NCBI RefSeq assembly: GCF_003574445.1
Contig: NZ_KZ984558.1
Location: forward strand, 186,001-250,000
Source: Streptomyces sp. YIM 130001
GTDB taxonomy: Bacteria; Actinomycetota; Actinomycetes; Streptomycetales; Streptomycetaceae
Reading direction: 5' to 3'
DNA length: 64,000 nucleotides
Shown: one piece after another, positions 1-64,000 of the stretch
Layout of the letters: every line of letters begins with the position of its first letter
Numbering within the stretch: position 1 is the first letter of the stretch
Notes under the pieces: model-generated
The model's input: only the letters and a program-made list of their open reading frames with translations
What the model was told of the DNA's origin: nothing
The model's database searches: none
Translations under genes and position numbers: made by a program

Positions 1-2373
1 CACCGGCCGCCCGATCGGCACAGGGCCGGTGTCCCCGGCCTCGCAGGTGTGATGGCTGACGTCGACCGCGGCCTCGGTCGGCCCGTACAGGTTGTGCAGG
101 CCGACCCGGGGCAGCACCTTGCCGAAGGCCTGCGCGGTCTCCCGCGGCAGCGCCTCGCCACTGCAGAACACCCGGCGCATTCCCGAGCACAGCCCGGCGA
201 CATCGGCGCCCCCGGTCAGGAAGACCTGCAGCATGGACGGCACGAAGTGGCAGGTGGTGACGGCCTGTTCGGCGATCAGCCGGGCCAGGTACACCGGATC
301 CTTGTGGCCACCCGGCTCCGCCACCACAAGGGCCGCGCCCTCACGCAGCGGCCAGAAGAACTCCCACACGGACACGTCGAACGAGGACGGGGTCTTCTGC
401 AGAACCCGGTCGTCGGACCGGAGCCCGTAGGTGTACTGCATCCAGCGCAGCCGGTTGTCGATCGCACCGTGCGACACCACCACGCCCTTGGGGCGCCCGG
501 TCGACCCCGAGGTGTAGATGACGTAGGCCGGGTCCGCAGGCGTCAGGGGCCTCGCCGGATTCGTCGGCAGGTACTCCGCGAGTACGCCGGCGTCGAGCTC
601 CGGCAGGACGACGAGCGGGGTCCCCGCCTCCTCCGGCAGCCGGCTCGCCCGGTCGGTCACGGCGCACACCGGCGCCGCGTCTCGAAGCATGTAGGTGAGC
701 CGCGCCTGCGGATACTCGGGGTCGAGCGGCAGATACGCCGCACCCGACTTGAGGATCGCCAGGAGCGACACGACCAGGTCCACGGAACGCGGCACCGCGA
801 CGGCGACGAGCCGCCCCGGGCCCGCGCCGAGCGACTGCAGATGCCGGGCCAGGCGGTTGGAGCGGGCGTTCAGCGCGCCGTACGTCAGCGAGGTGTCGCC
901 GAAGACCAGGGCCGTGGCGTCCGGGCAGCGAGCGGCACGTGACTCGATCGGACCGATCAGGGTCGTCGGCGGCAGATCACGCTCGGTGCGGTTGAACTCG
1001 TCGACCACCAGGGCGCGTTCGGCCTCGGTGGCGATGCCGTGCGCCCCGAGCTGTGCCTGCGGGTCGGTGTTCGCGAGAGCTTCGAGCAGGTGCAGGAAAC
1101 GGTCCTGATGGGCCGCGAGAGCCGCGTCGTCGTACAGCGCCGGATTGCCGTCGTGATCGATGCGCAGGCCTCGGCCGTCGGCGCGGTCGTAGACGTTGAC
1201 CGTCAGATCGTCGACCGGCCCGGCGGACAGATTGCGGGCGCGTGCCTCGGTGCCGGCGAAGTCCAGGGCGTAGTCGAACGGCATGACGTTCACCAGCGGA
1301 CCGACCAGGCCGCGGCCCTCGCCGAGCAGACCCAGATCGCGGCGGATGTCCTCGTAGCGGTAGCGCTGGTGCCGGCGGATCTTCCGTACGCCGAGCACCA
1401 CCTGCCGCACCAGTTCGGCGAACGTGTCCGTCGGCGAGACGGTGAGCCGCAGCGGCAGCACGTTCATCACCATGCCGGGGATACGCAGCGACGCCGAGCC
1501 GACCCGGCCCATCATCGGCAGCCCGAGGACCACGTCCGACTGCGCGGTGGCACGCGAGGTGTACAGGGCCTGGGCGGCGATCAGCACCTCCGGCCAGGTC
1601 GCCCGCAGCCGGCCCGCCACCTCACGGAGCCGTTCCGCGGTCACCTGCGGCAGATGGGCGGTCCGCCGGCGGAACGTACGGCCGGGCAGCGCGCCCCGGC
1701 CCGCGAGCCGAGGCACCTCGGGGCGGTCGGCGAAAGCCTCCGACCAGTGGTCGCGGTCCGTCGCGTACGCCTCGGACGCCCGGTACTCCGCGTCCTGCTC
1801 CACCAGTTCCTCGAGTGAGCCGAAGGTGCGGGCGGACGGTTCCTCGCCGCGCGCCAGGGCCGAGTAGACCTCCGCCGTACGCCGCGCGAGCAAGGAGTAG
1901 CCGAAGCCGTCGATGACCAGGTGGTGGATGCACTGGTACCACAGCCACCGGTCGTCGCCCACGCGGAACAGGGCCTGGCGGAACAGCGGACCGGCCGTGA
2001 GATCGCAGGGGGTGGCCAGGTCCTCACGCATCCACGCCTCGGCCCGCTCCTGCCCGTCGGCACGACCGCTGAAGTCCAGGACGGTGAGCGGCAGTTCGGC
2101 CTCCGCCTCCACGTACTGCCGCGGCCCGTCCGGGGTGTCCACCACACGTACCCGAAGCACATCGGCTTCCGCGGCGACCCGGCGCAGGGCGGCGGCGAAC
2201 AGGGCCGGGTCGAGCGGGCCGTCCATCTCCAGGCACTCCGCGGTGTTCTGCGCGGGGCTGAGCGGGTCGAGAGCCTGGGCGAACCACATGCCCGACTGGG
2301 CGGCGGTGAGCGGGAGTTCGACCGGAGGCACCACGTCGGCCGACGTGCCCGGATCGGTGTGCAGGAGTGTCAT
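1..2373 (-). CDS. dhbF: Catechol siderophore NRPS, condensation-adenylation (partial, 3' end outside window)
   Basis: Non-ribosomal peptide synthetase that would condense carrier-bound 2,3-dihydroxybenzoate with an amino acid. The 791 visible residues show a condensation domain (about 10-440, active-site HHLVIDG at 150-156) and an adenylation domain from about 470, with core motif YTSGSTGRPKGV near 620 and NLYGPTEA near 770. The gene runs off the left edge, so the carrier and any thioesterase domains are not seen. Aligned by eye to GrsA, the binding-pocket residues read D-V-W-H-F-S-L-V-D, which I recall as the serine code of EntF. The ATG start at 2373 overlaps the carrier-protein stop by 4 bp, indicating translational coupling. 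An EntF-like role is inferred; the serine call depends on a manual alignment. Confidence 0.9.
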   Translation of the reverse strand, partial: MTLLHTDPGTSADVVPPVELPLTAAQSGMWFAQALDPLSPAQNTAECLEMDGPLDPALFAAALRRVAAEADVLRVRVVDTPDGPRQYVEAEAELPLTVLDFSGRADGQERAEAWMREDLATPCDLTAGPLFRQALFRVGDDRWLWYQCIHHLVIDGFGYSLLARRTAEVYSALARGEEPSARTFGSLEELVEQDAEYRASEAYATDRDHWSEAFADRPEVPRLAGRGALPGRTFRRRTAHLPQVTAERLREVAGRLRATWPEVLIAAQALYTSRATAQSDVVLGLPMMGRVGSASLRIPGMVMNVLPLRLTVSPTDTFAELVRQVVLGVRKIRRHQRYRYEDIRRDLGLLGEGRGLVGPLVNVMPFDYALDFAGTEARARNLSAGPVDDLTVNVYDRADGRGLRIDHDGNPALYDDAALAAHQDRFLHLLEALANTDPQAQLGAHGIATEAERALVVDEFNRTERDLPPTTLIGPIESRAARCPDATALVFGDTSLTYGALNARSNRLARHLQSLGAGPGRLVAVAVPRSVDLVVSLLAILKSGAAYLPLDPEYPQARLTYMLRDAAPVCAVTDRASRLPEEAGTPLVVLPELDAGVLAEYLPTNPARPLTPADPAYVIYTSGSTGRPKGVVVSHGAIDNRLRWMQYTYGLRSDDRVLQKTPSSFDVSVWEFFWPLREGAALVVAEPGGHKDPVYLARLIAEQAVTTCHFVPSMLQVFLTGGADVAGLCSGMRRVFCSGEALPRETAQAFGKVLPRVGLHNLYGPTEAAVDVSHHTCEAGDTGPVPIGRPV

Positions 2374-2603
2374 GAGACCTTCACCCCCAGCATCGGTGCC
2401 CAGGCCTCGATGGCCGGCTGCTCGGCGAGATCGGCGAAGTCGGCGGTGACCGCGTGGTCACGACGCCAGCCCTCGAGCAGGGCCATGATCCGGACCGAGT
2501 CGAGGCCGTAGTCCAGCAGGTTCTCGTCGAAGGGGATCTCGGCCGGCTCCTCGCCGAGCGCGTCGGCGACGTCGGCGCGGATCTGTTCCACGGTGAGCGC
2601 CAT
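2370..2603 (-). CDS. Stand-alone aryl carrier protein
   Basis: Small acyl/aryl carrier protein of 77 residues. The phosphopantetheine site is the Ser in LLDYGLDSVRIMALL, S36. It lies between the isochorismatase (4 bp away) and the NRPS (4-bp overlap). In EntB and Bacillus DhbB this domain is fused to the C-terminus of isochorismatase; here it is a separate polypeptide. Its expected role is to hold 2,3-dihydroxybenzoate as a thioester, loaded by DhbE, and to present it to the condensation domain of the next gene. Position and motif make this the most likely reading; an ordinary peptidyl carrier protein cannot be strictly excluded. Confidence 0.88.
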   Translation of the reverse strand: MALTVEQIRADVADALGEEPAEIPFDENLLDYGLDSVRIMALLEGWRRDHAVTADFADLAEQPAIEAWAPMLGVKVS

Positions 2604-2607
2604 CGGT

Positions 2608-3240
2608 TCAGGCCTCCTTGAAGAGGGCGTCGGTGGTGGTCACGACCGCGCAGCGCCCGGCGGCCCAGGTGAGAGCCATGTCGTGGTCCGCGCGGGAGAA
2701 GTCGGCCACGGCGTCGGCCACGACGAAGGCCTGGATGTCACGCATCCAGGCGTCGCAGGCCGACATCAGTACGCCGATGTGCGCGTAGACACCGACCACC
2801 ACAAGCTGGTCACGGCCCGACTCCCGCATCAGATCGGCGAGTTCGGTGCGGACGAAGGCGCTGTACTTCCACTTGGTGAGCCAGGTGTCACCGGGTTCGG
2901 GTGCGACAGCGGCCGGCGTCGCGAGCGCTTCGGGGCCATCGGCCACGCCGGGCCCCCAGAAGTCGAGTTGGAGCCCGCGCTCCTCGGGAGTCTGACCGCC
3001 GCGCTGCGCCGAGTAGACCACAGGGACCGAGCGCTTGCGGCTCTCGGCGAGGACGCGCGAGGTGTTGTCGAGGAGCCCGGTGAGCGGCTCGGTCCCGGCG
3101 GGAAACGCCTTCAGGAAGTGATTCTGCAGGTCGTGCACCAGCAGTACGGCGCGGGACGGATCGACCTTCCACGACACGCGGTTGGCGGGGAGTTCGCCCT
3201 CGGTGGGCAGGGCGTAGGGGGCGATGGCGGGAAGTGCCAT
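2608..3240 (-). CDS. dhbB: Isochorismatase (2,3-dihydro-2,3-dihydroxybenzoate synthase)
   Basis: Cytoplasmic hydrolase cleaving isochorismate to 2,3-dihydro-2,3-dihydroxybenzoate and pyruvate, second step of DHB synthesis. The 210 residues match the isochorismatase domain of EntB/PhzD: catalytic Asp in LLVHDLQNHFL (D37), the lysine segment TKWKYSAF (about 122-129) and the family hallmark GVYAHIGVLMSA (about 150-161). The carrier domain normally fused to EntB is missing because it is encoded by the next gene. It lies in the middle of the dhb operon, 28 bp after dhbE. Confidence 0.93.
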   Translation of the reverse strand: MALPAIAPYALPTEGELPANRVSWKVDPSRAVLLVHDLQNHFLKAFPAGTEPLTGLLDNTSRVLAESRKRSVPVVYSAQRGGQTPEERGLQLDFWGPGVADGPEALATPAAVAPEPGDTWLTKWKYSAFVRTELADLMRESGRDQLVVVGVYAHIGVLMSACDAWMRDIQAFVVADAVADFSRADHDMALTWAAGRCAVVTTTDALFKEA

Positions 3241-3268
3241 GAGGGTGGGGCCTTTCGGTGCGTCCCGG

Positions 3269-4927
3269 TCAGTGGTGCTCGGCGGTGGCCGCGGTGGAAC
3301 GCAGCCCCTTCTTGCTGATCTTGCCGATACCGGTCTGCGGGAAGGTGTCGACGAACTCGACGAGGTCGGGAATCTTGTACGCGGCGAGCCCTCGCTCCCG
3401 CACGAAGCGTTTCACCGCCACGGACTTCAGGGGTTCGGCGCCGTCGCGCAGGATCACGTACGCCAGGGACCGCTCCCCGAGGTACTCGTCGGCGACCGCG
3501 ACGACCGAGACGTCATGTACGGACGGATGCGCCAGGATGACGTTCTCGACCTCCTCCGGGGCGACCTTCTCGCCGCCCCGGTTGATCTGGTCCTTCGCCC
3601 GGCCCTCGACCACGAGATGACCGGTCCCGGTGCGCCGCACGATGTCACCGGTCCGGTAGAAACCGTCCCCGGTGAAGGCCGTGGCATTGTGCTCCGGTGC
3701 CCGCCAGTAACCGCGGATGGTGTACGGGCCGCGGGTCAGCAGATGTCCGAACTCCCCTTCTGCGACGTCGAGTCCGGCGTCGTCGACGACCCGCACCTCG
3801 TCGTCGGGCGAGATCGGCAGACCCTGAGTGGTCACCACCGTCTCGTGGTCGTCGTCGAGCCGTGTGTAGTTGACCAGGCCCTCCGCCATGCCGAAGACCT
3901 GCATCAGCCTGCATCCGAGCGCCGGTTCCAGGCGACGGGCCGCAGCCTCGCTGTACTTGGCGCCGCCGACGAGAACCAGCTCCAGGCTGGTCAGGTCGTA
4001 CTCCGTCGACTCGGCGCTGTCCGTCCAGACCAGCGCCAGCGGCGGCACCATCCCGGTCATGGTGATCCGCTCCTGCTCGATCAGCGGGAACGCCGTCGCC
4101 GGATCGGGCCCCGGGCACAGCACGACCGTGCCGCCGGCGTACAGCACGCCCAGCCAACCCGGTGAACTCATAGGGAAGTTGTGTGCCGCCGGCAGCACCA
4201 CGAGGAAGCGGGTGTCCTCGTCCACACCGCAGATGTCGTTGGACCCCCACAGCGAATACAGGTAGTCGTCGTGCGTGCGCGGGATCAGCTTCGGCACACC
4301 GGTGGTCCCGCCGGACAGCTGGAGGAACGCCAGCTGGTGCGGCGCCGGTTCGTCCGGCCGCTCCGAGGGCGGCTCGCACGGCACGTCGGCGAGCGCCGTG
4401 TGCTCCCCGGGGTCACCGGCCACGAACACATGCCGCAGGCCAGGAGTACGCGCCTTGACCGTGGAGGCGAGCGCGCGGTGGTCGAAGCCCGCGTGGCGGT
4501 CCGGGATCACATAGGCCACGGCCTCGGTGAACTCGCAGAAGTAGGAGATCTCCGTCTCCCGGTGCGCGGGCAGCGCGTACACCGGCAGCGCACCGATGCG
4601 CAGCAGCGCGAAGACCACCTCGATGAACTCACCGGCGTTGGGCAGCTGCAGCACCACCCGGTCACCGGGACCGATGCCCCGCTGCCGGAACCCTTCGGCC
4701 AACCGGTCGACGGCGCGGTCGAGTTGGGCGTACGTCCAGGTGCGGCGCTCGGGCGCGGGATCGACCAGAGCGATGCGGTCGGGGTGCTGGGCGGCGCGCT
4801 CGCGCAGGACTCCGCCGAAGGTCTCGCCGCGCCAGTAGCCGGCCGCACGGTAGCGCTCGGCGTACTCGGCGGGCCAGGTCGGCGCGTCGGCCCCGGGGGT
4901 GAGTGCGGGGATGTCGACGGTGGTCAC
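3269..4927 (-). CDS. dhbE: 2,3-dihydroxybenzoate-AMP ligase
   Basis: Adenylates 2,3-dihydroxybenzoate and transfers it to the phosphopantetheine arm of the aryl carrier protein. The 552-residue length suits EntE/DhbE. Visible motifs are the P-loop [24 protein letters not shown] (the His-Asn pair contacting the aryl acid in DhbE), YRTGDIVRR and the C-terminal lysine region GIGKISKK. I chose the GTG at 4927, which overlaps the dhbC stop as GTGA and begins the conserved N-terminus [12 protein letters not shown] longer open frame up to 5080 runs inside dhbC and is not needed. Confidence 0.95.
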
Positions 4928-6141
4928 AGGGCGGCCCCCACCGCGCCGAGGAAGGTGCGGAACTTGGCCGCGGTCTCGGCGGTCTCGGCCTCCGGCGTGG
5001 AGTCGGCGACCACGCCGGCGCCCGCGTACAGCCGCAGCCGGTTGCCCTCGGCCTCCGCGCAGCGGATGGTGACGACCCATTCGCCGTCACCGGAGTCGTC
5101 CTGCCAGCCGACCATCCCGGTGTACGCGCCCCGGTCGAAGGGTTCGGACGCCGCGATCACGTCCCGCGCCACCGCCGTCGGCGTACCGCACACCGCCGGA
5201 GTGGGATGCAGCGCGGACGCCAACTCCAGTGCGCCGGTGCCGGGTTCGGCGAGATCGCCGGTGATGGAGGTGGACAGGTGCCACATGGCCGCGGTACGTA
5301 CGAGCGTCGGCCGCTCGGGCACGTCCAGGCGGGTGCAGAACGGGGCGAGGGCGGCGCCGACCGCATCCACCACCACCGCGTGCTCGTGGAGATCCTTGGC
5401 GGACTCCAGGAGCGCGGCGGCCCGGCGCACATCCTCGGCCAGGTCGGGACTGCGCGGCGCGGACCCGGCCAGCGGATTGGCGATCAACTGCCCGCCGCGG
5501 CGAGCCACGAGGAGCTCGGGGCTCGCCCCGATCAGGGTGCGGCCGGCGCCGCTCGGCAGGGCGAAGGTGTACCCGGAAGGGTCCCGGTGGGCGAGCCGCC
5601 GCAGCATCGCCGGCAGGTCCGGTGGCTGCGGCGAGGACAGCTCCAGGGTGCGCGCGAGCACCACCTTGTCGAACTCGCCGGCCCGCATCCGCGCCACGGC
5701 CGCGGCGACAGCCGCCCCGTACGCATCGGCAGCCGGTACTTCACGCACCCGCCACCCCGCGTCCGACGCCTGCTGAGGCACGGGAAGCGCGATCAGCGGG
5801 TCCTTGTGCAGTGCCGGTGCCGTCCGAAGGGACGCGGGCACGGCGAGCGAGGCCGGTGCGTCGGGTGCGAAGGGCACGGAACCGATCACCACCGGCGACG
5901 GGGCACCGGCGCGACGGGCGTCGTCCAGAGCCGCAGCCACTCGGACCGCCAACGGCCTCTCGTCGTGCGGTATTTCGGATCGGATCCCGCGTGCGAGCAG
6001 AGTGTGCCGTGGCGTGGCGAGAAAGCGGTCAGTGCCCGGCCGGTAGGCCTCGAGCAGCGCCGTCGCGGCGCCGGGAGTGAGGGGCACTTCGGTGGAGGCG
6101 TGCCCGGCCGGCGCGACGGGTTCACGCAGAGAGGCAGACAT
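4924..6141 (-). CDS. dhbC: Isochorismate synthase
   Basis: Converts chorismate to isochorismate, the committed step of catechol siderophore synthesis. The 405-residue protein is a chorismate-binding (EntC/DhbC/MenF) enzyme with [10 protein letters not shown], the active-site segment [30 protein letters not shown] and C-terminal [13 protein letters not shown] followed by IRCAE. The ATG at 6141 has a GGAG sequence about 10 bases upstream. Its stop overlaps the dhbE start. A 192-bp gap separates it from dhbA, the largest gap in the operon, so a second ribosome entry site or weak promoter there is possible. Confidence 0.95.
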
Positions 6142-6333
6142 GAGGGTCTCCAGTGGGGGAGGGCCACCCGCCGCGATCGACGGCGTGCGGTGGCGCGGAC
6201 GGTGGCTGGGACGAGTGGGGAAATCCGGTGGCCGGGTGGGGTGGGTCCGGGGGTACGCCTGGCCGGGTTCGCCGCGACGGCGGAGAAAGGCCGCACACGG
6301 CGGGGGAGGCGTCCGGGGCCGGCGTCACACCGT

Positions 6334-7128
6334 TCAGGCCCTGAGCGTGGCGCCGCCGTCGACGTACAGGTCGTGCAGAGTGATGTGGCGGGCGCGGTCG
6401 GACACCAGGAAGGCGACCGCATCCGCGATGTCCTCGGGCCCGGCGATCCGCCCGAGCGGAATGCCCGTTCGGTACGACTCCGGGTCGCCCGCGACGATCC
6501 GCCGGGCTGCCTCCGTCTCGTCGACGCCGGATTCGGCCCACATGCCGCGCTGCATCTCGGTGAGGGTCGAGCCGGGGGAGACGGTGTTGCAGCGCACTCC
6601 GCGCGCGGCGACCTCGAGGCCGAGGCACTTGGTGAACATGACCGCCGCCGCTTTCGACGCCGCGTACGCGGCCATGCCGGAGCGGGGTACCCCTGCCGCG
6701 TTGGAGGCGACGGTGACGATGCTTCCGTGACCGCGCTCCGACATCCGCCGGGCGGCCGCCCGGCTCAGGTGGAACACGCCGTCGGCGTTGACCGCGAAGG
6801 TGGCGGACCAGTCGTCGTCGCTCAGTTCGGTGACCGGGCCGCCGCGCAGAACGCCGGCGACGCTCACCGCGATGTCCAGTGCGCCCAGTTCGCGTTCGGC
6901 CTCGTCGACGAGGCGTTCCACGGCGTCGGCGTCGGTGACGTCCAAGGCGCGGGCGGTCACCCGGGTGGGATGCTTCACGGCGAGCGCCGCCACGCCCGCC
7001 GGGTCGAGGTCGGTGGCCAGGACTCGGGCACCGCGCTCCACGAGCGCGTTCACCACAGCCTCGCCGATGCCTCGGCCGGCACCCGTGACCAGGGCGAACC
7101 GCCCGGCCAGCTCCTGATCGACAGTCAC
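6334..7128 (-). CDS. dhbA: 2,3-dihydro-2,3-dihydroxybenzoate dehydrogenase
   Basis: Short-chain dehydrogenase oxidising 2,3-dihydro-2,3-dihydroxybenzoate to 2,3-dihydroxybenzoate with NAD+. The 264 residues include the Rossmann motif TGAGRGIG (15-22), Ser142 and the YAASK catalytic pair Y155/K159. The start is GTG at 7128, overlapping as GTGA the stop of a small upstream frame. It appears to be the first enzyme gene after the iron box at 7470. The DhbA/EntA assignment rests on operon context, since SDR sequence alone does not fix the substrate. Confidence 0.92.
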
Positions 7129-7325
7129 TTGGCCCTGGCCTGACGCACATCGACCCTGGCCCGCGTCGAAGCGCCCGCCGCGGTGTCACCCGACGCCGCC
7201 CCGAAACAGCCGCCGTCGCCCGAGGACGAGAGGACGGCCGGCGTCGGTGCGCCGACCGCGGTCACGGCAGCCGCGGCGTTGAGGCGGCCTGGACCGCGTG
7301 AGGAGGGGGACGACTTCGCAAGCAT
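7125..7325 (-). CDS. Possible 66-residue leader ORF ahead of dhbA
   Basis: A small frame lies between the iron box and dhbA. An ATG at 7325 has GGAG about 10 bases upstream, and its stop overlaps the dhbA GTG as GTGA, an arrangement typical of coupled genes. The product is low-complexity (Ala, Ser, Gly, Thr) and ends in [14 protein letters not shown], which loosely resembles the HVDL-R tail of short actinobacterial leader peptides; a GTG giving about 46 residues is an alternative start. No domain is recognised. It may be a translated leader or a chance frame. Confidence 0.3.
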
Positions 7326-7760
7326 GGACTGGCTTCTCCGTACGTATCGGTGGCCGGGACGGGTCCGGGCCGGCGTCCGGGCAGGCCGGGACCCGTCCCT
7401 GGACAGGGCAGACAGCACACCTCGGGCCAGGAGCAGCCTCCTGGAGGAGCACGGCCCTCGATGCGCAACTTAGGTTAGGCTAACCATATGTCGATCGTCC
7501 AAGGGGGTCACTGAAAACGGCCGGATCCCGTCATCCCGAACTACCGCGTCAGGAGCGGCCGTCACCCTCGTGACGATCGCCCGACTCGCCGCGCCGTGAC
7601 CCCGAAGTCCCGTACCGGCAGGGCGATTTCGGTGATGCCCGGCAGCCGGGTTCACCCGGCCTCGGCAGGGCGCGGAGCGGTACGCGCGGAAGGCGGACAC
7701 ACCGCAGGCGCAGGGCGGCGGCTCTCGGCCACCGCGCCCGCGCCTCGAGTTGAACGGACC
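7326..7760. other. Intergenic region between the glxA-like gene and the dhb operon
   Basis: About 435 bp holding the iron box at 7470-7488 and presumably the dhb promoter. Apart from the leader frame described separately, no coding potential, repeat or convincing hairpin terminator for the copper oxidase gene was seen. Confidence 0.6.
7470..7488 (-). promoter_or_regulatory. Iron box (DmdR/IdeR-type operator) of the dhb operon
   Basis: TTAGGTTAGGCTAACCATA is an almost complete match to the actinobacterial iron-box consensus bound by the Fe(II)-dependent repressors DmdR1/IdeR. It lies about 340 bp upstream of dhbA and about 145 bp upstream of the small leader frame. It predicts derepression of the siderophore operon when iron is scarce. 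Confidence 0.9.
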
Positions 7761-9764
7761 TCAGTTCGGTGCCGGCGCCGGTGCGTCCGCCGTGGTCTTG
7801 TGCGTCGGAGCGTCCTTCGACACCGGAACGTTCAGCCAGACCGACTCGGACGGGACCCCGCGGTCGTCCACGGCCGTGAGCATGTACCAGCCGGGCGGGA
7901 CGAGCGACGGGTTGTGCGGGACGGTCACCCGCACGCCGTCGGCCGTCCGCTTGAAGTCCATCGCGATCGAACGCTGCTCGACATTGGTGACGTGCGTGAA
8001 CGCGCCCGGCCTGATCAGCCGCATCTTCTTGATGGACGCGGCGTCCTTGCTGCGGAAGTCCGCCGACGCACCTAGCTTCACGGTCCGGCGTGCCCCGTCG
8101 GAGTCGCGCAGCTCCGGCCGCTCGCCCCCCTTGTGGAGATACGGCGGCGTGTAGATCTCCAGCGTCTGCTCGAACTTCCCGGGCTTGCTGTCGGCCTTGT
8201 CGGAGAAGAGCGAGTCGGAACCGAACGTCATCACCCGGCCGTCCGGCAACAGCAGACCGCCCGAGTGGTAGTTGCGCCCGACGAGCGGGGCCGCCGCTTC
8301 GGCGAACTTGTTGGTCCCCGGGTCGTAGAGGGAGGCCTTGAGGACGTTGCTCGCGCCCTTGCCGCGGTAGTCGCCCGAGCCGTTGGTGGTGAGGACGGTG
8401 TCGTCGGGCAGGATCACACTGCTCGGGTAGCGGGCCTTGTCGTACAGGTCGGGTCCGTCGGTGAAGCGCGGCTTGTCGGCCTTGAGGTCGGCGATCCCGG
8501 TGCGGTCGGTCGACTTCGGCGACTCGCCGACCCCGCCCCCGCCGAGGACCAGGAACTTCTGGTCCTGGGCGGGCGGCAGCAGGACCGACATGGACGTCTC
8601 CAGGATGTCGGGGTCGGACAGGCCCGGTACCTCGGAGAACTTGTTGGAGTCCAGATCCCACAGGCCCGGCACCCGGCCCTGGTCGTCCGGCCCGTATCCC
8701 GCGTTCGATCCGGTGAAGAAGATGCGGCTGTCCGCGGTGAGGAACAGTGCCGGATAGGTCGGGAAGAACCGCGACTTCGGCAGGTACTTCCACTTCTTCG
8801 ACTTCGGGTCGTAGATCTCGTTCTTGCCGGGGACGACCTGTCCGATCTCGTCGAGACCGGAGACCGACAGGACCTTGCCGTCCTCCAGCGTGGTCAGTGT
8901 CGGGTACCAGCGGGCCTCCGCCATCGGATCGACCGTGATGTACCGCTCGGCCACGGGGTCGAACTCGAACGAGTCCTTGATCCCCTGGAAGTCCTTCTTG
9001 TCGAAGGACAGCTTCTGCGCGATGCCGTAGATGTTCTGCTTCTCGTCGCCCTTGAGGCCCTCGACCCGGTACTGGTCCTGGGTGCCGGTCTGGTACTTCT
9101 CACCCTTCTCGGGCGCCTCCACATAAACCCTGGCGCTGCTCGCGGTGACCTTGGCCTTGCCGGTCTTCTTGTCGACGGTCTTCTTCGCGCGCGGGATCAG
9201 GACACTGGCCTGCGAGACGAAGGTCTTGCCGTTCTCCTGACCCGTGAAGCGCGTCCCTTCCGGCAGGGTCTTGGGCTTGTCCGGGTTCTCGTTGTGCACG
9301 ATCATCAGGCCGCCGGCCTTCTGGACGTCTCCCTTGAGCGTCTCGTAGCGCTGGGTGCCCCCGGCCACCAGGAGATTGCCGTCCGGCAGCTGGGTGTGGC
9401 CGGCGCAGAACAGGTCCTTCGGAGTGTCGATCTCCTTGAAGGAGTTCTTCTTCGGGTCCCAGAGCACGGTGCGGAACGTCTTGGCGTCGAACTGTTTGGC
9501 GTCGTTGCCCGACCCGGCGATCAGCAGCACCTTGCCGGTGTTCAGCAGCGCCGCGTGAATGGTGTTGATGCGGTACTTCTCGGGGACGTCGACGGTCCGC
9601 CAGTGGCCCTTCTCCGCCTTGTAGTCGGCCTGGTCGATCTCGTAGGCGTGATAGCGCTCGGAGGTGAAGTCGTACACCGCCGGTGCATTGGCCGCGGCGA
9701 GTGCGAGCACCGCCCCGCAGGCGAGCAGAATGCGAACGGGTCGGCGGCTCGGACGGTGTGCCAT
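7761..9764 (-). CDS. GlxA-like radical copper oxidase (Kelch/DUF1929)
   Basis: Galactose-oxidase-type mononuclear copper enzyme of 667 residues. It has an N-terminal signal-anchor (about 10-30), Kelch propeller and C-terminal DUF1929 domain. By comparison with S. lividans GlxA and galactose oxidase, the cofactor residues appear present: Cys120 in LFCAGHTQLPDG, Tyr287 in ARWYPTL (Tyr-Cys crosslink), Tyr499-His500 in GRNYHSGG and His591 in THVTNVEQR. GlxA works extracytoplasmically with the CslA glycan synthase in hyphal morphogenesis, but no cslA is present here, so this may be a paralogue. The ATG at 9764 follows GGGAG. The substrate is unknown. Confidence 0.9.
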   Translation of the reverse strand: MAHRPSRRPVRILLACGAVLALAAANAPAVYDFTSERYHAYEIDQADYKAEKGHWRTVDVPEKYRINTIHAALLNTGKVLLIAGSGNDAKQFDAKTFRTVLWDPKKNSFKEIDTPKDLFCAGHTQLPDGNLLVAGGTQRYETLKGDVQKAGGLMIVHNENPDKPKTLPEGTRFTGQENGKTFVSQASVLIPRAKKTVDKKTGKAKVTASSARVYVEAPEKGEKYQTGTQDQYRVEGLKGDEKQNIYGIAQKLSFDKKDFQGIKDSFEFDPVAERYITVDPMAEARWYPTLTTLEDGKVLSVSGLDEIGQVVPGKNEIYDPKSKKWKYLPKSRFFPTYPALFLTADSRIFFTGSNAGYGPDDQGRVPGLWDLDSNKFSEVPGLSDPDILETSMSVLLPPAQDQKFLVLGGGGVGESPKSTDRTGIADLKADKPRFTDGPDLYDKARYPSSVILPDDTVLTTNGSGDYRGKGASNVLKASLYDPGTNKFAEAAAPLVGRNYHSGGLLLPDGRVMTFGSDSLFSDKADSKPGKFEQTLEIYTPPYLHKGGERPELRDSDGARRTVKLGASADFRSKDAASIKKMRLIRPGAFTHVTNVEQRSIAMDFKRTADGVRVTVPHNPSLVPPGWYMLTAVDDRGVPSESVWLNVPVSKDAPTHKTTADAPAPAPN

Positions 9765-10022
9765 CGATTTCACTCCCAGGGCAGTGCGGCGAACGGTCGG
9801 GCGTCTATCGACGGTGCGATATGTCCGATTGTTGAGCGTATGACGGGATTGACGCATCAACGGTTCGCGACTACAGGGCCATTCGGCCCCTCTTGAGGGG
9901 TGAATCGGGCGTACCGAAGGGAAGCCGGGGCGCGGCGATGACCCGCGAGGTAATCGACCGCCGCGGCCCATTCGGAGAGGCTCGGTCAGGCACCGGTTCA
10001 CAGCCCGACCGAGGAGGGCCCC

Positions 10023-10376
10023 ATGACGTACTTCACCGCGGCCCATCTGCAGAATGACGCGCAGCACGAGGACGTACTCGTCTACCTGGAGCGCATCCAG
10101 TCGACGATGGACCCCTACGAGGGCCGGTTCGTCGTGCACGGAGCGAAGCCCGAGGTCGTCGAGGGCAGCTGGCCGGGATACCTCGTGGTGATCGCCTTCC
10201 CCGACGAGGCGCGGGCGAAGGGCTGGTACGACTCGGACGCGTACCAGGAGATCCTGCCGATGCGCACCGATCACATCGCGGCCGACGTGATCATGGTGCC
10301 CGGTGTGCCGGACGGCTACGACCCGGCGCGGACCGCCGCCCGGTTGCGGACGGCGGCCGACGCCGGCGCTGTCTAG
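10023..10376 (+). CDS. DUF1330 family protein
   Basis: Small cytoplasmic protein of 117 residues with the dimeric ferredoxin-like (alpha/beta barrel) pattern of DUF1330: RFVVHGAKPEVVEGSWPGYLVVIAFPDEARAKGWYDSDAYQEILPMR. The function of the family is not established. A strong GAGGAGG ribosome site precedes the ATG. It is divergent from the copper oxidase and convergent with the siderophore-binding lipoprotein, whose stop is only 6 bp away. Confidence 0.85.
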   Translation: MTYFTAAHLQNDAQHEDVLVYLERIQSTMDPYEGRFVVHGAKPEVVEGSWPGYLVVIAFPDEARAKGWYDSDAYQEILPMRTDHIAADVIMVPGVPDGYDPARTAARLRTAADAGAV

Positions 10377-10382
10377 GCCTGT

Positions 10383-11381
10383 CTATTTCACCTTGTCGGC
10401 GAGGAGCGGGACGACCTTGTCGATGGCGTACGAGACCGAGAGCACCGAGTCCGTCGCGAAGGCCTTGTCGACCGTCGCGGGGAAGAACAGATCGCGGCCG
10501 TCCTTCACCGACGGCACCGCCTTGTACAGCGGGTCATCGGTGATGGTCTTGGCCGGGATGCCGATCGGGGTCATCACCGTGAGGTCGGCGTCGAGGAGCG
10601 TCAGATTCTCCTTGGACACCGAGATGGAGAACGCCTTGCCGGCCTTCTTCTGCACGGCCGGCGAGTTCTCGAAGCCCAGGCTCTCGACGAAGTTGATCCG
10701 GCCGGTGCCGCGGACGTAGGCGCCGTAGCCCTCGGAGGTGCGCGAGCCGACCGTGATGGTCTTGCCCTGGAACTCGGGGTGGGCCTTCTTGGCCGCGGCG
10801 AACTTCTTCTCCACGCCGGAGATCAGCTTGTCGCCCTTCTCGGGTACGCCGAGCGCCGCCGAGACCATCTTCGTCTGCTTGTCCCACGTCACCTTGTACT
10901 GGTCGCCGCCCTTCGGGACGCCGACCGTCGGGGCGATCTTGCTGAGGGTGTCGTAACGGGTCTTGTCGCCGCTGGACTTCACGTCGAGGATCAGGTCGGG
11001 CTGCAGCTCGGCGATCTTCTCGTACTCCGGCTCGAGGGTCCCGATCAGCTGCGGCTTCTTCTCGTACTTGCCCTTGGCCCAGGGGCCGACACCGTCGCCG
11101 CCGAACGGCAGCCAGTCGCTCGCGCCGACCGGCTGCACGCCGAGGGCGAGTGCGGTCTCCGCGTCGCCCCAGCCGAGTGCGACGACCCGCTTGGGGGCCT
11201 CGTCCACGGTGACTTCGCCGAACTTGGTCGCGACCTTGGCGGGAAAGGCACCCTTCGAGCCGGTCGACGAGCTGCTCGACGACTCGTCGCCGTCGGAGGA
11301 TCCGCAGGCCGTCACGGAGACGAGGACGGCGGCGAGAATGCCGGACAGCAGGGTCGCGGTGCGGCGGGAGGACTTCATCAT
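10383..11381 (-). CDS. Ferric-siderophore ABC transporter, substrate-binding lipoprotein
   Basis: Extracellular iron-siderophore receptor, FepB/FecB (class III SBP) type, of about 332 residues. A signal peptide ends in the lipobox VTAC (Cys26), then a Ser-rich linker and the paired lobes with KRVVALGWGDAETALALGVQPVGA and ELQPDLILD. The start is ambiguous: GTG 11390, ATG 11381 and ATG 11378 are in frame; GGGTGA upstream favours one of the ATGs. It has its own iron box directly upstream and sits last in the minus-strand set permease-permease-ATPase-lipoprotein. The substrate is probably the catechol siderophore made by the nearby dhb genes (inference). Confidence 0.93.
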   Translation of the reverse strand: MMKSSRRTATLLSGILAAVLVSVTACGSSDGDESSSSSSTGSKGAFPAKVATKFGEVTVDEAPKRVVALGWGDAETALALGVQPVGASDWLPFGGDGVGPWAKGKYEKKPQLIGTLEPEYEKIAELQPDLILDVKSSGDKTRYDTLSKIAPTVGVPKGGDQYKVTWDKQTKMVSAALGVPEKGDKLISGVEKKFAAAKKAHPEFQGKTITVGSRTSEGYGAYVRGTGRINFVESLGFENSPAVQKKAGKAFSISVSKENLTLLDADLTVMTPIGIPAKTITDDPLYKAVPSVKDGRDLFFPATVDKAFATDSVLSVSYAIDKVVPLLADKVK

Positions 11382-11394
11382 GACGTTCACCCGG

Positions 11395-11413
11395 TCAGGT
11401 TAGCCTAGCCTTA
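11395..11413 (-). promoter_or_regulatory. Second iron box, internal to the transporter locus
   Basis: Read on the minus strand, TAAGGCTAGGCTAACCTGA fits the DmdR/IdeR consensus with a few mismatches. It overlaps the TAA stop of the ATPase gene (11411-11413) and ends only 14 bp before the lipoprotein ATG, so the binding-protein gene probably has a separate iron-controlled promoter. Confidence 0.8.
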
Positions 11414-12343
11414 CTGTTGCGGTGCCACGTGGTGCCGCCCCAGCGGAACCACCACGGGTGTGGCCGAGGCAGGATCGTCGATCACCTTGCAGCGCATCCC
11501 GAACACCTCGCCGACCAGCTCCTCGTCGACGATCTCCGTCGGATCGCCCTCGGCGACGATCTGCCCGTCCTTCATCGCGATCAGATGGTCCGCGTACCGG
11601 CAGGCCAGGTTCAGGTCGTGCAGCACCGCGACCAGCGTCACCCCCCGCTCCCGGTTCAGATCCGTCAACAGGTCCAGTACGTCCAGCTGATGACTGACGT
11701 CGAGGAACGTCGTGGGCTCGTCCAGGAGCAGGATGTCCGTGCGCTGGGACAGGGCCATCGCGATCCACACCCGCTGCCGCTGGCCGCCGGACAGCTCGTC
11801 CACCGGCCGGTCGGCGAGGTCGAGGACATCGGTGGCCAGCAACGCCTCCGCGACCGCGGCGTCGTCCTCGGCCGTCCATCGCCGGAACCAGCCCTGGTGC
11901 GGATAGCGGCCCCGGCCCACCAGATCGGAGACGGTGATGCCCTCCGGAGCGATCGGGCTCTGCGGCAGGATCCCGAGCAGCGCGGCGACCTCCTTGGTCG
12001 GCGTGTGCTGGATGTCGCGGCCGTCGAGCAGCACCTGACCTGCGGTGGGCGCCAGCAGCCGGGCCATCGCCCGCAGCAGGGTCGACTTGCCGCAGGCGTT
12101 GGGACCGACGATGACGCTGATGCGGCCGCGCGGGACGGTGACGTCGAGATCCTTGACGATGTCGCGCTCGCCGTAGCCGAGGCTCACACCACGGGCCTCG
12201 AGCGTGTGTCCGTCCTGCACCGAGTCGCCCTCTCGCGTCGTCGCCGGCCCGGACCGGGCCGCCGTCTCCTTCGCCGGTCGCGGGCGCCCGCCCGCGACCG
12301 TACGCCGCAGCTCGCCGTCCGGCGATGTCCTGGAATCCTTCAT
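11411..12343 (-). CDS. Ferric-siderophore ABC transporter, ATP-binding protein
   Basis: FepC/FecE-type ATPase energising siderophore import. It shows Walker A GPNACGKST (80-88), Q-loop LPQSP, signature LSGGQRQR, Walker B ILLLDEP and the H-loop LHD. With the ATG at 12343 (GAGGTGG ribosome site) it has 310 residues, including a charged, low-complexity N-terminal extension of 41 residues not usual in the family. A GTG at 12220 (GAGGG 8 bases upstream) gives the canonical length and is a serious alternative. It lies 10 bp after the second permease gene. Confidence 0.93.
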   Translation of the reverse strand: MKDSRTSPDGELRRTVAGGRPRPAKETAARSGPATTREGDSVQDGHTLEARGVSLGYGERDIVKDLDVTVPRGRISVIVGPNACGKSTLLRAMARLLAPTAGQVLLDGRDIQHTPTKEVAALLGILPQSPIAPEGITVSDLVGRGRYPHQGWFRRWTAEDDAAVAEALLATDVLDLADRPVDELSGGQRQRVWIAMALSQRTDILLLDEPTTFLDVSHQLDVLDLLTDLNRERGVTLVAVLHDLNLACRYADHLIAMKDGQIVAEGDPTEIVDEELVGEVFGMRCKVIDDPASATPVVVPLGRHHVAPQQ

Positions 12344-12353
12344 GGCGGCCACC

Positions 12354-13433
12354 TCAGCCTCCCCGTCCCACGCGATTGGCCCGGGCCAGCAGGAACAGCA
12401 GATAGGGCGCACCGATGATGCTCGTCACCACACCAACGGGAAGCTGCGTGGACGGCAGCAGGTGCTGCGCGACGAGATCGGCGGTCAGGACCATCACGGC
12501 CCCGGTCAGGGCCGCGGGCAGCAGCGCCGGCCGGCCCGGCACGAGGCGCCGCGCGATGGGTGCGGACAGCAGCGCCACGAAGTCCACCGGGCCCGCCGCC
12601 GCCGTGGCCACACCCGCGAGCGCGGTGGCGCAGGCGAGCAGGGCGAGGCGGCTCGGCTCGACCCGGGTGCCGAGCCCCGCGGCGGTGTCGTCGCCGAGCT
12701 GCAGCGCCGGCAGCAGCCGGGCCGCCAGGACGGTCAGCGGCCCGAGCACGGACAGGCCGATGACCAGAGGCCACAACTGGTCCCAGGAACGGCCGTTGAG
12801 GCTGCCCTTCAACCAGCCGAGGAGCTGCTGCGCATCGGTCACCTCCGCCCGCGTCATCAAGTACGACACCAGGCTGACCAGACCGGCCGCCACCCCGAGA
12901 CCCACCAGGACGAGCCGCTGTCCGACCACGCCGTTGCGCCACGCCAGCAGGTAGATCGCGATGCCCGCGATCATCGCGCCCGCGAGGGCGGTCATCGACA
13001 GAGCGAGACCACTGAGCTGGAAGCCGAGCGAGCCGATCGCGGCGCCGGCACTCGCACCGGCGCTGATGCCGATGATGTCCGGACTGGCCAGCGGATTGCG
13101 CAGCAACGTCTGGAAGACCGCGCCCGCGGTCCCGAAAGCCATGCCGATCAGTACCGCGAGCAGCGCCCGCGGGAGCCGCAGCTCCATGATCACGAACTCG
13201 GCGCCGCCAGGACCGTCGCCGGACAGCGTCGCCACCACATCCGCGAGGGGCACCACCATGTCGCCGACGCTGAGCGACACACAGAACACCGCCAGGGCGC
13301 ACAGCGCGAGCCCCGCGCTCACCACCACCCAGCGCCGCCGTCCGGCGTGCCGCGCCCGCGACACCTCCTGGATCGCGGCCTCGGTACGGGCCCGGCGCTC
13401 GGCCGGTCCGCCGTCGATCACCGGTGCGGTCAC
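12354..13433 (-). CDS. Ferric-siderophore ABC transporter, FecCD-type permease
   Basis: Inner-membrane permease of the FecCD family, 359 residues, about nine to ten hydrophobic helices. Family motifs include RLPRALLAVLIGMAFGTAGAVFQ, RNPLASPDIIGISAGAS and GPVDFVALLSAPIARRLV. The GTG at 13433 overlaps the stop of the upstream permease as GTGA. The frame remains open to 13694 but that extension lies inside the first permease. It should form the FepD/FepG-type heterodimer channel with the neighbouring gene. Confidence 0.94.
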   Translation of the reverse strand: MTAPVIDGGPAERRARTEAAIQEVSRARHAGRRRWVVVSAGLALCALAVFCVSLSVGDMVVPLADVVATLSGDGPGGAEFVIMELRLPRALLAVLIGMAFGTAGAVFQTLLRNPLASPDIIGISAGASAGAAIGSLGFQLSGLALSMTALAGAMIAGIAIYLLAWRNGVVGQRLVLVGLGVAAGLVSLVSYLMTRAEVTDAQQLLGWLKGSLNGRSWDQLWPLVIGLSVLGPLTVLAARLLPALQLGDDTAAGLGTRVEPSRLALLACATALAGVATAAAGPVDFVALLSAPIARRLVPGRPALLPAALTGAVMVLTADLVAQHLLPSTQLPVGVVTSIIGAPYLLFLLARANRVGRGG

Positions 13434-14488
13434 AGTTCCACCATCTTCCGACGCCGCACCAGCCAGATGAACGGAATGCAGCCCACCGCGGCCGTGATCA
13501 CACCGACCTGCACCTCGCCCGGCCGTGCGATCACCCGGCCCAGGATGTCCGCGAGCAGCAGCACGATCGGCGCCAGCAGCATGCTGTACGGCAGGACCCA
13601 GCGGTAGTCGGGGCCGGTGATGAGCCGGGCGACATGGGGAACGGCGAGTCCGACGAAGCCGATCGGCCCCGCGACGACGGTCGCCGCCCCGCACAGCAGC
13701 ACGACGACCAGCGCCGACACGAGCCGTGCCCGGCCGACCCGCTGCCCGAGCCCGCGGGCCAGATCGTCACCCAGGGACAGGGCGTTGAGCTGCGGGCACA
13801 GGGCCAGCGCGAGCACGACGCCGACCGCGATGAACGGTGCGGCCTGCCACAGCACTTCCGCCTCGCGCGCGTCCAGCGAACCGACCTGCCAGAACCGGAA
13901 CTGGTCGTAGCCCTCCCGGTCGTTGAGCAGCATCGCGCTGGTGAACGAGCCGAGCACCGCGCCGGTCGCCGCGCCCGCGAGTGCCAGCTTGACTGGAGTC
14001 GCGCCCTCGCGGCCGAGTGAACCCACGCCGTACACCAGGAGCGAAGCGAGCAGCGCGCCGAGGAAGCCGAACCAGATGTACTGCGAGGGCGAGGTCAGAC
14101 CGAGGGCGCTGATCGCGACGACGACCGCGAGCGAAGCGCCCTGATTGATGCCGAGCAGCGTCGGGTCGGCGAGCGGATTGCGTGCCACTCCTTGCATCAC
14201 GGTGCCGCCGAGGCCGAGGGCCACACCGGCGAGCAGCCCGGCGACGGTGCGGGGGATCCGCACCTCCTGGATGATCAGCTGCCCCTGGTCGCCGGGCTGC
14301 GGATCGAAGACGCCCTGCGTCACATCGGCGAGCGAGACCGGACCCGAACCGATCGCCAGGCTGGCCAGCACTGCGAGCAGCAGGACGGCCCCGACGACCA
14401 GCAGCCCGAGAGCGAGTACGGGCCTGCTGCGGGCGCGGCGCCTGGGCCCCCGCTCGCGGGGGAGGGCCTCAGCCGCAGGTGCCGTCAC
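13430..14488 (-). CDS. Ferric-siderophore ABC transporter, FecCD-type permease
   Basis: First gene of the transporter operon and partner of the next permease: about 352 residues, multi-spanning, with RIPRTVAGLLAGVALGLGGTVMQ, RNPLADPTLLGINQGASLAVV and GPIGFVGLAVPHVARLITG. I favour the GTG at 14488, giving VTAPAAEALPRERG before the first helix; an open frame to 14608 would start too close to the iron box. With that start the iron box lies about 135 bp upstream. Confidence 0.92.
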   Translation of the reverse strand: MTAPAAEALPRERGPRRRARSRPVLALGLLVVGAVLLLAVLASLAIGSGPVSLADVTQGVFDPQPGDQGQLIIQEVRIPRTVAGLLAGVALGLGGTVMQGVARNPLADPTLLGINQGASLAVVVAISALGLTSPSQYIWFGFLGALLASLLVYGVGSLGREGATPVKLALAGAATGAVLGSFTSAMLLNDREGYDQFRFWQVGSLDAREAEVLWQAAPFIAVGVVLALALCPQLNALSLGDDLARGLGQRVGRARLVSALVVVLLCGAATVVAGPIGFVGLAVPHVARLITGPDYRWVLPYSMLLAPIVLLLADILGRVIARPGEVQVGVITAAVGCIPFIWLVRRRKMVEL

Positions 14489-14623
14489 GACCCTGCCGCC
14501 CGTGGACCGGGCCAGCGGTTGCGCACTGTCTCTACATCCTCGTATCTGCGTCCGGTGCGGCTTGCCGCGGACAGTCGGCAAAAGTACCTGCACTCCCGCA
14601 GCCGACACGGCCGCGGGCCCAAG

Positions 14624-14642
14624 TAAGGTAAGGCTAACAGTG
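14624..14642. promoter_or_regulatory. Third iron box, between divergent genes
   Basis: TAAGGTAAGGCTAACAGTG fits the iron-box consensus. It sits between the minus-strand permease operon and the plus-strand flavoprotein, whose TTG start is 45 bp away, and is placed to control both transcripts. Confidence 0.8.
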
Positions 14643-14687
14643 CCTGCCGGACGCTCCCTGTCCGCGTCCCCCAGCTACGGAGAAACG

Positions 14688-15269
14688 TTGCTTCACGCCC
14701 ACACGGACGCCGCCGCCCCGGCCGGACCCGCTTCCGTCCTCGCCGGGACCACCGAACTGCGATCCGCGGAGGAGCTGAGGGACATTCTCGGCACACCGCA
14801 CCCGATCGTCATCGACAAGGTGCACGACCGCCTCACCGAGCAGGACCGCGGTCTGCTCGCCAGATCCTCGTTCTGCGCACTGTCCACCGCCGACGCCGAA
14901 GGCAACTGCGACGTCTCGCCGCGCGGCGACGTACCCGGGTTCACGCAGATACTCGACGCCGGGACCCTCGCGCTGCCGGACCGCCCCGGCAACCGGCGCG
15001 GCGACAGCCTGCACAACATCCTGGTCAATCCGCACGTCGGCCTGCTCTACCTGATCCCGGGCGCCCGGGAGGTGATCCGGGTCAACGGCCGCGCCCGCAT
15101 CCTCACCGACGCACCGTTCTTCGACGCGATGACGGTCAAGGGCAAGCGGCCCGATATCGCCGTCGTCGTCGAGATCGACGAGATCTACCTGCACTGCCCG
15201 CAGTCGCTGCACCGCTCCGGGATCTGGGCGCCCGAGACCTGGGAGACCGCGGCGAAACCGGCCGGCTGA
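14688..15269 (+). CDS. PPOX-type FMN flavoprotein (pyridoxamine 5'-phosphate oxidase family)
   Basis: Cytoplasmic split-barrel flavoprotein of 193 residues. Recognisable segments are FCALSTADAEGNCDVSPRGDVPGF, LALPDRPGNRRGDSLHNILVNPHVGLLYLIPG and REVIRVNGRARI, typical of the MSMEG_1061-like FMN subgroup. I chose TTG at 14688, preceded by GGAG at proper spacing; the frame opens much further upstream but only inside the divergent permease gene. The iron box between it and the transporter predicts induction under iron limitation, so a role in ferric-siderophore reduction or iron release is possible, though not shown. Confidence 0.85.
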   Translation: MLHAHTDAAAPAGPASVLAGTTELRSAEELRDILGTPHPIVIDKVHDRLTEQDRGLLARSSFCALSTADAEGNCDVSPRGDVPGFTQILDAGTLALPDRPGNRRGDSLHNILVNPHVGLLYLIPGAREVIRVNGRARILTDAPFFDAMTVKGKRPDIAVVVEIDEIYLHCPQSLHRSGIWAPETWETAAKPAG

Positions 15270-15282
15270 ACAACACGGTGGT

Positions 15283-15321
15283 GCGCGGGGGCGGGCGGAC
15301 GCGGTCCGCCGGCCCCCGCGC
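15283..15321. terminator. Bidirectional hairpin terminator
   Basis: Arms of 18 bp (15283-15300 and 15304-15321) match at 17 positions with a 3-base loop. It sits between the convergent flavoprotein and rhamnosidase genes, 13 and 3 bp from their ends. There is no U-tract, as is common in Streptomyces. Confidence 0.8.
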
Positions 15322-15324
15322 GGT

Positions 15325-18300
15325 TCACACGCTGAAGCGGTGCCGCCCCGCGCCGACCGAGAAGACCGCGCAGCCGGCCTCCCGGCGCAGGAATTCCGCG
15401 TCCCCGTGCGAGACGTCCGCTCCCTTCTTCGCCGGGACCCAGACCTCACCACTGGTGTGCGCGGGCAGTGACACCGTCAGCCGGAAGCTGTCCGACGCCG
15501 CCTTCCACCGCGTACTGATCGGGCCGTACAGCGAGCGGTACGTGCCGCTCGCCTCCGTCACCCCGCCGCCCGGCCGGGGCCGGACGACCACCTTGCGAAA
15601 GCCCGGGCTGCCGGGTGCGATGCCCGCGATGTGCGCGTACATCCACTCGCCGACCGAGCCGTACGCGTAGTGGTTGAAGGAGTTCATGCCGGCGTCCTGG
15701 AAGCTGCCGTCCGGCCGAATCGAGTCCCAGCGTTCCCACATCGTGGTGGCGCCCTGCTCGATCTGGTAACCCCAGCTCGGGAACGTGCGCTGCGTCAACA
15801 GCCGGTAGGCGACGTCGGTGTGGCCGGTGTCGGTGAGGACGGGCAGCAGCCGCGGGGTGCCGAGGAATCCCGTCGACAGATGCCAGTCCTTCGACTTGAT
15901 CAACTCGACCAGGCGGTCGGCGGCGGGGCCCCGCTCGTCGTCGGCGAGCAGATCCATCGACAAGCTCAGCACGTACGCGGTCTGGGTGTCGCCCTCGACC
16001 CGGCCCGACGCCACATAGGCCTTGCGGAAGGCGGCACGCACCCGCTCGAAGAGATCACGGTACGGCGCCGGGTCCCTGTCCAGGACTTCGGCGATCCGGG
16101 CCACCAGGTCCGCGCTGTGCGCGAAGTAGGCGGTGGCGATCACGTCCTTGGGTGTCTCGTCCTCGATGTTGAGCCAGTCGCCGTAGCCCGCGTCGGGACG
16201 CAGCAGCCCGTCGCTGTGCGCCTCGAGGTACTCCAGCCACTTGACCATCGACGCCCAGGACTCCTCGAGGACGCGGATGTCGCCGTAGGCCTGGTAGAGC
16301 GCCCACGGGACGGTCACGCCTGCGTCGCCCCAACCCGCCGCGCCGTTACCGACGTTACCGACCAGCGGCGCCACGTCCGGCAGCGAACCGTCCTCGAGCT
16401 GATCGTCCCGCAGGTCCTGCAGCCACTTGGTGAGGAACCGGGCCGACTCCATGGTGTACGCGGCCGTGGGCGCGAACACATTGATGTCACCGGTCCAGCC
16501 GAGGCGTTCGTCGCGGGCCGGGGTGTCGGTGGGCACGGACAGGAAATTGCCGCGCTGGCCCCAAGTGATGTTGCTGTGCAGCTGGTTGAGCATCGGGACG
16601 TCGGTGGTGAACTCCATGGTGAACGGCGCGTCGGTGTGCAGCACCCGCCCCACCACGGCATCCGCCGCCGGCTTCCGGGCAAGGCCCGTGATCTCGACGT
16701 AGCGGAAGCCGTGGAACGTGAAGCGCGGCTCGTACGTCTCGGTGCCGCCGCCCTTGAGCGTGTACGTGTCGGTGGCGCGGGCGGTGCGCAGATTCGCGGT
16801 GTACAGCGTCCCGTCGGGATTCAGTACCTCCGCGTGCCGCAGGGTGACCGTGGTGCCTGCCTTGCCCGACACCTTCAGGCGCACCGCACCGACCATGTTC
16901 TGGCCCAAATCGTAGACATATACGCCGGGTTGAGGCTCGGTGAGCTTCTCGGCCCGGACCTCGCCCGCCACCCGGGTGGCGCCGTCGACGGCGGCGACGA
17001 CCTGTGCGTTGACCTCGTCGACCTGGACGGCGCGCTGCCACTTCCCGTCGTCGAAGCCGGGCCGCGTCCAGCCCGGCGTCTCGAGGCGCGCATCGTAGTC
17101 CTCGCCGGACAGCAGGTCCGCCGACGTGACCGGCCCCGTCCCGGCGCGCCAGTCGGCGCCGGACACCACGCGCTCGGTGGAGCCGTCCGCGTACGTCACT
17201 TCCAACTGGGCGAGAAGCGCGGGGATTTCACCGTACTGGTGCGGGCCGAACATGCCTACGTTCCCGGCGTACCAGCCCGTCGACAGAGTGACTCCGATCG
17301 CGTTGTCGCCAGGGCGCAGCAGCTTCGTCACGTCGTAGGTCTGATACTGGACGCGCTTGTCGTAGTCCGTCCAGCCGGGCGCGAGGCGGTCCTCGCCGAC
17401 CCGGTGGCCGTTGACGTGTGCGTCGTACACGCCGAGGGCGGTTGCGTACAGGCGGGCGCCGCGGATCCTGCCGCGGCCGAGACGGAACTCGTGGCGCAGT
17501 TGCGGTGCGGGCGCCTGCGCGACCGCGACCTTGCCCCACGGGTCCGCGCCCCACGCGGCGGCGATCTCGGCGGCCTCCCAGGCCGAGTCGTCGAAGTCGG
17601 GGGACTGCCAGCCGTCGGCGGGCTTGTCGGCGGCACTGCGCCAGGTGTCGTCGGTGGCCACGGTCCGGACGCCGTCGGCCGTCGTCAGTTCCAGCACGGC
17701 CAGCAGGCCGGCGGGTCCTTCGGTGGCGTTGACGGCGGCGAACGCCAATACCCCTGTGCCCTCGCGGAGTTGGGCGGTGACATCCGTGACGGCCGGCTGA
17801 CGCCAGTTCTCCCCTGCGTCGTCGGCCTCGACCGTGGCCACTTCGGTGCCGTTGACATACGCGGTGTGGCCGTTGTCGGCCGTGCTGACGAGTCGGGCGC
17901 TGATCACCCCGGCGGGGGCCTCGAAGTGGGCGCGGAAGTACCGGGTGCCCTCGGGGGCGCTGGTGGCCGGATCGCCCTCCGGGAACCAGATCCAGGCCGA
18001 CTCCTCGAGCGAGGGGGCCGAGGCGAGGGCCTCGGGTGCCGCGATCCATTGCGCGGTCCAGTCGTCGGCGTCCCGCAGGCCGGTCTCCCACCACGACGGT
18101 TCGCTCCAGGCGGAGGCGGTCCCTTCGCCGTCCCAGCTGCGCACGGTCCAGTAGTAGCGCGTACGTGAGGCGAGGTCCGGGCCGGCGTAGGGCACCAGGA
18201 CCGAGTCGGCGGAGCTGACCTTCCCGCTGTCCCACACATCGGGTTCGGCGAGGAGTTTCTCGGTGGTGGCCACCTTGATCCGGTACGCGCTCTGGGTGCG

Positions 18301-18525
18301 GCCCGCCGCGGCGTCGACCGGCCAACTCAGCCTGGGGTGCGGCACGTCGAGGCCGAGTGCGTTCGGCACGTACTCCACGGTGGGGGTGGTGATGCGGCCT
18401 GCCGAAGCGGCTCCGGCCGCGGCCGGCCGTCCGGCGGCACGGGCGCCCGGTACCGCTCCCGCGGAGAGGGCGGCACCCAGTGCGGTGGCGGCGCTGGTGC
18501 TGAGCAGTCGTCTTCTGCTGATCAC
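15325..18525 (-). CDS. Secreted alpha-L-rhamnosidase, GH78
   Basis: Exported glycosidase releasing terminal alpha-L-rhamnose from plant glycosides or polysaccharides. The 1066 residues begin with a Tat-type signal (SRRRLLSTSAATALGAAL, ending near ARA). A Bac_rhamnosid N-terminal sandwich, a carbohydrate-binding region and the (alpha/alpha)6 catalytic barrel follow. The catalytic barrel shows DTPARDERLGWTGD with the general-acid Glu, TTMWERWDS and FNHYAYGSVGEWMY, all GH78 hallmarks. The GTG at 18525 has GGAG 11 bases upstream. It stands alone between two strong terminators. Two LacI-type palindromes upstream suggest sugar-responsive repression. Confidence 0.95.
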   Translation of the reverse strand: MISRRRLLSTSAATALGAALSAGAVPGARAAGRPAAAGAASAGRITTPTVEYVPNALGLDVPHPRLSWPVDAAAGRTQSAYRIKVATTEKLLAEPDVWDSGKVSSADSVLVPYAGPDLASRTRYYWTVRSWDGEGTASAWSEPSWWETGLRDADDWTAQWIAAPEALASAPSLEESAWIWFPEGDPATSAPEGTRYFRAHFEAPAGVISARLVSTADNGHTAYVNGTEVATVEADDAGENWRQPAVTDVTAQLREGTGVLAFAAVNATEGPAGLLAVLELTTADGVRTVATDDTWRSAADKPADGWQSPDFDDSAWEAAEIAAAWGADPWGKVAVAQAPAPQLRHEFRLGRGRIRGARLYATALGVYDAHVNGHRVGEDRLAPGWTDYDKRVQYQTYDVTKLLRPGDNAIGVTLSTGWYAGNVGMFGPHQYGEIPALLAQLEVTYADGSTERVVSGADWRAGTGPVTSADLLSGEDYDARLETPGWTRPGFDDGKWQRAVQVDEVNAQVVAAVDGATRVAGEVRAEKLTEPQPGVYVYDLGQNMVGAVRLKVSGKAGTTVTLRHAEVLNPDGTLYTANLRTARATDTYTLKGGGTETYEPRFTFHGFRYVEITGLARKPAADAVVGRVLHTDAPFTMEFTTDVPMLNQLHSNITWGQRGNFLSVPTDTPARDERLGWTGDINVFAPTAAYTMESARFLTKWLQDLRDDQLEDGSLPDVAPLVGNVGNGAAGWGDAGVTVPWALYQAYGDIRVLEESWASMVKWLEYLEAHSDGLLRPDAGYGDWLNIEDETPKDVIATAYFAHSADLVARIAEVLDRDPAPYRDLFERVRAAFRKAYVASGRVEGDTQTAYVLSLSMDLLADDERGPAADRLVELIKSKDWHLSTGFLGTPRLLPVLTDTGHTDVAYRLLTQRTFPSWGYQIEQGATTMWERWDSIRPDGSFQDAGMNSFNHYAYGSVGEWMYAHIAGIAPGSPGFRKVVVRPRPGGGVTEASGTYRSLYGPISTRWKAASDSFRLTVSLPAHTSGEVWVPAKKGADVSHGDAEFLRREAGCAVFSVGAGRHRFSV

Positions 18526-18552
18526 TACACGGCTCCGATTACGACTCGATGT

Positions 18553-18564
18553 TGAATCGTTTCA
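18553..18564. promoter_or_regulatory. LacI-type operator candidate, proximal
   Basis: TGAATCGTTTCA is an imperfect dyad with TGAA/TTCA arms around CG, 27 bp upstream of the rhamnosidase GTG. The layout matches LacI-family operators. No cognate lacI gene is in the window. Confidence 0.45.
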
Positions 18565-18707
18565 TGAAGTGGTGAAGCTAGAGCGGTCGGCGCGGTGCGT
18601 CAAGGGGGTGCGTCCGAATCAATAGGCGATACAGGTCAGTTGAAGATGGACGTGACTCTGGGGGTTGACCCGGGCCTGTCCTGCGCCTAGTTTCTGTCAG
18701 TCCACCT

Positions 18708-18719
18708 TGAAACCTTTCA
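18708..18719. promoter_or_regulatory. LacI-type operator candidate, distal
   Basis: TGAAACCTTTCA is a perfect TGAAA/TTTCA dyad with a CC centre, 155 bp from the proximal site. Two related dyads at this spacing would allow looping repression of the rhamnosidase promoter. Confidence 0.45.
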
Positions 18720-18777
18720 CCATCTTTCACCCAGGGGGTCGCTCGGAGCGGGCGGGAGGCCGGCCCTCAACACGCAA

Positions 18778-18811
18778 GGGCGGTACGGGAGTTACTCTTC
18801 CCGTACCGCCC
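18778..18811. terminator. Terminator of the pyruvate carboxylase gene
   Basis: Perfect 13-bp arms (18778-18790 and 18799-18811) with an 8-base loop, 27 bp beyond the carboxylase stop on the minus strand. Confidence 0.85.
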
Positions 18812-18838
18812 TGACGGTTTCGCGCCGGAGACCGTACC

Positions 18839-21800
18839 TCAGGCCAGTTCGACCAGCAGATCTCCGCCCTCCACCTGCTGGATGGCGTTGATCGCCAAGC
18901 GTGAGACCCGGCCGGCCCGCGGAGCGGTGATCGACGCCTCCATCTTCATCGCCTCGATCGTCGCCACCGTGGCACCGGCCTCGACCTCGTCACCCTCGGC
19001 GGCCGTCAGTGTCACCACACCCGCGAACGGGGCAGCGACATGGCCCGAGTTGGACCGGTCCGCCTTCTCCGTCACGGGTACGTCGGAGGCCACCGACAGG
19101 TCGCGCACCTGGATCGGGCGCATCTGCCCGTTCAGCGTCGACATCACCGTGCGCACGCCGCGCTCGTCCGCCTCGCCGATCGCCTCCAGCTCGATCAGCA
19201 GCCGCACACCCGGCTCCAGATCGACGGTGTACTCCTTGCCGGGCCTGATGCCGTAGAAGAAGTCCTTGCTCTCCAGGACGCCCGTGTCGCCGTACGTCTG
19301 GCGGTGGTTCTCGAACTCCTTGGTCGGGCCCGGGAACAGCAGCCGGTTCAAGGTGCCCCGCGGGTCCTTGTCGAGGCCCTCGCGGTCCTCCGCCGACAGC
19401 TCACTCATCGGCTTCGGGCCGTCCCTGCCCTGCAGCGCCTTCGTACGGAACGGCTCGGGCCAGCCGCCGGGAGGCGTGCCCAACTCGCCGTGCAGGAAGC
19501 CGATCACGGAATCCGGCAGGTCGAAGGTGTCCGGCTCCGCCTCGAAGTCCTCCGGTGCCACCCCGGCACCCACCAGATGCAGCGCGAGATCGCCGACCAC
19601 CTTCGACGACGGAGTGACCTTCACCAGGTGCCCGAGAATCCGGTCGGCGGCCGCGTACATCGCCTCGATGTCCTCGAAGCGGTCACCGAGACCGAGCGCG
19701 ATGGCCTGCGTCCGCAGATTAGACAGCTGACCGCCCGGAATCTCGTGGTGGTACACCCGCCCGGTCGGTGCGGCCAGCCCCGCCTCGAACGGTGCGTAGA
19801 TCTTGCGCACGCTCTCCCAGTACGGCTCCAGGTCGCCGACCGCCTGCAGATCGAGACCCGTGGGCCGCTCCGAGTGGTCGGTGGCCGCCACCAGCGCCGA
19901 CAGGGACGGCTGCGAGGTGGTGCCGGCCATCGACGCGACCGCGCCGTCCACCGCGTCCGCACCCGCCTGAACCGCTGCCAGATACGTGGCCAGTTGACCG
20001 CCCGCCGTGTCGTGCGTGTGGATGTGCACCGGCAGGTCGAACTCCCTGCGCAGTGCCGACACCAGCTTCGCCGCGGCGGGTGCGCGCAGCAGGCCCGCCA
20101 TGTCCTTCACCGCGAGCACATGGGCGCCGGCGTCGACGATCTGCTCCGCGAGCCGCAGGTAGTAGTCGAGCGTGTAGAGCTTCTCCGACGGGTCGGACAG
20201 GTCGGAGGTGTAGCACAGGGCCACCTCGGCGACCGCACTGCCCGTCTCGCGGACCGCGTCGATCGCGGGCCGCATCTGGCTCACGTCGTTCAACGCGTCG
20301 AAGATCCGGAAGATGTCGATACCGGTCGCGGTCGCCTCCTGGACGAACGCCCCTGTCACCTCCGTCGGATACGGCGTGTAGCCAACCGTGTTGCGCCCCC
20401 GCAGCAGCATCTGCAGGCAGATGTTCGGTACGGCCGCCCGGAGTTGGGCCAGCCGGTCCCACGGGTCCTCGGCCAGGAAACGCAGCGCCACGTCGTAGGT
20501 GGCTCCGCCCCAGCACTCGAGGGACAGCAGCTCCGGCAGGGTCCGGGCCACCGTGGGCGCCACCGCAAGCAGGTCCTTCGTACGGACTCGGGTGGCAAGC
20601 AGCGACTGGTGCGCGTCACGGAAGGTGGTGTCGGTGACGCCGATGGTGGGGGAGTCCCGCAGCCACTCGGCGAAACCCTCGGGACCGAGCTGGGTCAGCT
20701 TCTGCTTCGACCCCACCGGCGGTGCACCGTCGGGGAGTCGGGGCAGCTTCGTCGTCGCGTCGATCAGCTCGGGACGCTCACCGTTCGGCTTGTTGACCGT
20801 GACATCGGCCAGATACGTCAGCAGCTTCGAACCGCGGTCGGCCGAGTGCCGGGCGGTGAGCAGCTGCGGACGCTGCTCGATGAACGAGGTGGTGACCCGG
20901 CCCGCCTGGAAGTCGGAATCGTCCAACACGGCTTGCAGGAACGGGATGTTGGTCGACACGCCACGGATACGGAACTCCGCGACCGCGCGCCGCGCCCGCC
21001 CGACCGCGGTCTCGAAGTCCCGCCCCCGGCAGGTCAACTTCACCAGCATGGAGTCGAAATGGGCGCTGATCTCGGTTCCGGCGTGCGTCGTGCCACCGTC
21101 CAGACGGATGCCCGAGCCGCCGGGCGAACGGTAGGCGCTGATCATCCCGGTGTCGGGGCGGAAGCCGTTCGCGGGGTCCTCGGTGGTGATGCGGCACTGC
21201 AGAGCGGCGCCGTGCAACTGGACGGTGTCCTGCGAAAGACCCAGGTCCGCCAGGGTCGCGCCGCCTGCGATACGCAGCTGCGACTGGACCAGGTCGACAT
21301 CGGTGACCTCCTCCGTCACCGTGTGCTCGACCTGGATGCGCGGATTCATCTCGATGAAGACGTGGTTGCCCTCGGGGTCGAGGAGGAACTCCACGGTGCC
21401 CGCGTTGCGGTAGCCGATCTGCCGGGCGAACTTGACCGCGTCCCCGCAGATCCGCTCCCTGAGCTCCGGGTCCAGATGCGGTGCGGGAGCGAGCTCGATG
21501 ACCTTCTGGTGCCGGCGCTGCAGCGAACAGTCCCGCTCGAAGAGATGGATGACCTCGCCCGTACCGTCCGCCAGGATCTGCACCTCGATGTGCCGCGGCT
21601 CGACCACGGCCTTCTCCAGGAACACCGTCGGATCGCCGAACGCGGACTCGGCCTCGCGCGCCGCGGCCTCGATCGACTCGCGCAGCGTCGCCGGGTCCTC
21701 CACGCGCCGCATCCCGCGACCGCCGCCGCCCGCCACCGCCTTCACGAACACCGGGAATCCCAGTTCGTCCGCCGCCTGCACCAGCTCGTCCACGTCGGTG

Positions 21801-22213
21801 GACGGCGCCGACGAGCCGAGCACCGGAACGCCTGCGGCCCGTGCCGCGGCCACCGCACTGGCCTTGTTGCCTGTCAGCTCGAGGGTGTCCGCGCTCGGCC
21901 CGACGAAGGTGATCCCGGACCGTTCGCAGGCTCGCGCCAGCTCCGGGTTCTCGGACAGGAAGCCGTACCCCGGGTAGATCGCGTCGGCGCCCGCTCGCTG
22001 GGCCGCACGCACGATCTCGTCGACCGAGAGATACGCCCGCACGGGATGCCCCGGCTCACCGATCTCGTAGGCCTCGTCGGCCTTCATCCGGTGCAGCGAG
22101 CCCCGGTCCTCGTGCGGGAAGACGGCGACCGTTCGAGCGCCCAGTTCATATCCGGCGCGGAACGCCCGGATAGCGATCTCTCCGCGGTTTGCGACGAGCA
22201 CCTTGCGGAACAT
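18839..22213 (-). CDS. pyc: Pyruvate carboxylase
   Basis: Biotin-dependent anaplerotic enzyme making oxaloacetate from pyruvate, bicarbonate and ATP. The 1124 residues are a full single-chain PYC. The biotin carboxylase domain (about 1-450) has KVLVANRGEIAIR, KAVAGGGGRGMR and FIEMNPRIQVEHTVTE. The carboxyltransferase TIM barrel (about 530-830) has TTFRDAHQSLLATR and HTHDTAGGQ. The C-terminal biotinyl domain has biotin-accepting Lys1090 in EAMKMEAS. The ATG at 22213 has an AAAGGA ribosome site. It is monocistronic, ending at a strong hairpin. Confidence 0.97.
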   Translation of the reverse strand: MFRKVLVANRGEIAIRAFRAGYELGARTVAVFPHEDRGSLHRMKADEAYEIGEPGHPVRAYLSVDEIVRAAQRAGADAIYPGYGFLSENPELARACERSGITFVGPSADTLELTGNKASAVAAARAAGVPVLGSSAPSTDVDELVQAADELGFPVFVKAVAGGGGRGMRRVEDPATLRESIEAAAREAESAFGDPTVFLEKAVVEPRHIEVQILADGTGEVIHLFERDCSLQRRHQKVIELAPAPHLDPELRERICGDAVKFARQIGYRNAGTVEFLLDPEGNHVFIEMNPRIQVEHTVTEEVTDVDLVQSQLRIAGGATLADLGLSQDTVQLHGAALQCRITTEDPANGFRPDTGMISAYRSPGGSGIRLDGGTTHAGTEISAHFDSMLVKLTCRGRDFETAVGRARRAVAEFRIRGVSTNIPFLQAVLDDSDFQAGRVTTSFIEQRPQLLTARHSADRGSKLLTYLADVTVNKPNGERPELIDATTKLPRLPDGAPPVGSKQKLTQLGPEGFAEWLRDSPTIGVTDTTFRDAHQSLLATRVRTKDLLAVAPTVARTLPELLSLECWGGATYDVALRFLAEDPWDRLAQLRAAVPNICLQMLLRGRNTVGYTPYPTEVTGAFVQEATATGIDIFRIFDALNDVSQMRPAIDAVRETGSAVAEVALCYTSDLSDPSEKLYTLDYYLRLAEQIVDAGAHVLAVKDMAGLLRAPAAAKLVSALRREFDLPVHIHTHDTAGGQLATYLAAVQAGADAVDGAVASMAGTTSQPSLSALVAATDHSERPTGLDLQAVGDLEPYWESVRKIYAPFEAGLAAPTGRVYHHEIPGGQLSNLRTQAIALGLGDRFEDIEAMYAAADRILGHLVKVTPSSKVVGDLALHLVGAGVAPEDFEAEPDTFDLPDSVIGFLHGELGTPPGGWPEPFRTKALQGRDGPKPMSELSAEDREGLDKDPRGTLNRLLFPGPTKEFENHRQTYGDTGVLESKDFFYGIRPGKEYTVDLEPGVRLLIELEAIGEADERGVRTVMSTLNGQMRPIQVRDLSVASDVPVTEKADRSNSGHVAAPFAGVVTLTAAEGDEVEAGATVATIEAMKMEASITAPRAGRVSRLAINAIQQVEGGDLLVELA

Positions 22214-22553
22214 GCGGGTTCCTTTCTGTCGGCCCGGGTACGACGTGAGCTCTGCGGCTGGGCTGCACCGGGCCATGCGTCCTGCGCCGCCGTCGGGGAC
22301 GGGGCGGCCCCGCCCGGCTGTTGCCCATCACTACCCGCAGCATGCGCCCCGCGGACCGGATGCCCAGACTCTGGACGGTGACGTTTCCCACCTTGCGCCC
22401 GCCCGGTCGTATCGGGCAGCCCGACCGTCGGCGAGCCGTCTCGGCCCTTCGTGACCCGTCCGGAGCACTACTACTGAGCCGTCCGGGCCCTCGCGAGGAG
22501 AGTGGAGGACACAGGCGGCGCACCCCGCCCCGCCGTGGCACCGGGAGACCCTC
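22214..22553. other. Divergent intergenic region, pyc / doxX
   Basis: 340 bp between divergent genes, presumably with both promoters. No convincing operator dyad, small gene or RNA structure was recognised; only short GC-rich hairpins. Confidence 0.6.
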
Positions 22554-23084
22554 ATGACCTGCCTCAACCGACGTGACATCGGGCTGCTCGCACTCCGGGT
22601 CGGCACCGGTGCCGTACTGGCGGCGCACGGCACGCAGAAGCTCTTCGGCTGGTTCGGGGGAGGCGGACTGCAGGAGACCGCGAAGGGCATGGAGGCCATG
22701 GGTTTCACACCGGGCCGGCGCAGTGCCGTCGCGGCCGGGCTGGGCGAGGCAGGCGGGGGAGCGCTCCTCGCTCTCGGCCTCGCCACACCCGCGGCCGGCG
22801 CGGCCGCTGCCGGAACGATGGCGGGAGCAGTCGCGGTGCACGCCCCGGCCGGGTTCTTCGCCCAGTCCGGCGGCTTCGAGTACCCGGCGTTCCTCGGCTT
22901 CGCCGCGGCGGCCATCGGGGTGACGGGAGCCGGACGCTACTCACTCGACCACGCGACGTGCCACGTTCTCGACCGCCCCTGGGTCGTCGCCACCGCCTTC
23001 ATCGGGGGAGCACTCGCGACCGCTTCGGTGATCGCTCCGAAGGTGCGGCGGCAGCGGGAGACGGAGCCGGCCGACGCCGGTTGA
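22554..23084 (+). CDS. DoxX family membrane protein
   Basis: Integral membrane protein of 176 residues with four predicted helices. It matches the DoxX/SURF4-like family: LLALRVGTGAVLAAHGTQKLFGWFGGGGL and a C-terminal basic tail. Actinobacterial relatives take part in redox and thiol-stress membrane complexes, but the role of this copy cannot be told from sequence. The ATG has GGGAGA upstream. It is followed by a 171-bp gap before the symporter gene. Confidence 0.88.
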   Translation: MTCLNRRDIGLLALRVGTGAVLAAHGTQKLFGWFGGGGLQETAKGMEAMGFTPGRRSAVAAGLGEAGGGALLALGLATPAAGAAAAGTMAGAVAVHAPAGFFAQSGGFEYPAFLGFAAAAIGVTGAGRYSLDHATCHVLDRPWVVATAFIGGALATASVIAPKVRRQRETEPADAG

Positions 23085-23208
23085 TCCGGGCGGCCGGGCC
23101 GCTGCCCCGACCTCGTCGGGACAGCGGCACTTGGAGCAAGGTCCAAATTTTCAGGCAGCGGATTTTTGGGTCTTCTCAAGAGCACTGAGCCTCCCCCATA
23201 GTGCGCTG

Positions 23209-23228
23209 TGCGGAAGGTTGTTTCCGCA
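23209..23228 (+). promoter_or_regulatory. Small hairpin in the leader of the symporter gene
   Basis: TGCGGAA and TTCCGCA arms of 7 bp around a 6-base loop, 27 bp upstream of the GTG of the dicarboxylate symporter gene. It could be an operator or a leader RNA hairpin. Confidence 0.3.
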
Positions 23229-23255
23229 TCGCAGAAGCTCAGTTGAAGGAGTGCC

Positions 23256-24749
23256 GTGCAGAACGCTGCCTCACCGTCGTTCGCCCGACGCGTGGCCCGA
23301 TCGTTGCGTACGTCCCTGTTCGCCCAGGTCGCACTGGCCCTGATCCTCGGCGTCCTGGTCGGCAGGCTGTGGCCTCAAGTGGGCGTCGCGGCCCAGCCCT
23401 TGGGGGACGGGTTCATCCGTCTGATCAAGGCCGTCATCGCACCACTGGTGTTCTGTGTCGTCGTGTTCGGCATCGCCAAGGCAGGCGACCTCAAAGCGTT
23501 CGGCCGCATCGGGCTCAAGGCACTCGTCTGGTTCGAGGTCGCCACCACCGTGGCCCTCGTGGTCGGTCTGGTCGCCGGCAACCTGGTCAGTCCGGGCACC
23601 GGCATGAACGTCGACCCGGCCTCGCTCGACGCCTCCGCCGTGGACGAGAAGACGGGCGGCGGTGAGCTGCCGTCGACGAGCGAGTTCATCCTGCACTCAC
23701 TGCCGGAGAGCGCCGTCGGTGCCTTCGCCGAGAACTCCCTGCTCCAGGTCCTCGTACTGGCCTGCCTGGTGGGCGCCGCACTGCTGCACCTCGGACACAC
23801 CAAGGTCCCCGCGATCCTGCCGGCCATCGAGCAGGTGCAGAACGTCATCTTCGCGATCGTCGGCTTCATCATGAAGCTCGCCCCCATCGCCGTGTTCGGC
23901 GCCACCGCCCACCTCGTGGGGGAGTACGGCCTCGGCGCCCTGTCCACGTACGGCAAGCTCATCGCCGTCTGTTACGGAGTGGCGCTGATCTTCCTGCTCT
24001 TCCTCGCCGCCGCGCTGAAGGCGATCACCGGCCTGAGCCTGTGGAAGTTCGTGCGCTACACCCGCGAGGAGATGCTGCTCGCTCTCGGCACCGCGTCCAG
24101 CGAGGCCGTCATGCCGCGGATGATGCAGAAGCTGCGCCACGCGGGCTGCCGGGACGACTCGGTGGGGCTGGTCCTGCCGACGGGCTACTCGTTCAACCTG
24201 GACGGGGCCTCCATCTACCTCTCCATCGGCACCCTGTTCATCGCCCAGGCCGTCGGCGTCGATCTCACTCTGGGCCAACAGATCACGGTCGTGCTCGTCC
24301 TCATGCTCACCAGCAAGGGCATGGCGGGGGTGCCCGGTTCGGCGTTCCTCGCCCTGTCGGCGACCGCGGCCGCACTCGGAGTGATCCCCGCCGGAGCGGT
24401 CGCCCTGCTCCTCGGTGTCGACCGCATCATGGACGCGATGCGGGTGGCCACCAACCTGCTGGGCAACTGCGTGGCTGTCTTCGTGGTCTCCCGTTGGGAA
24501 GGCGCCCTCGACCGCGGCAAGGCGGCCCGCGTACTCGACGGCAAGGACGTGTTCGTCCCCGACGAGGAAGCCGGCAAGCGCACCGACGACGGCAACGGTG
24601 CTGACGCCACGAACGACGCGGACGGCCCGGGAGAGCCCACGACCGCGGAGGACCGCAAGGCACTCGTCGGGCAGCGCACCGGCCCCGCCCACGACGACAC
24701 CACCGACGGAAGCGGTACCGAGGCCGACGGCGAACCGGTCTCGACCTGA
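23256..24749 (+). CDS. dctA: C4-dicarboxylate/cation symporter (DctA/GltT type)
   Basis: Secondary transporter for dicarboxylates or glutamate, DAACS family, 497 residues with 8 helices and two hairpin loops. Signature segments are TASSEAVMPRMM, TGYSFNLDGASIYLS (NLDG), LTSKGMAGVPGSAF and DRIMDAMRVATNLLGN. The last 80 residues are an unusual acidic, disordered cytoplasmic tail beyond the normal family end. The GTG at 23256 has GAAGGAG. It lies near pyruvate carboxylase, so both could feed C4 metabolism. DctA versus GltP specificity is not certain. Confidence 0.92.
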   Translation: MQNAASPSFARRVARSLRTSLFAQVALALILGVLVGRLWPQVGVAAQPLGDGFIRLIKAVIAPLVFCVVVFGIAKAGDLKAFGRIGLKALVWFEVATTVALVVGLVAGNLVSPGTGMNVDPASLDASAVDEKTGGGELPSTSEFILHSLPESAVGAFAENSLLQVLVLACLVGAALLHLGHTKVPAILPAIEQVQNVIFAIVGFIMKLAPIAVFGATAHLVGEYGLGALSTYGKLIAVCYGVALIFLLFLAAALKAITGLSLWKFVRYTREEMLLALGTASSEAVMPRMMQKLRHAGCRDDSVGLVLPTGYSFNLDGASIYLSIGTLFIAQAVGVDLTLGQQITVVLVLMLTSKGMAGVPGSAFLALSATAAALGVIPAGAVALLLGVDRIMDAMRVATNLLGNCVAVFVVSRWEGALDRGKAARVLDGKDVFVPDEEAGKRTDDGNGADATNDADGPGEPTTAEDRKALVGQRTGPAHDDTTDGSGTEADGEPVST

Positions 24750-24908
24750 CCACCGGGCGTACGTCCGCGCCCGACGTGATGCCGGAGCATCCGCGGCGCG
24801 GACGTGCCGCCCGCTGTCACGCGGCGGCCCCGACATCGTGCGCCGCAGCCCCCGTATAAGGTCCGACTACAGCCGGAGGCGGCTGAACGGACGGAGTGGG
24901 GAGCCACG

Positions 24909-25628
24909 ATGGCAACGGTGGGTGGGATCGAAGCGGTCGTCCTCGACATCCTGGGCACGATGGTCGACGAGCCCGGCGGGCTGCGCACCGCGCTCCACGA
25001 GGCACTGCCCACGGCCGACGACGAGCGCCTGGACCGGCTGCTGACCCGGTGGCAGGAGTACGTCGAGCGTGAGCAGCAGCGCATCGCCTCGGGCGAACGG
25101 CCCTACGCCGACAGCGAGTTCATCGACCGCGAGGCGGCCCGGCACGTCACCGGCCGCGCCGACGTCACCGACCCGGACGTCGTCGAGCGGCTCGCCTGCG
25201 CGGCCCAACGCCTCGACCCCTGGCCGGACTCGGCCGCCGGACTCGTCCGTCTGGCACGGGCATTCCCCGTCCTGGGGCTGTCCAACGCCGCCCGCTCCAC
25301 CCTGCTCCGGCTCAATGCCCACGCAGGACTGAGCTGGCACCTCGCCCTGTCCGCGCAAGATGCCCGGGCGTACAAGCCGGCGCCGGAGGTCTACCGGCTC
25401 GCACTCGACGCCGTCGGCCGCCCGCCGGAGCGCGTACTCATGGTCGCGGCCCACGCCTGGGATCTGCGCGCAGCCCAGGCACTCGGCATGCGAACGGCTT
25501 ATGTACGGCGGCCGGTTGGCGACCCGCCGACCAGCGCCGACACCTTCGACCTGTACGCGCAGAACCTGGACGACCTGGTCACCGCGCTCACCGCGGACGG
25601 TGCGACAGCAGGCGCCGACCTGAACTGA
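24909..25628 (+). CDS. Haloacid dehalogenase type II-like HAD hydrolase
   Basis: HAD-superfamily hydrolase of 239 residues resembling L-2-haloacid dehalogenases. Nucleophile Asp13 is in VVLDILGTMVD, motif II is GLSNAARS, motif III lysine is in YKPAPEVY and the last motif is VAAHAWDLRAAQALGM. It might hydrolyse 2-haloacids or be a phosphatase-like relative. The ATG at 24909 follows GGGGAG; longer open frame upstream is ignored. It is convergent with the acyl-CoA ligase, with 56 bp between the stops. Confidence 0.9.
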   Translation: MATVGGIEAVVLDILGTMVDEPGGLRTALHEALPTADDERLDRLLTRWQEYVEREQQRIASGERPYADSEFIDREAARHVTGRADVTDPDVVERLACAAQRLDPWPDSAAGLVRLARAFPVLGLSNAARSTLLRLNAHAGLSWHLALSAQDARAYKPAPEVYRLALDAVGRPPERVLMVAAHAWDLRAAQALGMRTAYVRRPVGDPPTSADTFDLYAQNLDDLVTALTADGATAGADLN

Positions 25629-25684
25629 GACCGCCCGTACGGCGGGCCCTGCGGGCGACCAACTCCGCCTGCACGCACGCCTGT

Positions 25685-27271
25685 TCAGCCGGACTCCGCC
25701 GCCTCCCGCGGTGCACGCGCCAGGTCTCGCAGTGACGTGCGGTCCAGCTTGCCCACACGTGTCAGTGGCAGCTGCTCCAACACCTCGACCTGCCGCGGGT
25801 ACTTGTGCGCGGCGAGCCGCCCGCGACAGTGCTCGATCAACTCCCGCGGACCGACCGAGGCCTCCGGCCGCAGGGTCACGTACGCCACCACTTCCTCGCC
25901 GAGCCGTACGTCAGGCCTGCCCACCACCCCCGCGGACGCCACGTCGGGATGCGCGAGCAGCACGTCCTCGACGTCCCGCGGGTAGACGTTGAACCCGCCG
26001 CGCAGGATCAGATCCTTCTTGCGGTCCAGCACGTACAGGAACCCGTCGGCGTCGAGGCGCCCGATGTCGCCGGTGTACAGCCACTCGTCCCGCACGGTCC
26101 GCGCGGTCAGGTCCGGCGACTTCCAGTACCCGCGCATCACACCTGCCGACCGCACACAGATCTCGCCCGCGACGCCGGCCGGCACCGCGAGTCCCTCGTC
26201 GTCACGGATCTCGACCTCGAAGTCGGGCAGTGGCTCGCCCACCGATCCCGGCCGTTCCCGCCCCGGCCGCGTGGTCGCGATCACCGACCCCGACTCCGTA
26301 CAGCCATAGCCCTCCATGATGCGGCAGCCGGGCACCCGCTCCTCCCAGGCCGCCCGCGTCTCCGGCGGCAACGGGGCCGCCCCGCTCGTCACGTACCGCA
26401 ACTCCGACAGGTCGGCCTCCTCGAGCGGTTGGGCGAGGAGCATCTGCATCATGCTCGGCACCAGAGTCGTCCGCTGCACCCGATACCGCTGTGCCAGTTC
26501 CACCCACTGCGCCGGATCGAACCAGCGTTGCAGTACCGCCAGTTGGGGCTCCACGGCATGCCAGCCGATCAAGGTGACGATCAGTCCGTACGCATGCGAG
26601 AGCGGCAGCGGCATCAGCGTGCGGGTCAGGCCATCGGTGACACCCTCGGCGCGCGCGGCGGCGTGCCCGCTCCTCGCGCAGGCCTGAAGGTTGCGGTGAC
26701 TGAGCATCACGCCCTTGGCCCGCCCCGTCGTGCCCCCGGTGTAGAGGAGCGCGGCGAGATCGTCGTCGGCCCGCGGCCGCAACGCCGCAGGGGCGGCGGC
26801 CTCGACCTGCGCGAGCGTCGTCAGCCGGACCGACCCAGGCAGCTGCGGTACCTCGCCGTCCAGCTCGTCCGCCACCACCACATGCCGCAGCGCGGCCGCG
26901 GCGGGCGCGGCCCAGGCGAGCGTGTTCAGCAACTCGCGGCTGGTCACGACGATGCGGGCGGCCGAATCGGCGAGAATGTGCCCCAGTTCGTCCGGCCCGA
27001 CCAGGAACATCACCGGAGTCACCACACCACCGGCCCGCCACACCGCCTGATAAGTGACGGTCACCTCGGGGCAGTTGGCCATCAGGACGACCACCCTGTC
27101 CCCCGGCTCCAGGCCGAGCGCCGTGAGTCCGGCGCCGAGGTGCACGGCCCGCTCGTGCAGCTGCCCCGACCGGTACACCTGCTCCTCGTACACGACCGAC
27201 TCGTAGTCGCCGAGCCGTTCTCGCGCCGTTTCTGCGAGACGGGCCAGATTGAGTGAATCTCCCAGTTGCAT
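25685..27271 (-). CDS. AMP-dependent acyl-CoA synthetase/ligase
   Basis: ANL-superfamily enzyme of 528 residues forming an acyl-adenylate and then an acyl-CoA thioester. Motifs are the P-loop YTGGTTGRAKGVMLSH, GYGCTESG, YTGDIGRLDADGF, DRKKDLILRGGFNVYP and C-terminal lysine site RVGKLDR. A medium- or long-chain fatty acid is the usual substrate in this subgroup, but an aromatic acid is possible. The ATG at 27271 is preceded by AGGTGCTC. It has no partner gene and is separated from its neighbours by 574 bp upstream. Confidence 0.92.
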   Translation of the reverse strand: MQLGDSLNLARLAETARERLGDYESVVYEEQVYRSGQLHERAVHLGAGLTALGLEPGDRVVVLMANCPEVTVTYQAVWRAGGVVTPVMFLVGPDELGHILADSAARIVVTSRELLNTLAWAAPAAAALRHVVVADELDGEVPQLPGSVRLTTLAQVEAAAPAALRPRADDDLAALLYTGGTTGRAKGVMLSHRNLQACARSGHAAARAEGVTDGLTRTLMPLPLSHAYGLIVTLIGWHAVEPQLAVLQRWFDPAQWVELAQRYRVQRTTLVPSMMQMLLAQPLEEADLSELRYVTSGAAPLPPETRAAWEERVPGCRIMEGYGCTESGSVIATTRPGRERPGSVGEPLPDFEVEIRDDEGLAVPAGVAGEICVRSAGVMRGYWKSPDLTARTVRDEWLYTGDIGRLDADGFLYVLDRKKDLILRGGFNVYPRDVEDVLLAHPDVASAGVVGRPDVRLGEEVVAYVTLRPEASVGPRELIEHCRGRLAAHKYPRQVEVLEQLPLTRVGKLDRTSLRDLARAPREAAESG

Positions 27272-27845
27272 GAGCACCTGCCTCGTCCAGTCTCTGGAGC
27301 ATGTGGTGTCCCGCGGAGCACGTACGACTCGCCGCCATGGTGTCGTAATGACCATCGGCCGTCGAGAAGCCGAGCAGCACCGCATTGCCGGCAACGGACC
27401 GGCCGTGCAGCCCGGGTGACCGGCGGGTGGGACCGGAGTCGTGGCCAAGCAGGCGAAATGCGCGAGGTGTTGGACGAGGACGCCGCGCCGACCGAGGCTG
27501 CCCCTTCCGCTCGCCGGTCCTCCGTCGCCGGGCGGAGGGCGTCACCCGCAGCGACGACGGGCGAGTGGACGTTCTACGGATCCGTTCCGAGCAGCGGGGC
27601 CCGTCATCTGGACGCGGTGAGAGCAGCTCGAGGGCCTTGGCGAGGACATCGATCGAGCGCACGGAGCCGCGCGATCCAGTGGCACCTACACGCACTGATC
27701 ATCAGGCGCCGGCTGTCGTGATTGTGCAGGTCGAGGCGATTATTCGGGACTTCCCCCTGTATCTCTTGCGCGATGCGAGGACAGCCCTTCATGGTGGTTG
27801 TTGAGGCGGTCGTTCCGCCGAACATGTGAAGGCATGGAGGGCACC
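27272..27845. other. 574-bp intergenic region with no convincing gene
   Basis: Several overlapping open frames exist on both strands, but their translations are Arg/Ser/Pro-rich, lack ribosome sites and resemble no family. The last 150 bp are less GC-rich and may hold the promoter of the small gene that follows. A decayed gene cannot be excluded. Confidence 0.5.
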
Positions 27846-28046
27846 GTGACCAATCACCGAGACCTCGCCCTGGCCAAGGCGCAACGGCTGCGGGGCATGA
27901 AAAAGGAATCGGACGGAATCGCACTCGGTGACGCCGGGCTCAGGGAAGAAGGACGGCGCGAGCAGCAGCTCGCACGCGAGCGGGAAGCTGCCGCCAAGGC
28001 CGCCCCCACTCGCGGCCGGCCCGAACGAGCACCTGAACCGCACTGA
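27846..28046 (+). CDS. Small charged hypothetical protein
   Basis: A 66-residue protein rich in Lys, Arg, Glu and Ala (NHRDLALAKAQRLRGMKKE, then a helical REQQLAREREAAAKAA stretch). I chose GTG at 27846, since GGAGG lies 5 bases upstream; an ATG at 27834 overlaps that ribosome site. It is probably an alpha-helical soluble protein. No function is recognised. It converges with the sugar-binding lipoprotein gene. Confidence 0.6.
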   Translation: MTNHRDLALAKAQRLRGMKKESDGIALGDAGLREEGRREQQLAREREAAAKAAPTRGRPERAPEPH

Positions 28047-28253
28047 TCGCGCCCGTCTGCGCACCACCCCGTACCGCTTGATCCACCAGTAAGCACCGGC
28101 CGAGGGACGGCCCCGGACCCCCGCCTCCAGTGGGCAACGCCCGGCCCGCCCCTCGGCCTCGCTCGTCATCCGGCCTCGCTCGTCATCCGCAGAGCGTGCC
28201 CACACGGCGCGGAGCAGCGGCGTACGAGCCTCGCGCGCCTGCCGCCAGGCCGG

Positions 28254-29369
28254 TCAGTCCAGACCGATCGCCGCGCAGTCAGCCTTGAACTCGCCCTTGC
28301 AGATGTCCCGCACCTTGTAGATGCCGTCCTTGATCACCGTGGACTTGATGGTCTCCTGCGTGAGCGCACGGACCTGCACGAGATGCGTCGGGATGTTCTC
28401 CTCGGACTCGCTGTCCGTGGTCTCTCCCGCAAACGCCTCGAAGGCGATCATGCGGTTCTGCGCGATCGACACGGCCATCTCGGCCGCCGCCTCCGCCTGC
28501 TTCGGATACGGCTTGTACACGGTCATGTACTGCTCGCCGGAGACGATGCGCTGGACCGCCGGCAGCTCCGCGTCCTGACCGGTGACCGGCGGCAGCTCGG
28601 TGAGACCCGCGGACTTCAGCGCCGAGATGGCACCCCCCGCCATTCCGTCGTTCGCCGAGTACACACCGGCTATCTCGTCCGCGCCGAGCGCCTTGATCGC
28701 CTCCGACATGTGGGCCCGGGCGCGCGCCGGACTCCAGCCCTGGGTGTCGTACGACTTGGCGACCTGCACGGTGCTGTTGAGCACGGAGAGCGCACCGCGT
28801 TTGAACACGGCAGCGTTCGGGTCGGTCGGTGCGCCGTTGATGACGACGATCTTGTCCTTCTTGCTTCCGCCGCCGTCGAGCGCCTTCAGTAGTTCCCGGC
28901 CCTGCAGTTCCCCGACGAACTCGTTGTCGAACGTCACGTACCCGTCGACCGGGCCCTCGGCGAGCCGGTCGTAGGCGATCACGTGGATACCGGCGGCCTT
29001 GGCCTTCTTGACCGACCCGGCGACGGACTTGGCGTCGACCGAGTCAAGGATCAGCGCGTCCACCTTCTGCGAGATCATGCTGGTGATCTGGGCGCGCTGC
29101 CGGGCGGCGTCCGCACCCGCGTTCGCGTACACCACCTCGCCGCGCCCGTCGGTGAGCTTCTTGACCCGCTTCTCGATGATCGGCCGGTCGAACTTCTCGT
29201 AGCGAGTGGCTTCCTTCTCGGGCAACAGCAGGCCGATGCGCACCGCCTTCCCTGCCGCCGACCGCGAGGGCTCGTCGTCCGAGGGGAGTACGGAGCCGCT
29301 GCAGGCGGCGAGGGAGAGGGCCAGCACACCGGTTACGGCCACGGTGGTGGACCGTCTCTTGCACTTCAT
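28254..29369 (-). CDS. Orphan sugar ABC substrate-binding lipoprotein (XylF/ChvE-like)
   Basis: Periplasmic-binding-protein family 4 (ribose/xylose type) lipoprotein of 371 residues. The signal peptide ends with lipobox LAAC. Recognisable segments are VRIGLLLPEKEATRYEKFDRPIIEKR, VDALILDSVDAKSV, IAYDRL, VVINGAPTDPNA, GVYSANDGMAGGAISAL and TGQDAELPAVQRIVSG. It most resembles xylose- or multiple-sugar-binding proteins. The ATG at 29369 has AGGAAAGG. No ATPase or permease gene is adjacent, so it may serve a transporter encoded elsewhere or act as a sensor. Confidence 0.9.
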   Translation of the reverse strand: MKCKRRSTTVAVTGVLALSLAACSGSVLPSDDEPSRSAAGKAVRIGLLLPEKEATRYEKFDRPIIEKRVKKLTDGRGEVVYANAGADAARQRAQITSMISQKVDALILDSVDAKSVAGSVKKAKAAGIHVIAYDRLAEGPVDGYVTFDNEFVGELQGRELLKALDGGGSKKDKIVVINGAPTDPNAAVFKRGALSVLNSTVQVAKSYDTQGWSPARARAHMSEAIKALGADEIAGVYSANDGMAGGAISALKSAGLTELPPVTGQDAELPAVQRIVSGEQYMTVYKPYPKQAEAAAEMAVSIAQNRMIAFEAFAGETTDSESEENIPTHLVQVRALTQETIKSTVIKDGIYKVRDICKGEFKADCAAIGLD

Positions 29370-29718
29370 TCTTTGCGCCTTTCCTGGCGTGATCACTCTC
29401 CTGTGGAGACCGGTGTGGCTGAAAGCAAAACCTCAGGTGAACGACGCGTCAAGGAGTTGAACCCCATAGAGATGGAATTGATCCCCGGCGTTCCACCCCT
29501 GAACAAGGGCGCGCGGCCCCTGTGAAGGCGCTGGACGCACGAGTTCAGGCCCGCCGAAGACGCGTGCGGACGGGCCTTCGGTCGTCCTCGCAAACACGCG
29601 AGCGGGCCGGCCCGGATGTCCCGGGCCGGCCCGCTCGAGGCGCCGAACGCGCCGTCGGGGTGCGGCACTTGCGCCCTCGGCCGGAGCGCCGAAGCGTGTA
29701 TGTGCGCCGAACTGTCGC
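29370..29718. other. Intergenic region with a strong terminator
   Basis: 349 bp between the binding-protein start and the roadblock cluster. It contains the hairpin at 29599-29637 and the presumed promoter of the lipoprotein gene near 29400-29470. Nothing else was recognised. Confidence 0.7.
29599..29637. terminator. Terminator of the roadblock cluster
   Basis: Perfect 17-bp arms (29599-29615 and 29621-29637) with loop ATGTC, 81 bp beyond the last gene of the minus-strand roadblock cluster. Confidence 0.88.
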
Positions 29719-30090
29719 TCAGACCTCCAGGCTGTCCTCGATGCGCTTGAGCTGATGGCGGGCCATCGCGAGGTTCGCCCGGTCCTTCTGCAGCGCGAGG
29801 TACAGGAAGAGCCCGGCACCGCTGCGGTTCTTGAGCAGTCGGATGAGGTGGTACTGGCTGCCGAGCGTGATCAGGATGTCCTCGATCTCGTCCTGGAGGC
29901 CGAGGTGCTCCATCGTACGGACCTTGGCCCGCACCACATCGGTGTTCCCCGCCGCGGCGACGGTCAGGTCGAAGTCCTTGCCTCCCCCGATCGTGCCGAG
30001 CGCCATCCCGCTGGTGTAGTCGACGAGTGCGGCGCCGACGGCACCCTCGATGGCGACGGCTTCCTTGAGTGCGGTTTCGGTGTTGGACAT
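29719..30090 (-). CDS. Roadblock-like small protein
   Basis: A 123-residue cytoplasmic protein with roadblock/LC7-like topology: GAVGAALVDYTSGMALGTIG, DLTVAAAGNTDVVRAK, EDILITLGSQYHLIRLLKN, LFLYLALQKDRANLAMARHQL. It is a clear paralogue of the first gene of the cluster (VDWTSGLALG, YHLMRF, NLALAR). Such proteins act as dimeric platforms, often for small GTPases, but none is encoded here. The ATG at 30090 lies 92 bp after the canonical roadblock gene. The function is unknown. Confidence 0.75.
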   Translation of the reverse strand: MSNTETALKEAVAIEGAVGAALVDYTSGMALGTIGGGKDFDLTVAAAGNTDVVRAKVRTMEHLGLQDEIEDILITLGSQYHLIRLLKNRSGAGLFLYLALQKDRANLAMARHQLKRIEDSLEV

Positions 30091-30182
30091 GGCTGGTGCG
30101 CGTTCCTTCCGTTCGTCGGGTGTGCTGCTCGTGGTGCTCTGTGCGGGTACGGACTGTGGTGTGCGGGTGCGGCGGGCAGCGA

Positions 30183-30569
30183 TCACGCCTCCTGGGGTCG
30201 ATCGAGGGCGGTGTCGAGCAGCTCACCGATCCGGGCGCCGGAGCGCCGGGCCTCGAGGTGCAGCCGACCGACATTGATGCGTTCGTCGGCGAGCAGGGTC
30301 AGGACTGCCGAGCGGCCTGCGGCGTAACTGGCGACATAGCCGTGCTCGCCTCGCACGAGGAGCTCGCGGAAGTCGCCGCGGCCGGTGGCTTCGGTCAGCC
30401 GCAGCGCCACACCGAGTGCGGCAGCCGTGAGGGCGGCGACCCCCTCCGCCTCCCCGCTGTCCGAGGCGATCACCAGGCCGTCGGTACTGGCCGCGAGTCC
30501 GCCGGTGAGCTGCGGGACGCGAGCCCGAAGGCGTTGCAGTTCGCCGAGCACGTCGGCCTCGGCGGTCAT
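30183..30569 (-). CDS. Roadblock/LC7 domain protein
   Basis: Canonical roadblock/LC7 (MglB/CvnB-like) protein of 128 residues: VPQLTGGLAASTDGLVIASDSG, VAALTAAALGVALRLTE, FRELLVRGEHGYVASYAAG, AVLTLLADERINVGRLHLEARR. In Streptomyces conservons, CvnB partners a sensor-kinase-like CvnA, a DUF742 protein and a GTPase, CvnD; those partners are absent. The ATG at 30569 follows GGAGA; an open frame to 30611 lacks a ribosome site. It is probably a dimeric scaffold in signalling or polarity. Confidence 0.85.
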   Translation of the reverse strand: MTAEADVLGELQRLRARVPQLTGGLAASTDGLVIASDSGEAEGVAALTAAALGVALRLTEATGRGDFRELLVRGEHGYVASYAAGRSAVLTLLADERINVGRLHLEARRSGARIGELLDTALDRPQEA

Positions 30570-30648
30570 GAGCTGTCTCCTCTCGGCGCGCAGCCGCAGC
30601 GCGCGCCTCATGACGGATCGCGCGGGGCCCGGCGGGTCGGCCGATGGG

Positions 30649-31422
30649 TCACAGGTGTGCCTCCAATGCGTCGCGGAGCCGGCGTAACAGGGCGACGTCC
30701 GGGTCGTCGGGGAACGCCGCGACCCAGCCGGGCAGCTGTGCGGTCGGCTCCGCCACGGGTGCGGACGGCGTCTCGACGAGTCCCGCGGCGGCCATCCGCC
30801 GCACGTCGAGAAGGGTGTGAAAGGCCGGGCGGCCGAGCAGCCGGGCGATCACGGTGGGTGTGCGTTCCCCGTCGGCGAGAGCGAGGAGCGCACGCTGGCG
30901 CGGAGCGGCCACGGGCGCATCGGGCAGGGCCGCGGGCCGAACCGGCGCGGAGTCGATCTCGGGGTACGGCCACACGGCGTCGAGCAGCTCCCTGCGGCGC
31001 CGCGCCTCACGGGCGACGTCCGTCGCCGCCACCGGCCGGACCCGGCCGAGCCAGTGGGCCACGCCGTACCGGAAACGTGTGGGCCCGCTCGCCGGGGCGA
31101 GGGTGAAGTAGGCGGCGTCGTGCAGCGCGCCCAGATGGCAGATCTCCAGTTCGCCGTCGGCCAGTTGACCGCTGTCGACGAGGAACCGGCCGACCTCGCG
31201 ACGCGCCCCGGCCTGCTGCACCGCCTCGTCCCAGCCGGTGCGGGCGAGCCGGCCGCCGGCCGTGAGGAGCACGTCGATCCCGGGGGCGGCCGGGCTCTCG
31301 GCGTGCACCACCTGCCCGTCGGCCAGATAGAGGACGCCGTGGTCGCGTACGAGGACTCCGGTCGCGCCCTCGTCGGCGAGCCGGGCGAGCATCGGGGACA
31401 CCGCGCCTGCTGCCGAAGTCAT
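30649..31422 (-). CDS. DUF4388-like regulatory protein
   Basis: A 257-residue protein whose N-terminal half resembles DUF4388 (PatA N-terminal type): GATGVLVRDHGVLYLADGQVVHAESPAAPGIDVLLTAGG, then VGRFLVDSGQLADGELEICH. The C-terminal part (about 170-257) has a winged-helix-like stretch, RALLALADGERTPTVIARLLGRPAFHTLLDVRRMAAAGLVETP, suggesting DNA or protein binding. Its ATG overlaps the stop of the preceding roadblock-like gene as ATGA, so the two are coupled. It probably links roadblock proteins to gene or partner control. Confidence 0.7.
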   Translation of the reverse strand: MTSAAGAVSPMLARLADEGATGVLVRDHGVLYLADGQVVHAESPAAPGIDVLLTAGGRLARTGWDEAVQQAGARREVGRFLVDSGQLADGELEICHLGALHDAAYFTLAPASGPTRFRYGVAHWLGRVRPVAATDVAREARRRRELLDAVWPYPEIDSAPVRPAALPDAPVAAPRQRALLALADGERTPTVIARLLGRPAFHTLLDVRRMAAAGLVETPSAPVAEPTAQLPGWVAAFPDDPDVALLRRLRDALEAHL

Positions 31423-31853
31423 CCGAGTACCAGGCGGTCGGCGAGATCGGCCATCCGCAGTCGGGCCAGCGCCAGGTTGCCGGTCTCGCGATCGAGCCAG
31501 AGGTGCAGAAAGACGCAGCTGTCGAAGCTGGTCTCCACGAACCGCATCAAGTGGTATGCGGAGCGCGTGGTGACGATCAAGTCCTCGACCGGCAACCCTT
31601 TCGGCGCCTTGGTGTCGTCAGCGCCCGCATCACCGGACGGGGGCGGGGCTCCGGGCGACTCCGCCGTGAAGGACCGGTACTCGGCGGCCATGCGCGCAAG
31701 TTCCGCCGTTTCGGCGGCAGTTGCCTCCCCGTCGCCACCGGGGCTCTCGCCGGCCGCACCGAGAGCCAGACCGCTGGTCCAGTCCACGATGGACGCCCCC
31801 AGTGCGCCGGGCACATCCATCGCCTGCACCAGGCACGCGTCGATTCCGGGCAC
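31419..31853 (-). CDS. Roadblock-like small protein, first gene of cluster
   Basis: A 144-residue paralogue of the 123-residue protein at the end of the cluster: GALGASIVDWTSGLALGAAG, DLIVTTRSAYHLMRFVET, VFLHLWLDRETGNLALARLRM. The two differ by an inserted Pro/Gly/Asp-rich loop (about 60-85) here. The GTG at 31853 follows GGGGAG. Two small dyads lie upstream. It is co-translated with the DUF4388-like gene and could form a heterodimer with one of the other roadblock proteins. Confidence 0.72.
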   Translation of the reverse strand: MPGIDACLVQAMDVPGALGASIVDWTSGLALGAAGESPGGDGEATAAETAELARMAAEYRSFTAESPGAPPPSGDAGADDTKAPKGLPVEDLIVTTRSAYHLMRFVETSFDSCVFLHLWLDRETGNLALARLRMADLADRLVLG

Positions 31854-31931
31854 CCGAAAACTCCCCTCCCCACTCCGGCGCCGGGCACGCTCGGCCGCGT
31901 GCCGGTAATCGGGACGTTACGCAACGTGCGG

Positions 31932-31998
31932 AGAACTGGGGGAAGTTCTGGCAAATTCATTTGGAACATGCCCGTAGTCGATAGGGTTCCGTATCGAC
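31932..31998. promoter_or_regulatory. Two small inverted repeats upstream of the roadblock cluster
   Basis: AGAACT/AGTTCT (31932-31949, 6-base centre) and GTCGATA/TATCGAC (31977-31998, 8-base centre). The first lies in the likely promoter region of the cluster; the second could instead be a terminator of the hydrolase gene ending at 32066. Confidence 0.35.
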
Positions 31999-32065
31999 CC
32001 CTGCCCGGGCGCACCTTCCGCCTCCGCGTGCTGCCGTTGCACCGGAGCAGGGGCGGCCGCCCGAC

Positions 32066-33271
32066 TCAGCCGGCGAGCGAACCGTTGAAGAGGCTTGCCA
32101 GTGCGGTCCGTTGAGCCGCCACGGACGCCACGGGGTCGACCGTTCCGATGAGCGACTTGACCACATCCCCCGGCAGGTCGAGTGCGTCGGCGAGTTGGGG
32201 GATCAGCACCTGCGAATCGGTGAAGCTGCCGTGCGCGGCGCCCCGCAGCTCCTTGCTGCGGTGCGGTCCCGTGCTGTGGCGGACCAGCTCGCCCCAGGAC
32301 GGCACGGTGTCCGGACTGTGGCCGTCCTTGCCGTAGAGCAGGAACGGCCGGTCCACGCCGTCCAGGGCCACACTCGCGTAGTGCCCCGGCTGTGCGTCCT
32401 CCTGTACGAAGGCGAGTACGCCGTCGAGGTCGGCCGCAGCCCGCACCCGCCGGTCGTCGTGCATCCACTGCAGCGCGGCGAACCCGCCCGCGGACTGGCC
32501 GTAGGCACCCACCCGTGAGAAGTCGGCGACTCGACGCAGCTGCGGAGGCAGGGCGGAGCGCAGGGCATCGAGGACGAAGCGGAGGTCCGCGACCCGTACC
32601 CCGAGGGTCTTCTTCAGCAGGGCCCGTACGCGCTCCTCGTCGCCGCCCGTGGCCTCGAACTCCGCCAGCAGGCAGGTGCGTTCGACCCGGCCGCCCGGAA
32701 ACTCCACCGCCGAGGCGTCGTACGTGTGGTCCACCACGACCACCAGGAAACCGCGCGAGGCCAGATCGTCCGCCGTCGTCGTTCCGTACGTGCGGGGGTC
32801 CATGACGCCGGGGGAGTAGAGCACCACCGGCAGCGACTCCGTCCCGGCGTGGACCGGAGCCTGTTCGTGTGCGTGGGTGAGTGTCGCCGCCCAGTCCACA
32901 CGGTCCGCAGGCACATCGGCCAGGTTGTTGAGCTCGGCGAAGCCCGCTGCCGCGCCCGGCTGCATCTGCGCGGCCCGCGGGTGGCCGTGCACCGCCCGTG
33001 CCGGATAGCGCACGTCCACCATCAACTCCCGCTGCGGGCGGTCGGGCATCCACGGATCGCGGCGAGCCCGGTCCACCAGATGCGCCGAGACCGTACCCAC
33101 GGGGTGCCGGCCGCCAGGAGCGGTCAGTTCGAGCCGCACGCCGCGACTCCCCTTCCTGCGGGGGGACTTCCGGCTGGACCCTCCTTCGCTTCCCAAGGCG
33201 GAGTGGACGGGTGCGGCGACGGCGAGGGCCCCGGCTGCGGCGGTGAGGAGGGCGGTGCGGCGGGTCGGCAT
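32066..33271 (-). CDS. Secreted PAF-acetylhydrolase-like alpha/beta hydrolase
   Basis: Exported esterase of 401 residues. It has a Tat-like signal (MPTRRTALLTAAAGALAVAAP) and an alpha/beta-hydrolase core with oxyanion region LYSPGVMDPRTYG, nucleophile Ser in GQSAGG, Asp in AADLDGV and catalytic His in GAAHGSFTD. The segment LMVDVRYPA is usual in the platelet-activating-factor acetylhydrolase and dienelactone-hydrolase-like group. The natural substrate is unknown; lipid, polyester or small-ester hydrolysis are all possible. The ATG at 33271 has GGAG. It is divergent from the S1 protease gene. Confidence 0.88.
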   Translation of the reverse strand: MPTRRTALLTAAAGALAVAAPVHSALGSEGGSSRKSPRRKGSRGVRLELTAPGGRHPVGTVSAHLVDRARRDPWMPDRPQRELMVDVRYPARAVHGHPRAAQMQPGAAAGFAELNNLADVPADRVDWAATLTHAHEQAPVHAGTESLPVVLYSPGVMDPRTYGTTTADDLASRGFLVVVVDHTYDASAVEFPGGRVERTCLLAEFEATGGDEERVRALLKKTLGVRVADLRFVLDALRSALPPQLRRVADFSRVGAYGQSAGGFAALQWMHDDRRVRAAADLDGVLAFVQEDAQPGHYASVALDGVDRPFLLYGKDGHSPDTVPSWGELVRHSTGPHRSKELRGAAHGSFTDSQVLIPQLADALDLPGDVVKSLIGTVDPVASVAAQRTALASLFNGSLAG

Positions 33272-33746
33272 TTTCGGGTCTCCGATGCGTGGGCGGTGCG
33301 AGCGGTCGAGGTCTTGGCAGGTGCCGGTTCGTCAGATGCCTCGGCATCTCGACGACCGTCCTCGACAGGTTCTCGCCCGCCGGTGCGAAGATCCATCCGG
33401 TCAGCCGGTGGACGGCTCTGGGGGATTTCCCCCACGCTGCACCCCGCACGGTTCCGGGCGCGGCCGCCACCGTAGGTCTGGACAAAGCCGCTCACGGGTG
33501 CTGTTGTATCTGATGCGCCGTGATACTCCGGCGTCGGAGGGGGAGTTGGCCTCCTCGTGTCGGCTCGGCCCGTTCCTCCGTGCCCTCTCGCAGTTGCGCT
33601 CCCCAGCACCGGAACCGTGGCCCGACGTACCGCGCCGGGCCGTCTCGCACGTATCGCCTGAGAGCGCTCTCAGGCGATGGGCGCCTCGGCGCCCGCAGCA
33701 CCTGATGTTCCTCCCCACGACCACGGAACAACAGAAGGGCCCACAA
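33272..33746. other. Divergent control region, hydrolase / S1 protease
   Basis: 475 bp between divergent genes for secreted enzymes. Its main feature is a 26-bp perfect palindrome at 33653-33678. No gene was recognised in the remainder. Confidence 0.7.
33653..33678. promoter_or_regulatory. 26-bp perfect palindrome with CebR-like core
   Basis: Each 13-base half mirrors the other exactly. The core TGAGAGCGCTCTCA (33659-33672) differs at two symmetric positions from the CebR/CelR box TGGGAGCGCTCCCA, as I recall it, so a LacI-family repressor is the likely ligand. It lies 68 bp upstream of the protease GTG. Confidence 0.65.
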
Positions 33747-34892
33747 GTGAGACGTACCAAGGGATTACGAGCAGGTCTGTCCACGCTGCTGTTGATCGCC
33801 GGCACTTGGGGCGGCGCGACGGCGCTCGCTCCGGCGGCCGCGGCCCAGCCGGCTCCGGAGTTGTCCCGCGGCCTGGAGGCCGCCATGGCAAGGGACTTGG
33901 GGCTCACCCAGACCCAGGCCCGTGACCGTCTCGCCGCCGAGCGCGAGGCGGCGGCGGTGGAACGCAAGGCCGAGGCGTCGGCCGGTGCGACGTACGCGGG
34001 TTCCTGGTTCGACGCGAAGAGCGAGCGCCTCACCGTCGCACTGACGAGCAGTCAAAAGGCAGAAAAGATTCGCCAGTTGGGTGCCACGACCCGCATCGTC
34101 GAGCACACCGCCGCGGACCTGGACGCCGCCAAGGAGCGCATCGACAGGATCGACGCGCCCTCGGCGGTGAGCGGCTGGCAGGTCGACCCGAAGGCGAACC
34201 GGATCGTGGTCGACGTCGTCGAGGGCCGCGAGGGCTCCGCCTCCGTACGCGCCTTCCTCGCCAAGGCCCGCGACGCAGGACCCCTGAAGGTGGAATCCGT
34301 GCCCGAGGCGGCCTCCACCTTCGCCGCCGGCACCGTCGGCGGCGACCCCTATTACACGGGCAACGTCCGCTGTTCCATAGGCTTCTCGGTACACGGCGGC
34401 TTCGTCACCGCAGGACACTGCGGCGGCGCGGGCGCAGGAGTACGAGGCTGGGACGGGTCCGACATCGGAACCTTCCAGGGTTCGTCCTTCCCCGGCGACG
34501 ACTACGCCTACGTCAGCGTCGGCAACGGCTGGTGGACCGAACCGGTGGTGATCGGCTGGGGAACCATCCCCGACCAGTTGGTACGCGGCTCCGCGGAGGC
34601 ACCGGTCGGCTCGTCGATCTGCCGCTCGGGTTCGACCACGGGCTGGCACTGCGGCACCTTGCTCGGCACCAACGAGACGGTCAACTACTCGGACGGCGCG
34701 GTCGTCCACGAGCTGACCAGAACCAGCGTCTGCGCCGAAGGAGGCGACTCGGGCGGCTCGTTCATCAGCGGCGACCAGGCCCAGGGCGTCACTTCCGGCG
34801 GCTGGGGCGACTGCAGCAGCGGCGGCGAGACCTGGTTCCAGCCCGTCAACGAGATCCTCGGACGCTACGGTCTGACCCTGCACACCGCGTGA
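33747..34892 (+). CDS. Secreted S1 serine protease (streptogrisin/alpha-lytic type) with TTA codon
   Basis: Extracellular chymotrypsin-fold protease of 381 residues. Signal peptide about 1-34, pro-region about 35-195 with the alpha-lytic-protease prodomain pattern, mature enzyme from about T196/V197. The triad is His224 in TAGHCGG, Asp251 or 252 in GDDYAYV and Ser335 in GGDSGGS. Cysteines pair plausibly as 209-225, 292-302 and 329-356. The GTG at 33747 has AAGGG 8 bases upstream. Codon 7 (33765-33767) is TTA, the only in-frame TTA I found in the window, so expression should need the bldA tRNA. A LacI-type palindrome lies upstream. Confidence 0.95.
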   Translation: MRRTKGLRAGLSTLLLIAGTWGGATALAPAAAAQPAPELSRGLEAAMARDLGLTQTQARDRLAAEREAAAVERKAEASAGATYAGSWFDAKSERLTVALTSSQKAEKIRQLGATTRIVEHTAADLDAAKERIDRIDAPSAVSGWQVDPKANRIVVDVVEGREGSASVRAFLAKARDAGPLKVESVPEAASTFAAGTVGGDPYYTGNVRCSIGFSVHGGFVTAGHCGGAGAGVRGWDGSDIGTFQGSSFPGDDYAYVSVGNGWWTEPVVIGWGTIPDQLVRGSAEAPVGSSICRSGSTTGWHCGTLLGTNETVNYSDGAVVHELTRTSVCAEGGDSGGSFISGDQAQGVTSGGWGDCSSGGETWFQPVNEILGRYGLTLHTA

Positions 34893-34937
34893 GACCCGGC
34901 AGGAGTGCCTCCCAACAGGCGTGTGGCAGAGGCCCGT

Positions 34938-35252
34938 TCAAGCCTGCCCGGTTTCGAAACGGCTCACCTTCCCGTCGCTGACGAAGAAGGTCCAACGGGT
35001 ACGCATACTGCCCCACGTGGCGTTGGTGTACGACGCAGTGAGTGAACGGCCGTCCGACGCGACCGAGTCGACGTCGAGGCGGCCGTTCGCCGTGAAGATC
35101 TCCTTGTCGACCCAGCTGGTCAGGTCGCGGTCACTGCCGTCGTCGGACATGGTGGCGTCCGGCGTGAGTGCCGCGAAGAAGGCGTCGCGGTCGCCGGAGT
35201 TGACCGCGTCGACGAACGCGGCCACAGCGGGGTCGTTGATTTCGGTGCTCAC
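34938..35252 (-). CDS. NTF2/SnoaL-like protein
   Basis: Small cone-shaped NTF2-fold protein of 104 residues: DPAVAAFVDAVNSGDRDAFFAALTPDATMSDDG, then beta strands RWTFFVSDGKVSRFE. Such proteins are isomerases, cyclases, accessory subunits or ligand binders; the role here is unknown. I chose GTG at 35252 because GGAGGA is optimally placed; an ATG four codons earlier is itself part of that ribosome site. It follows the SDR gene by 30 bp and is probably in the same transcript. Confidence 0.8.
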   Translation of the reverse strand: MSTEINDPAVAAFVDAVNSGDRDAFFAALTPDATMSDDGSDRDLTSWVDKEIFTANGRLDVDSVASDGRSLTASYTNATWGSMRTRWTFFVSDGKVSRFETGQA

Positions 35253-35282
35253 GGATTCCTCCATCGGTGAGGGGTGGGGCGG

Positions 35283-36047
35283 TCAGCGAGTGGTGTATCC
35301 GCCGTTGAGGAAGATGGTCTGGCCGTTGGCCCACCAGCCGTCGCTGAGCAGCAGTTTCACCCACGGCACAATGTCCTCGATCTTCGTCAACTCGCCGTTC
35401 ATGGCAGAGGACTTGTGGAATGCGATCGAGGCGTCGTCCTCGGCCGGGTAGAAGAACGGGGTGTCCATGGGTCCGGGCGCGATGTTGTTCACCGAGACGC
35501 GCCGGCCGAACAGCTCCTTCGACAGGGCGCGGGCGAAGTGCTCGACGGGTGCCTTGCTGCCGGCGTACGACGAGTAAAGGCCCGTGTAGGCGGCGAGCAG
35601 TGAGGTGAGGATCGTGACGATCTTCCCGCCGTCCTCGATCCGGCGTGCCGCCTCGCGCATCACGAAGAACGCGGCCTTGGAGTTGACCGCGAACATCCGG
35701 TCGTACTCCTCCTCCGAGATCTCCGTGAGCGGCTTCTTCAGGACCATGCCGGCCGTGTTGACGCTGTAGTCGAGGCGGCCGAACCGGTCCACCACCTTGT
35801 CGAGGGTGCGTTCCACTTCGGACACCACGGTGAGGTCCGCCTGTACGGCGAAGGCCTCGCCCGGTCCGGCGTTGATCTCGGCGACGACGTCCTCGGCCTT
35901 GGCCCGCGAGGAGTCACTGTTGTAGTGCACCGCGACGCGTGCACCTTCCTCGCCGAGTGTGGTGCTGATCAGTGCGCCGAGATTGCGGGACGCGCCGCCG
36001 ACGAAGGCGACCTTTCCACGCAGCGACTTCTGCGCTGTGTCTGCCAT
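35283..36047 (-). CDS. Short-chain dehydrogenase/reductase
   Basis: NAD(P)-dependent SDR of 254 residues. The cofactor motif is variant, GGASRNLG (17-24) instead of TGxxxGIG. Others are VNTAGMV, Ser149 and YAGSK (Y161/K165), with IAPGPMDTPFF after them. It resembles the 3-oxoacyl-ACP reductase-like group that uses NADP(H) because of the basic residue after the glycine motif. The ATG at 36047 follows GGAGGAG. It lies 177 bp downstream of the AraC gene on the same strand, with the NTF2-like gene next, suggesting a small catabolic or detoxification unit. Confidence 0.9.
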   Translation of the reverse strand: MADTAQKSLRGKVAFVGGASRNLGALISTTLGEEGARVAVHYNSDSSRAKAEDVVAEINAGPGEAFAVQADLTVVSEVERTLDKVVDRFGRLDYSVNTAGMVLKKPLTEISEEEYDRMFAVNSKAAFFVMREAARRIEDGGKIVTILTSLLAAYTGLYSSYAGSKAPVEHFARALSKELFGRRVSVNNIAPGPMDTPFFYPAEDDASIAFHKSSAMNGELTKIEDIVPWVKLLLSDGWWANGQTIFLNGGYTTR

Positions 36048-36224
36048 TGCGGACTCCTCCATGCACGGGTGGGGGTGACGCCGCCTCCGGAGCCGGCCGG
36101 AGGCCGTGCCACTGACCCTCCCAGCATCGGTATCGAGCCGCCTGTCGATCTTGAACGATCCGATCGCCCGTGGAACGGACCGCTCACGCACTGCCCGAGA
36201 GTCGGATTGCCCGGACACGACGGC

Positions 36225-37115
36225 CTACGAAGAGCTCCCGCCGGCCCCGCGCCCCGCCTCCCGCAGCATCCGCGGAGTGGCCCCTTCATGCCGCCGCATG
36301 GTCCGCGTCAGATGCGACTGGTCCGCGAAACCCGCCTCGACGGCGATCTCGGCGATGGAGCGGCTGCTGCCGAGCAGTTCCCTGCGGGCGTGCTCGAGGC
36401 GGCGCTGCATCACATACCGGTGCGGGGACTCTCCCGTGGAGGCACGGAAGACCCGGGTGAAGTGCGATTCGCTGACCCCGGCGACCGTAGCCAGGTCGGC
36501 CAGGGTGACCCGCCGCGACAGGTTCGCGTGGATGAAGTCCACGACTTCGCCGAGCCGGCGCGGTGCCAGACCCCCGTCGCGTACGGCCGCGGGGCCGCCG
36601 TCGCCCGCCACGCGCAGCATCACGGCCGCGGCGGCCTGCACCAGTGACTGTGCGTACAGCGAGTCCGCCGGCCCTGGACCCGCGTACTCCGCGACCAGTC
36701 GCTCGAGCAGCAGTTTCAGAAGCGGATCGGTGAAGTGGTACCGCGGCAGAATCTCCACCGGAGCCCTGGCGCCGCTCTCGGCCGCCAACTTCTCCAGCCA
36801 CACCGGATCGATGCCGAGCAACAGCAGTTCCACGTCGTCCTGCCAGCGCGGCCGCGATGCCCACCCGGCCGGATTGACCAGCACGTCACCGGCGTGGAAT
36901 CGCTCACGCCGTGCGGCACCATCGGCGGACCAGCGGAGATTCGACGATCGCCCGGTGTGCATCAGCAGGACATGGACGGGCGGACCGACCGGGGGAGGAG
37001 TCGAATCCGCGATCCCCGCAGCACGTTCCACCGACCGCTCGGCCACCGCGTGCCCGAGGTCGGCGCCGCTGCCCTGCAGGCAGCGCAGATGTGGCTTGAT
37101 GTGCGATGCGCTCAC
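36225..37115 (-). CDS. AraC family transcriptional regulator
   Basis: A 296-residue regulator with an N-terminal cupin-like sensing domain (about 20-170) and a C-terminal double helix-turn-helix (about 190-290): RRVTLADLATVAGVSESHFTRVFRASTGESPHRYV, then SIAEIAVEAGFADQSHLTRTMRRHEGATPRMLR. I chose GTG at 37115, which starts the compact form VSASHIKPH; the frame opens further upstream without support. It probably controls the SDR and NTF2-like genes downstream, and possibly the divergent DUF1684-ABC operon. Confidence 0.92.
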   Translation of the reverse strand: MSASHIKPHLRCLQGSGADLGHAVAERSVERAAGIADSTPPPVGPPVHVLLMHTGRSSNLRWSADGAARRERFHAGDVLVNPAGWASRPRWQDDVELLLLGIDPVWLEKLAAESGARAPVEILPRYHFTDPLLKLLLERLVAEYAGPGPADSLYAQSLVQAAAAVMLRVAGDGGPAAVRDGGLAPRRLGEVVDFIHANLSRRVTLADLATVAGVSESHFTRVFRASTGESPHRYVMQRRLEHARRELLGSSRSIAEIAVEAGFADQSHLTRTMRRHEGATPRMLREAGRGAGGSSS

Positions 37116-37182
37116 CGTTCCAGTATCGCGCTGCACCGGCGTACCGCAGCGAGTTCGGAAGTTCTGCTCCCGCGGGCGCAAT

Positions 37183-37212
37183 TTGACATTAGCGCGCCTT
37201 ATGGAAGATAAA
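37183..37212 (+). promoter_or_regulatory. Probable sigma-70-type promoter of the DUF1684-ABC operon
   Basis: TTGACA (37183-37188), 18-base spacer and GATAAA (37207-37212) in an AT-rich island unusual for this window, 72 bp before the DUF1684 ATG. Confidence 0.55.
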
Positions 37213-37283
37213 GAGATACCTTTGAGGTTGGCTTCACCCACCGTGACACCCATGGAGACGGCAGCCGGCCCGCGCTTACGTGA

Positions 37284-38021
37284 ATGAGTGAGACCGTGCA
37301 CGACGCCACCGCCCCGAACCAGCCCGTCGACGGCACGCGGGCCTGGGAAGCGTGGCGCGCCGAACGGCACCGCTCACTCACCGCACCCACCGGCAACCTC
37401 GCCCTCGTCGAGACCCGCTGGATCCCCGACGGCCGACGGCCGGATCTGGACGCGGAGCGCGCCGCGCGGCCCGACGGCATCACCGTCACCTCCGTCGAGC
37501 GCACAGACCTGGTGACCGGCGAGCCCGAGTACGGTCTGCGCGTCTGGGACGCGCACTCGTCCGCGATCGAGCACTTCCGGCACACCGAGGTCTTCCCCTA
37601 CGACCCGGACTGGGTGATCGACGCCTCGTACACGCCCGTGACCGGCGCGCGCACCGTGGCATTCGAGCACCTCAGGGACAACGGCGGCACCCGGCAGAAG
37701 GTCGTCCCCGGCGACATCGCCCTCACTCTCGACGGCCGCGACCACACCCTGAGCGCCTTCGACGACGACGGCACCCTGCTCCTCGTCTTCGGCGACCCCA
37801 CCAACGGCACATCGACGTATGGCGCCGGGCGCTTCCTCTTCGTCACCCACGCCGGACCCGGACGCGTGACCCTGGACTTCAACCGCGCCTTCGTACCGCC
37901 CTGCGGCTACTCCGACCAGTACAACTGTCCGATGCCGCCGCGGGAGAACCGCCTGCACCTGCCCGTCGAGGCCGGTGAGAAGCGCCCCGTCTTCCGCGAC
38001 GGCTTCCCCGCGCAGTCCTGA
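37284..38021 (+). CDS. DUF1684 family protein
   Basis: Cytoplasmic protein of 245 residues matching DUF1684: LTAPTGNLALVETRWI near the N-terminus and the conserved C-terminal block NGTSTYGAGRFL, LDFNRAFVPPCGYSDQYNCPMPPRENRL. Family function is unknown; conserved Cys and His/Asn residues hint at a metal or small-molecule site. The ATG at 37284 lacks a clear ribosome site. It lies 95 bp ahead of the peptide-type ABC operon in the same direction, so it may process or sense the imported compound. Confidence 0.85.
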   Translation: MSETVHDATAPNQPVDGTRAWEAWRAERHRSLTAPTGNLALVETRWIPDGRRPDLDAERAARPDGITVTSVERTDLVTGEPEYGLRVWDAHSSAIEHFRHTEVFPYDPDWVIDASYTPVTGARTVAFEHLRDNGGTRQKVVPGDIALTLDGRDHTLSAFDDDGTLLLVFGDPTNGTSTYGAGRFLFVTHAGPGRVTLDFNRAFVPPCGYSDQYNCPMPPRENRLHLPVEAGEKRPVFRDGFPAQS

Positions 38022-38116
38022 CCGCCCCGCACCCCGCCTGCCGCCCCGAGCCGGGCGACCGACCGTACCGCCACGGCCCACCTCCGTCACCGCCGCACGA
38101 AAGCGCGAACCCCGCC

Positions 38117-39631
38117 ATGAGCCTGAACAAGACCATCCGCTATGCCGGCACCACCACCGCGGCCCTCGCCCTGACCCTCACCGCCTGCGGCGGCACCGGC
38201 ACGAGCGGCGGGGGCGGAAGCCACGACAAGAACGCCACCGTGAACATCGGCTCGCTCTACGAGCCGCAGAACCTCGACAACACCGCCGGCGGCGGCCAGG
38301 GCGTCACCGAGGCTCTCAACGGCAATGTCTACGAAGGCCTGTTCAGGCTCACCGACCAGGGCAAGGTCGAAAAGCTTCTCGCCGAGGACCACAAGGTCAG
38401 CGACGACGGCCTCACCTACACCTTCACCCTGCGCGACGGCGTCACCTTCCACAGCGGTAAGGAACTCACCAGCAAGGACGTCAAGTACAGCCTGGAGAAG
38501 GTCATCGCGAAGGACTCCCAGTCCGCACGCAAGACCAACCTCGAGGTCGTCAAGTCCGTAGGGACCCCCGACGCCCGCACCGTCGAGGTCAAGCTGAAGA
38601 AGAAGTCCATCTCCTTCATCTACAACCTGTCCTACGTCTGGATCATCAACTCCGAGGCCAAGAGCCTCAAGACCAGCGAGGACGGCACGGGTCCCTACCG
38701 GCTGAAGAAGTGGACCCGCGGCTCCGCCCTCAGCCTCGACCGCCACTCCGGCTACTGGGGCGACGCCGCCGCCAACAAGCAGGTCGTCTTCCACTACTAC
38801 AAGGACGCCACGGCGCTGAACAACGCACTGCTCACCAACGCGGTCGACGTCGTCACCAGCGAGCAGTCGCCCGACGCGCTCGAGCAGTTCAAGAGCAACC
38901 AGAACTACAAGGTCAACGACGGCAATTCGACGACCAAGCTGCTCCTCGCCTTCAACAACCGCGCCAAGCCGTTCACCGACACCAAGGTCCGCCGGGCGGT
39001 CTCCGCGGCCATCGACGACAAGAAGCTCCTCGACTCCGTCTGGGGCGGATACGGCAAGCCCATCGGCTCCATGGTCCCGCCCACCGACCCCTGGTACGAG
39101 GACCTCACCGACGTCAACGCCCACGACGTCAAGAAGGCCAAGAAGCTGCTCGCGGACGCCGGTTACGCCAAGGGCTTCAGCTTCACCCTCGACACCCCCA
39201 ACTACGACCCTCACCCGACCGCCGCCACCTTCATCAAGTCGCAGCTCGCCAAGGTCGGCGTCACCGTCAAGATCAACACGATCACGCCCGACGAGTGGTA
39301 CACGAAGATCTACAAGAACCACGACTTCACCGCCACCCTCCAGGAGCACGTCAACGACCGCGACGTGGTCTGGTACGGCGACCCCGACTTCTACTGGGGC
39401 TACGACAACAAGCAGGTCACCCAGTGGGTCGACGAGGCCGAAGCGGCCTCCAGCACCTCCGAGCAGACCGCACTCCTCAAGAAGGCCAACCGCAAGACCG
39501 CCGAGGACGCCGCAAGCGACTGGCTGTACCTCTACCCGCAGATCGTCGTCGCCTCCACCAAGCTCTCCGGCTACCCGCTCAACGGCCTCAACTCCCAGTT
39601 CTTCGCCTACGACATCAAGAAGACCGGCTGA
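38117..39631 (+). CDS. Opp/Dpp-type ABC transporter, substrate-binding lipoprotein
   Basis: Family 5 solute-binding lipoprotein of 504 residues. The signal peptide ends in lipobox LTAC followed by a Gly/Ser linker. Segments include VNIGSLYEPQNLDNT, NVYEGLFRLTDQGKV, YTFTLRDGVTFHSGKELTSKDVKYSLEK and LLLAFNNRAKPFTDTKVRRAVSAAID, characteristic of peptide/nickel-type receptors. The ligand is unknown. Its stop overlaps the permease start as TGATG. It is the first gene of a five-gene ABC operon. Confidence 0.94.
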   Translation: MSLNKTIRYAGTTTAALALTLTACGGTGTSGGGGSHDKNATVNIGSLYEPQNLDNTAGGGQGVTEALNGNVYEGLFRLTDQGKVEKLLAEDHKVSDDGLTYTFTLRDGVTFHSGKELTSKDVKYSLEKVIAKDSQSARKTNLEVVKSVGTPDARTVEVKLKKKSISFIYNLSYVWIINSEAKSLKTSEDGTGPYRLKKWTRGSALSLDRHSGYWGDAAANKQVVFHYYKDATALNNALLTNAVDVVTSEQSPDALEQFKSNQNYKVNDGNSTTKLLLAFNNRAKPFTDTKVRRAVSAAIDDKKLLDSVWGGYGKPIGSMVPPTDPWYEDLTDVNAHDVKKAKKLLADAGYAKGFSFTLDTPNYDPHPTAATFIKSQLAKVGVTVKINTITPDEWYTKIYKNHDFTATLQEHVNDRDVVWYGDPDFYWGYDNKQVTQWVDEAEAASSTSEQTALLKKANRKTAEDAASDWLYLYPQIVVASTKLSGYPLNGLNSQFFAYDIKKTG

Positions 39632-40596
39632 TGCTGCGCTACCTGCTGCGCCGCTTCGTCTTCCTGCTCGTCTCGCTCGCCCTCGCGAGCGTGGTGCTGT
39701 TCGTGTTGCTCCGCATGCTGCCCGGTGACCCCGCCAACGCACTGACCTCGGTCGGCGCCACACCCGAGCAGATCGAGGCGGCCCGGCACTCCATCGGCTC
39801 CGACAGGCCCCTGCCCGAACAGTTCGTCCACTGGATCGGACAACTCACCCGCGGCGACCTCGGCACGTCCTTCGTCAGCTCGCTGCCCGTCGGACCCGAA
39901 GTCACCGCCCGTCTCGACGTGACCGTGCCCCTGACCCTCGCGGCCTTCGTCCTGGCCGTCGTCATCGCCGTACCCGCGGGGTTCATCGCCGCCCGCAAGC
40001 GCCACACCTGGTACGGCGCTCTGCTCAGCGGAGTATCCCAACTCGGCATCGCCATCCCGGTGTTCTGGCTCGGCATGATCCTCATCGCCGTCTTCGCCCT
40101 CAACGCCGGCTGGCTGCCCGCCGGCGGCTTCCCGCAGGACGGCTGGGGCGAACCAGCCCAAGCGGTCCGTTCGCTCGTCCTGCCCGTGCTCACCATCGCC
40201 CTCGTCATGAGCGCCTCCCTGATCCGCTACGTCAGATCCGCCACTCTCGACGTTCTGGACAGCGACTACCTGCGTACCGCCCGCGCGCTGGGCTCGTCGT
40301 TCTCACGTGCCATGTGGCGCCACGGACTGCGCAACGCCTCCGTGCCGGTCATCTCCGTGCTCGGCATGGAACTCGCCTCCACCCTGCTCGGCGCGGTCGT
40401 CGTGGAATCCGTGTTCGCCCTTCCCGGACTCGGCTCGCTCCTCGCCACCGGAATCGCCCAACACGACTACCCCGTCATCCAGGGCGTGCTGTTCGTGTCC
40501 ACCCTCGCCGTGCTCCTCATCGGCTTCACCGCCGACCTCGTACAGCGCATCGTCGACCCACGGCTGCGCGGCCGGCTCTCGGGAGGCGCCCGATGA
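39631..40596 (+). CDS. Opp/Dpp-type ABC permease, DppB-like
   Basis: Six-helix permease of 321 residues. N-terminal signature LRYLLRRFVFLLVSLALASVVLF then RMLPGDPANAL; the EAA loop is RTARALGSSFSRAMWRHGLRNASVPVI and the end is ESVFALPGLGSLLATGI. Together these identify the DppB/OppB subunit. Start and stop both overlap neighbours. Confidence 0.95.
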   Translation: MLRYLLRRFVFLLVSLALASVVLFVLLRMLPGDPANALTSVGATPEQIEAARHSIGSDRPLPEQFVHWIGQLTRGDLGTSFVSSLPVGPEVTARLDVTVPLTLAAFVLAVVIAVPAGFIAARKRHTWYGALLSGVSQLGIAIPVFWLGMILIAVFALNAGWLPAGGFPQDGWGEPAQAVRSLVLPVLTIALVMSASLIRYVRSATLDVLDSDYLRTARALGSSFSRAMWRHGLRNASVPVISVLGMELASTLLGAVVVESVFALPGLGSLLATGIAQHDYPVIQGVLFVSTLAVLLIGFTADLVQRIVDPRLRGRLSGGAR

Positions 40597-41468
40597 AACC
40601 CACCGCGGACCTCCTCGCTCCCGCATCTGAGCCGGTCACCGGGCGACCGCGAACTGGCCGCTCCGGCACGCTCGTTGTCGGCGCCGTCCTCACCGCGGCG
40701 ATCGCCCTGTTCGCTCTGGTCTCTGTGCTCTGGCAGCCCTACGCGTCCGACGACACCAGCGGCGGACGCCTCACCGGTCCCAGTGGCGACCACCTCCTCG
40801 GCACCGACAAACTCGGCCGCGATCTCTTCACCCAGCTCATGACCGGCTCCCGTATCGCCTTCGAAGCGGGCCTCGGCTCGGTGCTCATCGCCGCCACCCT
40901 CGGCATCACTCTCGGCGTTCTCGCGGCCTTCGCGCAGGGCTGGCTCGACGACACACTCTCGGCGCTCCTCGACATCCTCATCGCGTTCCCGACGCTGCTC
41001 CTCGCGATGCTCATCGTCGCCGCACATTCCGCCACCCTCGGCTCCGCAGTCCTCGCCATCGGGCTCGCCCAGAGCGCGGTCGTCGGCCGCCTCGTACGGA
41101 TCCTCGTCAAGCGGGTGCTCGCGCAGGACTACATCACCGCCGCTCGCACCTCCGGAACCTCCTGGCCCCGGACCGTCGTCGGCCACGTCCTGCCCAACAT
41201 CTGGCCGACGCTCGTCGTCAACCTCGCCCTGCAGTTCGGCCTCGCCGTCCTCGCCGAAGCCGGGCTGTCCTACCTCGGCCTCGGCGCACCGCCCCCCAAC
41301 GCCTCCTGGGGCGGCATGCTGCAGGAGGCACAGGCCACCTTCACCACCGCACCCGCAGGCGCCCTCGCCCCCGGCGTCCTGCTGGTCCTGCTGGTCATCG
41401 GTGTCAATCTGATCGCCGACGGCCTGCGTGACACCCTCGACCCGGCCACCCGGCAAAGGCGCTCATGA
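40593..41468 (+). CDS. Opp/Dpp-type ABC permease, DppC-like
   Basis: Second permease, 291 residues. The DppC/OppC features are the N-terminal cytoplasmic arm and helix, GDHLLGTDKLGRDLFTQLMTGSRIAFEAG, EAA loop ITAARTSGTSWPRTVVGHVLPNIWPTL and AEAGLSYLGLGAPPPNASWGGML. ATGA overlap with the preceding permease and the following ATPase. Confidence 0.95.
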   Translation: MKPTADLLAPASEPVTGRPRTGRSGTLVVGAVLTAAIALFALVSVLWQPYASDDTSGGRLTGPSGDHLLGTDKLGRDLFTQLMTGSRIAFEAGLGSVLIAATLGITLGVLAAFAQGWLDDTLSALLDILIAFPTLLLAMLIVAAHSATLGSAVLAIGLAQSAVVGRLVRILVKRVLAQDYITAARTSGTSWPRTVVGHVLPNIWPTLVVNLALQFGLAVLAEAGLSYLGLGAPPPNASWGGMLQEAQATFTTAPAGALAPGVLLVLLVIGVNLIADGLRDTLDPATRQRRS

Positions 41469-42265
41469 CACTCCTCGACATCCGCGACCTCACCATCCGC
41501 ACCGAGGCCGGACACACCCTCGTCGACCACCTGTCCCTGACCGTCGCCCCGGGGGAACGCCTCGGCCTCATCGGCGAATCCGGGTCCGGCAAGTCCCTCA
41601 CCACTCTCGCCGTCCTCGGCCTCCTGCCCGACGGCATGTCCGCCACCGGCAGCATCGAGCTCGCCGGCACCCAGGTCATCGATGCCACGGAACGGCAACT
41701 CACCGCCGTACGCGGTCGGGGCGCCGCCATCGTCTTCCAGGAGCCCCTCACCGCACTCGATCCGCTGATGCGCATCGGCAAGCAGATCGCCGAACCACTC
41801 ACCCGTCAACGCGGTTTGCACGGCGCCGAGTTGAAGAAGGCCGTACGTGACGCCCTCGACCAGGTCCGGCTGCCCGACCCCACGCGCATCGCCCGCGCCT
41901 TTCCGTACGAGATCTCCGGCGGACAACGCCAGCGCGCGGCCCTCGCCATGGCACTCGCCTGCGACCCCAAGCTCCTCATCGCCGACGAACCCACCACGGC
42001 CCTCGACGTCACCGTCCAGTCCGACATGCTCGACCTCCTCGACGCCCTCGTACGGGAACGCGACATGGCCGTCCTCTTCGTCAGTCACGACCTGGCCGTC
42101 GTCGCCCGCATCACCGACCGCGTACTCGTCCTCCAGCGGGGCCGCACGGTGGAAGAGGGCGACATCCACACGCTCGTGCGCCACCCCCGCGAGGCGTACA
42201 CCCGGCAGCTCGTGGCCAGCGCCCGCCAACTCGAGTCCGCCCTCGACCTCGGGAGCACGCGATGA
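41465..42265 (+). CDS. Opp/Dpp-type ABC ATPase, DppD-like
   Basis: Nucleotide-binding subunit of 266 residues with Walker A GESGSGKS, Q-loop FQEPLTALDP, signature ISGGQRQR and Walker B LLIADEPTTALDVT. It lacks the long C-terminal oligopeptide-transporter extension of classical OppD/DppD (usually about 330 residues), making it a short version. ATGA overlaps on both sides. Confidence 0.94.
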   Translation: MTLLDIRDLTIRTEAGHTLVDHLSLTVAPGERLGLIGESGSGKSLTTLAVLGLLPDGMSATGSIELAGTQVIDATERQLTAVRGRGAAIVFQEPLTALDPLMRIGKQIAEPLTRQRGLHGAELKKAVRDALDQVRLPDPTRIARAFPYEISGGQRQRAALAMALACDPKLLIADEPTTALDVTVQSDMLDLLDALVRERDMAVLFVSHDLAVVARITDRVLVLQRGRTVEEGDIHTLVRHPREAYTRQLVASARQLESALDLGSTR

Positions 42266-43026
42266 GCCCGGTACTGGAACTCGACTCCGCCGGCTACGCC
42301 TACCGCGGACGTCGCACACCCGTCGTCGAAGACATCTCCCTCACCGTCGAGGCAGGCCGGAGCCTCGCCCTCGTCGGTGAATCCGGCGCAGGCAAAACCA
42401 CCCTGCTCCGCCTGCTCCTCGGCCTCAACCGGCCGACCACCGGCACCGTCCGCTTCGACGGGGCACCCCTCAACCTCCGTGACCGCACCCAGATGCGCGG
42501 CTTCCGGCGCAGTGTGCAGTGCGTCTTCCAGGACCCGTACTCGTCCCTCGACCCCCGGCAGCGCATCGGCACCCTCGTCGCCGAACCTCTGCGCTCACTG
42601 GGACTCGACACCCGCCGCACCGCCGAAGCCAAGGTCGAAGACGTACTGCGGCGGGTAGGCCTGCCCGCCGATGCCGCAGACCGCTACCCTCGTGAGTTCT
42701 CCGGCGGGCAACGCCAGCGCATCGCCATCGCCCGAGCCACCGTGTGCGACCCCCGGGTCCTCCTCGCCGACGAGCCCGTCAGCGCACTCGACGTCACCAC
42801 GCGCGTCAAGGTGGTCGACCTGCTCGCCGAACTCCAGCGGGAACAGGGACTGACACTCGTGATGGTCTCGCACGACCTGTCCGTCGTCGCCTCACTGTGC
42901 GCACGTACCGCGGTGCTCGAAGGCGGCAGGATCGTCGAGCAGGGCGACACCGGTCAGGTGCTCGGTTCTCCCGCACACCCCTACACCCGCCGCCTCGTCG
43001 AGAGCGTGCCGCGGCTCCCTGCCTGA
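42262..43026 (+). CDS. Opp/Dpp-type ABC ATPase, DppF-like
   Basis: Second nucleotide-binding subunit, 254 residues: Walker A GESGAGKTT, CVFQDPYSSLDPRQRI, signature FSGGQRQR, Walker B LLADEPVSALDVTTR and switch histidine VSHD. It forms the ATPase heterodimer with the previous gene. The operon ends at the hairpin 37 bp downstream. Confidence 0.94.
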   Translation: MSPVLELDSAGYAYRGRRTPVVEDISLTVEAGRSLALVGESGAGKTTLLRLLLGLNRPTTGTVRFDGAPLNLRDRTQMRGFRRSVQCVFQDPYSSLDPRQRIGTLVAEPLRSLGLDTRRTAEAKVEDVLRRVGLPADAADRYPREFSGGQRQRIAIARATVCDPRVLLADEPVSALDVTTRVKVVDLLAELQREQGLTLVMVSHDLSVVASLCARTAVLEGGRIVEQGDTGQVLGSPAHPYTRRLVESVPRLPA

Positions 43027-43062
43027 CCCGCCGCCGTCACACCTGGCCGGGGCGGGCGTCCG

Positions 43063-43089
43063 GGCCCGGGACCTGTGCGGTCCCGGGCC
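43063..43089. terminator. Bidirectional terminator
   Basis: Perfect 11-bp arms (43063-43073, 43079-43089) with loop TGTGC between the convergent ABC operon and the H1-like gene. Confidence 0.8.
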
Positions 43090-43105
43090 GATCCGCACTC
43101 CGATG

Positions 43106-43981
43106 TCATGCGGAGGGCGCGGCCGCCTTGTCGGTGGGCGTCCCGGCCGAGGTGTAGAACACCGAGCTGCCCTGCTTGCTGCGCTGCGCACGGCCCTTGG
43201 CCACCAGGCCCTCCAGGGTGGTACGCACCACGGTCACCTTCATCGAGCGGTCCGGGTGTGCCTGAGTCAGCGCGGTGGTCACCTCGGCGGCCGAACGCGG
43301 CTCACTCTGATCGGTCAGGTGAGCGCCGATGAGCTCCACCAGCGTAGGACCCGACTGCGTGGAACCCTGCTTCTTGGCCGCCCGCGCGCGCTTCGGTGCC
43401 CCGACTGCGCCGCCTGCACTGCCGGTTGAGGCAGCGGCCGACTTGTCCGCAGCCGGAGCGGTCCGCGTCGCCTTGGCCTTGACCGCCTTCACGGTCTTGC
43501 CCGCCTTCGGAGCCTTCGGGGTCTTGGCCGGCTTCTCCGCCTTGGCCGCCTTCCCCGCCCCGGCGGTCGACTTCTCGGCCACCGCCTTCCTGGCCGGGGC
43601 CTTCGCCGTGCCCTTGGCGCGCGACGAAGCGGCACCACGGGTGCGGCCCGAGCCGGTCCTTCCCGCACCGCGACGCGGAGCCGGAACCGCCTTCTCGGCA
43701 ACCTCCGCCGGCGCGTCCTGCGCCTCGTCGGACGCGGGCTCCGCGGCGGGCGACCGAGCCCCGGCCGCATTCGAGCCTGCCGCGTCGGCGGACGACCCCA
43801 GGGCGTCCCGCACACTCACCAGCACCGCACGGTCGTGCTCAAGAGTCGCCAACTGCTCCTGAAGCGCGGCGAGTTCACCGCCGATCCGCTCCTGCTCCTT
43901 GACGTTCGCCTCGAGGTCGGCCGTCACCTGGGCGGCGTACTGGGCCTGAACTCCGGTGGATTCCAACTGAACTTCGGACAT
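43106..43981 (-). CDS. Histone H1-like, Lys/Ala/Pro-rich DNA-binding protein with winged-helix end
   Basis: A 291-residue protein in three parts. First, an N-terminal coiled coil (about 15-60, EANVKEQERIGGELAALQEQLATLEHDR). Second, a long basic low-complexity tail (about 95-220) with repeated KAxKAxK/PAK units like eukaryotic H1 or HupS tails. Third, a C-terminal winged-helix-like domain (about 225-285, LVELIGAHLTDQSEPRSAAEVTTAL, VVRTTLEGLVAKGRAQRSKQGSSVFY). It is probably nucleoid-associated. The ATG at 43981 has AAAGG. It is monocistronic. The assignment is structural; no named family is certain. Confidence 0.75.
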   Translation of the reverse strand: MSEVQLESTGVQAQYAAQVTADLEANVKEQERIGGELAALQEQLATLEHDRAVLVSVRDALGSSADAAGSNAAGARSPAAEPASDEAQDAPAEVAEKAVPAPRRGAGRTGSGRTRGAASSRAKGTAKAPARKAVAEKSTAGAGKAAKAEKPAKTPKAPKAGKTVKAVKAKATRTAPAADKSAAASTGSAGGAVGAPKRARAAKKQGSTQSGPTLVELIGAHLTDQSEPRSAAEVTTALTQAHPDRSMKVTVVRTTLEGLVAKGRAQRSKQGSSVFYTSAGTPTDKAAAPSA

Positions 43982-44158
43982 GACACTGGCCTTTCGTCGT
44001 CGCACGCCCCACGGGCGCCGAACTGGGGGAGCGGATGGTGTCCCCGCTCCCAACTCACGCACACACGAAGGGTGTTCGTCATGTGCCTAACCGCCGTCAG
44101 CTCAACTCGTCACGGGGACAAGTGAGGTGAGTGTCCACTCAAGGTTACTGGGATGGCA

Positions 44159-45292
44159 TCACTCAACCACGGCCAGGCCGTGGTCGCTGTTGTTCAGCCG
44201 CAATCCACCCTCCTGAGTCACCGTCACGATGTCCTCGATCCGCACCCCGAACCGCCCCGGCAGGTACACCCCTGGCTCGACCGAGAAACACATCCCCGGC
44301 ACCAGCTGCTGCTCCTCGCCCTCGACCATGTACGGCGGCTCATGTGTCGTCGTGCCGATCCCGTGCCCGGTCCGGTGGATGAAGTACTCACCGAGCCCCG
44401 CAGCCTCGATCACCCTGCGCGCCGCCCGGTCCACCTCCTGGCACGAGACCCCCGGCCGGACCGCGTCGAACCCGGCCTGCTGCGCCTCCCGCACCACCGC
44501 ATGCACCCGCTGCACCTCGGCACTCGGGACGCCGACGTGCACCGTGCGCGTAGTGTCCGACCCGTAACCGTACTTCAGCCCACCGAAGTCAAGAACCACG
44601 GTGTCACCCTGCTCGATCACTCGGTCGTCCGCCTCGTGGTGCGGATCCGCACCGTTCGGACCCGAGCCGACCACCGTGAAGTTCACCTGCTCATGACCGA
44701 ACTCCCGCAGCAGGCGGGCCAGATCCACCGCCACATCCACCTCGCGCCGCCCCGCGAACGCCACCTTCTTGATCTCCTCGTACGCGGCATCGGCCGCAGC
44801 CCCCGCCGCGGTCACGCGTGCCAACTCCGCATCGTCCTTGACGGCCCGCAGCATCGGCAGCGCCGTGGTCACCGCCTCGAAACGGGCTCGCGACAACTCG
44901 CCCTGCAAAGCAAGGAGATGGAGCGCCCACGTGCTGTCGCTGACGGCGAACGTACCCGCAGCACTCACCAGCGGTGACACGATCCCGTACGGGTCCGTCC
45001 CGTCCGTCCAGTCGCGCAACTCAAGGGCCGGCGCACCCGCCGCCTTCGCCGCGTCTGCACGCTCCAGTTTCGGCACCACCAGGACCGGTTGTCCGCCCAC
45101 CGGCAGCACCAGAAGCGTCAGCCGTTCCGTCATGGCCGACGGCCGGTATCCGGTCAGCCACACCAGATCCGGTCCCGGGGCGACCAGCAGACCGGCGAGG
45201 CCCGCTGACGAGGCGGCCAGCGCGGCCCGCTCCATCCGCGCGCGGTAATCGTCGGCAGTGAAGGGAGTGGGAGCGGCAACGGACTGAGTCAC
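44159..45292 (-). CDS. M24 family Xaa-Pro aminopeptidase
   Basis: Cytoplasmic dinuclear metallopeptidase removing N-terminal residues before proline, or a related prolidase. The 377 residues have a creatinase-like N-terminal domain (about 1-150) and pita-bread catalytic domain. All five metal ligands are present: D235 in VVLDFGG, D246 in GYGSDTTRT, H310 in HRTGHGIG, E339 in SVEPGVYLPG and E353 in VRIEDIV. The GTG at 45292 has GGAGG. It is divergent from the Ppx/GppA gene. Confidence 0.94.
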   Translation of the reverse strand: MTQSVAAPTPFTADDYRARMERAALAASSAGLAGLLVAPGPDLVWLTGYRPSAMTERLTLLVLPVGGQPVLVVPKLERADAAKAAGAPALELRDWTDGTDPYGIVSPLVSAAGTFAVSDSTWALHLLALQGELSRARFEAVTTALPMLRAVKDDAELARVTAAGAAADAAYEEIKKVAFAGRREVDVAVDLARLLREFGHEQVNFTVVGSGPNGADPHHEADDRVIEQGDTVVLDFGGLKYGYGSDTTRTVHVGVPSAEVQRVHAVVREAQQAGFDAVRPGVSCQEVDRAARRVIEAAGLGEYFIHRTGHGIGTTTHEPPYMVEGEEQQLVPGMCFSVEPGVYLPGRFGVRIEDIVTVTQEGGLRLNNSDHGLAVVE

Positions 45293-45374
45293 AGAGACCT
45301 CCAGAGGGGTCGAGCGGCGAGAGGCCCCCTGTCGAGGGCCACCGGTTCCATAGTGCCGGTCAGCCGATCCAGGC

Positions 45375-45429
45375 GCTCCTCAGGCACGCTCCTCAGGCAC
45401 GCGGCGCAGGCGCGAGGCGCAGGCGCGAG
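45375..45429. repeat. Two adjacent 13-bp tandem duplications
   Basis: GCTCCTCAGGCAC occurs twice in tandem (45375-45387, 45388-45400). After 3 bases, GCGCAGGCGCGAG also occurs twice in tandem (45404-45416, 45417-45429). All copies are exact. They lie in the divergent M24 / Ppx control region. Confidence 0.95.
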
Positions 45430-45508
45430 GACGGGCGCCCGCCTGGGTGCGGCACCCGCGAACCCCCACCGCGTGCGTACACCCCGTGCCCCTGGGTACC
45501 CAACGGCC

Positions 45509-46510
45509 ATGCGTATCAGCGTGATTGACGTAGGCTCGAACACGGTGCGGCTGGCGGTCGCGGATGCCAGGGGCGGCGCGCCGCTCCCCGTCCACACCTC
45601 CAAACAGCGACTGCGCCTGTCCCAACTGGTAGGGCCGGAGCGAAGGCTGGGCCCGCAGGCCGTGGAGCGTCTGTCCGAATCCGTCGCCTCGGCGTGGTCC
45701 GAGGCTGCGAGATGGGGCTCCGAAGAACCCTTCGCCTTCGCCACCGCCGTGGTCAGAGACGCCCCGAACCGCGACGAGATCCTCAGGACCGTCCGCGAGG
45801 AGACCCAAGTCCCTCTGCATGTACTGGCAGGCGAGGTCGAGGCCGAACTGACCTTCCTCGCCGCACGACGCTGGATGGGCTGGAGAGCCGGCCCGCTCGC
45901 CGTACTGGACATAGGCGGCGGATCCCTCGAGGTCGCCTTCGGCCGTGGCCGACTGCCCGACTTCGCTGTGTCCCTGCCCCTCGGTGCCAACCGCCTCACC
46001 CGTGAACACATGCAAGCCCAGGACCCACCCACCAGGGACACCCTCAAACACGTACGCCGCCGCATCCGTCACGAACTGCGTGACGTGGCCGCCCGCATCC
46101 AGTGGGAGGGCCCGCTCACCGCAGTCGCCACCTCACGCACCTTCAGTCAACTCGGGCGGCTGTGCGGGGCACCCGCCGGGCGCCACGGCCCCTTCGTGGA
46201 CCGGCAGTTGAGCCGCCGCGGGTTGCGCGAGGCCATCGACCGCCTGGGTGCCCTGCCCGCCGCCCGTCGCGCGGAACTCCACGGCATCTCCGCACCGCGC
46301 GCCTCCCAGGCACTCGCCGGAGCACTCGTCGGGCACACCGCGATGAAGCTCATGGGCCTCGACACCCTCACCCTGTGCCCGTGGGCCATCCGCGAGGGCA
46401 TTCTGCTGCGCCGTATCGAGGACCAGGACTCCTGGCGTCCGACCCCTCACCTGCACCACACGCTGCCCGTCCAGCTGACCGGACGCCAACTCCAGCTTGC
46501 CGGACGCTGA
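45509..46510 (+). CDS. Ppx/GppA family phosphatase
   Basis: Exopolyphosphatase/guanosine-pentaphosphate phosphatase-like enzyme of 333 residues, ASKHA fold. Phosphate-binding loops are VIDVGSNTVRLAV near the start and VLDIGGGSLEVAFGRG at about 138-152. It has the short two-domain form without the HD domain of E. coli Ppx, as usual in actinobacteria. It would degrade polyphosphate or pppGpp, linking it to the stringent response. The ATG at 45509 has a weak ribosome site; upstream frame is repetitive and unlikely to be translated. Confidence 0.92.
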   Translation: MRISVIDVGSNTVRLAVADARGGAPLPVHTSKQRLRLSQLVGPERRLGPQAVERLSESVASAWSEAARWGSEEPFAFATAVVRDAPNRDEILRTVREETQVPLHVLAGEVEAELTFLAARRWMGWRAGPLAVLDIGGGSLEVAFGRGRLPDFAVSLPLGANRLTREHMQAQDPPTRDTLKHVRRRIRHELRDVAARIQWEGPLTAVATSRTFSQLGRLCGAPAGRHGPFVDRQLSRRGLREAIDRLGALPAARRAELHGISAPRASQALAGALVGHTAMKLMGLDTLTLCPWAIREGILLRRIEDQDSWRPTPHLHHTLPVQLTGRQLQLAGR

Positions 46511-46527
46511 CCCGGCTCACTCACTGC

Positions 46528-46558
46528 GCCTGGCCGCCACCCTCCCGGGCGGCCAGGC
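46528..46558 (+). terminator. Terminator after the Ppx/GppA gene
   Basis: Perfect 11-bp arms (46528-46538, 46548-46558) with a 9-base loop, 17 bp after the stop. Confidence 0.8.
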
Positions 46559-46605
46559 ACGCACCGCCCGCACCGACGCGTCGCAGCGCCTGCTAACTTC
46601 CGTCC

Positions 46606-46971
46606 ATGAACGACAGCGTCTACGTGGGCAATGCGGGCAAGGACGCGGCACTCGACCGCGGCTGGCTGCTCGGCCACTTCAAGGGCCACGACGACCCCCG
46701 TCACAGCGAAGACGTCGAGATCAAATGGGGAGTCCACCCGCCCGGCGACGAACGCGCGCAATGGGTGGAGGGGGAGGAGCGCACGGCCCTCCTCGTGCTC
46801 ATCGACGGCCGCTTCCGCGTCGAACTCCCGGGCCGCAGCGTACTTCTCGCCGAGCGCGGCGACTACGTCGTATGGGGCCGAGGTGTCGACCACTCCTGGT
46901 ACGCCGAGGAGGAATCTGTCGTCCTCACGGTGCGCTGGCCCTCGGTCGCCGGCTACCGAGTGCCGCAGTAG
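46606..46971 (+). CDS. Small cupin-like protein
   Basis: A 121-residue protein with a single beta-barrel pattern: EIKWGVHPPGDERAQWVEGEERTALLVLIDGRFRVELPGRSVLLAERGDYVVWGRGVDHSWYAEEESVVLTVRWP. The DGRFRVELPG, RGDYVVWGRGVDHSW blocks resemble the two cupin motifs, with one clear His as possible ligand. Relatives are sometimes labelled signal peptidase I in genomes, but no catalytic Ser-Lys motif or membrane anchor is present. The function is unknown. There is no clear ribosome site. Confidence 0.75.
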   Translation: MNDSVYVGNAGKDAALDRGWLLGHFKGHDDPRHSEDVEIKWGVHPPGDERAQWVEGEERTALLVLIDGRFRVELPGRSVLLAERGDYVVWGRGVDHSWYAEEESVVLTVRWPSVAGYRVPQ

Positions 46972-46998
46972 CACGTCACGGCCCGCATGTGCGGTGCC

Positions 46999-47649
46999 TC
47001 AGCCCCGCAGTCCGGTGGTCGGATGGGAGAGCCCCGCCCGTTTCGCACGGGCGAGACGGCCCTTGTCACGGGCGATGCTTCGGTAGCGCTCCGCGGCCGT
47101 ACTGCTGCCGTGCTGGACCGTCATCAACTCCCGACCGCCCGGCTCCGCGATCACCCCACCGAAGTCGGGATCGCCGGCGAACCAGGCGCCCTGCTCCATG
47201 ACGCCCGTCCACCGCTTGCGCTGCACCGGGTTCACCGCGCGCATCGGCGGCGACCATTCCCCGTCCGGCTCCACCTGCAGGTGCACCGGCAGCGCCATCA
47301 CGTCCCTGACTCCGGGCGACGGACGGACCGCGGCACAGTACTGCCACGGATACACCCGCAGAATCCGTCGCATCCTCCACAGCCGCAGAATCGGCCCCAG
47401 CGAGTACAGCGCGAGCGCGAAGATGAACGGCGCCGCCACCAAGCAGACGAACCCGGCGATCCGCATCCACATCGGCTCCGACCCCGTCCGGTTCCCGAGC
47501 AGACCCATCACCGTCACCGTGGCCAGCAACAGCAGGACAACCAGTGGCACGGCCGCCCCGGCACGCAACCGCATCCGCTGCCAGGTCTCACGCGTCGGAC
47601 CGTGCTCGAACGCGCACTGGTCCGGCGGAATCTGCGCGGCGGGTGTCAT
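46999..47649 (-). CDS. Membrane protein of unknown function
   Basis: A 216-residue protein with two adjacent transmembrane helices (about 33-50 and 63-83) and a large soluble C-terminal domain containing VYPWQYCAAVRPSPGVRDVMALPVHLQVEPDGEWSPPMRAVNP and FAGDPDFGGVIAEPGGRELMTVQ, conserved-looking but unassigned. The ATG at 47649 is chosen as the only candidate before the first helix. It is convergent with the cupin-like gene. Confidence 0.75.
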   Translation of the reverse strand: MTPAAQIPPDQCAFEHGPTRETWQRMRLRAGAAVPLVVLLLLATVTVMGLLGNRTGSEPMWMRIAGFVCLVAAPFIFALALYSLGPILRLWRMRRILRVYPWQYCAAVRPSPGVRDVMALPVHLQVEPDGEWSPPMRAVNPVQRKRWTGVMEQGAWFAGDPDFGGVIAEPGGRELMTVQHGSSTAAERYRSIARDKGRLARAKRAGLSHPTTGLRG

Positions 47650-47831
47650 CGTCGGGCTCCTGCGTCGGGTTCTGCGAGTTTAGGCCAAGGCGCTACGCGG
47701 CAGCGCCTGACCTCAGTCGCAGGTCCTCGCGCAGAAGGGGCCCTGCAGCACGGCACCTCGCTGTCGCGGGCGTAACATGTGCACTTTGTTCCACCGGCGC
47801 CGAAGCACCAGACCAACCGGGAGAGTTACCT

Positions 47832-49166
47832 GTGACCGTAGCGTTCGACCCCGCAGCCGTAGACGGCACTGCCACCGAAGCCCACGACGGTGCGGCCGGT
47901 GACTCGGGCCGGGCCACGGCCGATGACGCGGCCCGGGGCGTTCCTGCCGACCCGGACGACGGCTTCTTCGTCGTCCCCGAACCGTCCGCACCCGTCCTCG
48001 GTGACCATCCGGGTCCGCCCGACTCGGACCGGAACGTCGCTGCCGACCGGGGCACCGACTCGGACCAGGGTGTCGACGGGGAGCAGGATCTCCACGCCGA
48101 CGGAGCCGAGGTCACGGACGCGGCAGATGAACCGGACCTGACCGCCGACGACGAGGTCCCGGCCGTCGACGTGGACGAGCGCGTGGCTGAGGACGCCCGA
48201 GAGTTCGGCGTCTATGCCCGCACCGGCGGTTGGGCCTTCGCCCTCAAGGTCGCCCGCAGCGTCCGGCCCGGCGGACAGTCCGCGGGGGAGACGGTCAAGA
48301 TCTCCGCGAAGCAGTTCGGCAAGCTCGCCGGCTGCTCCCCGGAGCGGATCATGCGCTACTACAAGGCGTGGGACATGGCCGCGGACGACGGTCTCGTGCC
48401 GCAGTTCGAGGCCCTGACCCCGGGTGAGGATATCGAACTGCCCGAGGCCGACGTCTGGCTCTCGTACTACACCTCCCGCAGCAGCGCCACGTCCGTACGC
48501 GGCACGGCGATCACCGCGGCCGCCGAGGCCGAGGGCATCCGCCCCACCAAGGCTCTCGAGGTCGCGGAGAACCCCACCGCCCTGCGCGCCGCGATCCTCG
48601 CCGACCCGTCCACCGCAGAGGCCGCCCGGCACGCACTCCTCGACCGCCTGCAGGACGACCCGGCCCTGCAGACGGAACTGGCGCGCGACGTCGCCCGCAC
48701 CGAGGTGCTCAAGAAGGCGGTCGCCGGAGAGGCCAAGGTCGCCGACCGCATCGACTACGTCCGCCGGATCGCCGAGGAGGGCGAACTGAAGACCCCCGCG
48801 GGCCAACGTGTCGACGCCCCGGCCGAACTGCGCGAGGAGGCCGAGCGTCATCTGTCGCTGATCGACGAGCTCGACGAGTCCGAAGAGGCCGGCGAGTGGG
48901 CCGCGGAGGCGTTCGACACGATGAAGGGGCTTGCGGCCGAGGCGGTCGAGCGGGCCGTCGAGTCCGACCCCGAACTGCGTGTGCAGGAACGCCGAACCAA
49001 GTTCTACTCCAGCCTCGACAAGGCGACGAAGGTCTTCGAGGAGCTGACCCTCGACGACGCCGACGACTTCTACGAGGACGACATGGTCCGCCGGCTCGAG
49101 GACCTGCAGCAGGCCATCGGTTCCTGCATCTCCGCACTGCGCAAGGCGAGTTCGACCGAGGACTGA
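47832..49166 (+). CDS. Acidic protein of unknown function
   Basis: A 444-residue soluble protein. Residues 1-120 are acidic and disordered (Asp/Glu/Ala rich). A central domain follows, ISAKQFGKLAGCSPERIMRYYKAWDMAADDGLVPQFEALTPGEDIELPEADVWLSYY, which looks like a helix-turn-helix. Long helices about 250-430 include ALRAAILADPSTAEAARHALLDRL and LRVQERRTKFYSSLDKATKVFEEL. The pattern is loosely like ParB/KorB-type or nucleoid-associated proteins, but I recognise no family. GTG at 47832 follows GGGAGAG. It is monocistronic with its own terminator. Confidence 0.8.
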   Translation: MTVAFDPAAVDGTATEAHDGAAGDSGRATADDAARGVPADPDDGFFVVPEPSAPVLGDHPGPPDSDRNVAADRGTDSDQGVDGEQDLHADGAEVTDAADEPDLTADDEVPAVDVDERVAEDAREFGVYARTGGWAFALKVARSVRPGGQSAGETVKISAKQFGKLAGCSPERIMRYYKAWDMAADDGLVPQFEALTPGEDIELPEADVWLSYYTSRSSATSVRGTAITAAAEAEGIRPTKALEVAENPTALRAAILADPSTAEAARHALLDRLQDDPALQTELARDVARTEVLKKAVAGEAKVADRIDYVRRIAEEGELKTPAGQRVDAPAELREEAERHLSLIDELDESEEAGEWAAEAFDTMKGLAAEAVERAVESDPELRVQERRTKFYSSLDKATKVFEELTLDDADDFYEDDMVRRLEDLQQAIGSCISALRKASSTED

Positions 49167-49195
49167 CCGGACCCGCAGCACCACACCGAGCACCC

Positions 49196-49224
49196 AGGCC
49201 GCGCCGGCCCGACCGGCGCGGCCT
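49196..49224 (+). terminator. Terminator after the acidic unknown gene
   Basis: Perfect 12-bp arms (49196-49207, 49213-49224) with loop CCCGA, 29 bp after the stop. Confidence 0.82.
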
Positions 49225-49297
49225 GCGCTGTGTTCGCCTGCAGACCAGCCGGCGCGCCCGCATTCCAGCAGGTCGCAGAGCGCTCGCGGCCAGTTTT

Positions 49298-49332
49298 TGC
49301 AGTGCTCTGCACTTTTGCGTTACCGTGCAAAA
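49298..49332. promoter_or_regulatory. TetR operator candidate with two dyads
   Basis: TGCAG/CTGCA arms (49298-49311, 4-base centre) followed by TTTTGC/GCAAAA arms (49313-49332, 8-base centre). The second dyad ends one base before the TetR ATG, so the transcript may be near-leaderless and self-repressed. Confidence 0.6.
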
Positions 49333-49333
49333 C

Positions 49334-49966
49334 ATGGTGGAACGAGGGCAGCCCGACGGGCTACGTCAACGCAAGAGGCAGGCGACACGACACGCCCTCT
49401 TCGAGGCCGCGGTACGTCTGGCCGCGGATCAGGGCGCGGAGAACGTCACGGTCGAGGCGATCAGCGAACGCGCCGGCGTCTCGCCGCGGACCTTCTTCAA
49501 CTACTTCAAGAGCCGGGAAGAGGCCTTCGTCATGGCCGACCCGGAAGCGGGCGAGCGCCTGCGCGAGGTGATGCGCGAAGCCCCGCCCGAGGGGTCCATG
49601 CTCGACGTCCTGCGCGACTACATGGCGGAGAACCTGTCGGGCCTCGACTTCGACCCGGAACTGTGGTCCCTCGTCGCGCTGGTGCTCTCCCGCTCCCCGG
49701 AGCTGACATCCCGGATGCTGTCGCTGCAGGCCGAGGACGAGAAGGCGACCGCGGACGTGGTCCTCCAGCGCCTGCGCGACCAGGGCGAACCCGACCGGCA
49801 GGCGCAGCTCTACTCGCGGATGATCGCTGCTCTGCCGGCCCTGTCGGCGCGCGTCGCTGTGACCCTCTGGCACGAGACGGCGCGCGACGAGCCGCTGCTC
49901 GACGTCTTCCACCGCGTCTTCGACCAGCTCGCCGCCGGCCTCACCAGGCCGCTCGGCGCGCGGTGA
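49334..49966 (+). CDS. TetR family regulator of the adjacent MFS pump
   Basis: A 210-residue repressor. The N-terminal TetR HTH spans about 17-63: ATRHALFEAAVRLAADQGAENVTVEAISERAGVSPRTFFNYFKSREE. The remaining helices form the ligand-binding domain. The start ATG at 49334 lies directly behind the dyads listed above. The MFS gene follows 44 bp later in the same direction, the classical drug-responsive TetR-pump pair. Confidence 0.93.
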   Translation: MVERGQPDGLRQRKRQATRHALFEAAVRLAADQGAENVTVEAISERAGVSPRTFFNYFKSREEAFVMADPEAGERLREVMREAPPEGSMLDVLRDYMAENLSGLDFDPELWSLVALVLSRSPELTSRMLSLQAEDEKATADVVLQRLRDQGEPDRQAQLYSRMIAALPALSARVAVTLWHETARDEPLLDVFHRVFDQLAAGLTRPLGAR

Positions 49967-50010
49967 CCCACTCAACTCATCCATCCCTTCGGGCAGTTCA
50001 AGGAAGTCCA

Positions 50011-51618
50011 GTGAATTCCGTCAGTGCTGACGCGCCTCCCACCCGGGAGAAACCCCAACAGATACTCCTGGCGATGTCGGGCCTCATGGCCGGCATGTTC
50101 GTGGCGGTACTGGCCGGCACGATCGTGTCGAACGCCCTGCCCCGGATCATCGTCGACCTCGGTGCGAGCCAGTCCTCGTACACCTGGGTGGTCACCTCGG
50201 AGCTGCTCGCCATGACGGCGACCGTGCCGCTGTGGGGCAAGCTCTCCGACCTCTTCAACCAGAAACTGCTGCTGCAGCTGTCGCTCGGCCTCTTCGTCGT
50301 CGGATCGCTGGTCGCCGGGTTCTCCCAGGGCATCGGGATGCTCATCCTCAGCCGCGTGATCCAGGGCATCGGAGCGGGCGGTCTGACCGCCCTCGCCCAG
50401 GTCGTCATGGCCGCGATCATCCCGCCGCGTGACCTGGGGCGGTACGGCGGCGTGTTCGGCGCGGTGTTCGCCGTGGGCACGGTGGCCGGTCCGCTGGTCG
50501 GCGGACTGCTCGTCGACACCGAATGGCTCGGCTGGCGCTGGTGCTTCTTCGTCGGCGTGCCGTTCGCCCTCGCCGCGATCGCCATCCTGCAGCGCACTCT
50601 GAAGCTGCCGACCACGCGGCGTGAGGTGCGGATCGACTGGCTCGGTGCGTTCCTCATCGTCGCCGGCGTCTGCGCCGTCCTGGTCTGGACGTCGCTGGCC
50701 GGCAACAACTTCGACTGGGCCTCCTGGCAGACCGCCGCGCTCACCACCACCGCAGCCGTCCTGCTCGGCGCGGCGGTCTACGTGGAGTCGAGGGTGCCGG
50801 AGCCCGTCGTCCCGCTCACCGTGTTCCGCAACCGCACCGTGTCGCTGACCACCCTGGCGAGCTTCTTCGTCGGCGTCGCGATGTTCGCCGGCACCGTCTT
50901 CCTCGCCCAGTACTTCCAGGTCGCCCTCGGCAAGTCACCCACGGTGGCGGGCCTCATGAGCCTGCCGATGATCGGCGGCCTGCTGGTCTCCTCCACCGTC
51001 GCGGGCCAGGTCATCAGCCGGACCGGCCGCTGGAAGGCCTTCCTGGTCGCCGGCGCCGTGATCATGGTCGCGGGCCTCGGTCTGCTGTCCACCCTCGACT
51101 CGAGCACCGGCTTCGGGCTGCTCAGCGCGTACATGGCGGTGTTCGGCATCGGCATCGGCATGCTGATGCAGAACCTGGTCCTGGTCGCGCAGAACGATGT
51201 GCCTGCCCATCAACTGGGCGCGGCCACCTCCACGTTGTCGTTCTTCCGTAGCCTCGGCGGCACGATCGGCACCAGCGTGCTCGGTGCCGTACTCGCCAAC
51301 CGGGTCGCGACCGAGATGACCAAGGGGCTGGCCGACCTCCCGGGCGCTGGTGCCGTGGGGGAGGGCAGCGGCGGCGGGCATGGTGCGGTGCCGGACATGA
51401 GCGCGGTGCCGGGCCCGGTCAAGGCTGTCGTCGAGAACGCCTACGGAACGGCCACCGGCGACCTCTTCCTGATGTCCCTGCCGTTCGCCGTACTCGCCCT
51501 GATCGCGGTCCTGTTCATCCGCGAGAAGCCGCTGAAGACCACGACGTCCGTCGAGCGCCGCGCCGAGGAAGAGGGGGCGCAGGAGCGGACGCCGGTGTCG
51601 GTGTCCGCGACCGACTGA
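50011..51618 (+). CDS. MFS multidrug exporter, DHA2 (14-TM) family
   Basis: Proton-driven efflux pump of 535 residues with 14 predicted helices. DHA2 features include GTIVSNALPRIIVDLGASQSSYTWVVTSELLAMTATVPLWGKLSDLFNQK (motif A) and RVIQGIGAGGLTALAQVVMAAIIPPRDLGRYGG (motif C/B region). A cytoplasmic Arg/Glu tail closes the protein. The GTG at 50011 has AAGGA. The substrate is unknown; regulation by the upstream TetR gene is inferred. Confidence 0.94.
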   Translation: MNSVSADAPPTREKPQQILLAMSGLMAGMFVAVLAGTIVSNALPRIIVDLGASQSSYTWVVTSELLAMTATVPLWGKLSDLFNQKLLLQLSLGLFVVGSLVAGFSQGIGMLILSRVIQGIGAGGLTALAQVVMAAIIPPRDLGRYGGVFGAVFAVGTVAGPLVGGLLVDTEWLGWRWCFFVGVPFALAAIAILQRTLKLPTTRREVRIDWLGAFLIVAGVCAVLVWTSLAGNNFDWASWQTAALTTTAAVLLGAAVYVESRVPEPVVPLTVFRNRTVSLTTLASFFVGVAMFAGTVFLAQYFQVALGKSPTVAGLMSLPMIGGLLVSSTVAGQVISRTGRWKAFLVAGAVIMVAGLGLLSTLDSSTGFGLLSAYMAVFGIGIGMLMQNLVLVAQNDVPAHQLGAATSTLSFFRSLGGTIGTSVLGAVLANRVATEMTKGLADLPGAGAVGEGSGGGHGAVPDMSAVPGPVKAVVENAYGTATGDLFLMSLPFAVLALIAVLFIREKPLKTTTSVERRAEEEGAQERTPVSVSATD

Positions 51619-51666
51619 CGTACGTACCCATCGGAGGCAGCCGTGGAGGTCGCGCCCGGTGTCCGC

Positions 51667-51710
51667 CGAGCAGCAGCTCCCCGTCATCGGTGACGGGGAG
51701 CTGCTGCTCG
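51667..51710. terminator. Bidirectional terminator with 20-bp perfect stem
   Basis: Arms 51667-51686 and 51691-51710 are perfectly complementary over 20 bp with a TCGG tetraloop, between the convergent MFS and permease-prefix genes. It is the strongest hairpin in the window. Confidence 0.9.
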
Positions 51711-51739
51711 TGTCAGGTACGCCCGTGGGTCGGTGCCGG

Positions 51740-52432
51740 TCACGCCACCTGTCGATCGGCGAGGCGGGCGCACCGCCGGCAGGCGCGGGCCGCGGATGCG
51801 ACGGACGCGTGCACGGCGGCCGCGAGCGCCCCGGCACACAGCAGCAGCGGCCATTGAGCGGCAAGTCCGGCCGTCGCCGCGAGGGTCAGTGCCGTCACGG
51901 CCATGACCGTGCTCGCCGTAGTACCGCCGAGGGCGACGGCACGTGGGAGCCGGTCGGGAGTGGGGAGCCACCGCGCGAGAGCCCCGGTCGCCGCCAGCAC
52001 TCCAGCAGCGAGCAGCACGATCGCGGCCGCCGCGACCGCGAAGAACTGCACGACCTGCGGCAGGAACGTCCCCGGACCGGCCGCCGCCCGCATGAGCAGC
52101 CAGCAGACGGCGAGCAGCGGAGCCGTCAGTGTCACGGCCCGCGCCGTGTGACGGGCCTGCGCGATCGTCAACTCCTGCTGGCAGGCAGGCGCGAGCTCTG
52201 TCACGCTGCCGAACTCACGGACCGCCCGCGCCTCCGCCGTCGCGTACGGCACACCTGATGCGGCATGCGCGGCAACCGTGTCCAGCAGGCCCTGACGCAT
52301 GTCGTCGAGCATCCGTTGCTTGGCCCCGTCCGGCCCGTGCAGCGCGTCCGCGAGCGAAGCGAGATGCTGCTCCACCGGGTTGGCCGACTCGGCGGCGGAC
52401 TCCGCCCGTCGAGCATCACGCAGACGTCTCAC
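51740..52432 (-). CDS. Permease-prefix-domain membrane protein
   Basis: A 230-residue protein with an N-terminal helical permease-prefix-like domain (about 15-80, NPVEQHLASLADALHGPDGAKQRMLDDMRQGLLDT, AREFGSVTELAP-like pattern) and four to five hydrophobic helices. The GTG at 52432 overlaps the PadR stop as GTGA, so it is coupled to the regulator, a widespread PadR arrangement in which the membrane protein is the regulated target. Its biochemical role is unknown. Confidence 0.82.
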   Translation of the reverse strand: MRRLRDARRAESAAESANPVEQHLASLADALHGPDGAKQRMLDDMRQGLLDTVAAHAASGVPYATAEARAVREFGSVTELAPACQQELTIAQARHTARAVTLTAPLLAVCWLLMRAAAGPGTFLPQVVQFFAVAAAAIVLLAAGVLAATGALARWLPTPDRLPRAVALGGTTASTVMAVTALTLAATAGLAAQWPLLLCAGALAAAVHASVASAARACRRCARLADRQVA

Positions 52433-52770
52433 GCCGGGCTCCCGGGCGGTGTCGCCGGATCGAGCACCGAGCCGATCACCGCCGTGAACTCGCGCCACGC
52501 GGCGCGCTCGCCATCGAGCGACGTGCGCCCGGCATCCGTCAGTTCGTAACAGCGGCGGCGGCGCTCGCCCGTCGTCTGCCAGCTGCTGCGGAGCAGGCCG
52601 AGGCGCTCGAGGCGGTTCAGAGCGGGATAGATGGTGCCCGTACGCAGTTCGATCGCGCCGTCGCTGCGGCCCTTGACCGCCGTGATGATCGCGTACCCGT
52701 GCAGAGGTCCCGGCTCGAGCACGGCCAGGAGGAGTCCGTCGAGGTGCCCACGCACCGCATCCGTCTTCAT
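52429..52770 (-). CDS. PadR family transcriptional regulator
   Basis: A 113-residue winged-helix repressor: HLDGLLLAVLEPGPLHGYAIITAVKGRSDGAIELRTGTIYPALNRLERLGLLRSSW, ERRRRCYELTDAG. The ATG at 52770 lies only 1 bp from a GGTAG/CTACC dyad, so autoregulation by blocking a near-leaderless promoter is likely. It is divergent from a small membrane-protein gene and followed by the coupled permease-prefix gene. Confidence 0.93.
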   Translation of the reverse strand: MKTDAVRGHLDGLLLAVLEPGPLHGYAIITAVKGRSDGAIELRTGTIYPALNRLERLGLLRSSWQTTGERRRRCYELTDAGRTSLDGERAAWREFTAVIGSVLDPATPPGSPA

Positions 52771-52771
52771 A

Positions 52772-52786
52772 GGTAGACAGCCTACC
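52772..52786. promoter_or_regulatory. PadR operator candidate
   Basis: GGTAG and CTACC arms around a 5-base centre (GGTAGACAGCCTACC), 1 bp upstream of the padR-like ATG. Confidence 0.6.
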
Positions 52787-52810
52787 CAAGGAAGGTGTCG
52801 GCAGTGTATG

Positions 52811-52846
52811 TATTGGCAGCCGACTTATTTACGTTGGCTGCCAATA
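52811..52846. promoter_or_regulatory. Large operator-like inverted repeat
   Basis: Perfect 11-bp arms, TATTGGCAGCC (52811-52821) and GGCTGCCAATA (52836-52846), around an AT-rich 14-base spacer. It lies in the divergent region between padR and the plus-strand membrane gene and is unlike the PadR dyad, so it implies a second regulator. Confidence 0.65.
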
Positions 52847-52920
52847 GGTGCGCCGGTCGGCATCCGGGGCCGGTGCGCCTACGGCATGCCCTGCTCGCAG
52901 CGCCCGGCCCGGAGGCCCAC

Positions 52921-53403
52921 GTGACCGAACTGCTCCTGTCCCTCCATGTACTCGTCGCGATCGTCACCGTCGGCGCGATCACCGTGGCCGCCTCCATGTT
53001 TCCGCGCTTCGCACTCCAGGCCTGCGCCGACGACAGCGAGCGCGGCAGACCCGCGGGCGTCGCCGCGGTCCTGCACCGGGTGTGCAGCGGGTACGCGGTG
53101 GCCGGCGTCGCCGTTCCCGTCTTCGGCATCGCCACCGGAGCTCAGCTCGGCGTACTCACCGACGCCTGGCTCATCGCCTCACTGATCCTGACCCTGGCCG
53201 CCGCCGCGCTCCTCGGGCTCGGCGTCCTGCCCGCCCAGCGCCGCCTGCTGGACCTCGCCGCCGAGCGCACGGCTCCGGCGGGCCGCGATGCCGCCCGTTC
53301 CGTCGCCGGTCGCATCACCATGCTCACGGGCATCTTCAACCTGCTGTGGGCGATCGTCGTCGTCCTGATGATCGTCCGACCCGGATCCACCACGGGGGCA
53401 TGA
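52921..53403 (+). CDS. Four-helix integral membrane protein
   Basis: A 160-residue membrane protein with four helices (about 3-25, 52-75, 83-105, 135-155), resembling DUF2269-type proteins: LLLSLHVLVAIVTVGAITVAASMFPRFA and ITMLTGIFNLLWAIVVVLMI. I chose GTG at 52921 because GGAGG lies just upstream; a longer frame to 52795 would run through the operator region. Its 3' 225 bp overlap, antisense, the end of the DUF418 gene. Confidence 0.8.
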   Translation: MTELLLSLHVLVAIVTVGAITVAASMFPRFALQACADDSERGRPAGVAAVLHRVCSGYAVAGVAVPVFGIATGAQLGVLTDAWLIASLILTLAAAALLGLGVLPAQRRLLDLAAERTAPAGRDAARSVAGRITMLTGIFNLLWAIVVVLMIVRPGSTTGA

Positions 53404-54585
53404 CCGCGCATCGGCAACTCCCTTGGGTATGCGTGCCGTTGAGACGGCACTGCCGTACGTCACCCGCCGGACCAGAACCTCGAACGGCCCCCGCTGCCCC
53501 GACCGCCGCATCCGCTCGGCCAACAGCACCGTCCCGAGCCACACGCCTACGGCCAGGAGCGCGGTGCCGGACACGCTGAGGACCCCCGAAAGATCCAGCA
53601 GGAACGGAGTGAAGACCACCGCCCAGACCACGGACTGCGCGAGATAGCAGGTCATCGACCGCTGTCCGGCCGCGGCGACCGCACCCACCACACGCCCACG
53701 CCGTTCGGCAGGACGCGACGCCACCAGCGCGACCAGCGCCGCGTACCCGAACCCGCCGAGCACACCCGTCGCATCGTGCAGCGGGCCGATCGTCTCCAGT
53801 ACCTGCCGACCGGGCACATCGACGATGCCCGCGGTCATGACGGACGCGGGCTGCGCACCGAGAACGGCGGCGCCGATGCCCACCACGGCAGTGACACGCA
53901 GCAGCGTCCGATACCGCTCGGCCTCCTCCAGCACGCGACGCCGCCCGGCCCACAACCCCATCGCGAACGGGCACAGAAACCCGAGGGGGCCGAGGAGTGC
54001 CACCAGCGGTGCCACCTTCAGGCGCTCGGTGAACATCGTGCCCACATCCGGGGGCAGCATCGAGCGATCCGGCGCATCGGCGCTCACGGCCAGCGAACCG
54101 TCGCTCGGCATCGCCATCATCACGAAGAACAGCAGCGCGGTCACCAGCAGCCAGCGGTCCTTCCACCGCACCATCCAGGCACCCACGAGCAGCAGTACAC
54201 CGTAGGCGGCCAGGATGTCGCCGACGTACAGCAGCATCGCGTGCAGCGAGCCGACCACCACCAGCACCAGGCCGCGCCGCCAAAGCAGCCGCCGCACGGC
54301 TCGTGGCCGGGACGCGGCCTGCCGGCGCACGATGTGCGCCACCCCGTATCCGAAGAGCAGCCCGAACATCGGGAACGCCCGGCCGTCCACGAAGGTGGCG
54401 ATCAGCCACGCGGTGGCCGAGTCCACCACCGATCCGCCCTGCGGAAACCCCCCGAGAACATGTGAACCCCGAAGGAAATAATGGGAGTTGGCGAGGGCGA
54501 TGAACAGCAGCATGGACCCACGCGCCAGGTCCGGCGCGAGGGACCGCTTCGTCAGTGTCGTCGGTCCGGACAGCTCAGTCGTCAT
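53179..54585 (-). CDS. DUF418 family membrane protein with C-terminal read-through
   Basis: Polytopic membrane protein of 468 residues, about ten helices. DUF418 blocks are FVDGRAFPMFGLLFGYGVAH, LLYVGDILAAYGVLLLVG and GQRSMTCYLAQSVVWAVVF. The family normally ends soon after RRSGQRGPFEVLVRRVTYG; here the frame continues for about 85 low-complexity residues that are antisense to the neighbouring membrane gene. The natural stop codon may have been lost. The ATG at 54585 has GAGGGC. The function of the family is unknown. Confidence 0.85.
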   Translation of the reverse strand: MTTELSGPTTLTKRSLAPDLARGSMLLFIALANSHYFLRGSHVLGGFPQGGSVVDSATAWLIATFVDGRAFPMFGLLFGYGVAHIVRRQAASRPRAVRRLLWRRGLVLVVVGSLHAMLLYVGDILAAYGVLLLVGAWMVRWKDRWLLVTALLFFVMMAMPSDGSLAVSADAPDRSMLPPDVGTMFTERLKVAPLVALLGPLGFLCPFAMGLWAGRRRVLEEAERYRTLLRVTAVVGIGAAVLGAQPASVMTAGIVDVPGRQVLETIGPLHDATGVLGGFGYAALVALVASRPAERRGRVVGAVAAAGQRSMTCYLAQSVVWAVVFTPFLLDLSGVLSVSGTALLAVGVWLGTVLLAERMRRSGQRGPFEVLVRRVTYGSAVSTARIPKGVADARSCPRGGSGSDDHQDDDDRPQQVEDAREHGDATGDGTGGIAARRSRALGGEVQQAALGGQDAEPEERGGGQGQDQ

Positions 54586-54777
54586 GCCCTCAGCAAACGC
54601 CGCGCCCCACCGGCCCTGCATCGGCCGAAGGTCGAGACGCACCCGACCTTCGTCTAGGAGCCGGTCGAGCCGCCAGGACTTCGGGCGGCCGCGGGGGAAC
54701 CGAGTGGGTCCGGCGCCAGGCACAATCCGTGGCGCACGCCTATGGGAAGTGCAAGCCGTATTGGCTACTCTCCGCGG

Positions 54778-55857
54778 ATGATTCCGACAGTGGTGTGGGG
54801 TACCGGAAATGTCGGGCGTGCAGCGATCCGTGCGGTGACGGCGCATCCTGCGCTGGAGCTCGCAGCGGTCGTGGTGCACGACCCGGCGAAGGTGGGCCAG
54901 GACGCGGGCAAGCTCGCGGGTCTCGACGATCCACTCGGTCTGGCGGCGACGGACGATGTCGCCGCCGTCCTCGACGCTCGACCGGGAGCCGTGGTGTACG
55001 CGGCATCGGGCGACGTCCGGCCCGACGGCGCGCTCGCCGACATCGTGCGAGCCCTCCGAGCGGGCGCGGTCGTCGTCACTCCCGCGCTGTACGCCCTCTA
55101 CGATCCCGTCAGCGCGCCGACCGAGATCACCGATCCGGTGAACGCCGCGATCGCTGAGGGCGGCGGTTCGCTCTTCGTCTCCGGAATCGACCCGGGCTGG
55201 GGAAACGACATACTTCCGCTCCTGGTCAGCGGCCTCGGCTCGACCATCGACGCGATCCGCTGCCAGGAGATCTTCGACTACTCCACGTACGACCAGGCCC
55301 AGGCGGTGCGCGACCTGATCGGCATGGGGCACCCGCTGGACCACAGCCCGCTGATGCTGGCGCCGACGGTACCGACCATGGTCTGGGGTGGGCAGATACG
55401 CCTGATGGCCCGCGCACTCGGCGCCACCCTCGACGAGATCCGGGAAGTCGTGGAGCGCCATCCCCTCGAAGCCACGGTCAGCACCGGCACGATGGGCGTC
55501 TTCGAGGCCGGGACACAGGGCGCGGTGCGGTTCGAGGTCCAGGGGATCGTCGGTGGCGAGCCGCGGATCGTCATCGAGCACGTGACCCGCATCCACCCCT
55601 CCTGTGCACCGCACTGGCCGACGCCTCCCGCCGGCGACAGCGCCCATCGAGTCGTCGTCGAGGGCAGGCCACGTATCGAGGTGACCGTCGAGGCGACCGA
55701 CGAGGGCGAGAACCGGGCAGCGGGAGGCAACGCCACCGCGGTGGGCCGGCTCGTCAACGCGATCGACTGGCTGGTGGCGGCCGAGCCCGGCCTCTACGAC
55801 GCCCTGGACATCCCCCTGAGCCCGGCCGCGGGCCGACTCGGAAGGAGTCAGAAATGA
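54778..55857 (+). CDS. Dihydrodipicolinate reductase-like NAD(P)-dependent oxidoreductase
   Basis: A 359-residue protein with an N-terminal Rossmann domain (VVWGTGNVGRAAIRAV, 5-20) and a C-terminal domain like the dihydrodipicolinate reductase/2,4-diaminopentanoate dehydrogenase group: FVSGIDPGWGNDILPLLVSG, EIFDYSTYDQAQAVRDLIGMG, ATVSTGTMGVFEAGTQGAVRFEVQG. It is not a lysine-pathway DapB. The ATG at 54778 lacks a good ribosome site and may be leaderless. Its stop overlaps the next gene as ATGA; both probably act on one catabolic substrate. Confidence 0.85.
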   Translation: MIPTVVWGTGNVGRAAIRAVTAHPALELAAVVVHDPAKVGQDAGKLAGLDDPLGLAATDDVAAVLDARPGAVVYAASGDVRPDGALADIVRALRAGAVVVTPALYALYDPVSAPTEITDPVNAAIAEGGGSLFVSGIDPGWGNDILPLLVSGLGSTIDAIRCQEIFDYSTYDQAQAVRDLIGMGHPLDHSPLMLAPTVPTMVWGGQIRLMARALGATLDEIREVVERHPLEATVSTGTMGVFEAGTQGAVRFEVQGIVGGEPRIVIEHVTRIHPSCAPHWPTPPAGDSAHRVVVEGRPRIEVTVEATDEGENRAAGGNATAVGRLVNAIDWLVAAEPGLYDALDIPLSPAAGRLGRSQK

Positions 55858-56345
55858 TCGTCAGTGTGCCCGAGGGCACAGACCCGATCGCCCACGTGTG
55901 GGGCGACATGGTTCCCGGAATCGGGACCGCCGCCGCGGAGTTCTCGCTGGCCGTGTACGCACACACCACCCTGGGGCTGCGGGAGTTCGAGGCCGCACGC
56001 CTGCGGATCGCCCAGATCAACGGCTGCCAGTTCTGCCTGGACTGGCGCACCGACCGCGACGGAGAACGCGTGGAGGACACCTTCTCCGACGCGGTCACCG
56101 AGTGGCGCACCACCGACGCCTTCGACGACCGCACCCGTCTGGCAGCCGAATACGCGGAGCGCTACGCCCTCGATCACCACGCCTTGGACGACGCCTTCTG
56201 GACCACGATGAAGGAGCACTACAGCGAAGCGGAGATCGTCGAACTCACCATGAGCATCGGCTCCTGGCTCACCTTCGGCCGCCTCAACCGCGTCCTCGGC
56301 CTGGACACGGCCTGCGTCCTGCCCGGCCACAGCCGGCCGGCTTGA
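55854..56345 (+). CDS. AhpD-like carboxymuconolactone-decarboxylase family protein
   Basis: A 163-residue helical protein of the CMD/AhpD family: ARLRIAQINGCQFCLDWRT with Cys58 and Cys61 as the CxxC redox pair, then YAERYALDHHALDDAFW and EIVELTMSIGSWLTFGRLNRVLG. The intact cysteines suggest peroxidase-reductase or alkylhydroperoxidase activity rather than lactone decarboxylation. It is translationally coupled to the DHDPR-like gene upstream. Confidence 0.9.
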   Translation: MIVSVPEGTDPIAHVWGDMVPGIGTAAAEFSLAVYAHTTLGLREFEAARLRIAQINGCQFCLDWRTDRDGERVEDTFSDAVTEWRTTDAFDDRTRLAAEYAERYALDHHALDDAFWTTMKEHYSEAEIVELTMSIGSWLTFGRLNRVLGLDTACVLPGHSRPA

Positions 56346-56358
56346 CCGAACCCGTTGC

Positions 56359-56751
56359 TCAACTGCCCCTGCCGCAGGGCGGGGACGGGACGTCCCACAC
56401 GGCGTCGGAGCGACTCACGACGCTCCGGAGCTCTCGGGCGCTGCGAGGCGACAGGGCTTGCAGCACGACGTCCAGGAGGGCGCGCGCTTCGAAGGGATCG
56501 CCGCAGCAGTACCAGTGCACATCGCCCCGCTCGTGGTCCTGCCACAACTGTCGCTCGGGCCTGCGTACGTAGTCCTTCCACAGGCGCGCCGCTGCGCGGA
56601 CATCGCCCGGCCGCAGGTAGTTGCGGTCGTGCTCGAGACGCGTGATCTCGTTCGTGGCACGTGCGGACAGACCGTCGATGACCGGCCCCGGAGGGCCCGT
56701 CCGGTGATCGGGTGCGCCGGCACGGATGCGGCGTGGCCGGCTACGCGCCAT
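56359..56751 (-). CDS. Hypothetical protein
   Basis: A 130-residue protein with a basic N-terminus and a compact central part (RATNEITRLEHDRNYLRPGDVRAAARLWKDYVRRPERQLWQDHERGDVHWYCCGDPFEARALLDVVLQAL). No family is recognised. The ATG at 56751 has GAAGGGG upstream. It is convergent with the AhpD-like gene, 13 bp away, and divergent from the SnoaL-like gene across the long dyad at 56883. Confidence 0.65.
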   Translation of the reverse strand: MARSRPRRIRAGAPDHRTGPPGPVIDGLSARATNEITRLEHDRNYLRPGDVRAAARLWKDYVRRPERQLWQDHERGDVHWYCCGDPFEARALLDVVLQALSPRSARELRSVVSRSDAVWDVPSPPCGRGS

Positions 56752-56882
56752 GGCCCCTTCGGATCGTCGTCATGCCCCACATGGTGCACGAACGGGGCTG
56801 CATCGGCATCGCTCTTTTCTCCTTTCGTCGCCGCGCCGCACGGGGTGAACTGCTCTGCGCGTGCCCCTGACAAGAATTTATG

Positions 56883-56915
56883 GACAGTCTGTCGTAATCT
56901 TTACGACGGACTGTC
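56883..56915. promoter_or_regulatory. 33-bp near-perfect operator dyad
   Basis: Arms of 15 bp (56883-56897 and 56901-56915) match at 14 positions around a TCT centre; each half contains GTCGTAA-like and GACAGTC elements. It lies 93 bp before the SnoaL-like ATG in an AT-rich stretch. A TetR-family repressor, probably the one encoded at 57585, is the likely ligand. Confidence 0.7.
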
Positions 56916-57008
56916 GCATAAGCGAGTCCGGGGCGGCGAAGAGCGCCACCCGAGCACGCCAGAACGGACGCTCCGGCACAGCCGCAGCGCAGGAAAGGGG
57001 TCCTCCTC

Positions 57009-57470
57009 ATGAGCGCCACCGATCGCGCCGAAATCATCGAGCTCTTCGGCAGGTACGCCGACATCGTGGACATGAAGGAGTTCACCGAGTTGCCCGGCCT
57101 CGTCCACACCGACCCGCTCACCCTCGACTTCGAGTCGGTCGCCGGCATCCCGCCCATGGACACGCCCCTCGGCGACTACGTCGAGATCCTCCGCGGGGTG
57201 TTCGCCCCGTTCGCCGCGACCCACCACGTCATCACCGGACACGTCGTGCACATCGACGGCGACCACGCGAAGATCCACGCACACGTACGCGCCGAACACT
57301 GGCTCCCCGACGAGCTCACCGACGGCGGGCCCAACCGGTGGCTGGTGGTCGGCTTCTACGACAACGAGGCGGTCCGCACGGCGGACGGCTGGCGCCTGAG
57401 CCGCGTCAAGCTCACCTCGACGTACCAGGAGAACGCCCACCTGGTTCGTGCCGTCATGCCCTCGGAATAG
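57009..57470 (+). CDS. SnoaL-like (NTF2-fold) protein
   Basis: A 153-residue SnoaL-like polyketide-cyclase-fold protein: AEIIELFGRYADIVDMKEFTELPGLVHTDPLTLDF, HHVITGHVVHIDGDHAKIHAHVRAEHWLP and NRWLVVGFYDNEAVRTADGWRLSRVKLT. Relatives bind hydrophobic ligands or catalyse isomerisation, dehydration or nitrate-radical-type chemistry, so no specific reaction can be named. The ATG has AAAGGGG upstream. A TetR gene follows 114 bp later and the long dyad is upstream, suggesting substrate-induced control. Confidence 0.85.
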   Translation: MSATDRAEIIELFGRYADIVDMKEFTELPGLVHTDPLTLDFESVAGIPPMDTPLGDYVEILRGVFAPFAATHHVITGHVVHIDGDHAKIHAHVRAEHWLPDELTDGGPNRWLVVGFYDNEAVRTADGWRLSRVKLTSTYQENAHLVRAVMPSE

Positions 57471-57584
57471 CCGCGCCGGAGGCCGCTGCCCCGAGCCCCG
57501 TACGTTCTGCCCGCACGCAGGCCGTACGGGCGGGGGAGCAGACCCGGTCGACGGGGAAGTGGTGCGGGAGAGGAGGATGTGCGG

Positions 57585-58187
57585 ATGCCGCGGATCCGGG
57601 GAGCCAGCATCGAGGAGCACCACGAGCTGGTGTGGGCCGACCTCGCCGAGGCGATGCGTCAGCTACTGCTCGAGCGCGACTACGACGCGATCAACATGGG
57701 CCACATCGCGGCCCGGGCCGGACTGGCCCGCAACACGCTGTACAACTACGCCCGCGACAAGGCGACCCTGGTCCTCGCGCTGACGCGACGGGCCGGCCGC
57801 CCCGCGGTCGAACGCGTGGCCGCGATCGCGGCCCGGTCCCAGGATCCGGCCGCGGAACGCCTCCGGGAGATCATCGAGGCAGTCCTGGAACTGGCTGCCG
57901 ACCAGTCCATGCAGCTCATCTTCCGGCCGGGCGCCAATCTCCCCGCCAGCGAGGTGCCGATGGGGCCCGAGAGCCCGTTCCGGGCCATCGTGATCGAGGT
58001 GGAGAACGTCGTACGGGACGGTGCGGCCCGCGGGGAATTCCGCGACATCGACGACGTGCACCTCACCGTGGAACTGCTGTCCGGCGTCATGCGCGCCGGT
58101 ACCGAACGCATCGGCCGGGACCCGGCCACCTTCGCCGCCACGGTCCGCGCGACGCAGTCGATCCTCCTCGCCTCGCTGGCGCGCTGA
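57585..58187 (+). CDS. TetR family transcriptional regulator
   Basis: A 200-residue regulator with the HTH at about 15-60: DLAEAMRQLLLERDYDAINMGHIAARAGLARNTLYNYARDKATLV. The remainder is a ligand-binding helical domain with MRAGTERIGRDPATFAATVRATQSILL. I chose ATG at 57585, which has GGAGG at 8-base spacing; GTG at 57579 is the other option. It probably regulates the SnoaL-like gene through the dyad at 56883. Confidence 0.92.
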   Translation: MPRIRGASIEEHHELVWADLAEAMRQLLLERDYDAINMGHIAARAGLARNTLYNYARDKATLVLALTRRAGRPAVERVAAIAARSQDPAAERLREIIEAVLELAADQSMQLIFRPGANLPASEVPMGPESPFRAIVIEVENVVRDGAARGEFRDIDDVHLTVELLSGVMRAGTERIGRDPATFAATVRATQSILLASLAR

Positions 58188-58252
58188 CCGCGTCGGATCC
58201 TGACGTGCGGGTGCGGGTGCGGGGCCGCGGAGGTGCTCGGTCGCGGGTCTCG

Positions 58253-58978
58253 TCACATGCCGCCGAGGAATCCCGGGTCGGGGGTTCCTGTCTGGCGCGC
58301 GAACTCCTCGGCCACGGCGATGACTTCACTCATCGGCACAGGCCGCCGGCTGGTGGCCGCGAGATCGGCGTGAGCCTCATCGGACCACAGGAACGGATAC
58401 ACCGAGATGCCCTGGGACAAGCCCAGCGCACCGGCATCCCGGCGCCAGCCGGGCCACCGCAGCCCGTCGTAGAAAGTGTCGAGTCGGCCCGAGAGCAACC
58501 ACGTGACCCACTGGGAGTGGCTCAGGCCCATCGCCTCCCAAGCGAGCGTCTCGGGAGCGAAGTACGTCATCTGTCCGGGTGCCCCGGGCCGGCCGGCGGC
58601 CGCCGGATCCGGGCCGTTGAGCGCGAAGACTCCGCCGACCACGTCGTGACCGACGACGAGCCCCGCCGCAGGCCGCCAGTGCGGATCGAAGTCGGCCGGG
58701 AAGCCGTTGACCTGCGCCAGACTTGCCAGCCCGGCACCCGCGCGCGAACCCCCGCCGTACACGCGCACCCACCCGTCGTCGACGAGCAGCCCGCCGCAGT
58801 TCCACGCCAGAGCCCCCAGCACCGATCGCGCAGTCACCTGCAACTGCACCAGACTGCGGCGGCTCTCCCCGCTGTCGGCGGGCAGTACCCGCACGGGTAC
58901 GGGGCCTGCCGAAACCGTCTCCCGAAGGCCCGGCCATGCCGGATCCTCCACGTGCACCAATTCGTCGATCTGCCGCAT
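58253..58978 (-). CDS. DUF2625 family protein
   Basis: A 241-residue soluble protein matching DUF2625: RQIDELVHVEDPAWPGLRETV, SVLGALAWNCGGLLVDDGWVRVYGGG, GFPADFDPHWRPAAGLVVGHDVVGGVFALNG, GQMTYFAPETLAWEAMGLSHSQWVTWLLSGRLDTFYDGLRWPGW. The pattern resembles SMI1/KNR4-type folds, which often act as immunity or scaffold proteins, but the role of the family is not established. It stands alone. Confidence 0.85.
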   Translation of the reverse strand: MRQIDELVHVEDPAWPGLRETVSAGPVPVRVLPADSGESRRSLVQLQVTARSVLGALAWNCGGLLVDDGWVRVYGGGSRAGAGLASLAQVNGFPADFDPHWRPAAGLVVGHDVVGGVFALNGPDPAAAGRPGAPGQMTYFAPETLAWEAMGLSHSQWVTWLLSGRLDTFYDGLRWPGWRRDAGALGLSQGISVYPFLWSDEAHADLAATSRRPVPMSEVIAVAEEFARQTGTPDPGFLGGM

Positions 58979-59142
58979 CCGAAGATGATCCCACCCGCCT
59001 CGGCGCCGTCGGCATCACCTTCGGTGGCCGGATCGTCGTGCATTCAGGAAGCTCGACAACCCCGACTGCGCAACTGATCGGACAGTCGCGGAGGGGGCGC
59101 GGGCGCCGTCGTCGGGTACGGGCGCATCGCCGCGTACCCGGT

Positions 59143-59985
59143 TCAACTCCTGCTGCTGCGCGTGTTGTCGCGGCGCGTGTGCGCCGTGCGGAGTTCGGTG
59201 AGGTACCGCTTGGTGATCCGGCCTCCGTACCTGCCGTCGATCAACTCGGCGATGGACTCCAGCAGTCGGCGCCTGGCGGAGGCGGGAAGTGCCCGGTGGC
59301 CGGAGTAGGTCTGCAGCACGTCGAGGTATTGCGCTGTCGTGTAGGTGAGGTCCCATGCGTAGCGCCGACAGTCGACGGGCCCGTACCGGCCGCTTCGTGC
59401 GGTCTCGGCCTCGTGTTCCGAGGCGTCGACGTCGTCCTCGGCCGGGAGGCGCAGTCCGGGCGGAGTGGCCGGGTCGAAGCGCTCGTAACAGTCCTGGACC
59501 TCGATGAAGAACGCGTCGCTGCCGCCTGCCACATGCTGTGTGGCGACCACGGCCAGGGTGCCGCCGGGACGTAGCGCGTCAGCGGCCTTCGTCATCCGCA
59601 CGGCCGGATCGATCCAGTGGAACGCGGTCGCCGCGAGGACGACGTCGAACGGTTCCCCGGGCAGCGGCCAGGACTCGAAATCCGCCCTCACGATGTCCAC
59701 CGCAGGGAAGCGGGCCAGGTTACGGCGGGCGACGGCGGCCATGCCCGTACCCGGTTCGACCGCGGTGATCCGGCAGCCGCGCGCGGCGAGCGGCACGGTC
59801 GCCTTGCCGGTGCCGGCCCCCACCTCGAGGACGCGACACCCGGGACCGGTGCCCGCCACTTCGCCGAGATCGTCGAACATCCGGGGCGGATAGCCGGGCC
59901 GGGCGCGGTCGTACAGCTCCGCGTCCTCGTCGAAGGTCCGGCTCAGGCGGACACGGTGATCTTCCTCAGGTGTGTCGTCGCGCAT
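59143..59985 (-). CDS. SAM-dependent methyltransferase
   Basis: Class I methyltransferase of 280 residues: SRTFDEDAELYDRARPGYP at the N-terminus, SAM motif VLEVGAGTGKAT (about 52-63), acidic loop AVEPGTGM, VRADFESWPLP and the AFHWIDP motif characteristic of methyltransferase-11 proteins acting on small molecules. The substrate is unknown. The ATG is at 59985 with no clear ribosome site. No partner gene is adjacent. Confidence 0.9.
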   Translation of the reverse strand: MRDDTPEEDHRVRLSRTFDEDAELYDRARPGYPPRMFDDLGEVAGTGPGCRVLEVGAGTGKATVPLAARGCRITAVEPGTGMAAVARRNLARFPAVDIVRADFESWPLPGEPFDVVLAATAFHWIDPAVRMTKAADALRPGGTLAVVATQHVAGGSDAFFIEVQDCYERFDPATPPGLRLPAEDDVDASEHEAETARSGRYGPVDCRRYAWDLTYTTAQYLDVLQTYSGHRALPASARRRLLESIAELIDGRYGGRITKRYLTELRTAHTRRDNTRSSRS

Positions 59986-60029
59986 GACAGCAGGCTAGGA
60001 CGGTGGACGTACACGTGGCCCGGGAGCGC

Positions 60030-60068
60030 CGATCGCCGGCCGGGACACATGGTCCCGGCCGGCGATCG
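60030..60068. terminator. Terminator of the alcohol dehydrogenase gene
   Basis: Perfect 17-bp arms (60030-60046, 60052-60068) with loop ACATG, 35 bp beyond the dehydrogenase stop on the minus strand. Confidence 0.87.
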
Positions 60069-60103
60069 AAGGGGCTGGCCGTGGTGCTGCCCGGCGCCGG
60101 AAC

Positions 60104-61156
60104 TCAGATGGTCGCCGCGTCGATGACGAAGCGGTAGCGGACGTCGCTCGCGAGGACCCGCTCGTACGCCTCGTTGATCTGGTCGGCACCGATGAGCTCG
60201 ATCTCGGAGCCGATGCCGTGCGCGGCGCAGAAGTCCAGCATCTCCTGGGTCTCCTGGATGCCGCCGATCATGGACCCGGCGAGGGTCTTGCGGCCCGCGA
60301 TCACGGAGAACAGGTTGAGCGAAACCGGCTCCTCGGGGGCGCCGACGTTCGCGAAGACGCCGTCGGCACGCAGCAGCCCGAGATACTTGTCCAGCGGCAG
60401 CGGCGCCGACACGGTCGACACGATCAGGTCGAACGTTCCGGCCAGTTCCTGGAAGGTCGCCTCGTCACTGGTCGCGTAGTAGTGATCGGCACCCAGCTTC
60501 AGACCGTCGTCCTTCTTGCGGAGGGACTGGGACAGGACGGTCACCTCGGCACCCATGGCGTGAGCAATCTTGACGCCGAGGTGGCCGAGGCCGCCGAGGC
60601 CCACGACGGCGACCTTCTTGCCGGGGCCCGCGTTCCAGTGTGCGAGCGGCGAGTAGGTGGTGATGCCGGCGCACAGCAGGGGCGCCGCCTCGTCGAGGGA
60701 GATGCCCTCGGGGATGCGGAGGGTGAACGCCTGGTCGACCACGACGTGCGTGGAGTAGCCGCCGTAGGTGGGCTCGCCGTCCCTGCCGAGGCCGTTGTAC
60801 GTGGGGGTGTTGCCCTCGAGGCAGTACTGCTCGAGACCGGCCTTGCAGTTCTCGCACTCGCGGCAGGAGTCGACCATGCACCCGACACCCACCCGGTCAC
60901 CCGCAGTGACCTTGGTGACGCCGGGGCCCACCTCGGTGACGATGCCCGCGATCTCGTGGCCGGGCACCATCGGGTAGATGCCCTCGCCCCAGCCGTCTCG
61001 AGCCTGGTGAATGTCCGAGTGGCAGATCCCGGCGTACTTGATGTCGATCAGGACGTCGAACTCGCCGACGGGCCGGCGCGGCACGGTGGTGCGCTCCAGG
61101 GGCGCCTCGGGGGCGGGAGCGGCGTATGCGGAAACGGTGGTGATCTGCTCAGTCAT
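60104..61156 (-). CDS. Zinc-dependent NAD(P) alcohol dehydrogenase (YahK/AdhC type)
   Basis: Medium-chain dehydrogenase of 350 residues reducing aldehydes, usually with NADPH in this cinnamyl/YahK-like subgroup. The catalytic zinc site includes Cys45 in GICHSDIH and His67-Glu68 in VPGHE. Structural zinc cysteines are 98, 101, 104 and 112. The cofactor motif is GLGGLGHLG, near residue 182. The ATG is at 61156. It is divergent from an XRE/MmyB-type regulator, a pairing common in Streptomyces, which probably controls it. Confidence 0.95.
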
Positions 61157-61274
61157 GTCCACCACGGTGCCAGCGGAATCCAGGGCTACCCAGACACCCG
61201 TTCTGCCTACGACCGTCGTGCGTACCACTGGCGGGGACAGCCTCAGCACCGGCGGGTCCTGGATACTGGAAGAC

Positions 61275-62255
61275 ATGGACATCCACCCCGAAGCCGCGGC
61301 CGACCACCCGCAGAACCCCGCAGACACCGCGGACCGGGAGTCTTCGGTGGTCCCCGCCGGGCCCCCGCCCTCGGCGGGCCCCGAGGGGCGGCCGCTGGAC
61401 GGCCGGGCCGAGCTGAGCGAGTTCCTGCGGACCCGCAGGGCGCGGCTGCAGCCCCAGGACGTGGGCCTGCCGAACTTCGGACGGCACCGCAGAGTGCCCG
61501 GTCTGCGCCGTGAGGAGCTGGCACAGCTCGCCGGTGTCTCCGTGGCGTACTACACACGCCTCGAGCAGGGCAACGGCCGTAACGTCTCCGGCGACGTACT
61601 CGACGCCATCGCCCGTGCCCTGCGCCTCACCGACGCCGAGCGCGCGCACCTCATCCACCTGGCGAAGCCCACGGCACACAAGAAGAAGAAGTCTGTGCGC
61701 CAGCAGCACATGCGGCCCCGAGTGCAGCAGCTGCTCGACTCCATCGAGGGCGTGCCGGCCTATGTGATCGGGAGGCGCTCCGACATCCTCGGCTGGAACG
61801 CGCTCGCCGCGGCACTCTTCGGTGACTGGAGCGCACTGGCGCCCGCCGACCGGAACTGGGCCCGCATCTGCTTCCTCGACCCCCATGCACGTGATCTCTT
61901 CATCGACTGGGAGCAGAAGGCGTCGGACATCGTCAGCTACCTGCGCATGGACGCGGGCTGCTATCCCAACGACCCGCAGCTGACCGGCCTCGTCGGCGAA
62001 CTCTCCGTGAAGAGCGAGGAGTTCAGGACTCTGTGGGCCACGCACGATGTGAAGGAGAAGGGGCACGGCGTCAAACGCCTGCGCCACTCGCTCGTCGGTG
62101 AACTGGCCCTGTCCTACGAGACGTTGAAGCTGCCGGACGACTGCGACCAGTCGCTGGTCATGTATCACGCGGAACCCGACTCGGCGGCGGCGCAGGGACT
62201 GCGCCTGCTCGCCAGCTGGGGGCGCGACGCGGCATCGGTCAATCCCCGGACGTAA
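61275..62255 (+). CDS. XRE-type regulator with MmyB-like ligand-binding domain
   Basis: A 326-residue regulator. A Pro/Ala-rich N-terminus (1-40) precedes the helix-turn-helix, about 45-110 ([50 protein letters not shown]). A large C-terminal MmyB-like domain follows: [41 protein letters not shown], plus [33 protein letters not shown] at 61275 is chosen for the fit with GGAAG upstream. Its divergent placement implies control of the alcohol dehydrogenase gene. Confidence 0.93.
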
Positions 62256-62327
62256 CGCCGCCGGGCTCGGCGCTCACTGAATTCCCGTGACACTTGCAGG
62301 ATCCGGCCGCGAGAGGGGGACGCCGGC

Positions 62328-62663
62328 ATGGAGGTCAGCGCGCGCGTCGAGCGACGCATCCGACACGATTTTCCCGACCCGGGTTTCGCGGACCAACTCC
62401 TCAGGCTGCTCGATGCGCTGCCGAGGGTCGCCGGATACGACCCGCACATGCTCGCGAGCGAGCGGGTGCAGGCGGCGGTGGTCCTGTCCGCGCGGGGCAG
62501 CGTCCGCGGGTTCGTGCAGGCGGTGCAGCTCGCCCGTGAGGACTGGCGCGACCTGCTGGTCGCGGCCCGACTCGCCGACCGGGACTGGCCGGACCGCCTG
62601 GACAGCGAACTGGGCCCGCCGCCCGGACGACGGCGATGGCCCTGGAGCCGCGGCCCCCGGTGA
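62328..62663 (+). CDS. Small hypothetical protein
   Basis: A 111-residue, mostly helical soluble protein: VERRIRHDFPDPGFADQLLRLLDALPRVAGYDPHMLASERVQAAVVLSARGSVRGFVQAVQLAREDWRDLLVAARLAD, ending in a basic Pro/Arg tail. I recognise no family with confidence. The ATG at 62328 has GAGAGGGGG upstream. It lies 72 bp after the XRE gene, possibly in the same transcript. Confidence 0.78.
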   Translation: MEVSARVERRIRHDFPDPGFADQLLRLLDALPRVAGYDPHMLASERVQAAVVLSARGSVRGFVQAVQLAREDWRDLLVAARLADRDWPDRLDSELGPPPGRRRWPWSRGPR

Positions 62664-62733
62664 GGCCGGTCGTGGGTCCCCGCCGCTCCGTCGGACGCCT
62701 GTCGACTACAGCGCGCGGACGGCGCGAAGCGCG

Positions 62734-63570
62734 TTACCGCGGAGGCTGGTACGAGGAGGGCCCGCCCTCCGCCGGCGGTCCCTGGTACGGCTGCTGCGGC
62801 TGGCCGTAGGGCGGCTGTTGTGGGGCGTACGCCTGCTGGCCGTACGGCTGCTGTTGCGGCTGGCCGTAGGGCTGGTGCTGGAAGTGCTGCGGGTGAGGCT
62901 GCTGCTGAGGCGCACCGTACGGCTGCTGCTGTGGCGGATGAGGTGTTTGCTGCGGGAACGGCTGCTGCCCCTGGCCGGCGAGCCGACTGCCGGGCGGTGC
63001 GTAGTGCAGGCGCCCCCAGGAGTCGTTGACCTGCGTGAACCCGGCCGCCTGCAGCTGCTGCGCGCAGGCGACGTGCTGCCTGCGCCGCCGCAGCGTCTCG
63101 CCGCCGGCCGCGACCATGGCGAGGGCCCAGAACGCACCCCAGTACGGGGCCGCCTCGGCGCCCCGCAGCAGGATCTGGGACGCGACGATGACGGTCAGCA
63201 GCGGGACGGTGATCAGCAGCCGGCGCTTCTCGTTGTGCCGGGCGTACAGACCACACTTGATCCAGGTCTTGAGCAGCTCGGGTGCCTGGTCCGGCAGCGG
63301 CGGCAGGGGGCTGTTGCCGGTGAGCGGGTACTGCGCCCAGGCCTGCTGAGCACGCTGGCGCGCCTGCGGGCTCTGGTCCGGGACGAGCAGCATCCTCACA
63401 CCGCTCTGTCCGAGATTCGGCCAGGCCACATCCACATACTGGTAGCCGAACTGCTCGGCGAGGTGCGCGATCCGCGAGAGCTTGTTCACGGACCCCCAGT
63501 AACTGGTGACCTCTGCCGGTTGCCCGTGCGCCATCGCGGTCAGCATCTTGCGGATCTGGCCACTGCTCAT
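62734..63570 (-). CDS. Membrane protein with Gln/Pro/Tyr-rich repeat tail
   Basis: A 278-residue protein. The N-terminal soluble domain (1-115) begins SSGQIRKMLTAMAHGQPAEVTSYWGSVNKLSRIAHLAEQFGYQYVDVAW. Two close hydrophobic segments (about 118-155) follow, then QHVACAQQLQAAGFTQVND. The last 80 residues are repeats of the type YGQPQQQP, PYGAPQQQP, YGQPQQPYQ, disordered and perhaps interaction-prone. The second ATG, 63570, is favoured because AAGGAT is well spaced. The function is unknown. Confidence 0.8.
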   Translation of the reverse strand: MSSGQIRKMLTAMAHGQPAEVTSYWGSVNKLSRIAHLAEQFGYQYVDVAWPNLGQSGVRMLLVPDQSPQARQRAQQAWAQYPLTGNSPLPPLPDQAPELLKTWIKCGLYARHNEKRRLLITVPLLTVIVASQILLRGAEAAPYWGAFWALAMVAAGGETLRRRRQHVACAQQLQAAGFTQVNDSWGRLHYAPPGSRLAGQGQQPFPQQTPHPPQQQPYGAPQQQPHPQHFQHQPYGQPQQQPYGQQAYAPQQPPYGQPQQPYQGPPAEGGPSSYQPPR

Positions 63571-63744
63571 GATCATCCTTGCCTGGTCAGCACCTCATCC
63601 CGGTGCGGTGGCGTCACCTTTTCACGCGGCACCGCTGTTCGACTACAGGGGGTTGTCACCCCTGGCACACCTGGCTCCAGGGGCCCTCGCATCAGGGCGG
63701 CCGGTGCTTGGCCGCGATGATGCGGCGGCCGGTGGGGGAGCGGC

Positions 63745-63957
63745 TCAGCGCTTGGGGAAGAGGCGAGCCAACTCGTGTGCGAGACGGGTCAGTTGCGCGC
63801 GGTCGGGTTGCCCCGTGGCGGCGGACAGCTGGAGAAGTGACACGGTGCCGCGCACCGTCAGAAGCTCGGAGTCGGTGAGACCCGGCACGAAACGTCGTAC
63901 GACTTCGACGGCTACCGGGTCGGCCAGCAGCACTGCCAACGGCATACGAAGTCCCAT
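63745..63957 (-). CDS. Hypothetical protein, possibly cut by the window edge
   Basis: At least 70 residues: PLAVLLADPVAVEVVRRFVPGLTDSELLTVRGTVSLLQLSAATGQPDRAQLTRLAHELARLFPKR, a helical protein of no recognised family. An ATG at 63957 has GAGGGC upstream, but the same frame stays open to 64000 and the added residues (PRSDEFPEGR) look coding, so the true start may lie beyond the window. Confidence 0.55.
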   Translation of the reverse strand: MGLRMPLAVLLADPVAVEVVRRFVPGLTDSELLTVRGTVSLLQLSAATGQPDRAQLTRLAHELARLFPKR

Positions 63958-64000
63958 CCTGCCCTCGGGAAACTCGTCGGACCGCGGGGCCGGACCGAGC

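Follow-up and report, generated by a model that had tools for sequence, protein, structure and literature searches.

The window, that is, the whole 64,000-nucleotide stretch of Streptomyces sp. YIM 130001 DNA analysed here, begins in what is very probably (about 90%) an iron-regulated siderophore cluster of the enterobactin type, built from 2,3-dihydroxybenzoate (DHB) and serine. The locus has a single C-A-T-TE module with a serine code, a split EntB and adjacent DHB genes, and these observed domains, code and gene content, together with catalytic motifs and iron-box-like sites, therefore argue for an enterobactin-like product. The same product, made by a split EntB, had been proposed in the sequence-only reading, and this part of it is supported. 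The features are given below, with negative positions lying to the left of the window.

-2731 to -1673 (L011:13269-14327): gene after entF, secreted YncE-like propeller, 352 aa
1 to 2373, minus strand: 5' part of an entF/ensF-like NRPS gene (C-A-T-TE, serine code)
2370 to 2603, minus strand: stand-alone aryl carrier protein (EnsB2/DhbG-like), 77 aa (Pfam PP-binding)
2608 to 3240, minus strand: stand-alone isochorismatase (EnsB1/DhbB-like), 210 aa (Pfam Isochorismatase)
3269 to 4930, minus strand: 2,3-dihydroxybenzoate-AMP ligase EntE, start codon approximate (TIGR02275, 738 vs 723.55 bits)
4924 to 6141, minus strand: isochorismate synthase EntC/DhbC (NCBIfam TIGR00543, above cut-off)
6334 to 7128, minus strand: 2,3-dihydro-2,3-DHB dehydrogenase EntA, a short-chain dehydrogenase (Pfam)
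7470 to 7488, no strand given: iron box (DmdR/IdeR-type), 2 mismatches, upstream of entA
10383 to 11390, minus strand: siderophore-binding protein (Pfam Peripla_BP_2)
11395 to 11413, no strand given: second iron box, 3 mismatches, directly upstream of the siderophore-binding protein gene
11411 to 12412, minus strand: ABC ATPase of the Fe-siderophore importer
12354 to 13694, minus strand: FecCD-type permease (open frame; the true start is further in)
13430 to 14608, minus strand: second FecCD-type permease

The left edge of the window cuts entF, and the remainder was taken from contig NZ_KZ984558.1. The whole gene encodes 1313 aa on the minus strand (window -1568 to 2373; L011:14432-18373, same contig). 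Pfam places Condensation at residues 19-454, AMP-binding at 477-826, AMP-binding_C at 884-955, PP-binding at 982-1045 and Thioesterase at 1070-1300, and the scan of this complete product found no second module. Between a C-A-T-TE gene and one with more modules, both of which had been considered from the truncated frame, the complete gene is the former. To read the pocket, the A domain was aligned to GrsA (from PDB 1AMU) and to E. coli EntF, using GrsA positions 235/236/239/278/299/301/322/330/331, which we take to be the code positions. The result was D-V-W-H-F-S-L-V-D, matching E. coli EntF letter for letter at all nine residues; the code previously derived by hand was thus exactly right, and its assignment as EntF-type serine held, as proper alignment gave no non-serine code. 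The motifs HHLVIDG (C), GGTSL (T) and GWSVGG with the aligned Asp and His (TE) are intact, and NGKLDR is present including its lysine. The observation of a serine-code NRPS with a separate carrier protein is therefore confirmed.

The top NCBIfam models for the entF product were EntF and MxcG. Against the enterobacterial EntF equivalog NF007605 it scored 924.4 bits, below the cut-off of 2400; the product would work like EntF yet falls outside that equivalog. Myxochelin MxcG was rejected, with 915 bits for NF038078 (cut-off 2300) and a thioesterase as C-terminal domain; MxcG-type synthetases use reductive release. A griseobactin-type NRPS was rejected as well, given the one module with a serine code; griseobactin-type enzymes have threonine or arginine modules.

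The DHB supply genes and the aryl carrier protein adjoin entF, and the stop of the carrier protein gene overlaps the entF start by 4 bases. Over 55 aa, the carrier protein shares 53% identity with the EntB C-terminal domain of E. coli, and it has the intact LDYGLDSVR motif, as in EntB, while the isochorismatase is 43% identical to the EntB N-domain and EntA is 46% identical to its E. coli namesake. EntC/DhbC scored 485.6 against the NCBIfam DhbC model (cut-off 486). In addition to the two iron boxes listed above, a third iron-box-like site lies at window -1614, ahead of the propeller gene listed first; sites were found in 0/100 window-shuffled controls. All site calls used what we take to be the DmdR/IdeR-type consensus. 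Four MbtH genes are present in the genome, none of them in the entF cluster, and six ACPS-family matches lie elsewhere in the genome. Complete loss of Fes was ruled out by a Fes-type esterase gene with an Enterochelin_N domain on contig C12 (L183:8611-9927), which is outside the siderophore cluster and stands just ahead of a siderophore-binding-protein-like gene. An iron-box-like site occurs 1.3 kb upstream of this Fes-type gene.

Following the established EntF scheme, EntC, the isochorismatase and EntA would produce 2,3-dihydroxybenzoate, which EntE would load onto the separate carrier protein. L-serine would be activated by the single-module NRPS, whose C domain would couple DHB to serine and whose TE domain would be expected to oligomerise and cyclise three such units into a trilactone. 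The same block holds the FecCD-type importer and binding protein; genes for a Fes-type esterase and an MbtH partner stand at other sites of the genome. With regard to serine activation, trimerisation, the product and iron control, we infer these from homologues.

The enterobactin pathway is already known in Streptomyces, and this strain adds one more species. Enterobactin was reportedly found in Streptomyces in 2001. The E. coli enterobactin synthetase (EntF, EntB, EntE) has the same domain order, pocket code and catalytic motifs, but EntB is fused there and split here, EntF is 38% identical, and here entF has neither ybdZ nor fes next to it, unlike in E. coli. Enterobactin clusters are described for Streptomyces sp. 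NTK937 and Tu6176 in the available text of PMC5481532. For S. varsoviensis, the accessible part of PMC10188961 reports an ens cluster in which EnsB1 and EnsB2 are split and the C-A-PCP-TE protein EnsF is predicted to take serine; enterobactin and linear congeners were isolated from this species. That cluster has in common with ours entA, C and E, a separate isochorismatase and carrier protein and a FepBCDG-like importer (PMC10188961, same portion), with identities to the S. varsoviensis locus L161 of 65% (EntF), 71% (ICL), 70% (ArCP), 73% (EntE), 69% (EntC) and 68% (EntA). The importers differ, the permeases and ATPase being 37-48% identical. PMC10188961 also places the Fes-type gene EnsG inside the S. 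varsoviensis cluster, whereas Fes lies outside the cluster here, and L161 has neither the propeller nor GlxA (see below) within the stretch examined. Griseobactin-type Streptomyces clusters (DhbB/DhbG split) likewise have a stand-alone isochorismatase and carrier protein with DHB genes. A split EntB is usual, not special, in Streptomyces: griseobactin producers have it (PMC12210187, in the text available), and so does S. varsoviensis (PMC10188961, likewise).

The rarity of enterobactin-type siderophores in Streptomyces, also claimed in the sequence-only reading, did not hold up, because clear homologues occur in 29/295 Streptomyces genomes (own included). These matched our C-domain query at ≥60% identity over nearly the whole domain, and the next-best match below them had 51%. 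Additional partial C-domain matches (71-73% identity) were found in G030 and G153, whose pockets also read DVWHFSLVD, as did 27/27 codes read among the 29 genomes (G018 and G089 left out). The isochorismatase search gave 91 confirmed matches, and the best 80 of these were taken as named loci; 53 of them carried a serine-type EntF, 12 had a different EntF-like frame, and 15 had no such frame within the stretch examined. The code was DVWHFSLVD in 51 of the 53, and the two single variants, DVWHFSQVD and DVWHLSLVD, belong to loci L147 and L170. In S. silvae (L112), the EntF homologue is in two open frames (900 + 545 aa), which may reflect a sequencing error or a broken gene.

The gene that follows entF encodes a protein with a signal-peptide-like start. 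When the profile of its family was compared with solved structures, E. coli YncE came first (E 1.4e-25). The structure predicted for the homologue from S. triticagri (90% identity; pLDDT 87, pTM 0.83) likewise had YncE as its best match of all PDB chains (TM 0.84-0.86, by target). The protein is thus predicted to share the propeller fold of E. coli YncE (PDB 3vgz, 7seu), to which it is 26% identical and which also has a signal peptide. Our protein is related to YncE by fold and sequence but is not a strict YncE, scoring 111.7 bits for NF052280 (cut-off 400) and 20 bits for Pfam YNCE (cut-off 27.1). Family scans yielded no function for it. Lactonase and virginiamycin B lyase models gave weak profile hits, and the polar residues N125, T126, R152, N320 and K334 are conserved with YncE; these hits and residues would fit, but do not prove, an extracellular role in handling ferric enterobactin. 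E. coli YncE is secreted and increased in a fur mutant, as stated in the available text of PMC5120174, and this regulation by Fur has a likeness in the iron-box-like site upstream of the propeller here. The two differ in that no enterobactin link is known for E. coli YncE, whose neighbour gene is pqqU. A YncE-family protein is also listed beside a Streptomyces polyene cluster in the accessible part of PMC12093942.

An iron-box-like site (≤4 mismatches) was present upstream of the propeller start in 15 of the 24 loci studied, typically some 50-65 bases away, and near the propeller in 7/8 further Streptomyces stretches (L206 to L213, all but L212). The site was weak, with 4 mismatches, in L204 and L205. 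Shuffling 20 loci by single base gave 0 sites vs 36 in the real loci.

The propeller was found in 19/295 Streptomyces genomes (E ≤ 1e-60), and the family is sharply bounded in this genus, since the weakest among the matches listed was 5.5e-128. All 19 carriers belong to the 29 EntF genomes. The corresponding hypergeometric figure of 5e-23 is not a true probability, because it ignores relatedness and the gene was first met beside entF. More telling are the four carriers (G058, G122, G185, G279) in which a long distance or a contig boundary separates propeller and entF. A tree of the EntF C domain with 31 Streptomyces rows requires five or more changes of the propeller state. A class-wide search recovered the propeller in 7/394 genomes (E ≤ 1e-40). 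Both G419 and G547, Streptomyces outside the 295, have it together with a serine-type EntF, on separate contigs in G547. G506 and G636, of a distant actinobacterial family, have entA, entC and entE, an entB that is fused, and an EntF of the serine type (DVWHVSLID); their propeller gene is away from entF, next to genes for FecCD permeases and a binding protein. Searching that family gave 6/197 genomes (E ≤ 1e-25), G506 and G636 included; serine-type EntF was present in 5/6 of these carriers, namely in all five that were checked for it (all but G794). The propeller is within the entF cluster in G715, G817 and G829 (code DVWHVSLVD in all), and in G794 it has a Fes-type gene and a binding-protein gene nearby. 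Orthology across families is likely but not certain, since identity in the distant matches is low, at about 32-37%, and those proteins contain additional stretches. These distant-family propellers are inside longer open frames of 667-910 aa (L204, L205, L223-L226), one of which carries a bacterial Ig-like domain.

Roughly half of all serine-type clusters are without a propeller, so it is not needed for the pathway; this speaks against the role proposed below, as does its absence from the examined stretch of the S. varsoviensis locus. Among the 50 serine-type named loci with ≥3 kb after entF (from the best 80 of 91), 23 have it: 21 loci carry both a propeller and a Fes-type gene and 2 a propeller alone, while 18 have Fes alone and 9 neither. 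The idea of the propeller as a Fes replacement was dropped, with both genes in 21/50 loci and neither in 9/50.

By its distribution and probable regulation, the propeller likely belongs to the enterobactin system, where we propose that it handles ferric enterobactin outside the cell, either by binding or through opening of the trilactone. We tentatively suggest that it may be a dedicated extracellular component that binds or opens the (ferric) trilactone, which would hint at a role for the Fur-regulated YncE of those enterobacteria that make enterobactin. It is rather doubtful that the propeller is unrelated to the siderophore, being linked through the ancestry of the gene block or handling PQQ. 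E. coli yncE does adjoin pqqU, a PQQ transporter gene, and not enterobactin genes, and related genomes are not independent, so that co-inherited cluster genes co-occur trivially. However, unlinked carriers still have entF (G058, G122, G185, G279, G547, G506, G636), most carriers have an iron-box-like site upstream, and in G715, G817 and G829 the gene accompanies the entF cluster of another family. We found no published report of a propeller-enterobactin link in the open-licence papers searched; the association looks new and deserves follow-up. A YncE-type family known mostly from E. coli, as an orphan antigen that is secreted and regulated by iron, would then track enterobactin production in two distant actinobacterial families, and its tracking of EntF even when unlinked points to a testable functional hypothesis, namely that it binds, hydrolyses or delivers ferric enterobactin extracellularly.

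With regard to the siderophore itself, the main product could differ from enterobactin, since the characterised S. varsoviensis homologue also gives linear and methylated forms. It is unlikely, at perhaps one chance in a few, that the main products are DHB-Ser oligomers in linear or modified form (methyl esters, dehydroalanine forms) and that the synthetase yields little of the cyclic trilactone. Such congeners accompanied enterobactin in S. varsoviensis (PMC10188961, in the part available), but they may come from work-up or culture, and the TE Ser-Asp-His is intact here. We regard as improbable a mixed siderophore, in which DHB or DHB-Ser is also fed to another NRPS of the genome. There are 36 condensation-domain matches in the genome (contigs C11, C13, C14 and C20), and enterobactin DHB genes cross-talk with another pathway in Streptomyces sp. 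NTK937, according to the accessible text of PMC5481532; against this, entF has its own TE and is the sole NRPS gene of the cluster, and homologues repeat the same gene set in dozens of species. That the A domain activates a residue other than serine, such as the threonine of griseobactin- or bacillibactin-like modules, is very improbable even though pocket codes are predictions, since nine of nine pocket residues equal those of E. coli EntF, the pocket alignment excludes a threonine/griseobactin-type code, and five loci taken as griseobactin-type (type and product name inferred) read DMENLGLIN, with EntF 37-41% identical.

Flanked by entA on one side and the importer genes on the other is a gene for a GlxA-type radical copper oxidase (7761-10274, minus strand). 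Of the loci compared, only that of the closest relative, S. triticagri (L044/L100), shares it, and a further GlxA match is found in the same genome at C3:272389.

Follow-up and report, generated by a model that had tools for sequence, protein, structure and literature searches.

The window analyzed here, a 64-kb stretch from a genome assembly of 8.04 Mb and 59 contigs, carries a module of four coding frames, all on the minus strand, running from 31853 to 29719. G1 (31853-31419) starts at GTG behind the ribosome-binding site GGAGGGGAG and encodes a protein of 144 amino acids that has no Pfam match and is predicted, by homology to its paralogue G4, to be a divergent roadblock-fold protein. G2 (31422-30649; 257 amino acids) has a PATAN/DUF4388-like N-terminal domain with a helical hairpin, followed by a C-terminal winged helix and a C-terminal helix (DPDVALLRRLRDALEAHL). 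G3 (30611-30183; 142 amino acids) is a canonical roadblock/LC7 protein of the CvnB/MglB-like kind, and G4 (30090-29719; 123 amino acids) is a second divergent protein with a predicted roadblock fold, also without a Pfam match. An alternative G4 frame of 155 amino acids opens at GTG 30186, which is not the conserved start, since homologues begin at ATG 30090. The preliminary description had coupled the first two genes through ATGA, and this overlap of the G1 stop and the G2 start is read directly at 31419-31422 of the minus strand. It had also ended the cluster in a 17-bp terminator. A perfect 17-bp inverted repeat with a 5-nt loop does lie 3' of G4 on the minus strand (29599-29615/29621-29637; fold z = -5.1), but its T run is absent, so that it is best called a possible terminator.

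Compared with the nearest relative, the four genes differ mostly at third codon positions and have dN/dS values of about 0.26 (G1), 0.10 (G2), 0.07 (G3), and 0.05 (G4), and therefore they are protein genes under purifying selection. Queries with CvnA to CvnD, the components of conservons, retrieved no other conservon component in the 64-kb window, where both GTPase and kinase are absent; the claim of a four-gene cluster lacking a linked GTPase or kinase thus stands. A promoter scan yielded no lead. Near the module, on the opposite strand, lies a gene for an alpha-lytic-type secreted protease (33243-34892). The start of the window (1-7128) probably belongs to a siderophore cluster of the catechol (2,3-dihydroxybenzoate) type, with Pfam matches to condensation/AMP-binding nonribosomal peptide synthetase domains, a carrier protein, and an AMP ligase, and with an isochorismatase-like gene and an SDR gene recognized by looking at the sequence.

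The four genes are a genuine conserved unit. Co-occurrence in other genomes was the point on which the preliminary description had let its reading depend, and in a scan of species genomes G1, G2, G3, and G4 were all present at 56 of 80 named G4 loci. The full module occurs in at least 15 named genera from five families of filamentous and related actinobacteria, among them Streptomyces, Kitasatospora, Actinacidiphila, Streptacidiphilus, Nonomuraea, Thermoactinospora, Planomonospora, Streptosporangium, Microtetraspora, Actinomadura, Nocardia, Actinoplanes, Paractinoplanes, Nucisporomicrobium, Asanoa, and Planosporangium. In relatives, genes were called by homology and with a simple frame score rather than taken from curated annotation, and counts of neighbor genes are raw, with kinship among loci ignored. 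Within the window's genus, nearly all relatives checked have the four genes in the same order, and a G4 search found a close copy in roughly five of six genomes and none in about one of six. G4 is inverted in the modules of a sister family (f3; L066-L075) and in some second copies within the window's genus (L079, L081, and L133). A Streptomyces plasmid of 158 kb also carries the module, and the RefSeq product names there are, from G1 to G4, hypothetical protein, transcriptional regulator, roadblock/LC7 protein, and hypothetical protein. No additional neighbor is constant across module loci; there is ordinary local synteny within families only, as in Nonomuraea-like loci. In Nocardia higoensis, two G3-G4 pairs surround one module (L189, 363-3668).

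G3 scores 59.9 bits against Pfam Robl_LC7 (cutoff, 23), its family profile matches the PDB structures of cvnB5 (3leq) and MglB, and its comparison with CvnB gives an hhalign E value of 2e-16; all E values from such short profiles are approximate. CvnB proteins form their own clade (95/98), excluding G3, in a small roadblock tree. On these comparisons, G3 is a homologue of CvnB and MglB that falls outside the CvnB clade. Membership of the roadblock/LC7 superfamily is thus indicated for G3 by Pfam, for G4 by predicted fold, and for G1 through its homology to G4.

G1 and G4 are homologous (hhalign E = 7e-32), which bears out the earlier view that two diverged paralogues bracket G2 and a roadblock protein. 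Neither has a reliable Pfam match, a search against NCBIfam returned no specific family, and the two make up one separate family. Of the four proteins, G4 shows the strongest conservation, with a mean column identity of 70% across 29 members. Its AlphaFold2 model (pLDDT 92) has the element order alpha-beta2-alpha-beta3-alpha, as in roadblock proteins, and its best Foldseek matches, with E values of about 1e-6 and TM-scores of 0.7 to 0.8, are roadblock proteins, LAMTOR, and MglB. G4 is accordingly predicted to carry the roadblock/MglB/LAMTOR fold, and G1 probably has a roadblock fold by its homology to G4. Profile comparison does not link G4 to true roadblock proteins, and searching PDB sequences with the profile of G4 gave no useful match; the weak bridge to true roadblock proteins is G1 (E = 3e-5 versus G3). 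G1 proteins form a single clade (100/99) apart from all G4 proteins, in a tree with few columns and many open forks, suggesting an early split of G1 and G4. MglA docks on the alpha2 helices of the MglB dimer (PMC6785124). In G4, helix alpha2 has a conservation of 3.5 bits versus 3.18 overall, and strands beta3 to beta5 are higher still, a pattern that fits, but does not prove, a retained binding face. A close relation of G4 to MglC was rejected, as the match to 7ct3 (TM-score, 0.59) is weaker than those to MglB and LAMTOR, and G4 was rejected as a CvnE or CvnF protein, as G1 to G4 contain no P450 or GAF domain.

The DUF4388/winged-helix protein of the preliminary description is present as G2, although its DUF4388 (PATAN) score of 19.2 bits stays under the gathering cutoff of 25. 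DUF4388 matches at E<=0.01 are found in 18 of 22 G2 homologues, the individually seen scores being all subthreshold and the highest 24.6. The AlphaFold2 model of G2 reaches a pLDDT of 83, and a PDB fold search with it gave no match under 1e-3. Some G2 proteins give weak matches to winged-helix models of Pfam. The G2 profile aligns with that of conservon CvnC (DUF742) at an hhalign E value of 3e-6, across the winged helix and an end motif that reads DPD..LLRR...AL.AL in G2 and DP.LL..V..GLR.L in CvnC. At E<1, the CvnC profile matches 31 of about 101 G2 proteins versus 5 of 1,719 decoy open reading frames, and 24 true G2 tails but no shuffled ones exceed 10 bits; a few G1 rows likewise match this profile weakly. 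The DUF742 Pfam model itself matches 1 of 22 G2 proteins, and the plasmid-borne G2 weakly (E = 0.027). We conclude that the C-terminal half of G2 appears to be related to CvnC, a kinship that is weak in sequence and rests partly on the generic winged helix. The G2 of locus L064 has a degraded winged helix and a retained end helix.

A second resemblance to conservons concerns the motif LPxR, which has been reported to typify CvnA kinase tails in conservons (PMC4316618) and is found in 18 of 19 CvnA rows of this analysis. It occurs in the tails of 28 of 95 G2 homologues, versus a mean of 3.7 and a maximum of 11 in shuffles. The LPxR-bearing tails lie mainly outside the main Streptomyces lineage, and the window's own G2 lacks the motif. 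In Nucisporomicrobium, an additional G2-like (PATAN) gene precedes G1 (L201, 3317-3898), as it does in the Actinoplanes-group loci L202, L214, L217, and L254.

GTPases are absent beside the module and present beside other G4 homologues. With CvnA to CvnD as queries, no conservon was found within 8 kb of module loci, with the sole exception of L053, where the GTPase neighbor is coincidental, and the module was on this ground rejected as a part of an adjacent conservon. The preliminary description had named homologues consistently flanked by a GTPase-containing conservon as the finding that would count against it; this applies to some G4 homologues outside the module and never, the chance case of L053 aside, to the module itself. 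Since no module in any genome examined has a linked GTPase, the module may have lost the direct binding of a GTPase. At a locus from another class (L169), the genes for G4, for a Ras-like GTPase, for a roadblock protein, and for a 382-amino-acid protein lie in close succession. G4 was found in 9 of 60 genomes searched in one other family, and in 6 of these 9 a GTPase gene and a roadblock gene are adjacent. GTPase, roadblock, and G4 genes are consecutive in a gammaproteobacterial metagenome-assembled genome (L227), and on an Agarilytica plasmid (L278) G4 is accompanied by genes for a BLUF protein, a GTPase, and a roadblock protein. The BLUF blue-light sensor of this plasmid (4333-5061) lies between G4 and the GTPase-roadblock pair and is a possible light input to the Ras-like system. 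In the sister family f3, six G4 genes (L067, L068, L072, L074, L076, and L077) are divergent from complete conservons with a short CvnA, which in L072 matches only ATPase-domain models in Pfam; here G4 is possibly a further accessory protein in addition to CvnE and CvnF. Overall, linkages of G4 to GTPases occur in at least four separate lineages, with only some of the cases independent.

Lone G4 genes without a nearby GTPase make up 45 of 169, a somewhat overcounted figure. In relatives from the window's genus (L122-L132), a stand-alone G4 is followed at most loci by a conserved ArsR-type helix-turn-helix gene. CvnD homologues were found in 29 of 30 genomes, the exception having lone G4 genes and no module, and every module-bearing genome searched has several CvnD homologues in trans. 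This is little proof of a connection, because conservons abound in such genomes. G4 homologues of about 39 to 60% identity, annotated as hypothetical, also occur on plasmids of Comamonas, Deinococcus, Acinetobacter, Agarilytica, Methylomagnum, and Hymenobacter (L273, L274, L276, L278, L279, L280, and L283), and the G4 family is thus spread over several phyla.

What might such a module do? Conservon papers regard CvnC and CvnD as functional partners (PMC8510531 and PMC13343842), and in the Cvn8 system they act as one functional pair (PMC8510531). Because the module combines CvnB-like, CvnC-like, and roadblock parts without CvnD, we give an even chance to the reading that it modulates conservon CvnD-type GTPases in trans, as a GTPase-less cytoplasmic complex. 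Such a regulatory complex would consist of three roadblock-fold subunits (G1, G3, and G4) and a PATAN-plus-CvnC-like adaptor, G2. G3 and G1/G4 would act as roadblock dimers that bind a CvnD-type GTPase from one or more conservons at other sites of the genome; the CvnC-like C-terminal part of G2 would bring this protein into the complex, to which it would add signal input (PATAN) or output (winged helix). In this way, the module could tune, couple, or insulate conservon signaling. In this scheme, we infer the binding in trans, the direction and output of the signal, and the ability of G2 to bind DNA or protein. A streptomycete has about ten conservons, and the present widespread module, which combines CvnB-like and CvnC-like proteins with additional roadblock subunits but has neither kinase nor GTPase, is a direct candidate for their shared modulator. 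More tentatively, G4 might found an unrecognized roadblock family that reaches Actinomycetota, Pseudomonadota, Deinococcota, and Bacteroidota and joins MglB as a third partner of Ras-like GTPases in bacteria, and the module might be a transferable GTPase-less adaptor into many conservon GTPases, linking their signals. If so, bacterial Ras-like GTPase systems of several phyla would gain a further component from proteins that now bear the annotation hypothetical.

The main rival, and the one nearest to the preliminary description, is a self-contained complex for transcription or scaffolding that works without a GTPase and is built around a DNA-binding G2, in which roadblock dimers hold G2, its winged helix sits on DNA, and an old GTPase link has been lost. 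We consider it unlikely, even though no GTPase was found beside the module with the CvnA to CvnD queries (L053 again excepted), RefSeq calls the plasmid-borne G2 a transcriptional regulator, some G2 proteins match winged-helix models weakly, and the four genes travel as a set on the 158-kb plasmid. The G2 of L064 keeps the end helix shared with CvnC despite its degraded winged helix, so DNA binding is not a constant part of G2, and G3 and G4 remain close to families that accompany GTPases. Nor is there support for the claim that the module is self-contained and unlike any system that can be named: G3 is a homologue of CvnB and MglB on profile evidence, the C-terminal half of G2 appears CvnC related, many relatives' G2 proteins carry LPxR, and G4 homologues adjoin MglA- or CvnD-type GTPases in several lineages. 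An improbable alternative is that G1/G4 and G3 form a scaffold that positions the PATAN protein for another NTPase or at the cell pole, like MglB/MglC/RomR in Myxococcus or the eukaryotic LAMTOR2/3. The matches of the G4 model to MglB and LAMTOR suit this idea, as do MglB-MglC complexes, in which roadblock paralogues are able to bind each other (PMC7949163), and reports of PATAN proteins near MglA and MglB genes (PMC4316618); on the other side, G4 is structurally nearer to MglB and LAMTOR than to MglC. A decaying conservon remnant, or unrelated neighbors without a common function, would account for the missing CvnA and CvnD and for the lack of a close G4 in about one-sixth of the genus genomes, and it was rejected as very improbable on conservation and dN/dS (0.05 to 0.26), given that the gene set recurs, its order mostly unchanged, in many genera of several families, and given the single old G1 clade apart from G4.

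A modulator of conservon GTPases in trans is our preferred reading, and its parts can be set beside known systems. Our literature search found no description of the four-gene module, in agreement with the claim that it is undescribed, and no papers on DUF4388 with roadblock proteins or with Streptomyces or on roadblock proteins with sporulation. Compared with MglA-MglB, the module has the MglB-like G3 but no MglA GTPase. A small actinobacterial MglB clade consists only of orphans that are not flanked by conservon genes (Wuichet and Sogaard-Andersen, PMC4316618); G3 matches the description of this clade and may belong to it, and the account of the clade in that paper mentions no partner genes. 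The same paper places PATAN proteins near MglA genes and cites an earlier report for MglB genes (PMC4316618); G2 resembles PATAN (DUF4388) proteins in its N-terminal half but differs in its score below the Pfam cutoff and its CvnC-like fusion. MglA group 3 systems of beta- and gammaproteobacteria have one or two MglB proteins and an unknown protein in which a receiver-like and a winged-helix part are predicted (PMC4316618). The G4-bearing operon L227, and probably those of L276 and L278, resemble them, and some G4 operons may belong to this kind; the GTPase carried there, however, is absent from the window's module. As in the MglB/MglC/RomR system of Myxococcus xanthus, several roadblock-fold proteins would serve one Ras-like GTPase whose gene does not always adjoin those of its partners, but G4 has no detectable sequence relation to MglC and the module has no response regulator.

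The closest comparison is with conservons. The module shares with them a CvnB-like roadblock protein (G3), a putatively CvnC-like part at the C terminus of G2, LPxR in the G2 tails of many relatives, and the same host group, and some G4 homologues outside the module adjoin complete conservons. In contrast, it lacks the CvnA histidine-kinase-like protein and the CvnD Ras-like GTPase, adds two proteins of the G1/G4 family and a PATAN domain, and has a G4 that is neither CvnE (P450) nor CvnF (GAF). Without CvnA or CvnD, and with G3 outside the CvnB clade, the module is not a conservon; it is best read as a GTPase-less relative of these actinobacterial G-protein systems.
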